From assembly GCA_949318235.1 (NCBI GenBank), contig OX439132.1, forward strand, positions 43,526,831 through 43,590,830: a stretch of 64,000 nt of DNA, given 5' to 3'. The notes beneath the pieces are model-generated. The model worked only from the letters and a program-made list of their open reading frames with translations. It searched no databases and was not told the DNA's origin. Within the stretch, counting starts at the first letter, position 1, and each line of letters starts with the position of its first letter. The translations under genes were made by a program, and so were the position numbers. Origin of the DNA: Ecdyonurus torrentis. Taxonomy: Eukaryota > Arthropoda > Insecta > Ephemeroptera > Heptageniidae. Positions 1 through 64,000 of this stretch are shown piece after piece.

Positions 1-431
1 CTAATAATATGACTCAATATGGGGTAATCAACTAATCAATGTATCGGGGGTGTCAATATATGGGTAATATGACTCATTATTTACTTCTTTGAAAACCCCA
101 AGAGAATTTAATAATAAAACATGTTGAGTAGAATATGTATTGTATTAAATTATAAAAAGCTACATTAAATATGCATGTAAAAATATGGCATACTTGTAAT
201 AAAGAAACATAAAATATGAAACTTTGTTACAAAATGTAATGATTATGAAGTTAATGGTTGACTTGTGATCATTATCCGTGCAAACGTTGAGTTGAGATAT
301 TGTAGAGTTGGAGTGAGAGAAAGAGAGAGAGAGAGAGAGAGAGGTCGTATACAGTGAGCCTTGTAGCTTCTATTTGCGGCGATCCCCGTGCAACTGTCCA
401 CCAGTAGCATCCCTTCGACTTACTTGTGTGT

Positions 432-480
<49 letters not shown>

Positions 481-3392
481 TAGAGGGGTGTCTAGAAATA
501 GGAACTTGCAGCTTCTTTCTCTTATACTTATTCTACATTACTCTTCACCAATCACGCTCAACCGACGCGAACACTGACATTGGAGGGAAAAAATATAAAA
601 CTATTTTTGACAATGATTGATAGCTAATCTAGATTTTTTTTTTTTTTTTTTTGCAATATTTGACCTACTTATTGTTTGAAAATTGCTCACTATGAAATAT
701 ATTAATTATCACTCAAGATTTAAGGGTTTTGTTTGTAATGCTGGCTTTCAAAATAACTAAAACAGTTATAATATTTTTTGTTTTGTGCTTTTGTAATTGT
801 AAGTTCATAATTTAACTCAAATTTGGCATTTAAAACAATTTCCTCTCAATGATTACGATATGGGACTATTACATTACACATATACATATTCTGTCCCTTA
901 ACCCATCTGTACCTTCAATTTTAATTTCAAAGGGTTACAAATTGGGGAGAAAACTTGTGAAGTTTGTAACAGTTTCATTTGTAGAAATGGATTTAAGTGA
1001 CGTCATGATTACCTAAAGTTGCCTACTTCACAGCTATTTATTCCCAGTTTGTAAGAGTACAGAAGTGTTGAGGCACATAATAGGTGTATGCATGATGGTC
1101 CCAGCTCATGAATTTTACGTTTTTAATTTAATGATTAGTGGCTAGGATCCTTTTAACTCTTTCAAACTTTTTTAAGTTTTAACCTGAAAATGAAGAAGTC
1201 CCTGTTTGTTTTTTTATATCACATGCTGCTATCCGGTAAGGATTCAGGTCGTGATTTCGTAAAAGCCTGGGCTATCTTACAATTCTAATTAGGCGTTCAT
1301 GATGAGCTTGGCCGAGCAAGTTACTTAATTCACCCCCCCCCCCCCCCCCACAGCCACTGGATCCATACCTGGTTGCTGAACTATATACGTATGCAGCTTG
1401 GGTTTTGCAACTAATATAATTTAGTAACTAATTTTTTTAATTTTTTTTTACTAATTATTAATTAAATATATTTTATTTTAATTAATAAGAGATAAAAGAA
1501 ATGTCCGCAATGATGACGAGATAATTAAAATACTTCATACGACAATTTGTAACATTGACAAATGGATTATTTCACTTTCTCTATTTCATACTTATTCTCT
1601 CTTTAAACTGTCATACTGGTCATTTGTTAAACCAACAGTATCAATAACGAAAGGCAATAAAAAGTGAAATTTTAAGCAACTCAATTTTAATAGTTAGCTT
1701 GTTCTGTAAAGTAAAGTGAATCTCAACAACAGTGATTGGCTGACCAACAAAATACGACACATTCATTGGTTGATCTTGTTTTTTGAGCTAACAAAATTGA
1801 CAAAAATTGAGTCACATGAAGAGCATGGAACTTTTTTGTGTGGAGTTTCTTTCATTCGTATCAAGTTCAAAGTTCTAAACGAAGAAATAACAATGATCGA
1901 CCATATGTATAAACGTAGTAAACAGGTAACGAAGTCATAATCAGCTGTTATAACAAAGGAACATATCGACACAAAAGTTGCGCCGGAAGTCTGACTTTGC
2001 AGAACGAGCTGTATATTCTGTTTAATTTACCTGCATAAGCAAACACAGAAGCATCAGCAAGAACTTAAATACTTTCTTTTGTATATCTATATTTAACTAA
2101 CCCTAATTTATTATTAATATTAAAAATATATATTTTAAGTTTAATATCACGTAAATGTAGTACAAATTGATTAGTGAAGCAATATAATTATCATTACATC
2201 AGATACAAACTCACAAATCTTTAAAAAGGGAGAAAAATAAACAATTAATAATAATAATAATTAACAATTTAATTAATTACTTATTTTGTAATTTATTTAT
2301 CATTCCGTCTTTCTTACACAGATTCAGAAAGGGTTTTATTTTAAAAAACACAATACAAGCACAATAAATAGTTGGGCACAGTACAATCAAGACATTGGCC
2401 TTCTCTCCCCTGGGTTTAAAATAAAAAAATACAAAACACAAACAAAAATACATAGAATAAATGCAAAAAAAAAAAAAAAAAAAAAAAACCACTCGGAATG
2501 GTCTTTTAAGGTGGGCGGGGCTTCCTAGATGCAAGGAGGTGTGATACCACCCGCACGATAGATATGCACACAAATTTGCCTAACGCAAAGGATACTAACA
2601 GACTCTCGCTTTACTATTAGCGTATTTGATATCTGAAACTGAAAACTGTTATTATTTGTATTTTTTTAAACCCCAGGGTGAGAAAGCCGATGTCTTGATC
2701 GTACTATATGCAACTACGTATAAAATTTCCTAAAATAAAACTCTTTCTGAATCTGAATAATATTATTGTTATTATAAACAGTCAAAAATAAATACGTAAT
2801 ATTTATGCTATTTTCAGCACAATTTGTTCAATACAACACAGTTTATGCTATACTGCTGTATGTTACATAGCATAAATAGATTATGATTTACAGAATAATA
2901 GTTTATGCTGGGTTAATTTAGTAATATTTATGCTATGACATAAATGCAGCATAAATTTAAACCTTCTGTATAAAGATATGCTAAAACAGATATGATAAAA
3001 ATTATACTTTTATCACAAGTAATTGCTATGAAATTGATTGAGTGATGAAGAGAGTGAGAATTTGAGGAGTGACGTGTGCCGTAGAAATAAAAATAGAATT
3101 GGGGGTTCATCAGCCCAATAGCGTGGCATGTACAGTACAGTACCATCCGTGTGGTCAGAGAGAGACAAAAGAAACCTGTAAATATAAACCCAACACACTC
3201 GGGAGCAAACTAAATTTGTAACGCTTTAGTTTATTTTTATAAAATTTAGAAACAAATACTCACAAGACGATATTAATTTAAAACACATTCTCTCTTTCTC
3301 TCTCAATTCTAAATACTGAATTCTTTTATTTTTTTTTCTGCTTTGTTTACTCTACTTAGTAAATATCAAGTTTTAAAACTTTATTTACTTTA
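1..3392. other. AT-rich intergenic stretch
   Basis: No exon with recognisable protein similarity is visible. It holds two GA microsatellites (315-343 and 434-477), a 17-base C run (1333-1349), an A run (about 2464-2488) and many short A/T tracts. Short open frames here lack splice context, and some are only translations of GA repeats or A runs. Confidence 0.6.
315..477. repeat. two (GA)n microsatellites
   Basis: Two pure GA tracts, 315-343 and 434-477, are separated by about 90 bp of more GC-balanced sequence. The second makes open frames full of Arg-Glu repeats that are not genes. Confidence 0.9.
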
Positions 3393-3600
3393 CACTCTGG
3401 CTAAAATAATATTAGAGATTTTTTTACAAGTAGATACACCCCTTTTTCTCCAACAATTTTCCCCAAATAAACACCAAAATTTTACAGGTTATCAATGTAA
3501 TATTGAAGTTAATACGTGTTAAATGTTACTTCTATAACTTGATTAGAATCCGAGAAAAGGGGGTGCTTCCGGTTGTAATAACCTCTTATTTTGGCAATGG
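3393..3600. repeat. MITE family O, copy 1
   Basis: About 208 bp with imperfect inverted ends: CACTCTGGCTAAAATAA at the left, TTATTTTGGCAATGG at the right. The inner parts pair as well (CACCCCTTTTTCTC against AAAAGGGGGTG). A second copy lies at 35863-36200, so this is a dispersed foldback family. No coding capacity. Confidence 0.65.
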
Positions 3601-3810
3601 CTATAAAAGTATTTTTTTTAAAGCTATATAGCTGCTTTCTGATAACACAAGGAAAGATATTGCAAGTTTTACTAAAAAAAAAATAGAATGGTGAATAGTG
3701 AAATTATAAATATCAAACGATGATTTAATATATTTTTATAAAAATAACTAAAACTGAAAAAAGGTCGTTACTCTGATTGTGATATATCTGCAGTGAAATC
3801 AATCATTATT

Positions 3811-3970
3811 GACTAATAAAGGAACAACTGTTTTGAGGCCGACTATAAGCAATTTTGGTCACATCCACTTCCATTTCTACTTAATACACATGCGCAATAC
3901 GTCAAAACGGAAGCGGATGTGAGCGAAATCACTTATAGTCAGCCTCAAAACAGTTGTTCCTTTACTGGTC
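3811..3970. repeat. MITE family A, copy 1
   Basis: A 160-bp foldback. The terminal inverted repeat of about 29 bp begins GACTAATAAAGGAACAACTG and returns at 3942-3970; the inner arms (CACATCCACTTCC against GGAAGCGGATGTG) also pair. Related copies are at 8513-8661 and 34676-34831. Non-coding. Confidence 0.8.
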
Positions 3971-3982
3971 ATTAATCTTACT

Positions 3983-4300
3983 TTAAAGGTGTAGAACACC
4001 TTTGAACAAAAAACTTGCCTAAAATGCTAACATACCTAAATATCAACGTTGATTGGCCGGAGTCGTTGATATTTAATTTATTTTATATTCACAAAATGGT
4101 AGATGCGGGTTTATGACGTCACAGCTCGCCTGTTTCTACGCGCGTGGACTAGTGAGCTGTGACGTTACAAACCCGCAGCTGCCAATTTGCGATTAGAAAA
4201 TAAATTAAAAATCAATGACTCCTGCCAATTCAACTTTGATTTTTAGGTATGTTAGGATATTAGGCATGTTCTTTTGTTCAAGGTGTTTTATGCCTTTAAT
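3983..4300. repeat. TTAA-flanked MITE family C, copy 1
   Basis: A 310-bp foldback (3987-4296) bounded on both sides by TTAA, the target duplication typical of piggyBac-type elements. Ends are AGGTGTAGAACACC and GGTGTTTTATGCCT. The centre is a hairpin whose arms carry TGACGTCACAGCTC and GAGCTGTGACGTTA. A 3'-truncated relative is at 15958-16208. The piggyBac assignment rests only on the TTAA flanks. Confidence 0.75.
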
Positions 4301-4696
4301 TTTCACACTAAAATTTTGATTTATTCATGCACCAATATCATTATTTGTTAATATAACAGCAGGTACTTGATTGACACTACCAACGCTTGTTGTAGAAGTA
4401 CCTAGGTCAATAAATTAGTCTCATTCTCAACTATATTAAGCAACAGGTTACTCTAATTTATTTTAAGTGAAGCAGCCTCGTCAATGTGAAACATGTACAG
4501 AGCACACAATAGGAACGTTATATATATATATATTGCATGTTGAAATCAAATTATTAACTAATATAAATGAAAGGTTACTTATTATAAACTTAATAAAGCT
4601 TTTCATTCATGAATTGAAGCTATAGGTCAGTTTAAGCGTACTTTGTACTCCAGGATAATTATAAAAAGAATAAGATCATTTTTAGTAAGAAATTAC

Positions 4697-4993
4697 TATA
4701 TGGTGTGTGCGCATGACGTCATAATAAATGCACTTCGATGCCATGATTGAGCAATAGCACTGCTTAGCGTGGGTTTTCGCTATTTTCTTTGGGAAATAAG
4801 TAAATTGTTGTTCATTTCTTATTTTTCTCGCATACTTGAAAACCTAATTCAACTTGTTAATAGTATCAATTCTCTAAAAAAAATTGCTTAGTATTTTTAA
4901 ACTGGCAAAATGTGCCATTTTCCCATACTGGCCCATGTTATTTAGTATAATTAATTATGGTGTTGACTTTAACATAAATGCAACCACCCTATA
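4697..4993 (+). repeat. Dispersed repeat family B, copy 1
   Basis: About 300 bp starting near an ATGACGTCA motif and ending near GTTGACTTTAACATAAATGC. The same unit recurs at 15277-15565 (minus), 23403-23700 (plus), 52140-52385 (minus) and 52450-52775 (plus). Shared blocks include GAGCAAT...CTGCTTAGC and CATGTTATT. Open frames across it are not conserved between copies, so it is non-coding. Confidence 0.75.
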
Positions 4994-5079
4994 CATGTTT
5001 TTAGTCATCAAAGTACCTAGAAAACGAAGTGTTAGAAAAGTAGAAATAATTTTACTACAAAGTGTTTGCAATCCATATA

Positions 5080-8512
<3,433 letters not shown>

Positions 8513-8661
8513 AAGTACCTGTATATATGCTCTGACTTTAAGCGATTTCGATCACTTCCACTTCCGTTTTTACATACTACGGAAGCGTAGTTGATTGAAA
8601 TGGGCACAAGTGTTCAATATAGCTTAAAATCAGCCTCAAAACAATTACTTCTTTATTATTC
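8513..8661. repeat. MITE family A, copy 2
   Basis: A diverged copy of the foldback at 3811-3970. It keeps the ACTAATAAAG end, the CACTTCCACTTCCG block and the right end GCCTCAAAACAATTACTTCTTTATT. Confidence 0.7.
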
Positions 8662-9464
8662 AATAATGAGGAAAGCACATTATATAATATATAGCAATCT
8701 GACAGAGCGAGTAACATGCTAATGTTGGAAAACTTTTGCTTCTGGTCAGATATAAAAATTAATTAAAATGAACACCATGATAGAACAAGTACACACACTG
8801 TGATATAAAATTTTATTATATCACATTGTTATCTATGCATTTATATAAAGCATTACCTTAAATAATTTAGGTCTTAATATATGAATGCATTGTATATTCA
8901 TAAGACAGCATAGAATTTTAAACCACATTGTATATACAAGAGCATCAAGATATTAAAAATAATTAATTACTCGTTTTGAGCATTTATATTCATTCATCAA
9001 ACAAAAAGCAACTTAAAAACAACTCTCATTATATTTTTTTGAAGTACTGTATAATTTAAATGTTAATAGAATTAAGGTGTATTTACATATTCTTGAGTTT
9101 GCTTAACTTTTGCATAACACACTTTGCATAGCAAAATTCAACTGATACATTTTTATTGTTGCATTTCTTTTATGCAAAAAGTTATGCAAAATCAAGAATA
9201 TATACCTCCACCTTTATGAAATAAATGAAATAAAATAATATTCTTACCATTTTTTTTATAATTATTAGTATTTGTGAAAGAAAAAATGCTTAAATTATAA
9301 TATTTCATTTATTTGATGTTTGCGATTACATACAGTACACAATGATGACTTTATAAAATTGAATGTACGCTGCTTATTGCGTAAGAAATTACTTCCATTT
9401 GTCAACATCTTGGTGCTGTGTTGTCAGTCAGTATTCATCCTCAGATCCATCGATGTATTCAGAT

Positions 9465-10265
9465 TTACATGACAGAACGTTTCTCAGAGAAAGTAGTGCG
9501 CTTGACTCTCACACTCTTGGAGACAGCTGATGATGATGACATGTCATCCATGTCCGATACTTCAGCAAGAACGGCTCCAGCTGCCGCACGACGTGCACTT
9601 CTTGCCTGAGCCCTCTGTGAGAGTTCCTCCATCTCATTATTAATCTCTGCAATTCTAGCACGAGATTGCTTTGCTCGAACACTGGCAGCTGCAGCATCAA
9701 AATTATCTTCTTCATTATGAGAATTGCCATTGTAAGCTCCATTTCTAGTTCCAACTTTAGTCCAACGTGACATTGAACTACTATCTTCTGAATCATCCAT
9801 GGCAAAAGTACGTTTCTTAAAGAAACTATCATCTTCTAATTCTGAAATTGCTCTCCTAGGTTTTCTGACTGTGAATTCATCTCTTTCATTAGTTTTAAGA
9901 CCTACTGAATCCATAAGACGGTCAGAGATGTCAAATCTTTGTTTGACTGCTGCACGACGAGCTACTTGGGTTTCCTCAAGGGCACGAGTTTCTTCCTCCA
10001 TGGCTGCACGTGAGGCGCGGATACGACGGATGGTCGCGCTAACGTCTTCTTCACCATTATCTGAGCCTGCTCCCACTGAGCGACCTCGAGGTGAGGACAT
10101 TGAAGTGGAGGTCAATGCGGGCTCTGCCACGGGGGTGCCTCGTGGAGGACGTTTGTCCAGAGCATCCATCATTGGTCGGTACATCCGCTCGCCCATCGTG
10201 TAGTTATAGTCGTACATCTTTGTGCGCGGGCGACTTAGGAGATAGCGGCGTGACATTTTGATATC
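9465..10265 (-). CDS. Putative muscle protein (myofilin-like?), single coding exon
   Basis: An open frame of 263 codons runs from ATG at 10256 to TAA at 9465, far longer and less biased than the spurious frames around it. A good splice acceptor (TATTATTTCAG) ends at 10266, ten bases 5' of the ATG, so a 5' UTR exon lies upstream. An AATAAA in sense lies near 9308-9313. The protein is highly charged. Residues 1-35 are rich in Arg and Tyr (RTKMYDYNYTMGERMYRPMM); residues 70-110 and 185-235 are Arg/Ala/Glu-rich and helix- or coiled-coil-prone; residues 145-180 are Ser/Asp-rich. There is no signal peptide or membrane segment. The Tyr-rich N-terminus followed by Arg/Ala/Glu helices recalls insect myofilin, a thick-filament-associated muscle protein, but this is from memory and weak. 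It is a real gene by length and splice context; the name is tentative. Confidence 0.7.
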   Translation of the reverse strand, partial: DIKMSRRYLLSRPRTKMYDYNYTMGERMYRPMMDALDKRPPRGTPVAEPALTSTSMSSPRGRSVGAGSDNGEEDVSATIRRIRASRAAMEEETRALEETQVARRAAVKQRFDISDRLMDSVGLKTNERDEFTVRKPRRAISELEDDSFFKKRTFAMDDSEDSSSMSRWTKVGTRNGAYNGNSHNEEDNFDAAAASVRAKQSRARIAEINNEMEELSQRAQARSARRAAAGAVLAEVSDMDDMSSSSAVSKSVRVKRTTFSEKRSVM

Positions 10266-13428
<3,163 letters not shown>

Positions 13429-13806
13429 AATGAGAAAAACTAAAGAAAAATTAGGTGGTAATTTTATTGCATATTCTCACTATTCTAAAAGAGGACATCG
13501 TCTTGAATCGATAGATATGCCAATTTATAATTTTTGAGTCCATTAAGTATATTTAACAGATCAGTGATTTCAAATTAATTTTTAAAACTCGCGAAATGAC
13601 GTCACGGTCGGTAACTTTTTCGTATGATCACATGCATAAGCTACCGATTGTGATGTCATATTTTGATTTTCAAAAATTAATTAAATATACTTGTAAGAAT
13701 TCAAAAATTAGAAACTCGCGTTTCAATCAATTCAGGACAATAACTGTCCTCTTTTAGAATAAGAAGTAAAATTGCCCCCTTAAATCTTTGTTGGTCTTCT
13801 TCATTA
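13429..13806. repeat. MITE family E, copy 1
   Basis: About 378-bp foldback. The left arm (AATGAGAAAAACTAAAG...TCTAAAAGAGGACATCGTC) pairs with the right arm (GACAATAACTGTCCTCTTTTAGAAT...TTCTTCATT). The inner hairpin has AAATGACGTCACGGTCGGTA against TACCGATTGTGATGTCAT. Related copies: 18984-19331 and 56637-56977. Confidence 0.75.
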
Positions 13807-15276
13807 AAAATGAAGGGGTGAACTTGAAAAGGGTTTTTCATAGTTCAGTTGGTAGGACCAGGACCTTTGGTCTTGATTGCGCATTTTTTCTTTTGTCTTT
13901 TTTTTATTTTATTTTTTTATTTTTTGTTACTGGGCAAAAAATACCAGATATATAATTCATACGTGATTAAAATCTTAACGATCAGTCATTGGGAATACTT
14001 CATGATTATAGATATAGCTATATGACAGTATCATTATAATATGGTTGTTCGAAAAGATAAAAATTTATATATAAACTAAATGTAACTGTGAATCACAAAA
14101 TCTCCCCCGTGCTTGTAGACTGTTCCTTGTGTGACTAAATTTCGTAAATAAATATATATATATATTTAATTCTAAATATAAAATTGATGAAACAAAAGCA
14201 AATTAAAAGTAAAATTAAACTTCTCATAGCTTCTTAAAAACAAAATAGAGGCGCTGTTTACTCTAATACTTTTAATATTGGAAATAGGAATAAAATGAAC
14301 ATTAAATTTTATGTTGATTAAGAGCTCTAAAAAAAAAAAAAAAAAAAAAAAAGTTTGCAAGCATTTTTTTATTTTTTATTTAAGACTGATTCTTACATCC
14401 TGACACCCCGAGCTTAAAATAAAATTTGTTGAATGTTTATCTTCGCTTTGGCAAAAGTTAGAAACTTGCCACACGAGCACCTAAAAGATAATTTTACGAC
14501 TTTCTAATGGCTTCTCTCTGTTAATTAAGATTTCATGAAATACCTAACTTTTTTTTACAAGAATTCAATGTATGCTATGTTCTATAGTTATGTTTTCAAA
14601 ATCGAGCAATATTTTAAATTTGTAATACATTTGATTGCATGTAATATCTTCATTACATTTTGAAACCATTAAGTTTTCATTGCAAATGTTTCTTAGATAT
14701 GAACTGGCCTTATTATTATAATACTTCATGAACAATCAATTTCTATATCTTGAAAATATCTACGTAGTATTTAAAAACAATGGCTTATCCCCAAGGCGCA
14801 TGCAAAATAATGATAATAATAATAAATACTTTTAAACGAAGTTTGCATGCAATCAAATTTATTACATTTTTGCAAATATTTTTCAAAATAAAAAGTACTT
14901 TAAGACAATATTTTTTATTGGTCGTTAGATATAACATTTTTATTCCTATAGTTCGTAATAAAATTTTACTAAACACTGAGCTAATTATAAAACAAGAAAA
15001 CAATATAAAATATAGATTGTGATTTTTACTGTCACATTAATTAGTATCAAAATTATTGTAGAATTATATAAAATCCAATGAATAAAGTTCATTGAATAGA
15101 TTGTTAAGGAAGCAATAAATAATAAAATGTGTTAAAAAATCTCAGATTACAAATTCAGATAATACTAATTTCTTTTTTTTCCCAGTTTTAAATTGTTTTT
15201 ATTTTCAAAGTCATGAGTGCATATTTACACACGTGACTTTAATTTTTATTACGCCTGACAAATAAAGAAACTATGA
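13807..15276. other. AT-rich intergenic stretch
   Basis: No gene recognised. An A-box-like TAGTTCAGTTGG at about 13843 has no matching B box. A/T runs occur near 14328-14352. Confidence 0.5.
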
Positions 15277-15565
15277 ATTCATGTTAAAGTCAACGCAATG
15301 TTGGATCACTCAATAACATGGGCCGCAAAGGAAAATAACTCATTTTGCCAATTTAAAAAAAATGCAATATTTTTTAGAGCATTCATGCTGTAAATATGTT
15401 GAATTAGTATCGCAAAAGTATGTGAGAAAATAACAATAACAAAAAAAATACCGATTTCTTAAAGAAAAATACCTTAAACGAAGTTTGTACTATGCTGAGC
15501 AATGTGATTTACTACTCCAGTATGGCCTCCAAGCGTATTAAATAGTCATACGGTTACACCCTATA
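15277..15565 (-). repeat. Dispersed repeat family B, copy 2
   Basis: Reverse-orientation copy of the 4697-4993 repeat, from GTTAAAGTCAACGCAATG to ACACCCTATAAGTC, with the GCTGAGCAATGTGATT and CTCCAGTATGGCC blocks shared with the 52.5-kb copy. Confidence 0.7.
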
Positions 15566-15953
15566 AGTCTTGGTTTACAAACTTATTGAGGAGTTAATTA
15601 AAAAATATGCGTGAACTGAGTATATATATATTTTTATGTTGTTGTTCCTGTATCACTTTTTAATGAACTGTCTTTTACTATAAAATCTCTATAATAAGAA
15701 TAAAATGGCAAGGATAGTTGGCTTACAGGGAGAAATTTATTAATGTCATCATTCTGAGAATTGGTCGGGCGGGTTGCCTACCTAACATATAAAATAAAAA
15801 AGAATCCTTTTCATCTGTTATTTATTATTTCTTTTACATCATAATTTAATTTGATTTATTGCAGTGATGTTAGAGCTACAACTTTAAGTGAAGCAGTTTT
15901 TTTTCTATGTAGTTTATATTTATATAAGAGGAAATCAAAATCTTTTAATAACC

Positions 15954-16208
15954 TTAAAGGCGTAGAACACCTTGAAAAAAAACATGTCTAATACCCTAAC
16001 CTAAATATCAACGTTTATTTGGCCGGAGTCATTGATTTCTAATTTATTTTCCATTCACAAAATCTTAGCTGCGGGTTTGTGACGTTACAGCTCACTAATC
16101 CACGCGCGCGGAAACAGGCGAGCTATAACGTCACAAACCTGCAGCTATGATTTTTTGAATGGAAAATAAATTAGAAATAAATTACTCCGGCCATCAACGT
16201 TGATAGAT
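15954..16208. repeat. TTAA-flanked MITE family C, truncated copy 2
   Basis: It starts with TTAA then AGGCGTAGAACACC and contains the same central hairpin (GTTACAGCTCACTAATCC against GAGCTATAACGTCAC) as 3987-4296. The right terminus is missing after about 16208. Confidence 0.75.
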
Positions 16209-18002
16209 ATCACTGGATATATTTCGTGGAAATTCAAAATTATGAATATATTTCATGTACCAATTTGGGAAACTAAACCGTATAGGAAATATTATAATAT
16301 AAATTGTTTGTTTTGTTTTCATTTAAATTTTTTTTAAAGTTTCACAAGTTTTTTTTTGAACAAAATCAAGTATTTTTAATATAAATGAGTTTTGAATTAG
16401 TATTGTATGTATACTGTGCTTTATTTTAAATGAGTTTAAAAGTTATCTCCGTACCTGATTTTTATAATAATAAAATGATTGTATTTTTATTATTTTGCCA
16501 ATGAGAAAAATATCTGCTATACAGAAATTAGACATGTAAATTTGTATAGAAAGTGTTATATACATACAAAAGACTATCAATAGAACAGTATTATAATATA
16601 CATTTATTAGTGCAGAACGGGTTATATACAAGCAAACATAAGCAAAGTAAAACGGCATGAGAGAGAAAGAGCTTAGCAAAGACTAAGTTATAATTAGTAT
16701 TAGCTATTTTTGTACGTGGCACAGTGTTCATTTCTATATACCACAAGTTTTCTCTCTGCATCATGATACTGCCAGATTTCTGCTGGACCAAAAAAACCAG
16801 ACACGTTCTATACACGTCATAAATATTTGCTGGCACAATGAAACTATAACAACTGGTTTAGGAGGATAAGCCATATAAGAATATCTCAATAATGTATCAA
16901 AAATATAGGTATTTTTTTTATTAATTATTAGAATTAAAAATTAAATAATTTTTAAAAAATGAAAAATTGAATTTAATAGAAATTAAAAATTAAGGACGCA
17001 GGATTTTTTAATTATGTTTTTACTTCAAATTAAAATCATTAACAGCTAATTATATAAGCATTAATTATTCAGTATTACAATGTACATTGATATAATAATT
17101 TATTAATATAATTAATTGTCATCGCATTCATGAAACAAAATGTTACCATTAAATATCTGAAATAATTCTTAGCTTTCTGTTAACTGAATGTATTTCTCTC
17201 TAAGGTTACGATAGAAAACATTATAAATCCAACAACAGGTACAAAATGTAATTAAAGGTGTATAATTACAGAAAGTAATTCATAAAATTGCATAATATCT
17301 TTTGTATTTGGCAAAACAATTATATTCACTTCACGTTGCCAAAACACAATCAAATTTGAATAAGAGCCAAAAAAATAATAAGAATTTGAGTTGCAAAAAT
17401 ATAATTTTGATTGATATGATGTTAATATAAATAAAGTTAATTGTTAACAATAGAGTGTTTGCATCGATTGATTAGTGACAATGTATATGAGAGAATGAGA
17501 GAGAGAGAGTGTGTATGTGAGAGAGAAAGAGAGTGAGAGAGAGAGTAGACATACTAATGGAGGGAGAGTTAATAAAAATAGCAACAGGGTTAGGAGACAT
17601 ACACCCTTCCGTTGCTTCATTTTTTTTTTCTTCTTACCTTTTAGTTGAACTTAAATGTGTAGAAATTAAAAACTACGATGCGAGAATGATGGCTAACGTT
17701 TAAAGACTACTACCATGCTAAAAATCTACCCCACGGAACAAAGTTTAGCAACTCCCCTTGAGTCCCTCTCTGTCTCTCTCTTTCTCTTTCTCACTCTTTC
17801 TATATGTTAAGTTCCCCTCTAACTATCCAGCTTTAAACATACAACCCACACACACATATATATATATACAAATACTACTTACTTTTATATCCCTCCCTAC
17901 TTAATTTTCTTACTATTTAACCCTACATATACTTAAGTTGCACATACTTGAGGATATTAGTCATCGGTATATAAACAATGATGCAAAATAAAAACACAAA
18001 TT

Positions 18003-18037
<35 letters not shown>

Positions 18038-18491
18038 AAGAATTAGACACTAATATACATACGCTTGTTATAAAGTGTGTAAATTTAAGAATTAATGTTC
18101 ACAATGTCAACTTACTGACTTAATTTTAAATTTATTAATGTAGTGTTTGTTTAGCTACTAAAATTTCATGTTCAATACAATTTTTAACGTATGTTTTTGT
18201 TTTTTTATATGACGTCGTGTGTGTACCTTATTACTTTTGTTAATAATTATTCTCTTGAAATCCTCGACCTACATATATTCCCTATACAAATAAAATAGAA
18301 TGTTGTTCTTAATTTTTAGTTCTTTTATTTTTCAAATGATTTTAATTTACACATAACAAAGAGTTTAGTATATTCTAGAACGTATAGAATATTTGCCTTT
18401 TGTTTGCGTATGGTTTCTTTGTCCTGTAAGCTTTTAGGAAGCTTATTTCTTTATAATACTGCTAATATTAAAAATTACGGGTCTAGAAACA
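16209..18491. other. AT-rich intergenic stretch with GA/CT tracts
   Basis: No supported gene. It contains GA-rich (17495-17550) and CT-rich (17765-17815) segments and a 34-base A run (18003-18036). A minus-strand open frame at 16591-16836 has no splice context and no family I recognise. Confidence 0.5.
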
Positions 18492-18592
18492 CTTGTCCCC
18501 GTAAGCTGCAATGCTAACTAACTACTCGTAGTTAAACCGTATATAGTTAAGTTGTTATTTTGATTTTGGTTGCAGCTTACAGCCCCTTTATT
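18492..18592. repeat. MITE family L, copy 1
   Basis: A short foldback of about 100 bp: left GTAAGCTGCAATGCTAACTA, right GGTTGCAGCTTAC. The second copy is at 52785-52909. Confidence 0.65.
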
Positions 18593-18983
18593 GGTCTTTT
18601 TACTATTATTATCATGATGATCGAAATATATATTCTCAATTTTTCGTTACAAACTTCCCTCGATCCCTTTTAATTGGACTAGGTGTACTCGACTGGCCGA
18701 AAAAATTGTCCAGGTTTAAAAATCCATTTTTCAAATGCATTTATATGAATATCTTTGAATATAAAAACCATTATTAAGCTGCATTAAGTGCATATTTTAA
18801 GAGTTAACATAAAATTCATAGAAAGTAAAAGAATTATTAAAAAAATATGTATTGCAGAATATAAAGTACAAATATTAAGAATCATTAACATGATTTAGAA
18901 TTATAATTTTTTTATAATTCATTATTTATATAAATTTGGAACGACAAGAAACGTTTGCTGCATGCTCTATAAGCAACAGCATA

Positions 18984-19331
18984 ATGAGGAAGACTACACA
19001 AAAAAATTTAGTGGTTAATTTTATTTCATATTCTAAAAGAGGACATTGTCCTGAATCGATAGATATGTCAATTTCTAATTTTTGAGTTCATTAAGTATTT
19101 TTAATTAATTTTTGAAAGTCACGAAATGACGTCACAGGCTTCAACTTATGCATGTGGGCATAGGAAAAAGTTCCAGCCTGTGACGTCATTGCGCCACTTT
19201 AAAAAATTAATTTAAAATACTTAATGAACTAAAAAATTAGAAAATTACATATCTATAGATTTAAGACAATGTCAACTTTTACAATAAGTAATAAAATTAC
19301 CTTTTAAAATTTGTTAGTTGTCCTCATTACT
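18984..19331. repeat. MITE family E, copy 2
   Basis: About 348-bp foldback with ends AATGAGGAAGACTACACA and GTTGTCCTCATT. The long central hairpin arms are ATGACGTCACAGGCT and AGCCTGTGACGTCAT around a GCATGTGGGCATAGG loop region. The best preserved of three copies. Confidence 0.8.
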
Positions 19332-21103
19332 ACATTCTATAAAAATTAACGTTCTCAAAGGCTTTTTTATAATGCTTCATCTTAAGATCACTTTCCTTAG
19401 CTGTATGTATAATTTTCCGTTTAAGAGTTACAAAATTATACTTAATTATAATATGATATGAGAATCAAAATAGGTTTAGCATGCCGAGGTTGAAAAGCTT
19501 AGATCGGAAATTTCTAAGTTTTTGAAGTTTGGAAAATTATGATTCGGAAACAAATCATCGGAATTTGTATTATATTGAATTTGTTCTACAGTCTATATAA
19601 TAGCAAATTTTATTTTATAGTTGTTCTTTACTATTAATTTATTAAAAAATAAAATCCTTGTTTTGAAAACGTTAATTTATAATTGCATTCCAAAATAGTA
19701 TAATGATATATTATTACTTAGTTACTTACAGCTAGGTTACTTACCTAGGTAATTGAAAAATAAAATTTCCAATTCACAGCAAAATACTATAATACTATTT
19801 TTAACAGTTATAGTAAAAAAAATCATAATTAAATAAATAATCGTCTTTATTAAAAAAAAAAAAGCATAAAAGCATAAAAGAAAGCACAATTTTGGAAAGG
19901 GCGAAGTTTAAGCCTATGACTCAATGTCTAGCCCACTCTTACACAATTAAGCAATAATATTCATAACCAAATTTTATTACATAACTGCTGTTTGGCTTTT
20001 ATCCCATTTAAAACTAAAATTTAGACCACAAGAAGCTTTTTAATACTTAAATTACGTATTGATTGGAATTTTCAACTATATAGGCTGCAAATGCATTGCG
20101 TTATAAAATTGCATCAATTGAGTTTTTATTTTGAATAAAAATAGCAGCTGCAAAGTAATTAAAATAATTAGAAAAATACAGCTTGTTATTATAATTTTTA
20201 CATTTTTATTTAATAAAGACTATAACAAAATTATTAGCTGATATTTTTAATTATTTTTATCAACAAACCACGCAGTAATTGGTAATAATATTTTTTGTCA
20301 AGAACATTATGTTATATATATTTGTATATATATGGTGTATAGTATATTCAATGTTTGTATAGTTTTGCTTCGTTTTTAAAATTAAAGTACCTAATTACGA
20401 AAAAAAAAATTAAAATTACGATTCTAATTTCAATAGAACTATGTGTTATCACAGCTTGGAATTTACCCCCCCCCCCCCCCTCCCCGTCATATTTGCAATT
20501 ACAAATAAAACACAAAGTATTTATTAAGTACGAATAGTGATATGCGGTGATTTGTCGCAGTTAATTACTTTTGCTAATGAAATTTAATCTAAACAAGCAG
20601 CTAAATTTATATTTCAAATGTAAATCATTAGAACGTACGCGGCTCTATACGCGCAACTCTATTCTCTTTGTAAAAGTTAAAAATAGATGAGAACACGAAC
20701 GCAGCCAACGTCCGCTTTTTTATAACCGTGATCTCGCCTTCACTAAATGCAAATTTAAACTCATACTTGTAAATAACTGACCCAAATCTGCTTTTTATTT
20801 TTCATTTTTTTTTTTTTCATACATAGCAAAATTAAGGGTTTTAATATTATTCTAATAATTCCTAGAAAATCTAAACATTGATATTATACAGTATATATGT
20901 ATATATTGTTTAACAATAATTGTATGTATATACCCTTTATAGAAGATATTGTCACTCTTCACCAGTCAGAACTGCTAACTTTACAACGGGTAGTTTTAAT
21001 GCAAGGAAACATTAAAACATAGAAAGATTCAGAAAATTAACGATGGCATATAAAAAATGCAAATAAAAATGTTTTAAAATTTCTCATTAATTTAAAGGTT
21101 AGG
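19332..21103. other. AT-rich intergenic stretch
   Basis: No gene recognised. It contains a C run (about 20464-20484) and a modest GC-richer patch at 20630-20760 of unknown meaning. Confidence 0.5.
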
Positions 21104-21296
21104 TGTGGGGTCAGGCTCGGACTGGCCATAAGAGCAAGTCCGCAATTGCGGACGTGGCCTCCCTTGTTTGGAGGCCCCTAAGGCCCAAAAAGGGGCGTAA
21201 CTAGGATGTTACGCCCCCTTTGTGGCCCCTAAAGAGAATGTTACACCCCTTTTGCGGACGAGGCCCCTTCATTGCCAGTCCGACCCTGTGTGGGGT
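21104..21296. mobile_element. Short hAT-type MITE with 8-bp target duplication
   Basis: A 177-bp element (21112-21288) with inverted ends CAGGCTCGGACTGGC and GCCAGTCCGACCCTG, flanked on both sides by the exact 8-bp duplication TGTGGGGT (21104-21111 and 21289-21296). Eight-bp duplications and CAGGG-type ends are characteristic of the hAT superfamily. The interior is GC-rich, with internal repeats of GGCCCCTAA and TTACGCCCC. No transposase. Confidence 0.88.
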
Positions 21297-21431
21297 AGAA
21301 ATGAGGGGGGACTTGAGGGGACCTGTCCCCGTAAAAGAATTTTGAATTAACATTGGGCTTATGGAACTTCCCCTCTTTTTCCCCTTAAAGTCCCTGCATA
21401 AGAGTCAAAACCAGTTCTACCCCTGCGCCAC

Positions 21432-23402
<1,971 letters not shown>

Positions 23403-23700
23403 TAATTAACTTCTGGTGCATGATGTCATTCTGAATGCTTTTCGATGCTCTTCTTGAGCAATGAATAACATTGCTCAGCATAGGACAAATGTAGTTTTTG
23501 GCTATTTTCTTTGGAAAATTACCTATTTTTTGTTCAATATTATTTTTCTTGCATACTTGAAAAACTACTTCAATTAACAACATCAATGCTCTAAAAAATA
23601 TTGCAAAGTATTTTTAAACTGACAAAATGAGTCATTTTCCTATACTGGCCCATGTTATTAAGCGCTCACTTATGGTGTCAATTTTATAGCATGAATGAAA
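23403..23700 (+). repeat. Dispersed repeat family B, copy 3
   Basis: Same orientation as 4697-4993, from GCATGATGTCATTCTGAATG to GGTGTCAATTTTATAGCATG, with GAGCAATGAATAACATTGCT and ATACTGGCCCATGTTATT blocks. Confidence 0.75.
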
Positions 23701-24145
23701 CCACAATATAATATGATGTCCTGTTTACTGCAATAAAATAGAAATTTTAAACCAGAGATTGTGTATAATACAAGTTTTCTCCCCAGGTGGGACTACAAGT
23801 TTTAAGGGATAAATCATGTGTATGTATATGTCCAAATCTACTTGTAACAATTCAGTTTTCTTAATAATTATACATACAATTAATAAGTTTTAAAAAAATA
23901 TTTAGAAAATAGTTGGTAGAGATTAGAGTACGTTGAATTGAAAATTAATAAAACGCGAAAATTCTCTAATTGATATAGTAAATTGGGACTAGGATTCAAA
24001 TATTCTAGCTTTAGCTAGTTAAAAAATAGACGTTAAAGGGATGGAGGTAAAGTGTCAAAATAAAATACGATGTGCCTATAGCATCTCACGTTCTCACACT
24101 ACGTCAAAGACACAACATTATAAAACAGCATCAGACTTACTCTTT

Positions 24146-24190
24146 GCCTTAGACCGGTTTCGTCCTTTACCTAGGACTCATCAGTAAGGC
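24146..24190 (-). ncRNA. Type-I hammerhead ribozyme, unit 1
   Basis: On the minus strand: stem I strand GCCTTA, core CTGATGAG, stem II TCC/GGA closed by loop TAGGTAAA, core CGAAAC, then CCGGTC and TAAGGC, which pairs perfectly with GCCTTA. Stem III is only A-U, C-G, C-G with no loop, typical of minimal PLE/retrozyme hammerheads that are expected to act as dimers. Predicted cleavage follows the C of GTC (between 24152 and 24151). Confidence 0.92.
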
Positions 24191-24273
24191 TTGGCAGAGA
24201 GCTCTGTACAGCTAGAGATGGCTCACACCACATCTGCTAGCTGACTGAGCTGAGGAAGCAAGTGGCAGCCGCG

Positions 24274-24281
24274 TTTTTATA
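24274..24281 (-). promoter_or_regulatory. TATA box of the hammerhead unit (repeated in each unit)
   Basis: TATAAAAA on the minus strand, with CCAAT upstream and TCAGC/TCAGT initiator-like motifs 30-35 nt downstream. It is repeated at 25172-25179, 26068-26075 and 26966-26973. The spacing fits an arthropod Pol II core promoter feeding a transcript that reaches the hammerhead within about 100 nt. Motif-based only. Confidence 0.6.
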
Positions 24282-25043
24282 CGCGATGCCCCCGCAGCTG
24301 CACGCGCTGATTGGTTAAAATCGCGCGCGCAAACTCGGCTTGCTATTTAAAACCTCTCATCCTCACACTGTAATATAAAATCGTGTCTAAGAGGGGTGTA
24401 AGACAGGTAGCCAGCAAGCAATATGTGTCCTCCCTCACTTCCCAGAGTTCCCCAACTCTAGAAAGTTCGCGAGAGCACTATACGCCCGCCGACTGCACAG
24501 TATCGTGATTCACGCTATAGTTACATCGTTTTATATGTTGACACTGGGGTAGGAAAAGCAAAAAGATGATAGAGTAGGAGAGATAGAATAAATATTATGC
24601 GCTTTGGCATATAGTTTAATTAATTTAGTACGTGCTCTTATTGACGTTGGCAAGTAAAAGGGCCGAATAAAATATAAAAATGAAAGAATATTATTTACAA
24701 AAGCTTAAAATTAAAACAAAAAGATCGACTTAGCGATAATATGCGTATAAGGAAAAAACCATCGCGGTTAGAATTAATAAGTTTTAAAAAAATATTTAGA
24801 AAATAGTTGGTAGAGATTATAGAGTACGTTGAATTGAAAATTAATAAAACGCGAAAATTCTCTAATTGATATAGTAAATTGGGACTAGGATTCAAATATT
24901 CTAGCTTTAGCTAGTTAAAAAATAGACGTTAAAGGGATGGAGGTAAAGTGTCAAAATAAAATACGATGTGCCTATATAGCATCTCACGTTCTCACACTAC
25001 GTCAAAGACACAACATTATAAAACAGCATCAGACTTACTCTTT

Positions 25044-25088
25044 GCCTTAGACCGGTTTCGTCCTTTACCTAGGACTCATCAGTAAGGC
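25044..25088 (-). ncRNA. Type-I hammerhead ribozyme, unit 2
   Basis: Identical in core and stems to the unit-1 ribozyme, 898 bp further along. Confidence 0.92.
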
Positions 25089-25939
25089 TTGGCAGAGAGC
25101 TCTGTACAGCTAGAGATGGCTCACACCACATCTGCTAGCTGACTGAGCTGAGGAAGCAAGTGGCAGCCGCGTTTTTATACGCGATGCCCCCGCAGCTGCA
25201 CGCGCTGATTGGTTAAAATCGCGCGCGCAAACTCGGCTTGCTATTTAAAACCTCTCATCCTCACACTGTAATATAAAATCGTGTCTAAGAGGGGTGTAAG
25301 ACAGGTAGCCAGCAAGCAATATGTGTCCTCCCTCACTTCCCAGAGTTCCCCAACTCTAGAAAGTTCGCGAGAGCACTATACGCCCGCCGACTGCACAGTA
25401 TCGTGATTCACGCTATAGTTACATCGTTTTATATGTTGACACTGGGGTAGGAAAAGCAAAAAGATGATAGAGTAGGAGAGATAGAATAAATATTATGCGC
25501 TTTGGCATATAGTTTAATTAATTTAGTACGTGCTCTTATTGACGTTGGCAAGTAAAAGGGCCGAATAAAATATAAAAATGAAAGAATATTATTTACAAAA
25601 GCTTAAAATTAAAACAAAAAGATCGACTTAGCGATAATATGCGTATAAGGAAAAAACCATCGCGGTTAGAATTAATAAGTTTTAAAAAAATATTTAGAAA
25701 ATAGTTGGTAGAGATTATAGAGTACGTTGAATTGAAAATTAATAAAACGCGAAAATTCTCTAATTGATATAGTAAATTGGGACTAGGATTCAAATATTCT
25801 AGCTTTAGCTAGTTAAAAAATAGACGTTAAAGGGATGGAGGTAAAGTGTCAAAATAAAATACGATGTGCCTATAGCATCTCACGTTCTCACACTACGTCA
25901 AAGACACAACATTATAAAACAGCATCAGACTTACTCTTT

Positions 25940-25984
25940 GCCTTAGACCGGTTTCGTCCTTTACCTAGGACTCATCAGTAAGGC
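25940..25984 (-). ncRNA. Type-I hammerhead ribozyme, unit 3
   Basis: Identical core and stems, 896 bp from the unit-2 copy. Confidence 0.92.
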
Positions 25985-26837
25985 TTGGCAGAGAGCTCTG
26001 TACAGCTAGAGATGGCTCACACCACATCTGCTAGCTGACTGAGCTGAGGAAGCAAGTGGCAGCCGCGTTTTTATACGCGATGCCCCCGCAGCTGCACGCG
26101 CTGATTGGTTAAAATCGCGCGCGCAAACTCGGCTTGCTATTTAAAACCTCTCATCCTCACACTGTAATATAAAATCGTGTCTAAGAGGGGTGTAAGACAG
26201 GTAGCCAGCAAGCAATATGTGTCCTCCCTCACTTCCCAGAGTTCCCCAACTCTAGAAAGTTCGCGAGAGCACTATACGCCCGCCGACTGCACAGTATCGT
26301 GATTCACGCTATAGTTACATCGTTTTATATGTTGACACTGGGGTAGGAAAAGCAAAAAGATGATAGAGTAGGAGAGATAGAATAAATATTATGCGCTTTG
26401 GCATATAGTTTAATTAATTTAGTACGTGCTCTTATTGACGTTGGCAAGTAAAAGGGCCGAATAAAATATAAAAATGAAAGAATATTATTTACAAAAGCTT
26501 AAAATTAAAACAAAAAGATCGACTTAGCGATAATATGCGTATAAGGAAAAAACCATCGCGGTTAGAATTAATAAGTTTTAAAAAAATATTTAGAAAATAG
26601 TTGGTAGAGATTATAGAGTACGTTGAATTGAAAATTAATAAAACGCGAAAATTCTCTAATTGATATAGTAAATTGGGACTAGGATTCAAATATTCTAGCT
26701 TTAGCTAGTTAAAAAATAGACGTTAAAGGGATGGAGGTAAAGTGTCAAAATAAAATACGATGTGCCTATATAGCATCTCACGTTCTCACACTACGTCAAA
26801 GACACAACATTATAAAACAGCATCAGACTTACTCTTT

Positions 26838-26882
26838 GCCTTAGACCGGTTTCGTCCTTTACCTAGGACTCATCAGTAAGGC
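26838..26882 (-). ncRNA. Type-I hammerhead ribozyme, unit 4 (partial unit)
   Basis: Identical core and stems, 898 bp from the unit-3 copy. The partial unit keeps its ribozyme and promoter. Confidence 0.92.
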
Positions 26883-27240
26883 TTGGCAGAGAGCTCTGTA
26901 CAGCTAGAGATGGCTCACACCACATCTGCTAGCTGACTGAGCTGAGGAAGCAAGTGGCAGCCGCGTTTTTATACGCGATGCCCCCGCAGCTGCACGCGCT
27001 GATTGGTTAAAATCGCGCGCGCAAACTCGGCTTGCTATTTAAAACCTCTCATCCTCACACTGTAATATAAAATCGTGTCTAAGAGGGGTGTAAGACAGGT
27101 AGCCAGCAAGCAATATGTGTCCCAATTTACTATATCTACTATCTATCTATTTTACTCTAATCTCTACCAACTATTTTCTAAATATTTTTTTAAAACTTAT
27201 TAATTCTAACCGCGATGGTTTTTTCCTTATACGCATAATT

Positions 27241-27730
27241 ATACATACATAACACATAACATACATACATATCATTATCATGACACTATATAGTCCCTTT
27301 CGGGGTAAGCCAACAACATAGATGGTTTTTAGCCTTACCCAGTGATAGACCTCCACAACTTTCTATCCTGATATATTTTCCTTGCTTCCTTCAGATTCAT
27401 ATCTTGTTTCTTACAATTTCTTTTGCATCTCATACTACGTACATTCTTAATTTTTCAAACATCTTCCAACCACTTTAGACCATGATGTTTTAGGCCTGCC
27501 TCTATCTTTCCTTTTATCCACTCTGCTATGGAATACCTGTTTTGAAATTCTTTCACCACCCATTCTCTCAACATGACCAAACCACCGTGACACATTGCTC
27601 TCATACTTCTCAATCACCGTTTCTTTTACTCCACATTTCTCCATTACCCAAGTATTCCTAACCCTATCTAATCTTGTTTTACCACACATACTTCTAAGAA
27701 AACTCATACCAATCGCATTCAACCTATTGT
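27241..27730 (-). mobile_element. Non-LTR retrotransposon 3' end, copy 1
   Basis: The minus-strand frame (27447-27722) encodes the end of a LINE polyprotein: the RWFGHVERM motif, then RGRPKTSW, as found at the C-terminus of many non-LTR reverse transcriptases. The frame is broken after GRCLKN; the remaining LWRSITG segment lies in another frame. The 3' UTR (GGCTTACCCCGAAAGGGA in sense) ends in an ATGT-type tail. 5'-truncated and dead. It lies head-to-head with the next copy. Confidence 0.85.
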
Positions 27731-27885
27731 ATTGAATATAAGTTACAGAAACTAAAATAGACTGTATTTAAAATTCCTCTGACAAATTATTCTGTAATGT
27801 CAGAGGACCATGCTATATAGTTTGTTACTTTTGTGACCTCTTGATAAAAACTATTTCATTATTATTATTATTAAATCTGTGGAGT

Positions 27886-28278
27886 AAATAAATGGAGAAA
27901 TGTGGAGTAAAAGAAACGGTGACTGAGAAGTATGAGAACAGTGTGTTACGGTGGTTTGGTCATGTTGAGAGAATGGGTGATGAAAGAATAGCAAAGCAGG
28001 TATTTCATAGTAGAGTGACTAGAGTGGATGGAAGGAGAGATAGAGGCAGGCCTAAAACAACATGGTCTGAGGTGGTTGGAAGATGTTTGAAAAATAAGAA
28101 TGTACACAGTATGAAATGCAAAAGGAAATGTATGAAACAAGGCATGAGACTGGAGGAAGCAAGTGAAGTATGCCAGGATAGGAAGTTGTGGAGGTCTATC
28201 ACTGGGTCAGGATAAAACATCTGTGTTGTTGGCTTACCCCGAAAGGGATTATAGCGTCATGATATGTATGTATGTATT
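27886..28278 (+). mobile_element. Non-LTR retrotransposon 3' end, copy 2
   Basis: Plus-strand fragment with an intact C-terminal frame (27892-28215, RWFGHVERM, RGRPKTTW, LWRSITG). It is followed by GGCTTACCCCGAAAGGGA and a TATG-repeat tail. 5'-truncated, so no reverse transcriptase core or endonuclease remains. Closely similar to 42088-42453. Confidence 0.88.
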
Positions 28279-28664
28279 AAATACGACATTAACAATTATA
28301 CTTACAATCCAGAAATAATAATACTAATAAAAAGTGAGGAAAGAACCATTGCTGCGGTTGAAATGGTTTTACTTTCATAAAAAAAGGTGCACAATATTTT
28401 GTTAAAATGTCATTTCTTTCTTTATTATTTACAAAAAAACAAAACGTGTAGTTAAAGAGCAACAATAATCATTGAGTAACAAAAGTTAGTGAGAAATTTA
28501 TAAATAATACTTGAAAAGTCAAAGCCTGCACTTGCACGTACTGTCTGTTAGATTAAAATTAAAACTTTCAAATTAATCTCTTTAGAATATTTCAATGCAG
28601 TATTTGAATTGGAAATTACAGAACATATTACAATTATGACATAAGTCGTATTTTTGCTCTTGCT

Positions 28665-29049
28665 TTAAAGCCCTTGTCAACTTACTTTTCTATTATTTAG
28701 AATACTAGATTGATAATTGCCATACCTCAGTATCCATGAATTAGACACCACCAAGTTGATTTTGTATTTATTTTCATTTTGACGGTTATTTCACTCATCT
28801 GACGTCACAATGTACTGCCGCCAATCACAGTCACTGCTCTGGTCACATGATAAATTTAAGCCCCTCCCTTAAGTTCTTTGCAGGCCATCATGGCCCCATC
28901 GGTACAATGTGACGTCAGATGCATGAAATAACCGTCAAAAAGAAAATAAATGAAAATAAATGAAAATAAATGTGTTATGGATGATAAGGTATGGTAATTA
29001 TCAATCTAGCATTCTAAACAATAAAAAAGTAAGTTGACAAGGGCTTTAA
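28665..29049. repeat. TTAA-flanked MITE family F
   Basis: A 377-bp foldback (28669-29045) between two TTAA copies, with matching ends AGCCCTTGTCAACTTAC and GTAAGTTGACAAGGGCT and arms of about 150 bp. The inner hairpin includes CTGACGTCACA and TGTGACGTCAG. piggyBac-like by its TTAA flanks only. Confidence 0.82.
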
Positions 29050-29265
29050 GTTCATTTCTTTCTAGCGTCATAATTTTAATCCAAAAGATAGTACCGAAAA
29101 CCAGAGTCATCAAATTGATTAACAAACTCTATAAAATTATATTGTGTTCAATTAGAATCTCTATTGCATTACCCTCCTCCCTCCTTGTCACTGTTAAAAA
29201 AAGGTGTTTTAAGCACTACTATATCAACAAATACTAGTTACATTAAAAATAATAATTAATTAATT

Positions 29266-29300
<35 letters not shown>

Positions 29301-29772
29301 TTTTTGATAGTGAAAAAGATAGTTCAGTAAAAAATATTTGAAATAATTTTCACCTCCCTGTAAGACCTCTACAATATTGCAAGGCACTTTTATATTTATT
29401 TTTCCTTATAAATTACGATTTAACATTATTTATATTATGCAATAGTTTTGTTGCACAATTTTTAAGGCAGTTGGGGCAATAAAAAATCCATTGCAGAGTA
29501 TGACATCTATATGATAACTCTTTTTTTTTTTTTTTTTTTTTTTTTAAAGTAAACAATGACTTCAAATTATATCAATCACATGACATTTTACTTCAATCAC
29601 ATTCAACTCACAGTAAAATTTAACAACTATAAAATGATTAAGATAAAAAAAAAATATTGGTCTATTATTGCTATGTAGATTTTTCCTTCATTTACAGCCA
29701 ATAATAATAATAATTAAAAGATTAGAAGACTCTGGTACACAAAGCAAGTTTTGATAAATGTAAATGCACTAT
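29050..29772. other. 3' flank of SELENOF
   Basis: AT-rich with a 26-base A run (about 29272-29297) and a 25-base T run (about 29521-29545). The SELENOF 3' UTR must lie at its right edge, but no clear sense AATAAA was fixed. Confidence 0.5.
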
Positions 29773-32700
29773 CTAGAATGTGTTATTGAGGAAATTGTCA
29801 TCATCATCGCTGGGTTCCAAGTGTGTCTTGAGAAATTCCTCCACAGTATCTGTGTCCCATTTGTCAATAGCAAGTACCTGCAGATCAAACCAACAAAATA
29901 CAAATTACTATATCGATCTTTTTGCATCAAGATGAAGCTTCTACGCTTTACAAATACTTTACTAATACTGTACTACAATTTACTGTCAAACCAACAAAAT
30001 ACAATTTACTATATTACACCCCTAATTAAAAAAATCCTTTTGTGAATAATTGAAGCATAGTATCACACTTAAGGTCTGTGCACAAGCTGGAAACTTATAA
30101 AAAAATTATTATGTGTTTTATCTCATAAAATTGATCTTTACAGCCTAAAAAACACAAGGAATTCTCCTAATTTATATTAAAAATGTTTACAGTGTTTTTT
30201 GGGGTCTGGAGGGGTGTGTTGTGCTCAAGACTTAAGTTCTTTAACCCTTTAAAGTGATTAATTTAGGTTACAATCAATCTGCTGTGCTTAAAATTAAATT
30301 GAATGGCATTAAACACAACCTTTCAATTTCACCCCGTTGCCGGGGTGAAATTGAAACCTTGGTTTTTAATTTTTTTTTTTTTTGAAAGGTAATTATCGTC
30401 CTGGTTCCGCTATAATGTCCGATGTCCATTTGACCTTGAAAAATATTTTTTGCTGCAAATGACCTGAAATGGGAAAATCCAAAATTTGGGGTCGGTCAGA
30501 CGGTTTTTATTTTTTCAAGGTCATTTGGACATCGGACATTATAGCGGAACCACGACGTTATGCTTAATTTTTTTTATTGTAGTTGGATTTTATAGTACTA
30601 AGGGAGTTGCATCTTGTCAATTTTTTTCATCTTCCAAAAAAAAAAAATTATTTCAAAAGTTACAGCACAGAGTAGGTCCAAAACCTTTCCATTTCACCCC
30701 GGTTGACTGTATTGATACATGCTAAACCTAAGAATGTACTTTTCATTTAAATACCAAATATTTATTGTTTGGACACTACATAATCTAAAGGAGAAACCAG
30801 CAAACTTTTTTGTTTTCTTCCTCATTTTGTTATTGAAAAATTAGGGAATGGGATAAATGCTGTTTGCAAACCCTGTTCTCTTGCACCAAAAAAATGCGCA
30901 TTCCATTTGATTAACTAATGTTGATTGTCATTTTAGGAGCAGAGAACAGGGTTTACAAACAGCATTATATAGTATGAGCTTACACATACAGGGATGAGAG
31001 GTAAACAAAATATTCTAGCCCAAGCCTGCAAGTGTAAGCTCATACAATCTCCCATTCCCCAATTTTTCATAATCTATCTATGTGTTTTTCAATCAAATCT
31101 TTTAAGTATCAACTATTGCATAGACGATTTTTTCTCTAACATTTATCATTTTAATTACGTTTAAAAAAAAGAATTAGAAAATAGTTGGCAGAGATTAGAG
31201 CACGTTGAATTGAAAATTAATAAAACGCGAAAATTCTCTAATTTAAATAGTAAATTGGGACTAGGGATGCAAATCATTCTAGCTTGCGCTAGATAAAAAT
31301 GGACGTTAAAAGGGATGAGGGGTATTAGTGCACAATATTATATTACGGTGTGAGGATGAGAGGTTTTAAATAGCAAGCCGGGTTTGCGCGCGCGATTGTT
31401 CAACCAATCAGCGCAAGCAGCTACGGGGGCATCGCGTATAAAAACGCGGCTGCCACTTGCTTCCTCAGCTCAGTCAGTTAGCAGATGTGGTGTGAGCTAT
31501 CTCTAGCTGTACAGAGCTCTCTGCCGAGCCTTACTGATGAGTCCTAGGTAAAGGACGAAACCGGTCTAAGGCCAAGAGTAAGTCTGATGCTGTTTTATAA
31601 TGTTGTGCCTTTGATGTAATGTGAGAACGTGAGATGTTAGGTATATCGTACGGTATTTTACATTGACACTATACCCCTCATCCCTTTTAACGTCTATTTT
31701 TATCTAGCGCAAGCTAGAATGATTTGCATCCCTAGTCCCAATTTACTATTTAAATTAGAGAATTTTCGCGTTTTATTAATTTTCAATTCAACGTGCTTTA
31801 ATCTCTACCAACTATTTTCTAATTATTTTTTTTAAACGTAATTAATACCAACCGCGATGGTTTTTTCCTATATATTATATTTATCGCAATGTCGATCTTT
31901 TTGTTTTAATATTTAAGCTTTTGTAAATAAGATTCTTTCATTTATATTGTATTCTCGGCCCTTTTTACTTGCCAACGCCAATAAGAGCACGTGCTAAATT
32001 AATTAAATTAAAAATATGCCAAAGCGCATATATTTTTATCCTATCTCTCCTATTTCTATCATCTTTTTTACTTTTCCTACCCCGGTGTTAATATATTAAA
32101 CGATGTAACTAGCTTAATCACGATACAGGCGGCCGGCAGGCGCATTGCTCTCGCGAACTTTCTGGAGTTGGGGAACTCTAGGAAGTGAGGGAGGGCACAT
32201 GTGGCTTGCTGGCAGCCATTCTTGCATCCCTCTTAGTGCACAATATTATATTACGGTGTGAGGATGAGAGGTTTTAAATAGCAAGCCGGGTTTGCGCGCG
32301 CGATTGTTCAACCAATCAGCGCAAGCAGCTACGGGGGCATCGCGTATAAAAACGCGGCTGCCACTTGCTTCCTCAGCTCAGTCAGTTAGCAGATGTGGTG
32401 TGAGCTATCTCTAGCTGTACAGAGCTCTCTGCCGAGCCTTACTGATGAGTCCTAGGTAAAGGACGAAACCGGTCTAAGGCCAAGAGTAAGTCTGATGCTG
32501 TTTTATAATGTTGTGCCTTTGATGTAATGTGAGAACGTGAGATGTTAGGTATATCGTACGGTATTTTACATTGACACTATACCCCTCATCCCTTTTAACG
32601 TCTATTTTTATCTAGCGCAAGCTAGAATGATTTGCATCCCTAGTCCCAATTTACTATTTAAATTAGAGAATTTTCGAGTTTTATTAATTTTCAATTCAAC

Positions 32701-35700
32701 GTGCTCTAATCTCTACCAACTATTTTCTAATTATTTTTTTTAACGTAATTAATACCAACCGCGATGGTTTTTTCCTATATCATTTCCATTTATCATTTTG
32801 TTATTATATATATATTTTTTTTCCAGGTTCTAGTTTTTAAAATTATAAATTATCAAACTTAACATACAATTTACCTTGAACTCTATATTATATTGAATAT
32901 ATTATCAAAGGAAAGCATAGGAAAACCAACAACAAAATCTGTAGCTAAATGAAGATATTAATGTCACAAACAACACAAATTTGACAGAAAAGTGTAGGGC
33001 CTTACCATCATGAAAAAGAGTCCCATAGTTTGGTGAAAATCTTGCTCGCACAGATATAAAAAAACTAACACATTGGAAATATTTCCGCTATAAACTCTAA
33101 GAGAGATGGAGTGTGTTATGCCTTCATCAGTCCTAACAGACTTGGAGAGAAATTATGAATGAATGATGACTTATGAATGATGGCTCTGCTGGTGTTACAT
33201 TGTGGTATATACAGGTGTAGTGAAGGTGGGGGAAGTGTGGTAGGAGATGATGAGCAAGAATAAGGGAGGGAATGTAGGAATAAGGGATCGGGAGAGTAGT
33301 GAGGGGGATAGGAGTGGGATGCATGATGAAGGCATAACACACTTCATCTCTCTTGGAGTTTATTGCCAAAATATTTCCAATGTGTTACGATTTTTTTTTT
33401 ATTATTTTTTTTATCTGTGCTAGCAAGATTGTCACCAAACTATGGGACTCTCTCAAATATGGTAACGCCCTTGCTGCTTTCTCCTACCTTTTTCTTTCAA
33501 ATTTATCATACTTAACCATGATGGTTTATTTTCCTTAACATATCTCACAGTGAACACAAATATTTACATTGATAATTGTGCCATCAAGACCTTCACCTAG
33601 CTATGGACTTCATCATGGTAAGGCACTTGTTTGTTTTCCTATCCTTTCCTTTGATAACAAACTGATATGGTTATTTCTTTCTCAACAATTAATCAATCTG
33701 TATATTGAATATTTAATATTCTTGATATATTACAGTAATTACACAATGTGAAATATAAAACTAAAACATTTTAAATTTAACTACTACGGTAAATATTGAT
33801 GTTGTAGCAGAAAATATGTGTATCACTCTGGCTGCACCAGAAGGGCAAACTTGCATTTGGTTCCTTTCAATGCTGCGTGCGCATCAAACATAAGCCTAAC
33901 ATGTAAAACCAAGTGCAAATACGCCCTTTGTTTTACTGGACAAAAATGCAAGTACGCCTTTTGAAAGACGACCTTGAAATGCAAGTATGCCTTTTTGGTG
34001 CAGCCAGAGCAGTATGTATCCTGTTGTTGTTGTTGTTGTTTTTAATCACATATCTTGTATATCTTGTACATATCTTGTTTTAGTCACCGGAAGCAAAAGG
34101 TGTATCTTGTTTCCGAACATTATGTAGACGGCACTCCCTAGTTACACATTTTGCTTCATGTGATAAAAACCAAAATACTCACATTTTTTTGCTGCAACAA
34201 CGATATTAAATGACATGTTCACTAAATTAAATTTCTAATCTGTTTTACTATTTCTGCAATGTAAAAATTTACATCTCATTCATATTTAAACTGACCTCCT
34301 GAACATTTCCATCCTTGTCCATAAGCTTGATTACAGGATCCAAGCCTCTCACGTAACGAATCTGAAGATTGTTGAACTGAGAAGGACGTTCACTCTTGAT
34401 AAAAGCTATATATAAAAAGGAAGTGAGTAAACTTTTGCTACAAGTTGCAAAGAATTTAACACCTTACCTTGTATCTGAGGATAAGCTCCAAATTTACATG
34501 TGCAAACTTCCAATCGTGCGCTGTGGTAACGTTTTACAAAATCTTTGCTTTCGTCTCGATGACAACATTGTTTACAATGATCTCTGTAACATAGAATTAG
34601 CACAATAATTTTAATATGATAGGACATTATATTATTGTCATTAGCTAGATAATAAGTCTATTATATATTACTGGCTAGTAAAGTAACAACTGTTTTGAGG
34701 CAGGCTTTAATTACACAATTTTGCTTACATCCTCTTCCTTTCAATGTACTACACATTCAAAGTAAGTAGAAATAGAAGTGGATGTAAGTGACATCGATTA
34801 ATTAAAGTCAACCTCAAAACAGTTTTACTGTTAATACGTATCCAATACACCGACAGCCTCGCGGCTATTATATGTATCAACAACATCTGCAAATCTTGCC
34901 TGGTCACACAAAATAGGTACCCTATCTACAAATCTCGCCATTCCACACAAAGTAGGTATCTCCTGTGTTACCTGAACCTATATTGTGTCGCGGCGAGATT
35001 TGTAGATACCTATTTTGTGTGACCAGGCAAGATTTGCAGATACATAAAATAGCCGCAAGGCTATCGACACTCTGGTAAGCTATATCTTCAACATTAAAGA
35101 AATGCCACGTAAATAATAACAATATCTCTATCTATAGCAGCAAATCAGTTCTTCCAAATAAAGACGTCATAGTGTCGTAGTAGTGTTTTTTTGCCATGCC
35201 ACTATGAGCTCTATGAGCTCTATGAAAAGAACAGGTAAGATTCAAGGTCCCATCACAAAAAAACTCTACAGTGACGTTTCTATCCGGAAGACTTGAAATG
35301 TACTGTTAAGTACGGTGGCTTGCTTTTCCTTAAAACAAAATATCATAAAATTACATTAGTATTTCTCATTTTTTTTCTAAATAACGTTTTACTTATTATT
35401 CAACATCTCTATCCAGCCTATTTTCCAATCATGGGCAGTTTTACTTTGTAAGAAACGAATACTTTCCCACATCAGTACTTGTTCCCAACATCTTGCATCT
35501 TAAATTCATGATTCTTTCTCGCTATGTAATTTGATTTTATGATTTTCTTGTTTAATAATAATAATAATACATAAATAGAAAAAGGTTTGGGTATGTGCAT
35601 TTAAAATGTTAAAGATTGTGTTTTGTGTTATACATACATATTCACATATGTATGCACTGTACCGTACATACATGAACATGGCACCAACTTTATCAAACAT

Positions 35701-36672
35701 GATGTATGTACATACATACATACATACTGTACATACATACATACATACATACATACTGTACATACATACATACATACATACATACATACATACATACATA
35801 CATACATACATACATACATACATACATACATACATACATACATACTGTACATACATACATACACACTGGCCAAAATAAGATCAGAAATCTTTACAACCGG
35901 ATGCACCTCTTTTTCTGAAACAATTTTCCCCAGATGGAGACCAAAATTTTGAAGGTTATAACTGATAAATATAATATTGAAGTTAATACACATATCATCA
36001 TATATGTAAGTGTTATATTTTATTTCTATAACTAGACAAAATTAATAAAAAAAGAAAACTAAATAGCATTAAGTTGCTAAAACAAACAAACTACTACTAC
36101 TATGTACTACTACTAAAAAAAAAAAAAAAAATGGAATAGAGTCCGAGTAAAGGGGGTGTATCCGGTTGTAATAACCAATCTTCTTATTTTGATAATGGTG
36201 TATGTATGTATACCGGTATGTATGTACCGGTAATGCCTACGTAATTTGTATGTATGATGTCAATGATGTGACATGCATGAAAGTGAAGTTTGAAGTTACA
36301 AAAAAAAGAAAAACAATTTAACATTACACATTACATCCTGGAATGGGGGTAGTATTTAATTTCTGTAAAATTTTTATACGATTTATAATGTCTCATAAAA
36401 TACATATTAGGTTATGATAAATGATAATCATATACTTTAGTTCTTGAAGTCCAAAATCCTGCAGCGTGTCACACGACGAGCATAACAAATTGGCTTTACT
36501 AAAGCCCAAGGCAGAACAGTCCTCAGCAGAAAATTCTCCATGTGCAGTGGCCAACTATAATCATCATCATTGACATACATGTAAATTTAATTTAGGATTT
36601 ACATTTTCATGCAGTAAATTGACGATTACTTACAATAAAAAATAAAGATAAACAACATTTGATCGGATCCAT
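29773..36672 (-). CDS. SELENOF: Selenoprotein F (Sep15) homologue with Cys at the Sec position
   Basis: Five exons join in frame with GT-AG borders: 36672-36634, 36554-36436, 34583-34468, 34405-34296 and 29877-29773 (489 nt, 162 residues). Residues 1-19 form a signal peptide (MDPIKCCLSLFFILATAHG). Residues 20-60 are the Cys-rich segment (CSSCD at 38-42, CKQCC at 56-60), which in SELENOF binds the ER folding sensor UGGT. Residues 77-163 form the thioredoxin-like domain, with LEVCTCK where vertebrate proteins have Cys-Gly-Sec-Lys, then QIRYVRG, PVIKLMDKDG and WDTDTVEEFL. The Sec codon is TGT, so no SECIS element is required. Known role of the family: ER glycoprotein quality control with UGGT. 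Introns 1 and 3 are short (79 and 62 bp); the last, 4.4 kb, holds hammerhead insertion 2 and several foldbacks. A 20+ base A run directly precedes the ATG. Confidence 0.93.
30318..30711. repeat. Foldback family H, copy 1 (in SELENOF last intron)
   Basis: Right end TTTCACCCCGGTTGACTG followed by TA; left end CCGGGGTGAAATTG. Inside is a long inverted repeat (about 30393-30425 against 30519-30550) containing ATGTCCGATGTCCATTTG and its complement. The ends match the cleaner copy at 47743-47962. Confidence 0.65.
30832..31075. repeat. Nested foldback containing MITE family K copy 2
   Basis: The outer inverted repeat (GAAAAATTAGGGAATGGGA against TCCCATTCCCCAATTTTTC) encloses family K at 30856-30966, with ends AAATGCTGTTTGCAAACCC and GGGTTTACAAACAGCATT, and a second hairpin built on TATGAGCTTACAC. 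One foldback has probably inserted into another. Confidence 0.65.
31437..31444 (+). promoter_or_regulatory. TATA box of hammerhead unit, insertion 2
   Basis: TATAAAAA with CCAAT at 31404-31408, a TCAGC motif at 31465-31469 and TCAGT at 31470-31474. It is repeated at 32345-32352 in the second unit. Predicted start near 31467-31472, about 95-100 nt before the hammerhead cleavage site. Motif-based. Confidence 0.6.
31528..31572 (+). ncRNA. Type-I hammerhead ribozyme, insertion 2 unit 1
   Basis: GCCTTA, CTGATGAG, stem II TCC/GGA with loop TAGGTAAA, CGAAAC, CCGGTC, TAAGGC. All invariant core residues are present, stem I is six perfect pairs and stem III is minimal. Predicted cleavage after C31566. 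Confidence 0.93.
32436..32480 (+). ncRNA. Type-I hammerhead ribozyme, insertion 2 unit 2
   Basis: Identical in core and stems to the ribozyme at 31528-31572, 908 bp downstream, in the partial second unit. Confidence 0.93.
32889..33712 (+). mobile_element. Nested family I foldback retroelements
   Basis: The outer element (about 32901-33700) is flanked by the exact 12-bp duplication TATATTGAATAT (32889-32900 and 33701-33712). Inside it, about 33000-33540, is a second family I element with arms TTACCATCATG...CCCATAGTTTGGTG and CACCAAACTATGGGACTCTC, ending in TTAACCATGATGGTTTATTTTCC. A purine-rich unrelated segment (33180-33310) separates the inner arms. Family I ends resemble those of the hammerhead units. 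Confidence 0.7.
33826..34009. repeat. 184-bp foldback MITE
   Basis: Inverted ends CTCTGGCTGCACCAGAAGGGC and GCCTTTTTGGTGCAGCCAGAG (here counted with one mismatch), with further internal repeats of TGCAAGTACGCC type. Single copy in this window. Confidence 0.75.
34676..34831. repeat. MITE family A, copy 3
   Basis: In SELENOF intron 2. Ends TAGTAAAGTAACAACTGTTT and CCTCAAAACAGTTTTACTG match the 3811-3970 element, as does the TTACATCCTCTTCC block. Confidence 0.7.
34848..35070. repeat. Foldback of about 220 bp
   Basis: In SELENOF intron 2. Arms share CTTGCCTGGTCACACAAAAT and its complement, flanked by CGACAGCCTCGCGGCTAT against ATAGCCGCAAGGCTATCG. Non-coding. Confidence 0.75.
35707..35862. repeat. 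(ACAT)n microsatellite
   Basis: About 155 bp of ACAT/TACA tetranucleotides with a few CTGTACA interruptions, in SELENOF intron 2. It causes false Tyr-Ile-His-Thr and Met-Tyr-Val-Cys frames. Confidence 0.95.
35863..36200. repeat. MITE family O, copy 2
   Basis: Ends CACTGGCCAAAATAAGA and TCTTATTTTGATAATGGTG. Inner blocks ACAACCGGATGCACC and GGTGTATCCGGTTGT pair. It abuts the ACAT repeat on the left and GTATGTATGT on the right. Related to 3393-3600. Confidence 0.7.
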
Positions 36673-37266
36673 TTTTTTTTTTTTTTTTTTTTTTTGCCAG
36701 CTGATGCCAAAAGTGAGGGAGGGGAGTGGAGGTGGAGGGGGTGGAGGTTGGGCGAGGGAGAGGGGGAGAGGGGGGGACGAGCCGGTTGGCGGGGTTGGCG
36801 CTGAAATCAGTGTCAAAATTTGTAAACAAGAAAGCAATAAAAAAATAAAAAACGGAAAAAAAATGGATAAACTAAACGATAACGACGATAATATTTAATT
36901 AATTTATATCTAGTATTTTTTGTTTGATCTTTTGTTTCTATTGTATTGATTCAAAAGAAGTTTAGTTTATGGGGCTTCAGAGTTGCCTAATTTGAGAGGT
37001 ATTGAAGCATGAAAAGTGACAATAAAATGAGTTAATTAATGGTAGGGTGGTGGGTGGTGATGATGGCATGGGGCATGGGTTTATTTGTAACATTAAAATT
37101 ATGGTCTTTATACATACTTTTATTTAAAATACATACACACTGTGCATTGTATGTATATCCAATTTTAATAAGGATTTAACTGTCTACTTTATTGAATGTT
37201 TATTTTGCTAGATATGATATAACGTGTTTTGAAGTGTGAAATTTTCAAAGCATATGTATGTATGTA
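36673..37266. promoter_or_regulatory. Probable SELENOF promoter region, possibly shared with RFWD3
   Basis: A run of more than 20 A residues (sense) abuts the SELENOF ATG. It is followed upstream by a G-rich block on the plus strand (about 36715-36790, many GGGG/GGAGG runs) and a GC-richer patch with GGCGGGGTTGGCGC. The coding genes on either side are divergent. No TATA box or initiator could be assigned. Confidence 0.4.
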
Positions 37267-40200
37267 CAGTCGGAACATTGAATGATTGAGTGTCGACAAA
37301 GCGCGGCAAATATGTGCAGTCCGAGTGGTTCCTGCCTAAAATGGCGGCATGGCGGTTGGCGCCAATTTTTTTTCTTTTTAAATATCACACGGTGCGGCAG
37401 ATTCAGACTTCATCTAAATCGTGTACTTGAATTAAAGGATATAATAGTGCATTACATTCTAGAGTTATGAAACTTGGTACACTTGCAGTTAACACCCAGC
37501 CTATGATTTTCATGGGCTGAGCCACCCGGGGTACCCAACCCTTGCACCCCTGGAGACCCTGGAAGTATGATTTAATTTGTTATGCCTAAACTATGGGTTT
37601 TAGCAAAAAATGCTTGAAACAAAAGTTGTTCAGCATACCTTTTCATATGCCCATGAATTTTTTCAAAATGCTATGTTGCCGCATTTGCCAACAGTGTTGC
37701 CGAATATAGCTCACCATATCCATATAATATAATGTAAAATGAACTTTTTTTTTTTTTTTTTTAATATGCAGTTTATATTTTTGATATTTTGATGTAAAAT
37801 GCATTTAAACGAGTATTAATATTATTTAATACACAATTTAATGATTACAAAATTAATTATTTGATTTAAAAAAATAAAGAAAGAAACTTTTAACCTTTAT
37901 AAATATAAGTGCATTTGACAGTACGTTAAACCCGTATAAATATAGGTTTTCAGTTACTCCTGTGCTGTAAACATGCACGTAATTTTTAAAACATAATATC
38001 AACATGTTAAGGAACAACATTTAGGGGTAAGCCATCCTCAGGGGTCAACCCTGTGACCCTGAAAAAATCGCAAAGTGTACACATTTAACAAAAACTCTTA
38101 CTTTATTTTGGCATTTTATTGATATTTAGTGACTTTGGCGTGAGAAATGAGCACTAAAAGGGTTGACCCTTGAGAATTAAGGACTCAAACACCTTAAATA
38201 TTTTTAAAGTACCCAGTTATCAATTTTTTGGGGCTGAGACCATTCAGGACTATAGACATTTAAAGACCCTGGTTCCTGGTCACCTTAAATCAGACAAGGA
38301 ACCAGGGTCTTTAAGTGTCTATAGTCCTGAAGGGTCTCAGCCCCAAAAAAATTGATAACTGGGTACTTTAAAAATATTTAAGGTGTTTGAGTCCTTAATT
38401 CTCAAGGGTCAACCCTTTTAGTGCTCATTTCTCACGCCAAAGTCACTAAATATCAATAAAATGCCAAAATAAAGTAAGAGTTTTTGTTAAATGTGTACAC
38501 TTTGCGATTTTTTCAGGGTCACAGGGTTGACCCCTGAGGATGGCTTACCCCTAAATGTTGTTCCTTAACATGTTGATATTATGTTTTAAAAATTACGTGC
38601 ATGTTTACAGCACAGGAGTAACTGAAAACCTATATTTATACGGGTTTAACGTATACTGTCAAATGCACTTATATTTATAAAGGTTAAAAGTTTCTTCCTT
38701 TCTTTATTTTTTTAAATCAAATAATTAATTTTGTAATCATTAAATTGTGTATTAAATAATATTACTGCTAGTTTAAATGCATTTTACATCAAAATATCAC
38801 AAATATAAACTGCATATTAAAAAAAAAAGAAAAAATAAAGTTCATTTTACATTATATTATGGATATGGTGAGCTACATTCGGCAACACTGTTGGCAAATG
38901 CGGCAACATAGCATTTTGAAAAAATTCATGGGCATATGAAAAGGTATGCTGAACAACTTTTGTTTCAAGCATTTTTTGCTAAAACCCATAGTTTAGGCAT
39001 AACAAATTAAATCATACTTCAAGGGTCTCCAGGGGTGCAAGGGTTGGGTACCCCGGGTGGCTCAGCCCATGAAAATCATAGGCTGGGTGTTAACTGCAAG
39101 TGTACCAAGTTTCATAACTCTAGAATGTAATGCACTATTATATCCTTTAATTCAAGTACTATACGATTTAGATGAAGTCTGAATCTGCCGCACCGTGTGA
39201 TATTTAAAAAGAAAAAAAATTGGCGCCAACCGCCATGCCGCCATTTTAGGCAGGAACCACTCGTGGGCTTTACGGAAACTAAACATGTGATAGTACTACT
39301 TTTTCCCGCCTTTTTTGGTGCCGCGTATTTTGAATGACAAATGCAGAAATAAGGCTAATGGGACGACTAAAGACCCCAAAGACATGCCAAAATCATCGCT
39401 AAAGACGCTAGATAATTTATTGAAGGTATTTCACGCAAGAAAACATCAAATTACGAGGAAAACGTGCAGTAAATTGAAATTATACGTCTTAAAATTTGTA
39501 TCGTCACTGAATACTTTGGCGCAATTTTATCCATGGCGCGTGACTTAAATAGTGAGAAAGAAAACAGTCCAGAAGGGTTTATTTAGCTACACTCAAACAT
39601 ATTAGTGTAACAAAAACTAAAGAAACAGACACTGAAATGTATTTATCAACGTAATAAAAACATTTAAGATGAATTTTAGGTGTAATATTATGATTATTGC
39701 TGCACAGCTATCGGTTTGCCGAGACGGTCGTGCTTCTCTAAATGGCCGATAGGTGGCAGTAATAAAGTAGAAGCTACAACCATCTATCGGCCATTTAGAG
39801 AGGCATTTGATCAAACAGATAGCTATGCAGCAATAATCATAATATTACACCTAAAATTCATCCTAAATGTTTTTATTACGTTGATAAATACATTTCAGTG
39901 TCTGTTTCTTTAGTTTGTTACACTAATATGTTTGAGTGTAGCTAAATAAACCCTTCTGGACTGTTTTCTTTCTCACTATTTAAGTCACGCGCCATGGATA
40001 AAATTGCGCCAAAGTATTCAGTGACGATACAAATTTTAAGACGTATAATTTCAATTTACTGCACGTTTTCCTCGTAATTTGATGTTTTCTTGCGTGAAAT
40101 ACCTTCAATAAATTATCTAGCGTCTTTAGCGATGATTTTGACATGTCTTTGGGGTCTTTAGTCGTCCCATTAGCCTTATTTCTGCATTTGTCATTCAAAA

Positions 40201-40322
40201 TACGCGGCACCAAAAAAGGCGGGAAAAAGTAGTACTATCACATGTTTAGTTTCCGTAAAGCCCATCGGACTGCACATATTTGCCGCGCTTTGTCGACACT
40301 CAATCATTCAATGTTCCGACTG
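37267..40322. repeat. Compound nested palindromic element, 3.06 kb
   Basis: The outer 58-bp arms are exact inverted copies (37267-37324 and 40265-40322, starting CAGTCGGAACATTG). Between them lie two back-to-back near-perfect palindromes: 37325-39260 (1.94 kb, centre near 38292) and 39261-40264 (1.0 kb, centre near 39765). The left outer arm continues directly into the smaller palindrome if the 1.94-kb one is removed, so the larger palindrome appears inserted at the arm/body junction of a 1.1-kb foldback element. A frame of 77 codons in each arm of the smaller palindrome (39315-39548 plus, 39980-40213 minus) has no early ATG and no recognised family. No transposase. Confidence 0.88.
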
Positions 40323-41909
40323 TTACATAGTCACAAAATTCATACATACCGGTATGTATACAAATCATGCATTACAGTACAGACCGAATATAGAAATATA
40401 TGCATTATAATTTTAAAAAATTATTCTATACTGTCTAATGGCAATACAATGCATCATTTAGCGTGAAATTATGAGGGAGGGAGGGAGGTGAAAAAGAACT
40501 GCAAAAGATATATTTTTTTAAAATAGCGATAAAAGTGGGTTATGGTTATCAAGACACAGTTGTTGGCAAGTCTAATTTTTAGCAGATGTGGAGATGTTTT
40601 AATAAAAACTTACAAAAATTAAATTAGTACTAAATGTACATACTCTTGTTAGATTTACTGGCAAATATATATACATACATGTACATTGGTACATATAAAC
40701 AAATGCATACAGTAATATGTAACATACATATTGTGTACATATGTACATCATGCATTGTATACACAACGAAGAAGTTTTAAAGAAAGTTAGGTCAATGATT
40801 ATATGTATTAAGTGCAGTATTATAAGATGAAATCAATTGTAGCTAATGCAAATAAAAAAATGTTAAATTTTTATTTAGGAATCTCATGTACATCATACAC
40901 TACTTTAATATTTAAGGACATCATAGCTTTCTAAATTATTATTGAATCTAAACTTTGAGTACGATACATATTGTAGTTCATTATAGGATGTGTATACACT
41001 CAAAAACTTATGAACAAGATAGAAAATGTGCAGATAAAAGGGGTCACTGTGTAGACATAGATTATTGGAAATCTTAACATTATCTAGCTCTGATGCAAAG
41101 GTGGTAAAAAAAAAAAAATTAGGAGGAGTATAATGAAAGAGAGATCAAAGGAGAAATATACATACCGGTATATTATTGTGTATATTAACACGGTACGTTA
41201 TGAAACTAGAGGTTGGGACAATCAAAAATCTAAAACAATGAGGATGGGAAATACTTATATTAACTAAAACTTCAAGTAACAGGTTGTAGATCGGATATAG
41301 GAAATTATTCTCTTGTCAGTAGAAATACTCGTAACCAAAATTTTGTATAATAGACCAAATCTGCGGATTAACAAAGCTTGCTGGGACTGTTAACTTTTTC
41401 CAATTTGATCCTTGTGCAGGGACACTGTTATGGTGGATTGTAGGACAAAAGCAAGCCATTTTTAAAGCAGTTTTATTTTTTTAAATACTTTCCACTCATT
41501 TCAGGTTTTAAAATTTTAGAACATAAAAGATGATTCAGCTACCATTTTTGTGTAAAAAATTTGAGAACAATCAAATGAGTGAAATGTATTACAGTATAAA
41601 AAAAGAACAAACACCTGCCGATAATTGCTGCAAGCATGATAATAACTACATACAATACTTTATACTGTTGCCATTCTTTATACATAGTGATTTTATGGTA
41701 TAGGTATTATTATGGAGACATAATTATGTATAATGCAAAGTGTATAGTATTATGTAAAGTGTATGTATATTAGAGTGAATATAGTTATATTATTAATGTT
41801 CTTATTTAAACATGCATGCTAGACCATGCATACTTGTGTGTACATATTTTCAGATAAGGGTACATGTAACTTTTTTTGTTTTGTTTGTTTAGAGCATAAC
41901 TGAATTTCG
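40323..41909. other. 5' flank of RFWD3 coding region
   Basis: AT-rich with scattered ATGT repeats. An acceptor-like TTTGTTTAG ends at 41892, 17 bases before the RFWD3 ATG, so a non-coding first exon probably lies upstream; I could not place it. Confidence 0.45.
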
Positions 41910-44900
41910 ATGGAGGGAAGATCTTCAGATTCAGATGATTCTTTAATCAGCAGTGTAAGCTCAGATAATACATCAATAGCAGAAGAAGATTCTGCTGTTA
42001 TTATAATATCATCTGGTGAGCATGGTTTTTTAATGGTATTGAGGTGTAGTTAATACATACCAGTATTTGAAAAAGTTTGAAATTACCCAAAGAAACGGTG
42101 ACTGAGAAGTATGAGAACAGTGTGTTACGGTGGTTTGGTCATGTTGAGAGAATGGGTGATGAAAGAATAGCAAAGCAGGTATTTCATAGTAGAATGGATG
42201 GAAAGAGAGATAGAGGCAGGCCTAAAACATCATGGTCTGAGGTGGTTGGAAGATGTTTGAAAAATAAGAATGTACGCAGTATGAAATGCAAAAGGAAATG
42301 TATGAAACAAGGTATGAGACTGGAGGAAGCAAGTGAAGTATGTCAGGATAGGAAGTTGTGGAGGTCTATCACTGGGTTAGGATAAAACATCTGTGTTGTT
42401 GGCTTACTCCGAATGGGATTATAGCGTCATGATATGTATGTATGTATGTATGAAATTACCTCCTCCTCCCCCCCCCCCCTATATTTCCTAACTTTTTGTA
42501 TGTAAATAAATAAATTTATGAATCAGAAGATTACGTAATAGTAACATAGAATATGTTTCTAAAGCTCAAGGCAGTGGTCGTTTCTTATCGCACTTTTAGG
42601 CTCTGCTCCTTGGGTAGCATCCATAAAGTTAGCATAGTCCAAACTCTTATTGCTGCAATAAGAAAAGGAATAAGAAGAACCACTGCGTCCTAGGCTTTAA
42701 CATGGTTACTGTACTAGTTATCAGCACATCCTATATATTTACAGATAGGGAAGTTTTATCTGTATGTATTTTGTAAATGGAGGTTATCGGTTTAAAAAAT
42801 TGTTAAAAATTTTCTGTGGCTTAAAACACGTAAAAGTATGTCTAGTATTTCTCATTTAAATTTCTCCAAAATCGGTGGAGTAGTTTTCTCAAAAATCGCA
42901 AAAAAACGTGTTTTTCTCCATAAGCATAATGTTAAATTAGGGGACCCTTAGCTTTCCCCGCAGCACCCCGCGCGCTAAACCGATAACGTCCATTGAAGGG
43001 GAAGTTTCCTGCCGCATGAAAAAAAAGTATCTCCCGTTAACTGTGGCCTGCCAATAACTTGTACAGTTACCACTTAAATAAATGTAGTATGTGTGTGTGT
43101 GTGTGTGGATATTTTACACTGGTACCAGATATGTATTTTATTCTCTCTTTTCTTAGAAGGTGGAATATTGTGTTGTTCAATACCTATAGGTAAGGTTGTA
43201 GTACGTACTGCAATTAATGAAGAAATAATAATAATTTTTGTTTGAATTTGTAATCAAAGATATGAGTAGAGAAACCAACAGGTGCCTTTGCACAAAGCTG
43301 TCCTTAGCAAGTTGAAGATCTTGATGGCATAGTTAACACAAATCCTTTATTATTATTATGTTTTTTTTTTTTGCCACTATACTTCCATTCTCCTTGCAAT
43401 CAAGATGCACTGTATGCACTTGTTGAAGGTTATTTATAAAATTGTCAATTTCCTCAGAATGTTCTAGCAATCGAGTACGGGGGAGGTAGGATGAAGGGTT
43501 GGAGGGAAGGTTTTGGCGGCTGTGGCCTCAGGTTGATTAAGACGTTTTGAGGGTGATGGCCTCTTTCTCTAGTTGCTTTAGAGTGTCACTCTTAAGTAAT
43601 TTAGTAATTAAAGAAGAGGGTTGTTAATCTCTTAGTGTAAACTGTGCCATCAAAATCTTCTATGAACTTCATTGTGGAAAAGTGTTTGTTAGTTTTCATA
43701 TTATTTCCTATTTCCATTTATTCCTATTTTTTCAATTTTTAAGGTGGGAAATCAGCTACTGTGGGGTTTGACTAAAAAGTTATGTTTTTCTCTAATCTAT
43801 TCCTTAAAATATAAAAAACATAAAGTTGAATGTAATAGGCAGATTTATCATAATTAATCTAAGAGCTTAATTATATTTTTCTCTTGAATTGTTGCAGACT
43901 CTGATCGTGAAGTTCATTTTTTCGCTAGCAGTGAAAGTAGCTCAAGCTCAAGTGATTCTACTACTACTTCCGATCCAGATTCTGATACCAGCATGTCCTC
44001 AGGAGCTTCAAACTCTATGCTTGTAAGTTACTTGATGTATTTGTTAGTCAACTTTACTTATGTATTACCAGCTCTTTCTTCTCTCACTTGGCAGAAACTC
44101 TAGTAGTATAGTATGTAAGTCAAGTTAAATTGTAAAGTCTACATATTTTCCTGTCTATATATGTGTAGTATAACAATCCCCCCCTCCTTCTCTTGTCTCA
44201 GAGTCTCTAGTTTTTCATATTGAACTCTTATAATTTGCTTGCATTTATTAATACATCTATAAAAAATAAACATTTGAGGGAAAAAAATATTGCAGTTAAA
44301 GGCATAGTCAACAATGGCTTTTTTAATAGTGATCATTGTGTTGTTAAACCTCCTGAAATCGCAATCTTAAATTTTTAATTATTAACGCTCTAAGAGCAAC
44401 CGCCGTTTAGAGACTTGTTGAAACCTACAACTTGCTCTGACGCTAGCTTGGCAAGAGCAGAAGGTACCCCTATTTTTGCTCTCGCAACTTGACATCATAT
44501 TTTACGTATATAAAATGTTTTTACCACTTTAGTAGTAAAATAATTTATGCAAAGATAAAGAATAACTCCAGCACATGTCAAGCTAGCGTGAGAGCAAGTT
44601 GTAGTTGTGACATTCGTTCTAAGTCTAAACGGCAGTTGCTCTCAGCTCGTTAATAATTAAAATTTTAAGATCGCGATTTCAGGAGGTTTCATAACAATGA
44701 TCACTATTAAAAAAGCTATTGTTGACTACCCCTTTAATATTTGCATGTTAAAAAATAAAATAAATACAGTAAACTCTTATTTTGTGATTTCAATTCTATG
44801 AATTTCTCAATTTTGTAAAATGCTCAGTTCGTCCCACAGCAGACTTCAATATAGGCATGATGGCCATTTTCTAGGTCCTTTGTGATTTCACAGAATCAAG

Positions 44901-45610
44901 AGTTTACTGTATATAAAGGAAAATAGCACACAGTACAAATTCTACGTACAATTTTCTTTATTAGAAAATGATTATTTTTAATAGTATTGAATTATTTATT
45001 TTAGGAGTTTGAAGTACAAGACCTGACTTCAAATATATCATTCTCGTCAAACAACTCTCCGGAACAAGAAGAGGTAACTTGAATGTGATTGCTAATTTAA
45101 TAAGCAATCACCACAATACTTTTTGCTATTTTAAGGCTTGTGTTTGCTAATAGATAATGTGTGTAATAGAGTGAAGACAGTAGTTTGGGTGAAACACTAC
45201 CTCCCTACAGAATTGTGCAAGTTCTTGTTGATGCAAGTCGACCAGAGTCTGAGCAACAGGTGCTTTCAGTAGGCCCTCCTGTTGTGGTGGGAGATGCAAT
45301 TGTACCTCAAGATCCTCAACCAGGTCCATCTTCTTCTTCTTCTTTTTTAGTGACAAAAGCAGTGAAAAGACCAGGCAAGTTTATTTACTTTTACAAACGA
45401 TTTAGCTAAAACACTTTGTATATTTTATGTGTGTGTAATTTTTTAAAATTTAAATTGCTCTTTTCCCAAAATTACTAATAATAATGCTGTTCATAAACCC
45501 TGTTCTCTTGCACCCTTGTTCTCTTGTTCTGTTGCGCATTCCATTTGATTAACCATAGCTGATCGTCATTTTAGGAGCAAAGAATAGGGTTTACAAACAG
45601 CATTAGTGTT

Positions 45611-45654
<44 letters not shown>

Positions 45655-46125
45655 GTACTCAGAATTATGAAGGTCACTTACTGTTACATGGGGTCTCTTT
45701 ACTCTGTAGCCAGATTTTCAAGAATGATTTACTCCCTAACTAAGCTTATTGAAATGTGAAACAAAAACTAAAAGTAGTGCAAAAATCAAGCTTTACTTTA
45801 GTTTTTATTTCGCATTTCTATGTACAGTACTTAGGGAGGGAAATAATAATTTTTGAAAATTTGGCCAAAGTCACCCTATGTGACAATAATGCTTTTTAAA
45901 ATGGAATGGAGGTTATCGGTTTAGCGCGCGGGGTGACGCGGGGAACGCTAAGGGTCCCCTAATTTAACATTACGCTTATGGGGGAAAACACGTTTATTGC
46001 GATTTTTGAGAAAACTACTCCGCCGATTTCGGAGAAATTTAAATGAGAAATACTAGACATACTTTTACATGTTTTAAGCCATAGAAAATTTTTACGAATT
46101 TTTTAAACCGATAACCTCCATTGCC

Positions 46126-46159
<34 letters not shown>

Positions 46160-49100
46160 GAGCAAGGAAACAGAGGATATGAAAATCATTACATATTTCA
46201 CTGTGTTGCATTTTTGTTTTAAGGCTGTTTTCCATAAATAAATCAAATGGTAATGCAATATTAATGCCTCTTTGTTATGTATTGACAGCCTCTTCAATGT
46301 ACCCAAATGTTTCTGACGATGAGGATGAGGACCAAAGATGTCCAATCTGCTTGGAAAGTTGGAGTGGTACTGGAGAACATAGATTGTGCTCCCTTGCATG
46401 TGGTCACTTGTTTGGCAAGAGCTGCATTGAGAGGTGGATTAAGAGGGGAGTGGCAGGCAAGCGTTGTCCAAAGTGCAATCACCCGTGCAAGAAGAGTGAC
46501 ATCAGACCTCTGTTTGCAACAGCAGTGAAAGTAAAAGAGGGGGCAGAGGAAGAGAAGTTACAACAGCAGTTGCAGCAAGCACTCAAGGTATACACCATAC
46601 CTGCACCATACCATATTTTTTTTGATTGACTACATGAGCAATTATTAAATAACTCTGTATTTGTTTGTGCAGGAAAAGCGAGAGTTAGAACTTCAATTGA
46701 TGAGAACTGAACTGAGAGTGAAGCAACTTCAGCAGAAAGAGGTGGCTGGTAGTGTAGCTCCTGTCCCAAGAATTGCACCACCTAGCGTGTCTGGTCAGTT
46801 CATATCAATATATTGACTCTTCAATTAAATATTAGGCAATTAAAAGCATTAAGGAATACTTTACTTGTAGTGGAAGAAATGCAAACCCATCTTGCAATTT
46901 TTTTTTCTTTTTTTTTTACAAAATACTTTATAAATAAATTGAAAGAAAAGGATAGGAGAAAACCAGCAAGGGCCTTACCATAGTGAAGAGAGTCCCATAG
47001 TTTGGTGAAAATCTTGCTAGCACAGATATAAAATAACTAACACATTGGAAATATTTCGGCAATCGACTCCAAGTGAGATATGGAGCGTGTTATGCCTTCA
47101 TCAGTCCTTACAGACTCAGAGAGAAACTATCTGAGTCTGTTTAGAAACTATCTGAGTTTCTCTCTGAGTCTGTAAGGACTGATGAAGGCATAACACACTC
47201 CATATCTCTCTTGGAGTCGATTGCCGAAATATTTCCAATGTGTTAGTTATTTTATATCTGTGCTAGCAAGATTTTCACCAAACTATGGGACTCTCTTCAC
47301 TATGGTAAGGCCCTTGCTGGTTTTCTCCTATCCTTTTCTTTCAATTTATCATACCTAACCGCAATGGTTTATTTTCCTTAATATACAAATACTTTATAAA
47401 AATATTAATCAAGAATCAATAAAAAATAGTAATGAAGCCCATACTTACATAATTATTACCACTTGAAAGGTAGCACTGATTCTCTTTATCATAATAAAAA
47501 TATAGTTAGGGTATAATTTTAGTCAATTAATTTTATGTTTTATTAAATTATAATGCAATAAATTTAAATAATTTGCAGCAGCTAAGCAAGGATTTCTTTA
47601 CATTTTATAGAGTACATAAAGTATATAAAACACAATCAGAAATATGTCATTGTTAAAATTAGATATTTCTTGATTTTATTGGAGCTTTATTGTATTTTAT
47701 TATAAGCATTAAGTTTTTAATTGTCATTTCAATTTATTTAACTACAGTCAGCCAGGGTGAAAATGAAAACGTGGGGGGAAATTGAATGCCAATAACAGAC
47801 TTTGCTTTCAAAATGCTCTGTGTCTACAGTTCTGAGAAGCTAAGATTGCTTCAAGGTCATTTGAAAGTGGATTAATCAATTATTTGTACAATACGCCATT
47901 TTGGGTGATAATTGGAGTTTCAATTACACCCCGCATTTTTAATTTCACCCTGGTTGCCTGTATTGTACTATTAACAATCAATTTAAGAGGGGGGGGGGGG
48001 GAATCGCATTTGGGATTAATCTTAAGGTGAAGGATAGAAATGTAAGCCTTACCACAGTAGAAGTTCTATGGAGAGGCTGTGGTCTCATGTAGTACAGAGA
48101 CTGTGTGATGTGAAACATAGACCTCTCCATAGAACGTCTACTATAGTAAGGTCTTTGCTGGTATTACTATCCTTTCTCTTTACTGTACAACATAGTATTG
48201 AGTTCTATAATAATGTGTTGTTGTTGTTTTGTTACAGCTTCTGGTAAGTACATGTTTAGGCTAACCAAGGAAGTGTCATTAGGAGAGAAAGGGGGAGGTC
48301 GAGTGATGAGTTACTGTCCTTGGGAAACTCAGCTTAGTGTGTCTCATGAATTCAAACTTTGCGGGTAAGCAAGAGCTGCTATAGTCATACAGTTAGCATA
48401 TGAATGTGGAGGTGACATTTTGTTTTTTCTAGATTTGGAGTGACACGTGTTTTCTGTGAACGAGATTTCACTTCCTCTGCTACTTCCATCCTGCATGGTA
48501 AGACAATTCGTGACATGGCGTATTTTCCTGGACAGCAGCCAAACTTGTTACTCACTGCCTCTCTGGACCGCAGTGCCAAGCTCATGGACTATCGTTGTAA
48601 TCACACAGCTCAAACATACAAGGTTAGTTTTATGTTCATGCACAACATATTCACAGAAGCCGACTTGTTAGTCACCAAACATGATTATATGATTGTATTC
48701 TGCTCATCATAATGTAGAAAAAGAGAAGCTTTAGGGACGTTTAAAAATAATTTTGGTTTTATTTTGAATTGTTTGAATTATACACTACTGTTTACCTATT
48801 CATTCAATAAACACACTTGGTTTACAAAATACAGTAATATAAATTGTTATAATATTATTAATTTTAAAATTGAATGCATCATTTCTGTGCAATACCGTTA
48901 AGACTAATACAGCGATTAGAACAATTCAATTGATCATATTGCTCGCCACATAAATTGCATTTACACGAAGTACCATACTCGCGGTACTCTTTAATTATGC
49001 AAATCTTGTGGTGAAAACCATGCTCTGCAAATCTAGTAAAAATGTGTCTATTTTTACAGTTTAGATTTTTCTAATTTACATTTTGAAAGGCCAGGGTATT

Positions 49101-51816
49101 ATAAAATAAAAGGCTGATGACCTCAAACTTGTCAACTCTTCTCTTGATAAGCGTCTCAAAAAACGGGGGTTATATGCAATTTGAATTGGGTTTAAAGTTC
49201 CACAACAAAGAATTACTTCCCTGTCAATTTATAAAATAATTTACATTTTGTGAATTTAGATTATTACTGTTTAAGTTTTTATTTTAATTATTATTATGGA
49301 TTTGGTTTTCTCTTATGAATGTGAAGACTAGTGCATACTTCCATCTCTCTCTCTACAATCACTCTCTGATCAATCACTATTAGAATCCAGCTACCACACT
49401 TTGTGTGGAAAACTGCACATTCCGCAGCAGCTGACTCAGAACCACCCAAGTAATGCCAGGCTGGGCTTCATATCCTAATCTTTAAAGCACGATTCTTTAT
49501 TATTTTTAAATTATTTTTTAAAGTGTTGATATTTCCTTACTGTTTTATGAATAAAATATGTTAAGGAAAGTAAACCATCGCGGTTAGGTATGATAAATTT
49601 GAAAGAAAATGATAGGAGAAACCAGCAAGGGCCTTACCATAGTGAAGAGAGTCCCATAGTTCAGTGAAAATCTTGCTACTACAGATATAAAAAACTAACA
49701 CTTTGGAAATATTTCGCCAATAAACTGCAGCCCTCTTGGAGTTTATTGCCGAAATATTTCCAATGTGTTAGTTTTTTACATCTGTGCTAGCAATATTTTC
49801 ACCAAACTATGAGACTCACTTCACTATGTTAAGACCCTTGCTGGTTTCTCCTATCCTTTTCTTTCAAATTTATCATGTTTTGTGAATAATTAGAAAAATA
49901 TACATACAGTATTTTGATTGTATTTTTTGTACAGTTAGGCTTTAGAATGGGTCAGATCTATGCATTTGTCATGGGTAAACATTGGCTTATAAAGTTGTGA
50001 TTTCATTGAAGATTAAGATTATATGAAAGAAAAGGACAGGAGAAACCAGGATAGTAAAGAGAGTCCTATATTTTAGGGTAGGAGAAACCAATGATGCCAC
50101 GATGAGATCCGTAGCTATGTGAAAATCTTGATGGCACAGGTTACACAAATAAACAAGTCTTGTGTAACCTGTGCCATTAAGATTTTCACCAAGCTACGGG
50201 CCTTATCAAGGTAAGGCGCTTGTTGGTTTCTCCTATTCTATTATTTGGTTATATATTCAAATTGAAATGGTTTTAAACTTTCCTAATTAATAATACATAG
50301 TCCTATCGTTTGGGGAAAATCTTGTTAGTACAAAGATAATAAATGTATTAAAGATAGATTTTGGCACTAAGCTACAAGAGAAAACAATGTGTGCATTCAT
50401 CAGTTGTCACAGACTGTGAGAGAAACTACAAAATAGTTAATTCATAGTTTCTCTTGGAGTCTGTATTACATCTGTGCTTGCAAGATTTTATCCAAACAAT
50501 TAGACACTACAAGATGGTTTTTTTTTTTTTTTTTTTTTTTGCTTAAATTTATTATATTAACCATATAATATCCGTAATATCTCCTATTATTATATTGGCT
50601 AATATATTGCTGTGTATTTCAGACGAACTTTCCTCTGTGGAGTTGTTGCTGGGATATGACAGGCACCGCTGACAACTGCCATCTTGTATCTCTCGGCATG
50701 ACAACAGGAGAAGTAGCTCGCTTCGACATGCGCAAGATCTCACTTGAACCCATTGCGATACTAAACAAAAAAGTGGGTCAAGTTGTGGATCCATCTCCAG
50801 TGACGTCTTTAGTATCTGTACCTTCAGGATACTGTCCATCACTGCCTCGAGGGGGTCTCATTGCTGCTCAACTTAACTCTTGTCGTATTTTTGTGGGAGA
50901 TGATGACGTGGAGGGCACACTTCTTCCATTCCAGGCACCTTTCTTGTGTCTTAGGTAAGTATCTAACTTCCATAAAGGAAAGTCCATGCTCAGTTTGACT
51001 ACATTATGCCCCCTTTAAGTCAACAGCTGAGTGGTTGTGATGATATTATTCTATTACCTCTTGAAAAGGGTCCATGGCTAACTTTAAACTTGAATTTATG
51101 CAGAAATATACAAAGTTGAAGAGTTTCTGTAGCCCACTCAAGTTTTACTAGTTCAGGAAATTTAATTGAGGATTATCCCTTTGCTAGAGTTACATACAAT
51201 ACAGTATGTATTCTGATTTATTATGATTTTACCCAAATACACCTCACCCAGGTCAAGTTGATAGCAGCCAGCTCACAGAATTATGACATAATGTCTGAAT
51301 TATGTCATGTATTTAAGCAAAGTGCAACCAAAATATGACTACAGTATAGTATAAGTCTAGATAAATACATATTGAACTTCCCTCACCTTGTCATATGTAA
51401 TTATTTTGTATTTGTGTTACAGATCAGAGGGCGTATCTGGACATCTTCTTGTATCGTCACGTGCTAACAGTGAACGTCCCACAACTCATACCGTGTACAG
51501 AGTATCAAGAGCATCTAATGTCCCTCCTGAGGAATTATTTGAACCAGTACTTAGTTTACCTGGAGCTAATAGACAATCACTGATGACAAGACCGTGTATT
51601 GCCTCGTTCAGTGAAACAGAACTTATCTTAGCTGCCAATCAGGAGGAAAGTAGGACGGTACCTGTGTGGTCAGTGACCTCAGCATCTCAAGTAGCTTCCC
51701 TCCCGACAGCTGAAGATGTGTTAGACATTTGTAATATTGGAGTTAACAATGCGAACTATTTAGGACTTGTGACAGACAAAAAATTATCAATCTATCAGTT
51801 TCAATTAAAAGTGTAA
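41910..51816 (+). CDS. RFWD3: E3 ubiquitin-protein ligase RFWD3
   Basis: Eleven exons join in one frame: 41910-42015, 43157-43189, 43898-44022, 45005-45073, 45170-45374, 46289-46587, 46673-46793, 48238-48364, 48433-48622, 50623-50954 and 51423-51816 (2001 nt, 666 residues). Residues 1-180 are Ser/Asp/Glu-rich and disordered. The RING is at 197-242 (CPIC, CGHLFG, CPKC), followed by a Gln/Glu/Leu coiled coil at about 255-305 and a WD40-like C-terminal region from about 320 (FGV, LLLTASLDRSAKL, LDICNIG, LSIYQF). This order is that of RFWD3, the ligase that ubiquitinates RPA and RAD51 at stalled forks and in Fanconi interstrand-crosslink repair. An in-frame TGA precedes the ATG. Intron 5 has a GC donor (CAG|GCAAGT); all others are GT-AG. 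Exon 2 is only 33 nt. The exon-5 acceptor at 45169 is the least certain border. Sense polyadenylation signals lie near 51857 (ATTAAA) and 51929 (AATAAA). Introns 1-9 are full of foldback elements. Confidence 0.93.
42088..42453 (+). mobile_element. Non-LTR retrotransposon 3' end, copy 3
   Basis: In RFWD3 intron 1, sense orientation. The C-terminal frame is intact (42077-42385, RWFGHVERM, RGRPKTSW, LWRSITG), followed by the shared 3' UTR and a TATG tail. Truncated at AAAGAAACGGTG, slightly further in than copy 2. Confidence 0.87.
42776..42994. repeat. MITE family J, copy 1
   Basis: About 219 bp with ends AATGGAGGTTATCGGTTTA and TAAACCGATAACGTCCATT, in RFWD3 intron 1. Copy 2 (45905-46112) lies in intron 5 in the opposite orientation. 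Confidence 0.82.
43268..43705. repeat. Family I-like foldback in RFWD3 intron 2
   Basis: Left GAAACCAACAGGTGCC...GAAGATCTTGATGGCATAG pairs with right CTGTGCCATCAAAATCTTC...GTTAGTTTTC. The arms are separated by about 300 bp. Related to 50027-50232. Confidence 0.6.
44296..44737. repeat. TTAA-flanked MITE family D
   Basis: A 434-bp foldback (44300-44733) in RFWD3 intron 3, with TTAA on both sides. Ends AGGCATAGTCAACAATGGC and GCTATTGTTGACTACCCCT continue into arms of about 170 bp (GATCATTGTG; CTCCTGAAATCGC; TTGCTCT). piggyBac-like by flanks. Confidence 0.82.
45483..45605. repeat. MITE family K, copy 3
   Basis: In RFWD3 intron 5. Ends AATGCTGTTCATAAACCCTG and AGGGTTTACAAACAGCATT. Interior GCGCATTCCATTTGATTAAC and GATCGTCATTTTAGGAGCA are shared with 30856-30966. 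A 38-base T run follows. Confidence 0.8.
45905..46112. repeat. MITE family J, copy 2
   Basis: Ends AATGGAGGTTATCGGTTTA and TAAACCGATAACCTCCATT. The interior is the reverse complement of the intron-1 copy (42776-42994), including AAATTTAAATGAGAAATAC. Confidence 0.82.
46921..47400 (+). mobile_element. Family I foldback retroelement with 14-bp target duplication
   Basis: In RFWD3 intron 7. The element (about 46935-47386) is flanked by exact AAATACTTTATAAA copies (46921-46934 and 47387-47400). It is a near-perfect palindrome centred near 47133 (arms of about 190 bp) with a one-sided 3' tail ending CCTAACCGCAATGGTTTATTTTCC. That tail resembles the CCGCGATGGTTTTTTCC end of the hammerhead units. 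Each arm has CTGATGA and GAAA motifs with pairing spacers (see findings). Confidence 0.78.
47743..47962. mobile_element. Tc1/mariner-type MITE (family H), TA duplication
   Basis: 216 bp with ends CAGTCAGCCAGGGTGAAA and TTTCACCCTGGTTGCCTG, flanked by TA on both sides, in RFWD3 intron 7. TA duplications with CAGT-type ends fit Tc1/mariner MITEs. Confidence 0.72.
48033..48182. repeat. Small family I-like foldback
   Basis: Arms GGATAG...GCCTTAC...AGAAGTTCTATGGAGAGG and CCTCTCCATAGAACGTCTAC...GTAAGG...CTATCC, in RFWD3 intron 7 just before exon 8. Confidence 0.7.
48623..49541. other. RFWD3 intron 9, left part
   Basis: AT-rich. No repeat family recognised here apart from short A/T runs; the patch at 49330-49470 is less AT-rich but shows no exon. 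Confidence 0.45.
49542..49889. mobile_element. Family I foldback retroelement
   Basis: In RFWD3 intron 9. Approximate 13-bp duplication GTTTTATGAATAA / GTTTTGTGAATAA at 49542-49554 and 49877-49889. The left end holds AGTAAACCATCGCGGTTAGG, i.e. the long tail is on the left here. Arms share CCTTACCATAGTGAAGAGAG and its complement, and CTCTTGGAGTTTATTGCCGAAA. Confidence 0.68.
50027..50525. repeat. Two diverged family I-like foldbacks
   Basis: In RFWD3 intron 9: 50027-50232 has arms AAAATCTTGATGGCACAGGT and ACCTGTGCCATTAAGATTTT; about 50300-50525 is more decayed (AAAATCTTGTTAGTACAAAG; CAGACTGTGAGAGAAACTA) and ends at a T run. Confidence 0.6.
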
Positions 51817-52139
51817 ATTATGTGTTTTCTTAAGTGTATGATACAGTGTTGTTAAAATTAAATATATTGACATGATAAAAGTTTGTTTTTATTTTATAAA
51901 TGCTGTGTTATAATCCTATTAAGTGAAGAAATAAAAGTGAGTCCAGAATACATCTGCAGTTATTTTTTTAAAAGAATTTTGAAGAAGTGATGGTAAATAT
52001 TGTTCTTTCTTCTAGCTGCAATAATTTTCATTTTAGTGTAAGCTAAATTGTGAGCATGAAGTGTGAGGTGTGAGGATCACAACTAAGGGATATGCGTAGT
52101 ATAAAATCCACATAATGAGCATATTATCGTTATTGTACA
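51817..52139 (+). other. RFWD3 3' UTR and flank
   Basis: It contains ATTAAA near 51857 and AATAAA near 51929 in sense; the UTR end is inferred from these only. Confidence 0.5.
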
Positions 52140-52385
52140 GAGTGTATATATGGGTGTAAAGTTGACACCACATTGAATCACTCAATAACATGAACTGCAT
52201 AGGAAAAGTACTAATTTTGGCTGTTTAAAAATATTAAGTAATATTTTTGAGAGCATTGATGTTAATAGGTTGAATGTATGTTAGAAAAATAATAATAACA
52301 ACAACCAAAAAATGCAGTTTTTCCTATGCTGATTAATGTGAATCATTACTCCAGATTATCTAAAAATATAAGCAGTTACAGTATA
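52140..52385 (-). repeat. Dispersed repeat family B, copy 4
   Basis: Reverse-orientation copy (GTTGACACCACATTGAATC...ACTCCAG). With copy 5 it forms an inverted pair just 3' of RFWD3. Confidence 0.7.
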
Positions 52386-52449
52386 TAAATAATTGATTTG
52401 AGTTGAGTTATCTTTAAAATTGTTGTCTAGGGATTTATTATTATTGTCT

Positions 52450-52775
52450 ATAGGATATGATTTATAGAGTGTATGCGGATGACGTCACATTTAATGCGCT
52501 AGGAGGCCATACTGGAGTAGTAAATAGCATTGCTCAGCATAGGAAAAACTTCATTTAAGCCAATTTTCTTTGAGAAATCGCTTAATTTTTGGTTATGTGT
52601 AATTTTTCTCATATACTTGACATACTAATGCAACATATTTACAGCATCAATGCTCTCAAAAATATTGCATAGTGTTTTTAAACTGGCCAAATGATTTACT
52701 TTCCTATGCCACTCATGTTATTGAGTTATCCAACATGGCGTCGACTTTAACATGAATGCATAGACCCTATATTTC
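52450..52775 (+). repeat. Dispersed repeat family B, copy 5
   Basis: The longest copy. It starts near GAGTGTATGCGGATGACGTCA and ends near GTCGACTTTAACATGAATGC then ACCCTATA. ACACCCTAT-like ends in several copies suggest a short terminal inverted repeat. Confidence 0.75.
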
Positions 52776-52784
52776 ACTCTAACC

Positions 52785-52909
52785 CCCGTAAGCTGCAACA
52801 CTAACTAACTAGTTAAACCGTAGTTAAGTTGTTATTTTGATTGTTGCACCAATCAAAAAAAGATAACTAAGGTTTAACTAGAGGTTGCAGCTTACAGCCC
52901 TAATACAAT
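52785..52909. repeat. MITE family L, copy 2
   Basis: About 125-bp foldback: CCCCGTAAGCTGCAACACTA against GGTTGCAGCTTACAG, with AACTAGTTAAACC and GGTTTAACTAGAGG inside. Confidence 0.72.
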
Positions 52910-53350
52910 ATCATAATATCATAAAAATATTATCAATATTTTACAATATTCATGCAATTGATAATTATTACATAACACGTGGATTTATATACGATTTATA
53001 CTTGGTTATGATTAATTAATTAATTTATAAATAAAGAACAAAACACAATATTTAAAAAAATATATATTTTTAATGAATATAAAAATATTGAGGGTTGAAA
53101 GAACAAATAACTTGCAATTATTTTTATTAAATAAATAAAAATCTATTAGACTTTTGAATAGACTTTTGAATTAAACATAAGAATAAACATTTAACAATTG
53201 TTAACACATATTATAAAATAACTTATTAACATTAAATCAAAGTACATATTAATTTTAAATAATTAAGTATTTTTCAATTATTTTAGATTATAACAACTTA
53301 TACAAATACAGTAAATAAACAATGGTAATTATTTAATTAACAATAAAAGA
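52910..53350. other. AT-rich spacer between convergent genes
   Basis: Nothing recognised. Confidence 0.5.
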
Positions 53351-53838
53351 CGTTGCAAAAGTAGGTTTAGTGATAAAATAAACAAACTGACAGCTCAACA
53401 ATACTAACAAAGTGCTAGCAGATGACTTACTTGTTAGTGTTCCTGTCTACATTTAACATGCTTTCTTATGGGGCAATGAAGCAGCTATATATAACTCAAG
53501 TTAGAATTATTTTTCAGAGCTGAAATATTTACTGTAGCTTACTGAGCCTACAAGCTTTTGTTTTCCTGGATTTCAAGTGATTTGGTTTAAAATTATTTTT
53601 TCTCCCAATTGACTTCAAATCCAGGAAAACAAAAGCTTTGAAGCTCAGTAAGCTACAGTAAAAATTTCAGCTCTGAAAACTAATTCTAACTCAAGTTAAG
53701 TATAGCTGCTGCATTCCACCATAAGAAAGCATGTTAAATTGAGACAGGAACACCAAATCGTCTGCTAGCTCTTTGTTAGTATTGTTGGGCTGTGAGTTTG
53801 TTTACTTTCTCACTAAACCTACTTTTGCAAGTCTTCTA
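53351..53838. repeat. Long hairpin, arms about 230 bp
   Basis: TTGCAAAAGTAGGTTTAGTG at the left returns as CACTAAACCTACTTTTGCAA at the right. The arms pair almost throughout (AACATGCTTTCTTATGG; GCTTACTGAGC; TTTTCCTGGATTTCAAG) around a loop near 53590. It lies between the 3' ends of RFWD3 and the zinc-finger gene. No TTAA duplication seen. Confidence 0.85.
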
Positions 53839-54011
53839 ATAATAAATACAAACAACTTATAATACTGATTATAACAATAATATTATCTGAGAGAGTTTTT
53901 TTTTTTTTTTTTTTTAATGTTGCAATTTCTGATGTGTTGTCAGCCCAAGTCAGACAACCATCTGTAGCTTGTGGGATAGAGATCGAGCCACAGACAACTA
54001 CAAGCAGTAGT

Positions 54012-56143
54012 TTACAAGCAGTCGTGTTTCAACATTGCGAGGAGTGATTGAAAGTGTAAACTACATTTCTTGCAGGTACAAGTTGTTTCAATTTCTTGAC
54101 ATTCCTCATCATTCAGTTCTCCTGCCAAGTTGCTGTCGGACTTCTCATCAGCATCTACAACACAACAAGAAAATTAAAACAAGTTCAATGTACGGTATAA
54201 ACACAAAGAACTCACCAGATGAACTTCCATTGTTGTCTTCCAGCGAAGATTCTGGATCTTGTGCTGCGATGGCTGTCCAATCTGAAGATTTGCTGGCGTC
54301 CACTTCTTGCGAGCTAGACACGGCATCTACAACACAACGAGAAAATTAAAACAAGTTCAATGTACGGTATAAACACAAAGAACTCACCAGATGAACTTCC
54401 ATTGTTGTCTTCCAGCGAAGATTCTGGATCTTGTGCTGCGATGGCTGTCCAATCTGAAGATTTGCTGGCGTCCACTTCTTGCGAGCTAGACACGGCATCT
54501 ACAACACAACGAGAAAATTAAAACAAGTTCAATGTACGGTATAAACACAAAGAACTCACCAGATGAACTTCCATTGTTGTCTTCCAGCGAAGATTCTGGA
54601 TCTTGTGCTGCGATGGCTGTCCAGTCTGAAGATTTGCTGGCGTCCACTTCTTGCGAGCTCCTGGGGTTTGCACCAGTCCTGTTTTCCATGGACTCCTGTT
54701 CTATATCTCCAACTTCCTCTGCCATGTGTTGTTTCTGATGGATACCTTGTTGCTTGGACAGAACTTTAACAATAAGAAAACCCTCCTGGTCTTCTTGTTC
54801 TAATCGGAAGCCTATGTATAGAATTTTTTTTTTTTAATATTCATATATTACTTTTGACCACTCAAAAGAATAGGTAGAAAACTTACTGTATCTGTGCTTA
54901 TCTGGGTGCATATTTTTAAAATGATTATCTATCCCGATCATAGTATTGAAACGTTGGGCACAGAAGCCACACAAGTATGCATCACATTTCATTACCAGCT
55001 CTAGTACATCCTCCAACTTTGGTTTAGTATTGGCCTCTAATATAGATTCTGTTGTTACTACAGATTTGCCTGACTCCACTGAAATAAAAAGTTCAAATAA
55101 ATCTACAACTGTTTAAATATGTAATCCATATTTAATAAATATAAATGTGTGTGTGTGTGTATTGCACCCCCTCCCCGCCCTCCTAAGCCTCTACCTAACC
55201 CACTGAATATTTCCGTTCTCAGGTGAAACTTGTAATTTTGGGAGCTTTTCTCCGCAACATTTTCAATTTTTTTTTTTTTTTTTTTTTTTTCCATCAGCTA
55301 CATCACTGATAAGGTGAACAAAATTGTATGTGGCGATATATGACGTCTTTGGTGAATTTCTTTAAGCTGCGCGACCTTGGCCAAAACTTTTCCCGGAGCA
55401 ACTATGACCTCTTATATATGGACCTTGAGTGGGTAGATAGCGGTGATTTTTAAATTATTATAAATACAGGGTGTCCACACCAAAAAATGATCATGTTTTT
55501 TTTTTTTTTTTTTTTGACAAATTTGAAATAAAATTATTATAATGTTTGAAAAATATGCATGCAAATATGGTCATTCAAGGAGTAGACCAGAAGAAATAAG
55601 CATCAAAATCAAATCTCTTGATGGAACTTATGTACACAAATAAGTTTAGTTTTTCTCTCAAAACCCGCAACTGTAGCTCCGTAGCAGTGATCAGAAAATT
55701 TCGATTTATGCAACCCGAACAACATTTTCATACCAATTTTTGCATGTTTCTGACGTCAGAAACATGAATAGTCACGCAAATTGCATACTTTAAAGAATGC
55801 AACGTACAGTACGTTCAAAAAGCATGTTATTTTGTAACGTTTGTGTGTTGAAAGATTAATATACATACATACACGTTACAAATATAATAAATATCATACC
55901 GCGGTAGAAAATTACCATACGCAGTGTGGCAAATATTTTTGTAATATATATCATAAACCCCTGCACAAAATTGAATTATATATTATCTATATTATCTATA
56001 CACATAAAATAAAAAAATATACCTCGATCCTTGGCATCCAATGCGGCTTGGACGACGGAACATTGTTTTATCATATCGGTAGCCCACATGGCCCCTCGTG
56101 AAACGCAAAACTCTCTGCTATTATCTGAGTCGAGCGGCTCCAT
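54012..56143 (-). CDS. Zinc-finger protein with tandemly repeated exon
   Basis: Six exons join in frame: 56143-56023, 55078-54887, 54811-54560, 54498-54388, 54326-54216 and 54154-54012 (930 nt, 309 residues); every intron is phase 1 and GT-AG. An in-frame TAA precedes the ATG. A C2H2 finger lies at residues 77-98 (C77-x2-C80-x12-H93-x4-H98). A second, atypical one near the C-terminus (CKKC...KHDC, about 290-308) has a Cys in the last ligand position. Exon 3 contains a GFLIVKV segment and the first copy of a Ser/Asp-rich 37-residue repeat (SSQEVDASKSSDW...EDNNGSSS). Exons 4 and 5 are further copies of it. No named family recognised; likely a nucleic-acid-binding protein, which is inference. 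A T run at about 53898-53915 with TTTAAT gives a possible sense ATTAAA signal. Confidence 0.85.
54155..54670 (-). repeat. 172-bp exon+intron tandem triplication
   Basis: A period of exactly 172 bp: exon 111 nt plus intron 61 nt. Copies start at exon ends 54216, 54388 and 54560 and are almost identical, including the introns. The third copy differs at its upstream end, where it is fused to unique exon-3 sequence (GAGCTCCTGG rather than GAGCTAGACA). Confidence 0.9.
55079..56022 (-). other. Intron 1 of the zinc-finger gene
   Basis: It contains a short GT tract (about 55146-55160), two T runs (55268-55290; 55496-55515) and an ACAGGGTGTCCACACC motif near 55467 that resembles a MITE end; the partner end was not found. 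Confidence 0.5.
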
Positions 56144-56636
56144 CTTCAGCGCAGGTCCAAGCAGTTCTTATCGTTTCTTGACTCTTGACCACTCTTGACC
56201 CCGCAGACTCGCGTGAAAGGGAAAGGATGCAAGGTGGAGAGCAACTGGGAACAGACTGGGAACTGGGAGCAACTGGGTGAGAGAAGCGGAGCGGTAGACC
56301 GCTTGACGAACGTTGACGAACTTCAAAAAGAAAGTGGGAGGAGCGTATTTTCACAACCAATAGGAGCTTTCACGCATGTAGCATTACCTTTTAAGGTAGC
56401 GAAAGCTCAGAATTAACAACTGCATACTTCAGAATACCTTATAAGGCAAAAAAACAACTTGCATTACCATATTTGGGAACAACTTTGGCGTATATAATAA
56501 TATATAATAATAATATAAGGGTATATATATATATAATAATATAAGGGTCGATTTGATGAATAGAAAGAGAGAAAATTTAGGAAGATTGAGCTAGCGTTTA
56601 TTTATAATTGAAATTTTTTCACCTACGCCAGGCCAA
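56144..56636 (-). promoter_or_regulatory. Promoter region of the zinc-finger gene
   Basis: The first 260 bp 5' of the ATG are markedly less AT-rich than the surroundings and include an inverted CCAAT (CCAATAGG on plus at 56359). No TATA box; TA repeats follow further out. Confidence 0.45.
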
Positions 56637-56977
56637 GGAGGACGACTAAAAATGTTTTCAGGGTAAAATTTTATTCCATATTCTAAAAGAAGACATTGTC
56701 CTGAATCGATTTATTTGAAAATTCTAATTATTAAGTTCATTAAGTATTTCTATTAAAAAAAATCGAAAAATGTCGATACGCAATACCTATGCATGTGGGC
56801 ATAGGAAAAAATTAACGACTGTAACGTCATTTTAAGACTTTTAAAAATTAATTATAAATTCTCAATGAACTCAAAAATTAGAAATGTCCATACGTATCTT
56901 AGGACTTAAGACATTGCCATCTTTTAGAATAAAAATGCAATAAAATAACACCCTGAAAATATTTTAGTCTTCATTAT
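56637..56977. repeat. MITE family E, copy 3
   Basis: Ends GGAGGACGACTAAAAATG...AGGGT and ACCCTGAAAATATTTTAGTC. The interior shares TCTAAAAGAAGACATTGTCC and GCATGTGGGCATAGG with 18984-19331; the central TGACGTCA pair has decayed. Confidence 0.72.
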
Positions 56978-57779
56978 ATAATTCTCGTAAGTAGTTTATT
57001 TTACCTTTTTAATCCAGGGCAGCCCTTATTTAAAAAGATAAAAAAATACTGAATAAAGTTGTAATTATCACTAGTAAATTAAGAGATATTATATTTTATC
57101 TGTAAATTTATATGCTTTAATTTTTTTATTATATATATTATTATTATTATAAATTTGTTTGGACAATTTGTTAGGGATAATTTTACTAAAGAAAATCATT
57201 AAATTGGTTCATAAACTTCTCTCTCTCTCTCTTCTTACTGTCCCTTAACTTTCTTTCTTTCTTTTTTTCTTTTTGTTTTTTCTTTTCTTTTTCTTTTTTT
57301 TTTTTTTTTTGTTAGCTTTGAATTTTTTACATGTAGGCCTCGTTCCGGGCCCCCCAATCCTAGTGGGCCCGGGGATATCCGCCCCTCAATCCCCCCTGTA
57401 GGACCGCCACTGATTCCGCGTGAAATGATGAAAGCGCGCATGGATCGAAGGTTTTCGAGATTTTGTTTATAAGTTTTTATTGGCCTTTGCATAATATATA
57501 TAATAATATGTATAGTCTGTGACGCTATAAGTAAAAAAATTCGGAAAAAATAATTTTCGCCCGCTGGAAGCAAATAAAAAATTTCCGTTTTTCAAAATAT
57601 ATAAGTTGTGTTGGAAATTTCCCGATAACTTTTTTTGTTATTATAATAGTCCCGTGCACTGCAGAGGGTCTTTTTTAGGTGCACTGTGCAGTCAGACACA
57701 AAATGTGCAGTCAGAATTTTGGATTTGTTCAGTCAGCAAGTATATAAATTTTGAGTTGTAGAAAAATTTTCATAGCACA

Positions 57780-57820
<41 letters not shown>

Positions 57821-59061
57821 TGCTCGCTACGCTTGCAATTGTGTCATTGCACTTTCAAAAGTTCCACATTATCAACAATTTTTTAATTATTTATAAAAAT
57901 GTATGGTACCGTGCCTTAAATATTGTGGAATATAAGTTATTTTTAAATATTTACTTATAAGAACATTACTTTTAGATTTTATCATGGATTATACTTAAAT
58001 CTCAAGTCATATCAAGAAGTGTATGGATAAATTTTATTATTTTTTCAAAGCATTATAAATAACAATAATAATAATAATTCACACACAATAAGTTACTTTA
58101 TATAATACAGTTACAACATGCGAATCATATGTATTGTATGCCTAGCAGCCTATAGCATTATATTATATAGTAATATTTTAATATTTGTATTTTTTTTTTA
58201 AATAATTTTTAAAATCGAGATTTGTGTATTTGATTGAAATTGAAAGTGCAAATTGAAAATGCGATATATTGAATATCACTATAGAGGACTGCTAGCGGCT
58301 AGAAAAATTAGGATGTCATTTTTATCGCTTTTTGATTCAACTTAAAATTAATGCTTATTTTATTTACAAAAAGAGAAAATGATTATATTCAAAATAGTAA
58401 TCGGGCAGAGGAATCCAAAAAAAGTTGGGGAAAAAAAAAACAGAAAAAATTAATGCTGGAGCTTATCGACTGCACTGCTTTCCCTGCATAGATAGGCAAC
58501 TTTTCATACTCTCATTTAAATCAATGTAATCGTGTATTTATTAAATTACACGAATAGCTAGAGAGCTATATAAGCTTAATTTTTGGTAGCAATAATGCTG
58601 GTTAAAATATCTCTGCCTTCAGAAAGGGATTTTTTTTATTTTCGTTCTAGTTCCGCGGTTTTATTCAGTTTTTTTCACCTATAAAAACTCGCACGATCAT
58701 TTTGGGAAAAAATTCCATTCTGAAGGCACCCTAAATTACGAGCAATCAAAAAAATGTATTTTAAGTCTCACTTTGACAAATAATAAGAGCGTAATTTACT
58801 AAATACGATTTATTAAAATATAATAAATTTTTAATCGCCTTTGGTAGCATCGGCACTGCAATACCGCAATGCACCTATACTGCCCAAGGTTTTTTTAACA
58901 TCATTTTTGTTGGCAGGAAACGTCTATCTATGTTTCAATCAAAATAATATTTTTCTGTTTCTTGGAATCAATATTTTATCATATTTTTGAACTATACGGA
59001 ATGCTATTTATTATTATTATTATATTTAGTTCGTTTTATACAATGTTTGAACGGAATTGAA
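56978..59061. other. AT-rich intergenic stretch
   Basis: No gene recognised. It contains a CT-rich tract (57218-57300), a GC-rich transposon-like scrap (about 57335-57415, GGGCCCCCCAATCC) and a 32-base A run (57786-57817). Confidence 0.5.
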
Positions 59062-59909
59062 CCTATCTGCAGGGGCGGATCCAGTGGGGGAAGGGGCGGT
59101 GGGGGCGACCGCCCCCCCTCCCCCAAACGGCCCACGTGGGTGGAAAAAAATTAGCAAAAGTTGAAAAAAATTTAGTCCAAAAAAAATTTTTTTTTGCGCC
59201 TTGGGTGCAACTTTTATTGCTGGATAAGCGTTTGAATCCTCTGACTACAGTAAATACAGTATAACAAAAAATAATTTTTTTAACATCCCCTAGTTGTCAT
59301 GTCATCAGGGTAATATATCAGAGATATAGTTCTGTTAATACTTGGACATCCATGAAATATTTTGCTTGCGATAAGAACTATAAAAAAAAAAAAAGAAAAA
59401 AAAAATACTTTAATGTAAATTTTATAATTTTTATCTCAAAATATTTTTCCATCCAAATATAAGTTTTATGTTTTACAATATCGATAATAGTTTTAAAAAT
59501 TGCAAAACAATTTTTAGTAAATTGGTGTATAAAAAAAAAATAATAATAAATAAATAATAATAATAAAATAATACACAATATTAATAATTTATTTAAATTT
59601 TGCTCTTTTTTTTTCAAGTTTTTTTTTTTTCAAGTTTTTTTTTTTTTTTTTTCAGTGAAATAACATTAATAATTTTACAAAGAGATGAAAATAGAAAATA
59701 TTTCAGAAATCATTTGTCCAACTTTTACTTTTTTTTTTTTTTTTGCTTACATAAAAAAAAAAAAAAAAAAAAAATTACCAAATCAAAAATTTTGCAATTC
59801 AAGAATATTTTTTCAGAGGCATACTAATTTTGCAATATTTTCCAAAAAGGGGCGTGGTCAAATAAAATTTTTCGCCTGCGGCGCGCCTGGATCCGCCCCT
59901 GCCTATCTG
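59062..59909. mobile_element. Non-autonomous hAT element, 832 bp, 8-bp duplication
   Basis: Inverted ends CAGGGGCGGATCCAG and CTGGATCCGCCCCTG (59070-59901), flanked by exact CCTATCTG on both sides (59062-59069 and 59902-59909). The end sequence and 8-bp duplication are characteristic of hAT. The interior is A/T runs with no transposase. Confidence 0.92.
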
Positions 59910-60069
59910 GCTCTTGCCTATCTGCTCTTGCCTATATTATAAAAAAGTTGAAATTTTTATGCAAATAATAATTGATTATCAAAACGCTTCATTTTTATTT
60001 CTTAATTGAATTTTGCAATATACAAAGATTGCCTGATTTAAAATTTGAATGCAAATATATTTGCAAGTC

Positions 60070-60110
<41 letters not shown>

Positions 60111-62214
60111 AATAAAATGCCGCTTATAATGTATGGTAGTTATGCCACTTTTCGGCCACTTCCACTTTTCGGCCACTTTGAACTTTAATAAAAAATCTCA
60201 ATGGACCAGTGACAATTTTTTTGTATAATTAGCTCCAGAAAACCTTAGCTAGTACTGTGGTAGAAATTGGAATGCTTAGCCTCATAGGATTTTTTTTTAT
60301 TAAATTATTAACTCGGCGAGAACTTAAAAATTGCACAAATTTACGCTTCTTCTATAATGTTATGCAAAAACATCATATCAGTACTTCAGGAAAATAAGGG
60401 TGTATAGTTACAAATTCTTGACAGCCATCTCAAACCCACTGAATCTATAGTATCTCAGCTAAGTATTAACAACCATAAATCTTAAGTTGGCCTTAGCCAA
60501 TTTTTTTAAGACTGAATATAAAAGTGGCCGAAAAGTGGACACGATATGTTTCCAACCGGTGTCACTTTTCGGCCACCTAATTTGCTAAGTTCAATATTTT
60601 TTCCTGACAAAACTGTAGATTTGAAATCAGGTTTGATCACCTGAACTTTTTCTGGGAACAACACAGTTTTAGTAAAAAATAAGAAAACAGGTCTGCCAAA
60701 GACGTTGCCAAAGACGGTCCAAAAATCCCCACCCCATCACTCGTTATTAAGTGAAAATTGCAACTTTTTTTTTCTTTAAAGAGGGAAAAAAATACGTAAT
60801 TTTTTTAATGTACAGAAATGTTCTTCATACACTGTAGAATTCAAATATTAAAAACCGCAAAGTCATGATTTTTATTTTTATTATAATACTTGAGCAAAGT
60901 ACGCCTAAGCCAGGGCGTCGTGTACCATTTTAGAGGGTCGATTTTATCGCAACTCAGATTTGTGGGGGTACAGTTTTATTATTTTTATTTCATATAACGT
61001 TGTATTGAGAGTGACATCAGCGAGGCCCTCGGGATACCTGGCCAAAAAGGTGCTCCCCCACCTCCTGAGCATGTAGTCGGCTACGAGTTACATAAACTTT
61101 TTATCCATGAGAAATAATGTTAATCTAATCAACATTATATCATATGATTTGATATTTCACGTAAATTTACTCATATGTTCATCAAGTATCACATTCCTAG
61201 CTCATTCGCAGAGTTTTTGTCGCATCAAAATAGGACAATAACTTCTTTATCTACCTGTGCTCTACACAGGTGACAAAAAAATAGAAAAGCGAGAAAAGAA
61301 ATGGTATAAATGCCAGCAATCGTTAGTGCATCTGTGGATCATCAAAATGCCGTCGAGGCCGTCTTTTTCTAAGAAAAAATATTTGTAGACAATTGTATAC
61401 AGTATATTATGATATATATACAAAAAATAAATAAATGCGTTATGTATATTACAAAGTTTTTGGCTGTCTTTAGATTCAATAAAATAAATGTAAAAATACT
61501 ATCTTCGTTCTTTGCAAGGCTCTATAGCTAGAATGGAAACCTGTTATCACTGCCTTACATACCAATCTATTTATTGTATTCGTTTCCTGTGATTATTGGT
61601 CACTCTGATGACGTATGACCACTCGATTTCAGTCATTTAAGTTTCCTGACTTATCTTAGATTTTGATCTTTTAGACAGTTTGTTTTTTATTTATATTTTC
61701 CATAGAGTAAAATGGCCTCTTAAAGATAATTGAAAATAATAAAAAGGAAAATACTCAGCATGAAATCCGCAATTTTTTGTCTTTTGGTCAAAATAATTAA
61801 CCTCTGACCTTTATTATCAAGGTCAAGGTCATTAATTTTATTAACGTTTTAGTTATATGCACGCTAAAGTCGAAAGGCGTTTGTACTGTACATAAATTTG
61901 ATAATAGCACATTTAAGGGCTAAACTTTTTGCCAGATGAACTATATGCCAGATGTGCAAAATTGGGTTTTCATGCAATGACATATAACTAGCTCTAATAT
62001 TGCAAATAAAGTGAAATATTATAATTTTAAAAAAATCAACTCTTGGCTTTTCCCGCACGTAAAAATAAACGGTCCGCTAAAACACAAATTTATGCCGCTG
62101 AGTGCTGTCCCGCAGTTCGTCAATTTTGATCGTGCGTACGGCCCTAGACGGCTCTGGTCGGCTCTCTGTGTCCCGCATGTGCTTCCCACTAGTCCCCAAT
62201 TGTCCCATGGGTCT
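59910..62214. other. AT-rich intergenic stretch
   Basis: No gene recognised. It contains a 41-base T run (about 60068-60108) and the TTTTCGGCCAC inverted copies described separately; less AT-rich patches at 60910-61090 and 62050-62200 show no exon. Confidence 0.45.
60139..60580. repeat. Foldback with CACTTTTCGGCCAC repeats
   Basis: Two direct copies of CACTTTTCGGCCACTT at about 60144-60176 face GTGGCCGAAAAGTGG at 60525-60539, with a further CACTTTTCGGCCACC at 60567-60581. Probably a decayed MITE. Confidence 0.5.
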
Positions 62215-62507
62215 GTTTAAACTCGCCGCCCGTACCGTATCCAACACGCACTAGCTGTCCCATGCGTGCATTGATTCGGCCCGTGCCGTATCCAACACGC
62301 ACTAGTTGCCACATATGCCGTATCCAACACGCACTATAGTTGTCCCATGCGTACGTATTGGCTCGGCCCGTGCTCTATCTAACACGCACTAGTTGTCCAA
62401 TGCGGGCATTGGCTCGGCCCTTGCTGTATCCAATACGCATTTGTTGTCCCATGCCTATATCGACTACGCCCGTGCCGTATCCAACACGCATAGGTTGTCC
62501 CTGCAAA
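62215..62507. repeat. Minisatellite, unit about 51 bp
   Basis: Five to six diverged copies of a GC-rich unit containing GTATCCAACACGCACTAG, TTGTCCCATGCG and GGCTCGGCCCGTGC. A minus-strand frame through it is not a gene. Confidence 0.8.
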
Positions 62508-62916
<409 letters not shown>

Positions 62917-64000
62917 GAGGAGTATGTATATGTGAGAGTCATGTAAGAGCCAATATTTGTTACGTTTAGGAAATTACCTTAATGGAAAGTCTCTTTTACT
63001 TTTATTACAAAAGCGAGTAAAACTTTACTACACCACATCTGTATCAAAAAAAAAAAAAAAAAAAAAATTACTGACGTGCCAACGTCTGAGAAGAATTATA
63101 AGTTGGAGGTCCATGCACTTGGTATAAGAATTATAACTATATAATATATATATGAGTTATATTTATACCAAGTGCGCCACTATATACGATAACTATAACG
63201 ACAGTTCGTTATAGATATATTAGTATAGATTATCACTTTTGCAAAAACTTAATATCCTTAATTATATAGTAATATTAACATTTATTACCACGATAATCGT
63301 CAAATTCGATAACGATACTTTTAAAAATCTTACTCAGAAAAACGAAAAGCTAAAAAAAAATATATAATAAATAAAAATAACGAGAGAGAAAGAGAAAAAA
63401 CGGGTACAGAGCAAGATGTATATCTTGGTACAGAGTATGAATAGCAGGTATACAGTATTATATTTATATATATATAATACTTATATGGCAATATCTAAAA
63501 AAAATCAACAACTGAGGTTTAATTGTTACAACAACTTACGACCCTTAATTAGCTGACAAGAATTTGAATTCAATGAATAGCTGGGTAAGTAAATGATGGA
63601 CAGTAATGAACATTGCTAGTGGTCTCTGAGCTCGGAGAGCAAGCCTACCTCTGTGCCTGCGCACAACATTGGTCAGTAACGGTCGTTGTTAGCGGGGTGT
63701 TTGAGTACGGTGTTCGAGGATGTAGCATAATGGAGCGTAATGCGGCACCGAAAATTAACGTCTTCGCATATGAGCATGTTGTAGTGTATATATGTTTGTA
63801 TATGTAGGTATATATATATATCTGAACGTATGTATGTTACGCCTGCTGTTAGACGGACACTAGGCATGACAGACTCGCCTTAAGTAGAACCATGATCTAG
63901 GCAGAGGTTACGGTTGTTGATAAACAGCTGTAGAAAGGCAATGAAATCTCCGCGAGCTTCCTGGACCGTCGTCTGAGCTCTTCTCAGACGTTGGGACGTC
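62917..64000. other. Right-end intergenic stretch
   Basis: No gene recognised. CCAACGTCTGAGAAGA near 63078 recurs inverted at the window edge (TCTTCTCAGACGTTGG, about 63978-63993), so a repeat may continue beyond the window. The last 400 bp are less AT-rich and could be the start of something outside. Confidence 0.4.

Follow-up and report, generated by a model that had tools for sequence, protein, structure and literature searches.

A short non-coding element in Ecdyonurus torrentis with a hammerhead motif and ends suggestive of the Penelope family

Results

Two insertions of one family

The window analysed here is a 64-kb stretch of the Ecdyonurus torrentis genome, which was found to contain two insertions of the same repeat family, as listed in Table 1. 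Insertion 1 is a tandem array on the minus strand, defined by self-alignment (Tandem Repeats Finder has a period limit of 500, so that a 0.9-kb period is out of its range), and one exact 14-bp target duplication encloses the whole array. The original prediction described four 0.9-kb units within such a duplication, with coordinates that proved to be exact, and the duplicated sequence occurs nowhere else on either strand of the window. The four repeats are three full units and one 5′-truncated unit, 3.6 units in total. The predicted extent was right, but neither insertion 2 nor the inversion of the right end had been noticed.

The units of insertion 1 are 99.6–100% identical to unit 2. There are no substitutions, and the differences consist only of 2-bp TA indels. 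Reading the units from left to right, TA-indel site X is −,+,−,+ and site Y is −,+,+,+, while the short arm is − at site Y. The short arm is the 3′ region of the unit in inverted orientation, terminating in an extension of about 30 nt; a stretch of about 17 nt within it is absent from the units and replaces about 42 nt of unit sequence.

Insertion 2, on the plus strand, is a more diverged member of the family. It is flanked by a separate 13-bp duplication and shares with insertion 1 an inverted short arm and the extension of about 30 nt. Full units range from 894 to 908 bp across both insertions. Both are partial tandems of a direct repeat with a 5′-truncated outer unit, both have the inverted arm at one end, both lie in AT-rich DNA, and at the ends of neither was a 3′ terminus in poly(A) or a simple repeat found. 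The ends correspond to two putative start sites, of which site 1 agrees within about 4 nt between the insertions; the extension is 29–31 nt in insertion 1 and 30 nt in insertion 2. The two sites exchange roles between the insertions, the long arm of insertion 1 starting from site 1 and that of insertion 2 from site 2. These shared features are drawn from two insertions only, within one window.

Flanking direct repeats of at least 14 bases were seen at 42 of 200,000 random point pairs at the insertion 1 distance, many of them presumably microsatellites, and repeats of at least 13 bases at 1 of 200,000 at the insertion 2 distance. Within the 64-kb window the family takes the form of two discrete insertions with target duplications, rather than the long arrays without duplications expected of a satellite.

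Table 1. Coordinates of the two insertions and their parts within the window.
Feature	Position	Strand	Basis or remarks
Left target-site duplication, insertion 1	23864..23877	.	ATAATTATACATAC, exact copy at 27235-27248
Insertion 1: 3 full units, 557-bp 5′-truncated unit, inverted right arm	23878..27234	-	Self-alignment
Unit 1, 894 bp, 3′-most in sense; outer end is putative start site 1 (...TTAATT)	23878..24771	-	
Hammerhead type I, unit 1	24146..24190	-	RF00163, 30 bits
Putative promoter, unit 1: CCAAT box, TATAAAA, Inr-like TCAG	24251..24315	-	Conserved block, pattern search
Unit 2, 898 bp	24772..25669	-	
Hammerhead type I, unit 2	25044..25088	-	RF00163, 30 bits
Unit 3, 896 bp	25670..26565	-	
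Hammerhead type I, unit 3	25940..25984	-	RF00163, 30 bits
Unit 4, 557 bp, 5′-truncated; promoter-like block and hammerhead retained	26566..27122	-	
Hammerhead type I, unit 4	26838..26882	-	RF00163, 30 bits
Inverted short arm, insertion 1	27119..27234	+	Foreign ~17 nt at 27136-27152
Tail extension past putative start site 1, insertion 1	27206..27234	+	CTAACCGCGATGGTTTTTTCCTTATACGC, alignment of four ends
Right target-site duplication, insertion 1; first AT matches element too	27235..27248	.	
Left target-site duplication, insertion 2	31140..31152	.	CATTTATCATTTT, exact copy at 32787-32799
Insertion 2, same family, 1.6 units	31153..32786	+	86% identical unit
Inverted short arm, insertion 2; begins near putative site 1	31153..31329	-	Inverted-repeat pair, 98% complementary
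Hammerhead, insertion 2	31528..31572	+	45-nt sequence as in insertion 1
Hammerhead, insertion 2	32436..32480	+	45-nt sequence as in insertion 1
Tail extension, insertion 2, 30 nt; then CATTTC filler	32751..32780	+	End alignment
Right target-site duplication, insertion 2	32787..32799	.	

The hammerhead motif

A type I hammerhead with a six-pair stem I had been predicted in every unit, and a search with the Rfam model Hammerhead_1 (RF00163) agreed: all four units of insertion 1 were matched on the minus strand at 30 bits each (E 1.3e-4 in a 3.5-kb search), although this is below the gathering score of 34. A default whole-window Rfam scan listed nothing, because this minimal hammerhead falls short of that threshold. 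The core, the six-pair stem I and a five-pair stem II are present, and stem III has a two-nucleotide loop in the Rfam alignment. The 45-nt hammerhead sequence is identical in all six units of the two insertions, and the pattern CTGATGA-N10-30-CGAAAC-N1-12-GTH occurs in the 64 kb only in these units; a much looser core pattern finds 14 places, eight of them outside the units. An exact 33-base hammerhead pattern gave no match in viral contigs or in bacterial and archaeal contigs, a result that says little given those hosts.

With RNAcofold, the minimum for two isolated 45-mers is a double hammerhead (−31.9), whereas the monomer at its minimum folds into a structure other than a hammerhead; the ACCGGU of stem III is self-complementary. 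When 0, 5 or 10 nt of flanking sequence were included, the double hammerhead was the minimum for both families; at 20 nt this held for one of the two and at 40 nt for neither. In the folds with flanks there are outer stem I pairs, for example CUCU/AGAG. Cleavage may be most efficient when two ribozymes pair through a common stem III, an arrangement that a tandem RNA would supply.

Promoter-like block and coding capacity

Each unit of insertion 1 carries a CCAAT-TATA-Inr arrangement (CCAAT at 25213, 26109 and 27007 in units 2–4), which from the general consensus is read as a putative promoter and which was found within the window only in the six units. Between the units of the two insertions, the block from putative promoter to hammerhead differs at 6 of 170 columns and the rest of the alignment at 120 of 745 (Fisher p 3e-6, with block limits set after the alignment was seen), and in a conservation scan with 240-column windows the observed level was reached in 0 of 5000 shuffles.

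The unit, joined to itself, has no stop-to-stop coding frame of over 71 amino acids. No Pfam reverse transcriptase or GIY-YIG family was found in the 10 ORFs examined of the 34 of at least 68 amino acids at 20–36 kb. The Pfam lines DicB, TEN_TERT (E 0.03), Pmp3, BT1 and Sep15_SelM were all below cut-offs and were taken as chance.

Circular folding gave z values of −5.0 and −5.2 for the sense units and −2.5 and −1.8 for the antisense. Among 21 control windows, four were below −5.3 and seven below −4.4, and the values are therefore given no weight.

Discussion

Probable integration as a concatemer

A single duplication surrounds the array, its units are free of substitutions, and the ends of insertion 2 are of the same kind. 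These findings support the integration of a hammerhead retroelement as a concatemer. The original prediction had derived the concatemer from a circular or multimeric RNA, and of this the integrated concatemer is supported, the circle less so. The concatemers start at unit position 342 and at about 381–387, upstream of the predicted transcription start at 521, implying that the template was either more than one unit or a circle. Judged from its sequence, this is a short non-coding mobile element that contains a promoter-like stretch and the motif of a self-cleaving RNA, and the structure of its ends suggests that enzymes of the Penelope family moved it.

It is probable that the element is a non-autonomous one of Penelope type, and that the insertion of its multi-unit RNA was a single event, with both target strands priming at two fixed internal sites. 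Transcription would start at the CCAAT-TATA-Inr block of the 0.9-kb unit. The hammerhead follows some 60 nt after the predicted start, and a putative reverse-transcription start region, comprising two sites about 30 nt apart, lies about 280 nt beyond the cleavage site. A transcript spanning several units would be captured in trans by a putative Penelope-type endonuclease/reverse transcriptase, which would cut AT-rich DNA with a 13–14-nt stagger. Each of the cut strands would prime cDNA synthesis at an internal position of the RNA, one at site 1 and the other at site 2; one cDNA would be long (3.6 or 1.6 units), the other would end after 116–177 nt, and the two would be joined at short homology. 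The resulting concatemer would have a single inverted short arm, carry a tail of about 30 nt at one end and be flanked by a target duplication. This two-site model does not account for the foreign stretch of about 17 nt in insertion 1 or for the 6-nt filler in insertion 2.

More tentatively, two enzyme molecules acting as a pair might prime from the two cut strands, each on its own template copy and each at a different one of the two fixed internal RNA sites, with either strand able to run for several units. Hammerhead retrozyme-like RNAs would thus be moved in trans by Penelope-type enzymes, the template would be uncut multi-unit RNA, and tandem copying would be selected since the ribozyme would work best paired.

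Alternative origins of the array

A retrozyme-style route, in which a self-cleaved and ligated monomer circle is copied repeatedly by reverse transcriptase and the concatemeric cDNA is integrated, seems to us doubtful. It would account for units without substitutions, and a circle permits a concatemer that runs past the hammerhead and begins upstream of the promoter-like block; moreover, animal hammerhead repeats are described as forming circles (PMC7229834). However, the states of the units at sites X and Y, and of the short arm at Y, would then need several slips of the reverse transcriptase or sequencing errors, the units are 894–908 bp rather than 170–400 bp long, and the circular fold is not outstanding. 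The small indels between units lead us to lean towards a linear multi-unit RNA over one rolled monomer circle.

Growth of an initially shorter insertion through unequal exchange or slippage after integration, in which case the 3.6 units would never have been one cDNA, is unlikely. The alternation at site X fits a duplicated two-unit block, but site Y departs from it; growth inside the duplications would keep the ends intact, and insertion 2 has just 1.6 units. Nor is such expansion required, since full-length Penelope insertions are described as normally having a second copy in tandem (PMC8969392).

Movement of the RNA by a LINE-type enzyme, with the inverted arm arising from ordinary twin priming, is improbable, even though LINE-like fragments (recognised by eye) adjoin insertion 1 at 27447–28215. 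Inverted 5′ pieces and target duplications do occur in LINE insertions, but twin priming usually gives non-overlapping pieces with variable second start sites, whereas here the inverted and direct arms share the template region and the two start places in both insertions, and the ends have neither poly(A) nor a simple repeat. Inverted ends and target duplications would also fit a DNA transposon or MITE bounded by long terminal inverted repeats, but this origin is highly improbable given that the inverted arms are extended by about 30 nt at one end only, that the interior consists of tandem units with a truncated outer unit, and that the duplications differ in length (13 versus 14 bp).

Comparison with known systems

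The small dimer-cleaving hammerheads of Penelope elements, reportedly described by Lunse and colleagues in 2017, and the newt and axolotl hammerheads resemble the motif found here in their very short, self-complementary stem III and predicted paired cutting, a likeness that for the present element is one of sequence. The short Penelope elements of heliconiine butterflies are likewise non-autonomous and from insects, and the passage that describes them mentions no hammerhead, concatemer or tail (PMC6685494).

The metazoan non-LTR retrozymes of coral, mussel and axolotl are similar in being non-coding tandem units, from dimers upwards, with a type I hammerhead and, when present, target duplications (PMC7229834). 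Their units are 150–450 bp long versus 0.9 kb here; the present element has a minimal Penelope-type stem III, and its inverted arm and tail have no counterpart mentioned in the parts of that paper's Results and Discussion considered here. As to the enzyme that mobilises animal hammerhead repeats, the same Discussion goes no further than to call autonomous Penelope-like elements “a strong candidate”. Here, a hammerhead concatemer bears an inverted arm and a tail, and since this tail signature is termed unique to Penelope elements in the account of the anole element PAc (PMC11167929), the question of the mobilising enzyme becomes testable in one species.

According to that account, PAc cuts and extends both strands, prefers ATT, and starts at two adjacent internal RNA sites non-homologous to the target, the tail being the stretch between them (PMC11167929). 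The swapped long and short arms found here would be a natural record of such internal initiation from both strands, shown in vitro for PAc. In vitro insertion is also described there as unchanged in hammerhead mutants, the ribozyme cutting only with protein added, so that integration itself may not require the ribozyme.

The inverted arm, tail of about 30 nt, duplication, TATA-Inr and minimal hammerhead in combination match, by analogy, the published anatomy of Penelope-like elements (PMC3846280, PMC11167929), and through the arm and the extension the Penelope connection is stronger than originally predicted. Penelope/Poseidon-type elements such as Adineta vaga Pen2a and anole PAc have in common with the present element the partial-tandem pLTR, inverted short arm and tail, as well as an AT-rich target, short duplications, TATA and Inr, and a minimal type I hammerhead upstream of the reverse-transcription start region, as far as the relevant sections describe (PMC3846280, PMC11167929, PMC7761336). 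They differ in carrying an RT-GIY-YIG ORF between the repeats (about 840 amino acids in A. vaga Pen2), where the element described here consists of a non-coding 0.9-kb repeat, present 3.6 and 1.6 times.

Structure of the two insertions

The coordinates and unit counts given for insertion 1 in the original prediction are correct: its units show no substitutions between them, and an exact 14-bp direct repeat flanks the whole array. Two parts of the arrangement had been overlooked, the inverted right end and a second insertion. The right end is not the start of a unit; it is an inverted copy of the 3′ region of the unit (the short arm), which matches the three unit-to-unit junctions at 97–99% over 85–92 nt, with an additional 18-nt match. 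Between these matching pieces of the short arm, some 17 foreign nucleotides (CTACTATCTATCTATTT, 27136-27152) replace about 42 nt of unit sequence; none of the insertion 1 units matches them at that place, and they may derive either from another template or from RT stuttering.

Insertion 2 is a more diverged copy of the same element, with 86.2% identity between its unit and that of insertion 1 (915 columns). It has its own 13-bp target duplication, CATTTATCATTTT, and consists of an inverted arm of 177 nt and, after it, 1.6 units in direct orientation. Comparison of its two units with each other shows 4 differing positions and 3 gaps in 563, and insertion 2 is therefore probably older than insertion 1. 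A six-nucleotide filler, CATTTC (32781-32786), separates its tail from the duplication and looks like the start of that duplication. A profile search of the 64-kb window with the unit found only pieces of insertions 1 and 2 and no further copies; the case made here consists of these two insertions, both within the window.

Features of the window and of the repeat unit (unit positions are those of the 898-bp unit, sense)
Feature	Position	Strand
270-aa frame, no Pfam domain	9465-10277	
Insertion 1: full units of 894, 898 and 896 bp and a 5′-truncated unit of 557 bp	23878-27234	-
Short arm of insertion 1, 116 nt, inverted	27119-27234	
Two C-terminal LINE-like fragments	27447-28215	
Foldback structure, 73-nt arms (90%)	28665-29049	
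Foldback structure, 50-nt arms (92%)	30394-30560	
Insertion 2	31153-32786	+
Foldback element, MITE-like, ~435 bp; nested inverted arms of 47 nt (94%) and 72 nt (89%)	33017-33451	
RFWD3-like gene: RING-finger exon and two exons matching WD40_RFWD3	46183-51816	
172-bp tandem repeat, 3 copies (99%), overlapping a 112-aa ORF	54151-54659	
Diverged 51- and 87-bp tandem repeats around TCCAACACGCACTAG	62235-62501	
CCAAT	unit 457	sense
TATAAAA	unit 491	sense
Inr-like TCAG, predicted start	unit 521	sense
Hammerhead, predicted cleavage after 620	unit 582-626	sense
Start site 1	unit 898	sense

The LINE-like fragments (e.g., RWFGHVERMGGERISKQVFHS), in opposite orientation, adjoin insertion 1; they were identified by eye and had no match in a Pfam search. 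The 270-aa frame has five matches, the best at 70%, including Ephemera danica (60%), Cloeon dipterum (44%) and Hetaerina americana (39%); its relatives are uncharacterised mayfly and damselfly proteins. The window probably comes from a mayfly.

Conserved block and predicted ribozyme

The CCAAT, TATA and Inr-like motifs together form what we take, from their consensus sequences, to be a putative promoter. Across the 64 kb, TATA and Inr at this spacing are confined to the six units, by a search pattern selected after the unit had been inspected. Between the units of insertions 1 and 2, the block running from promoter to hammerhead differs at 6 of 170 columns, compared to 120 of 745 outside it (p 3e-6, the block limits likewise having been set after viewing the alignment), and a scan with a 240-column window was equalled in none of 5000 shuffles. 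On this alignment, the promoter-like and hammerhead block is the conserved part of the unit.

The type I hammerhead predicted in each unit was recovered in all four units of insertion 1 (Rfam RF00163, E 1.3e-4 in a 3.5-kb search), although at 30 bits the matches fall short of the gathering score of 34. The Rfam alignment gives stem III a loop of just 2 nt; the sequence there, ACCGGU, is self-complementary. A lone 45-mer is not predicted to fold as a hammerhead (stems I and II form with probability 0.001), while two copies are predicted to form a double hammerhead at -31.9 kcal/mol. With flanks of 5 and 10 nt the double form is the minimum for both unit versions, with 20 nt for one of the two and with 40 nt for neither, making a paired mode plausible but not secured. 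Penelope hammerheads that cleave as dimers have been published (Lunse 2017, as cited in passages of PMC7761336, PMC6466107 and PMC10085705).

Integration and RNA template

One end of both insertions lies at a nearly identical unit position, after ...AATT (within ~4 nt by alignment; start site 1, the inner site). The other runs ~30 nt further (29–31 and 30), through CCGCGATGGTTTTTTCC, to an outer site, and this extra stretch forms the tail. In insertion 1 the inner site is the origin of the long arm and the outer site that of the short arm; in insertion 2 these roles are exchanged. As read from the sequence, the arms share 4 nt (GTCC) at their junction in insertion 1 and ~1–2 nt in insertion 2. 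Since both arms span one and the same region of the template, we infer that they were templated either by two RNA molecules or by two units within a single RNA. This end anatomy, the single duplication around the array and the lack of substitutions between units argue for one integration event, as originally proposed for insertion 1.

Both concatemers start upstream of the predicted transcription start, at positions 342 (insertion 1) and ~381–387 (insertion 2), which implies that the template was a multi-unit read-through RNA or a circle. This agrees with the circular or multimeric RNA first proposed, the circle itself being the less favoured form. Two TA-indel sites, X and Y, distinguish the units of insertion 1, which from left to right read -,+,-,+ at X and -,+,+,+ at Y. 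The short arm is also - at Y, so that in both arms the unit copied first has the - state. This pattern would follow directly from a linear RNA transcribed from a non-uniform array, whereas a monomer circle would require several slips. The differences might instead be sequencing errors at TA tracts, and for this reason we only lean towards a linear multi-unit RNA. That leaning agrees with work on an anole element, in which uncut RNA is suggested as the main template (PMC11167929).

Comparison with Penelope elements

A passage of PMC6685494 refers to short, non-autonomous Penelope elements in butterflies, and we do not claim ORF-less hammerhead Penelope concatemers as a first description. In the rotifer A. 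vaga, as described in part of PMC3846280, an adjacent inverted pLTR and a tail of 31 bp complete a Penelope element, which has a 9-bp duplication and, in its pLTR, TATA and Inr. For the anole element, sections of PMC11167929 describe a purified protein that cuts and extends both strands, preferring ATT, and two adjacent internal RNA start sites, the stretch between them being the tail (30–40 bp). Unlike these elements as described there, the unit described here encodes no protein (longest frame 71 aa when joined to itself); in the features that can be compared by sequence, both insertions agree with them.
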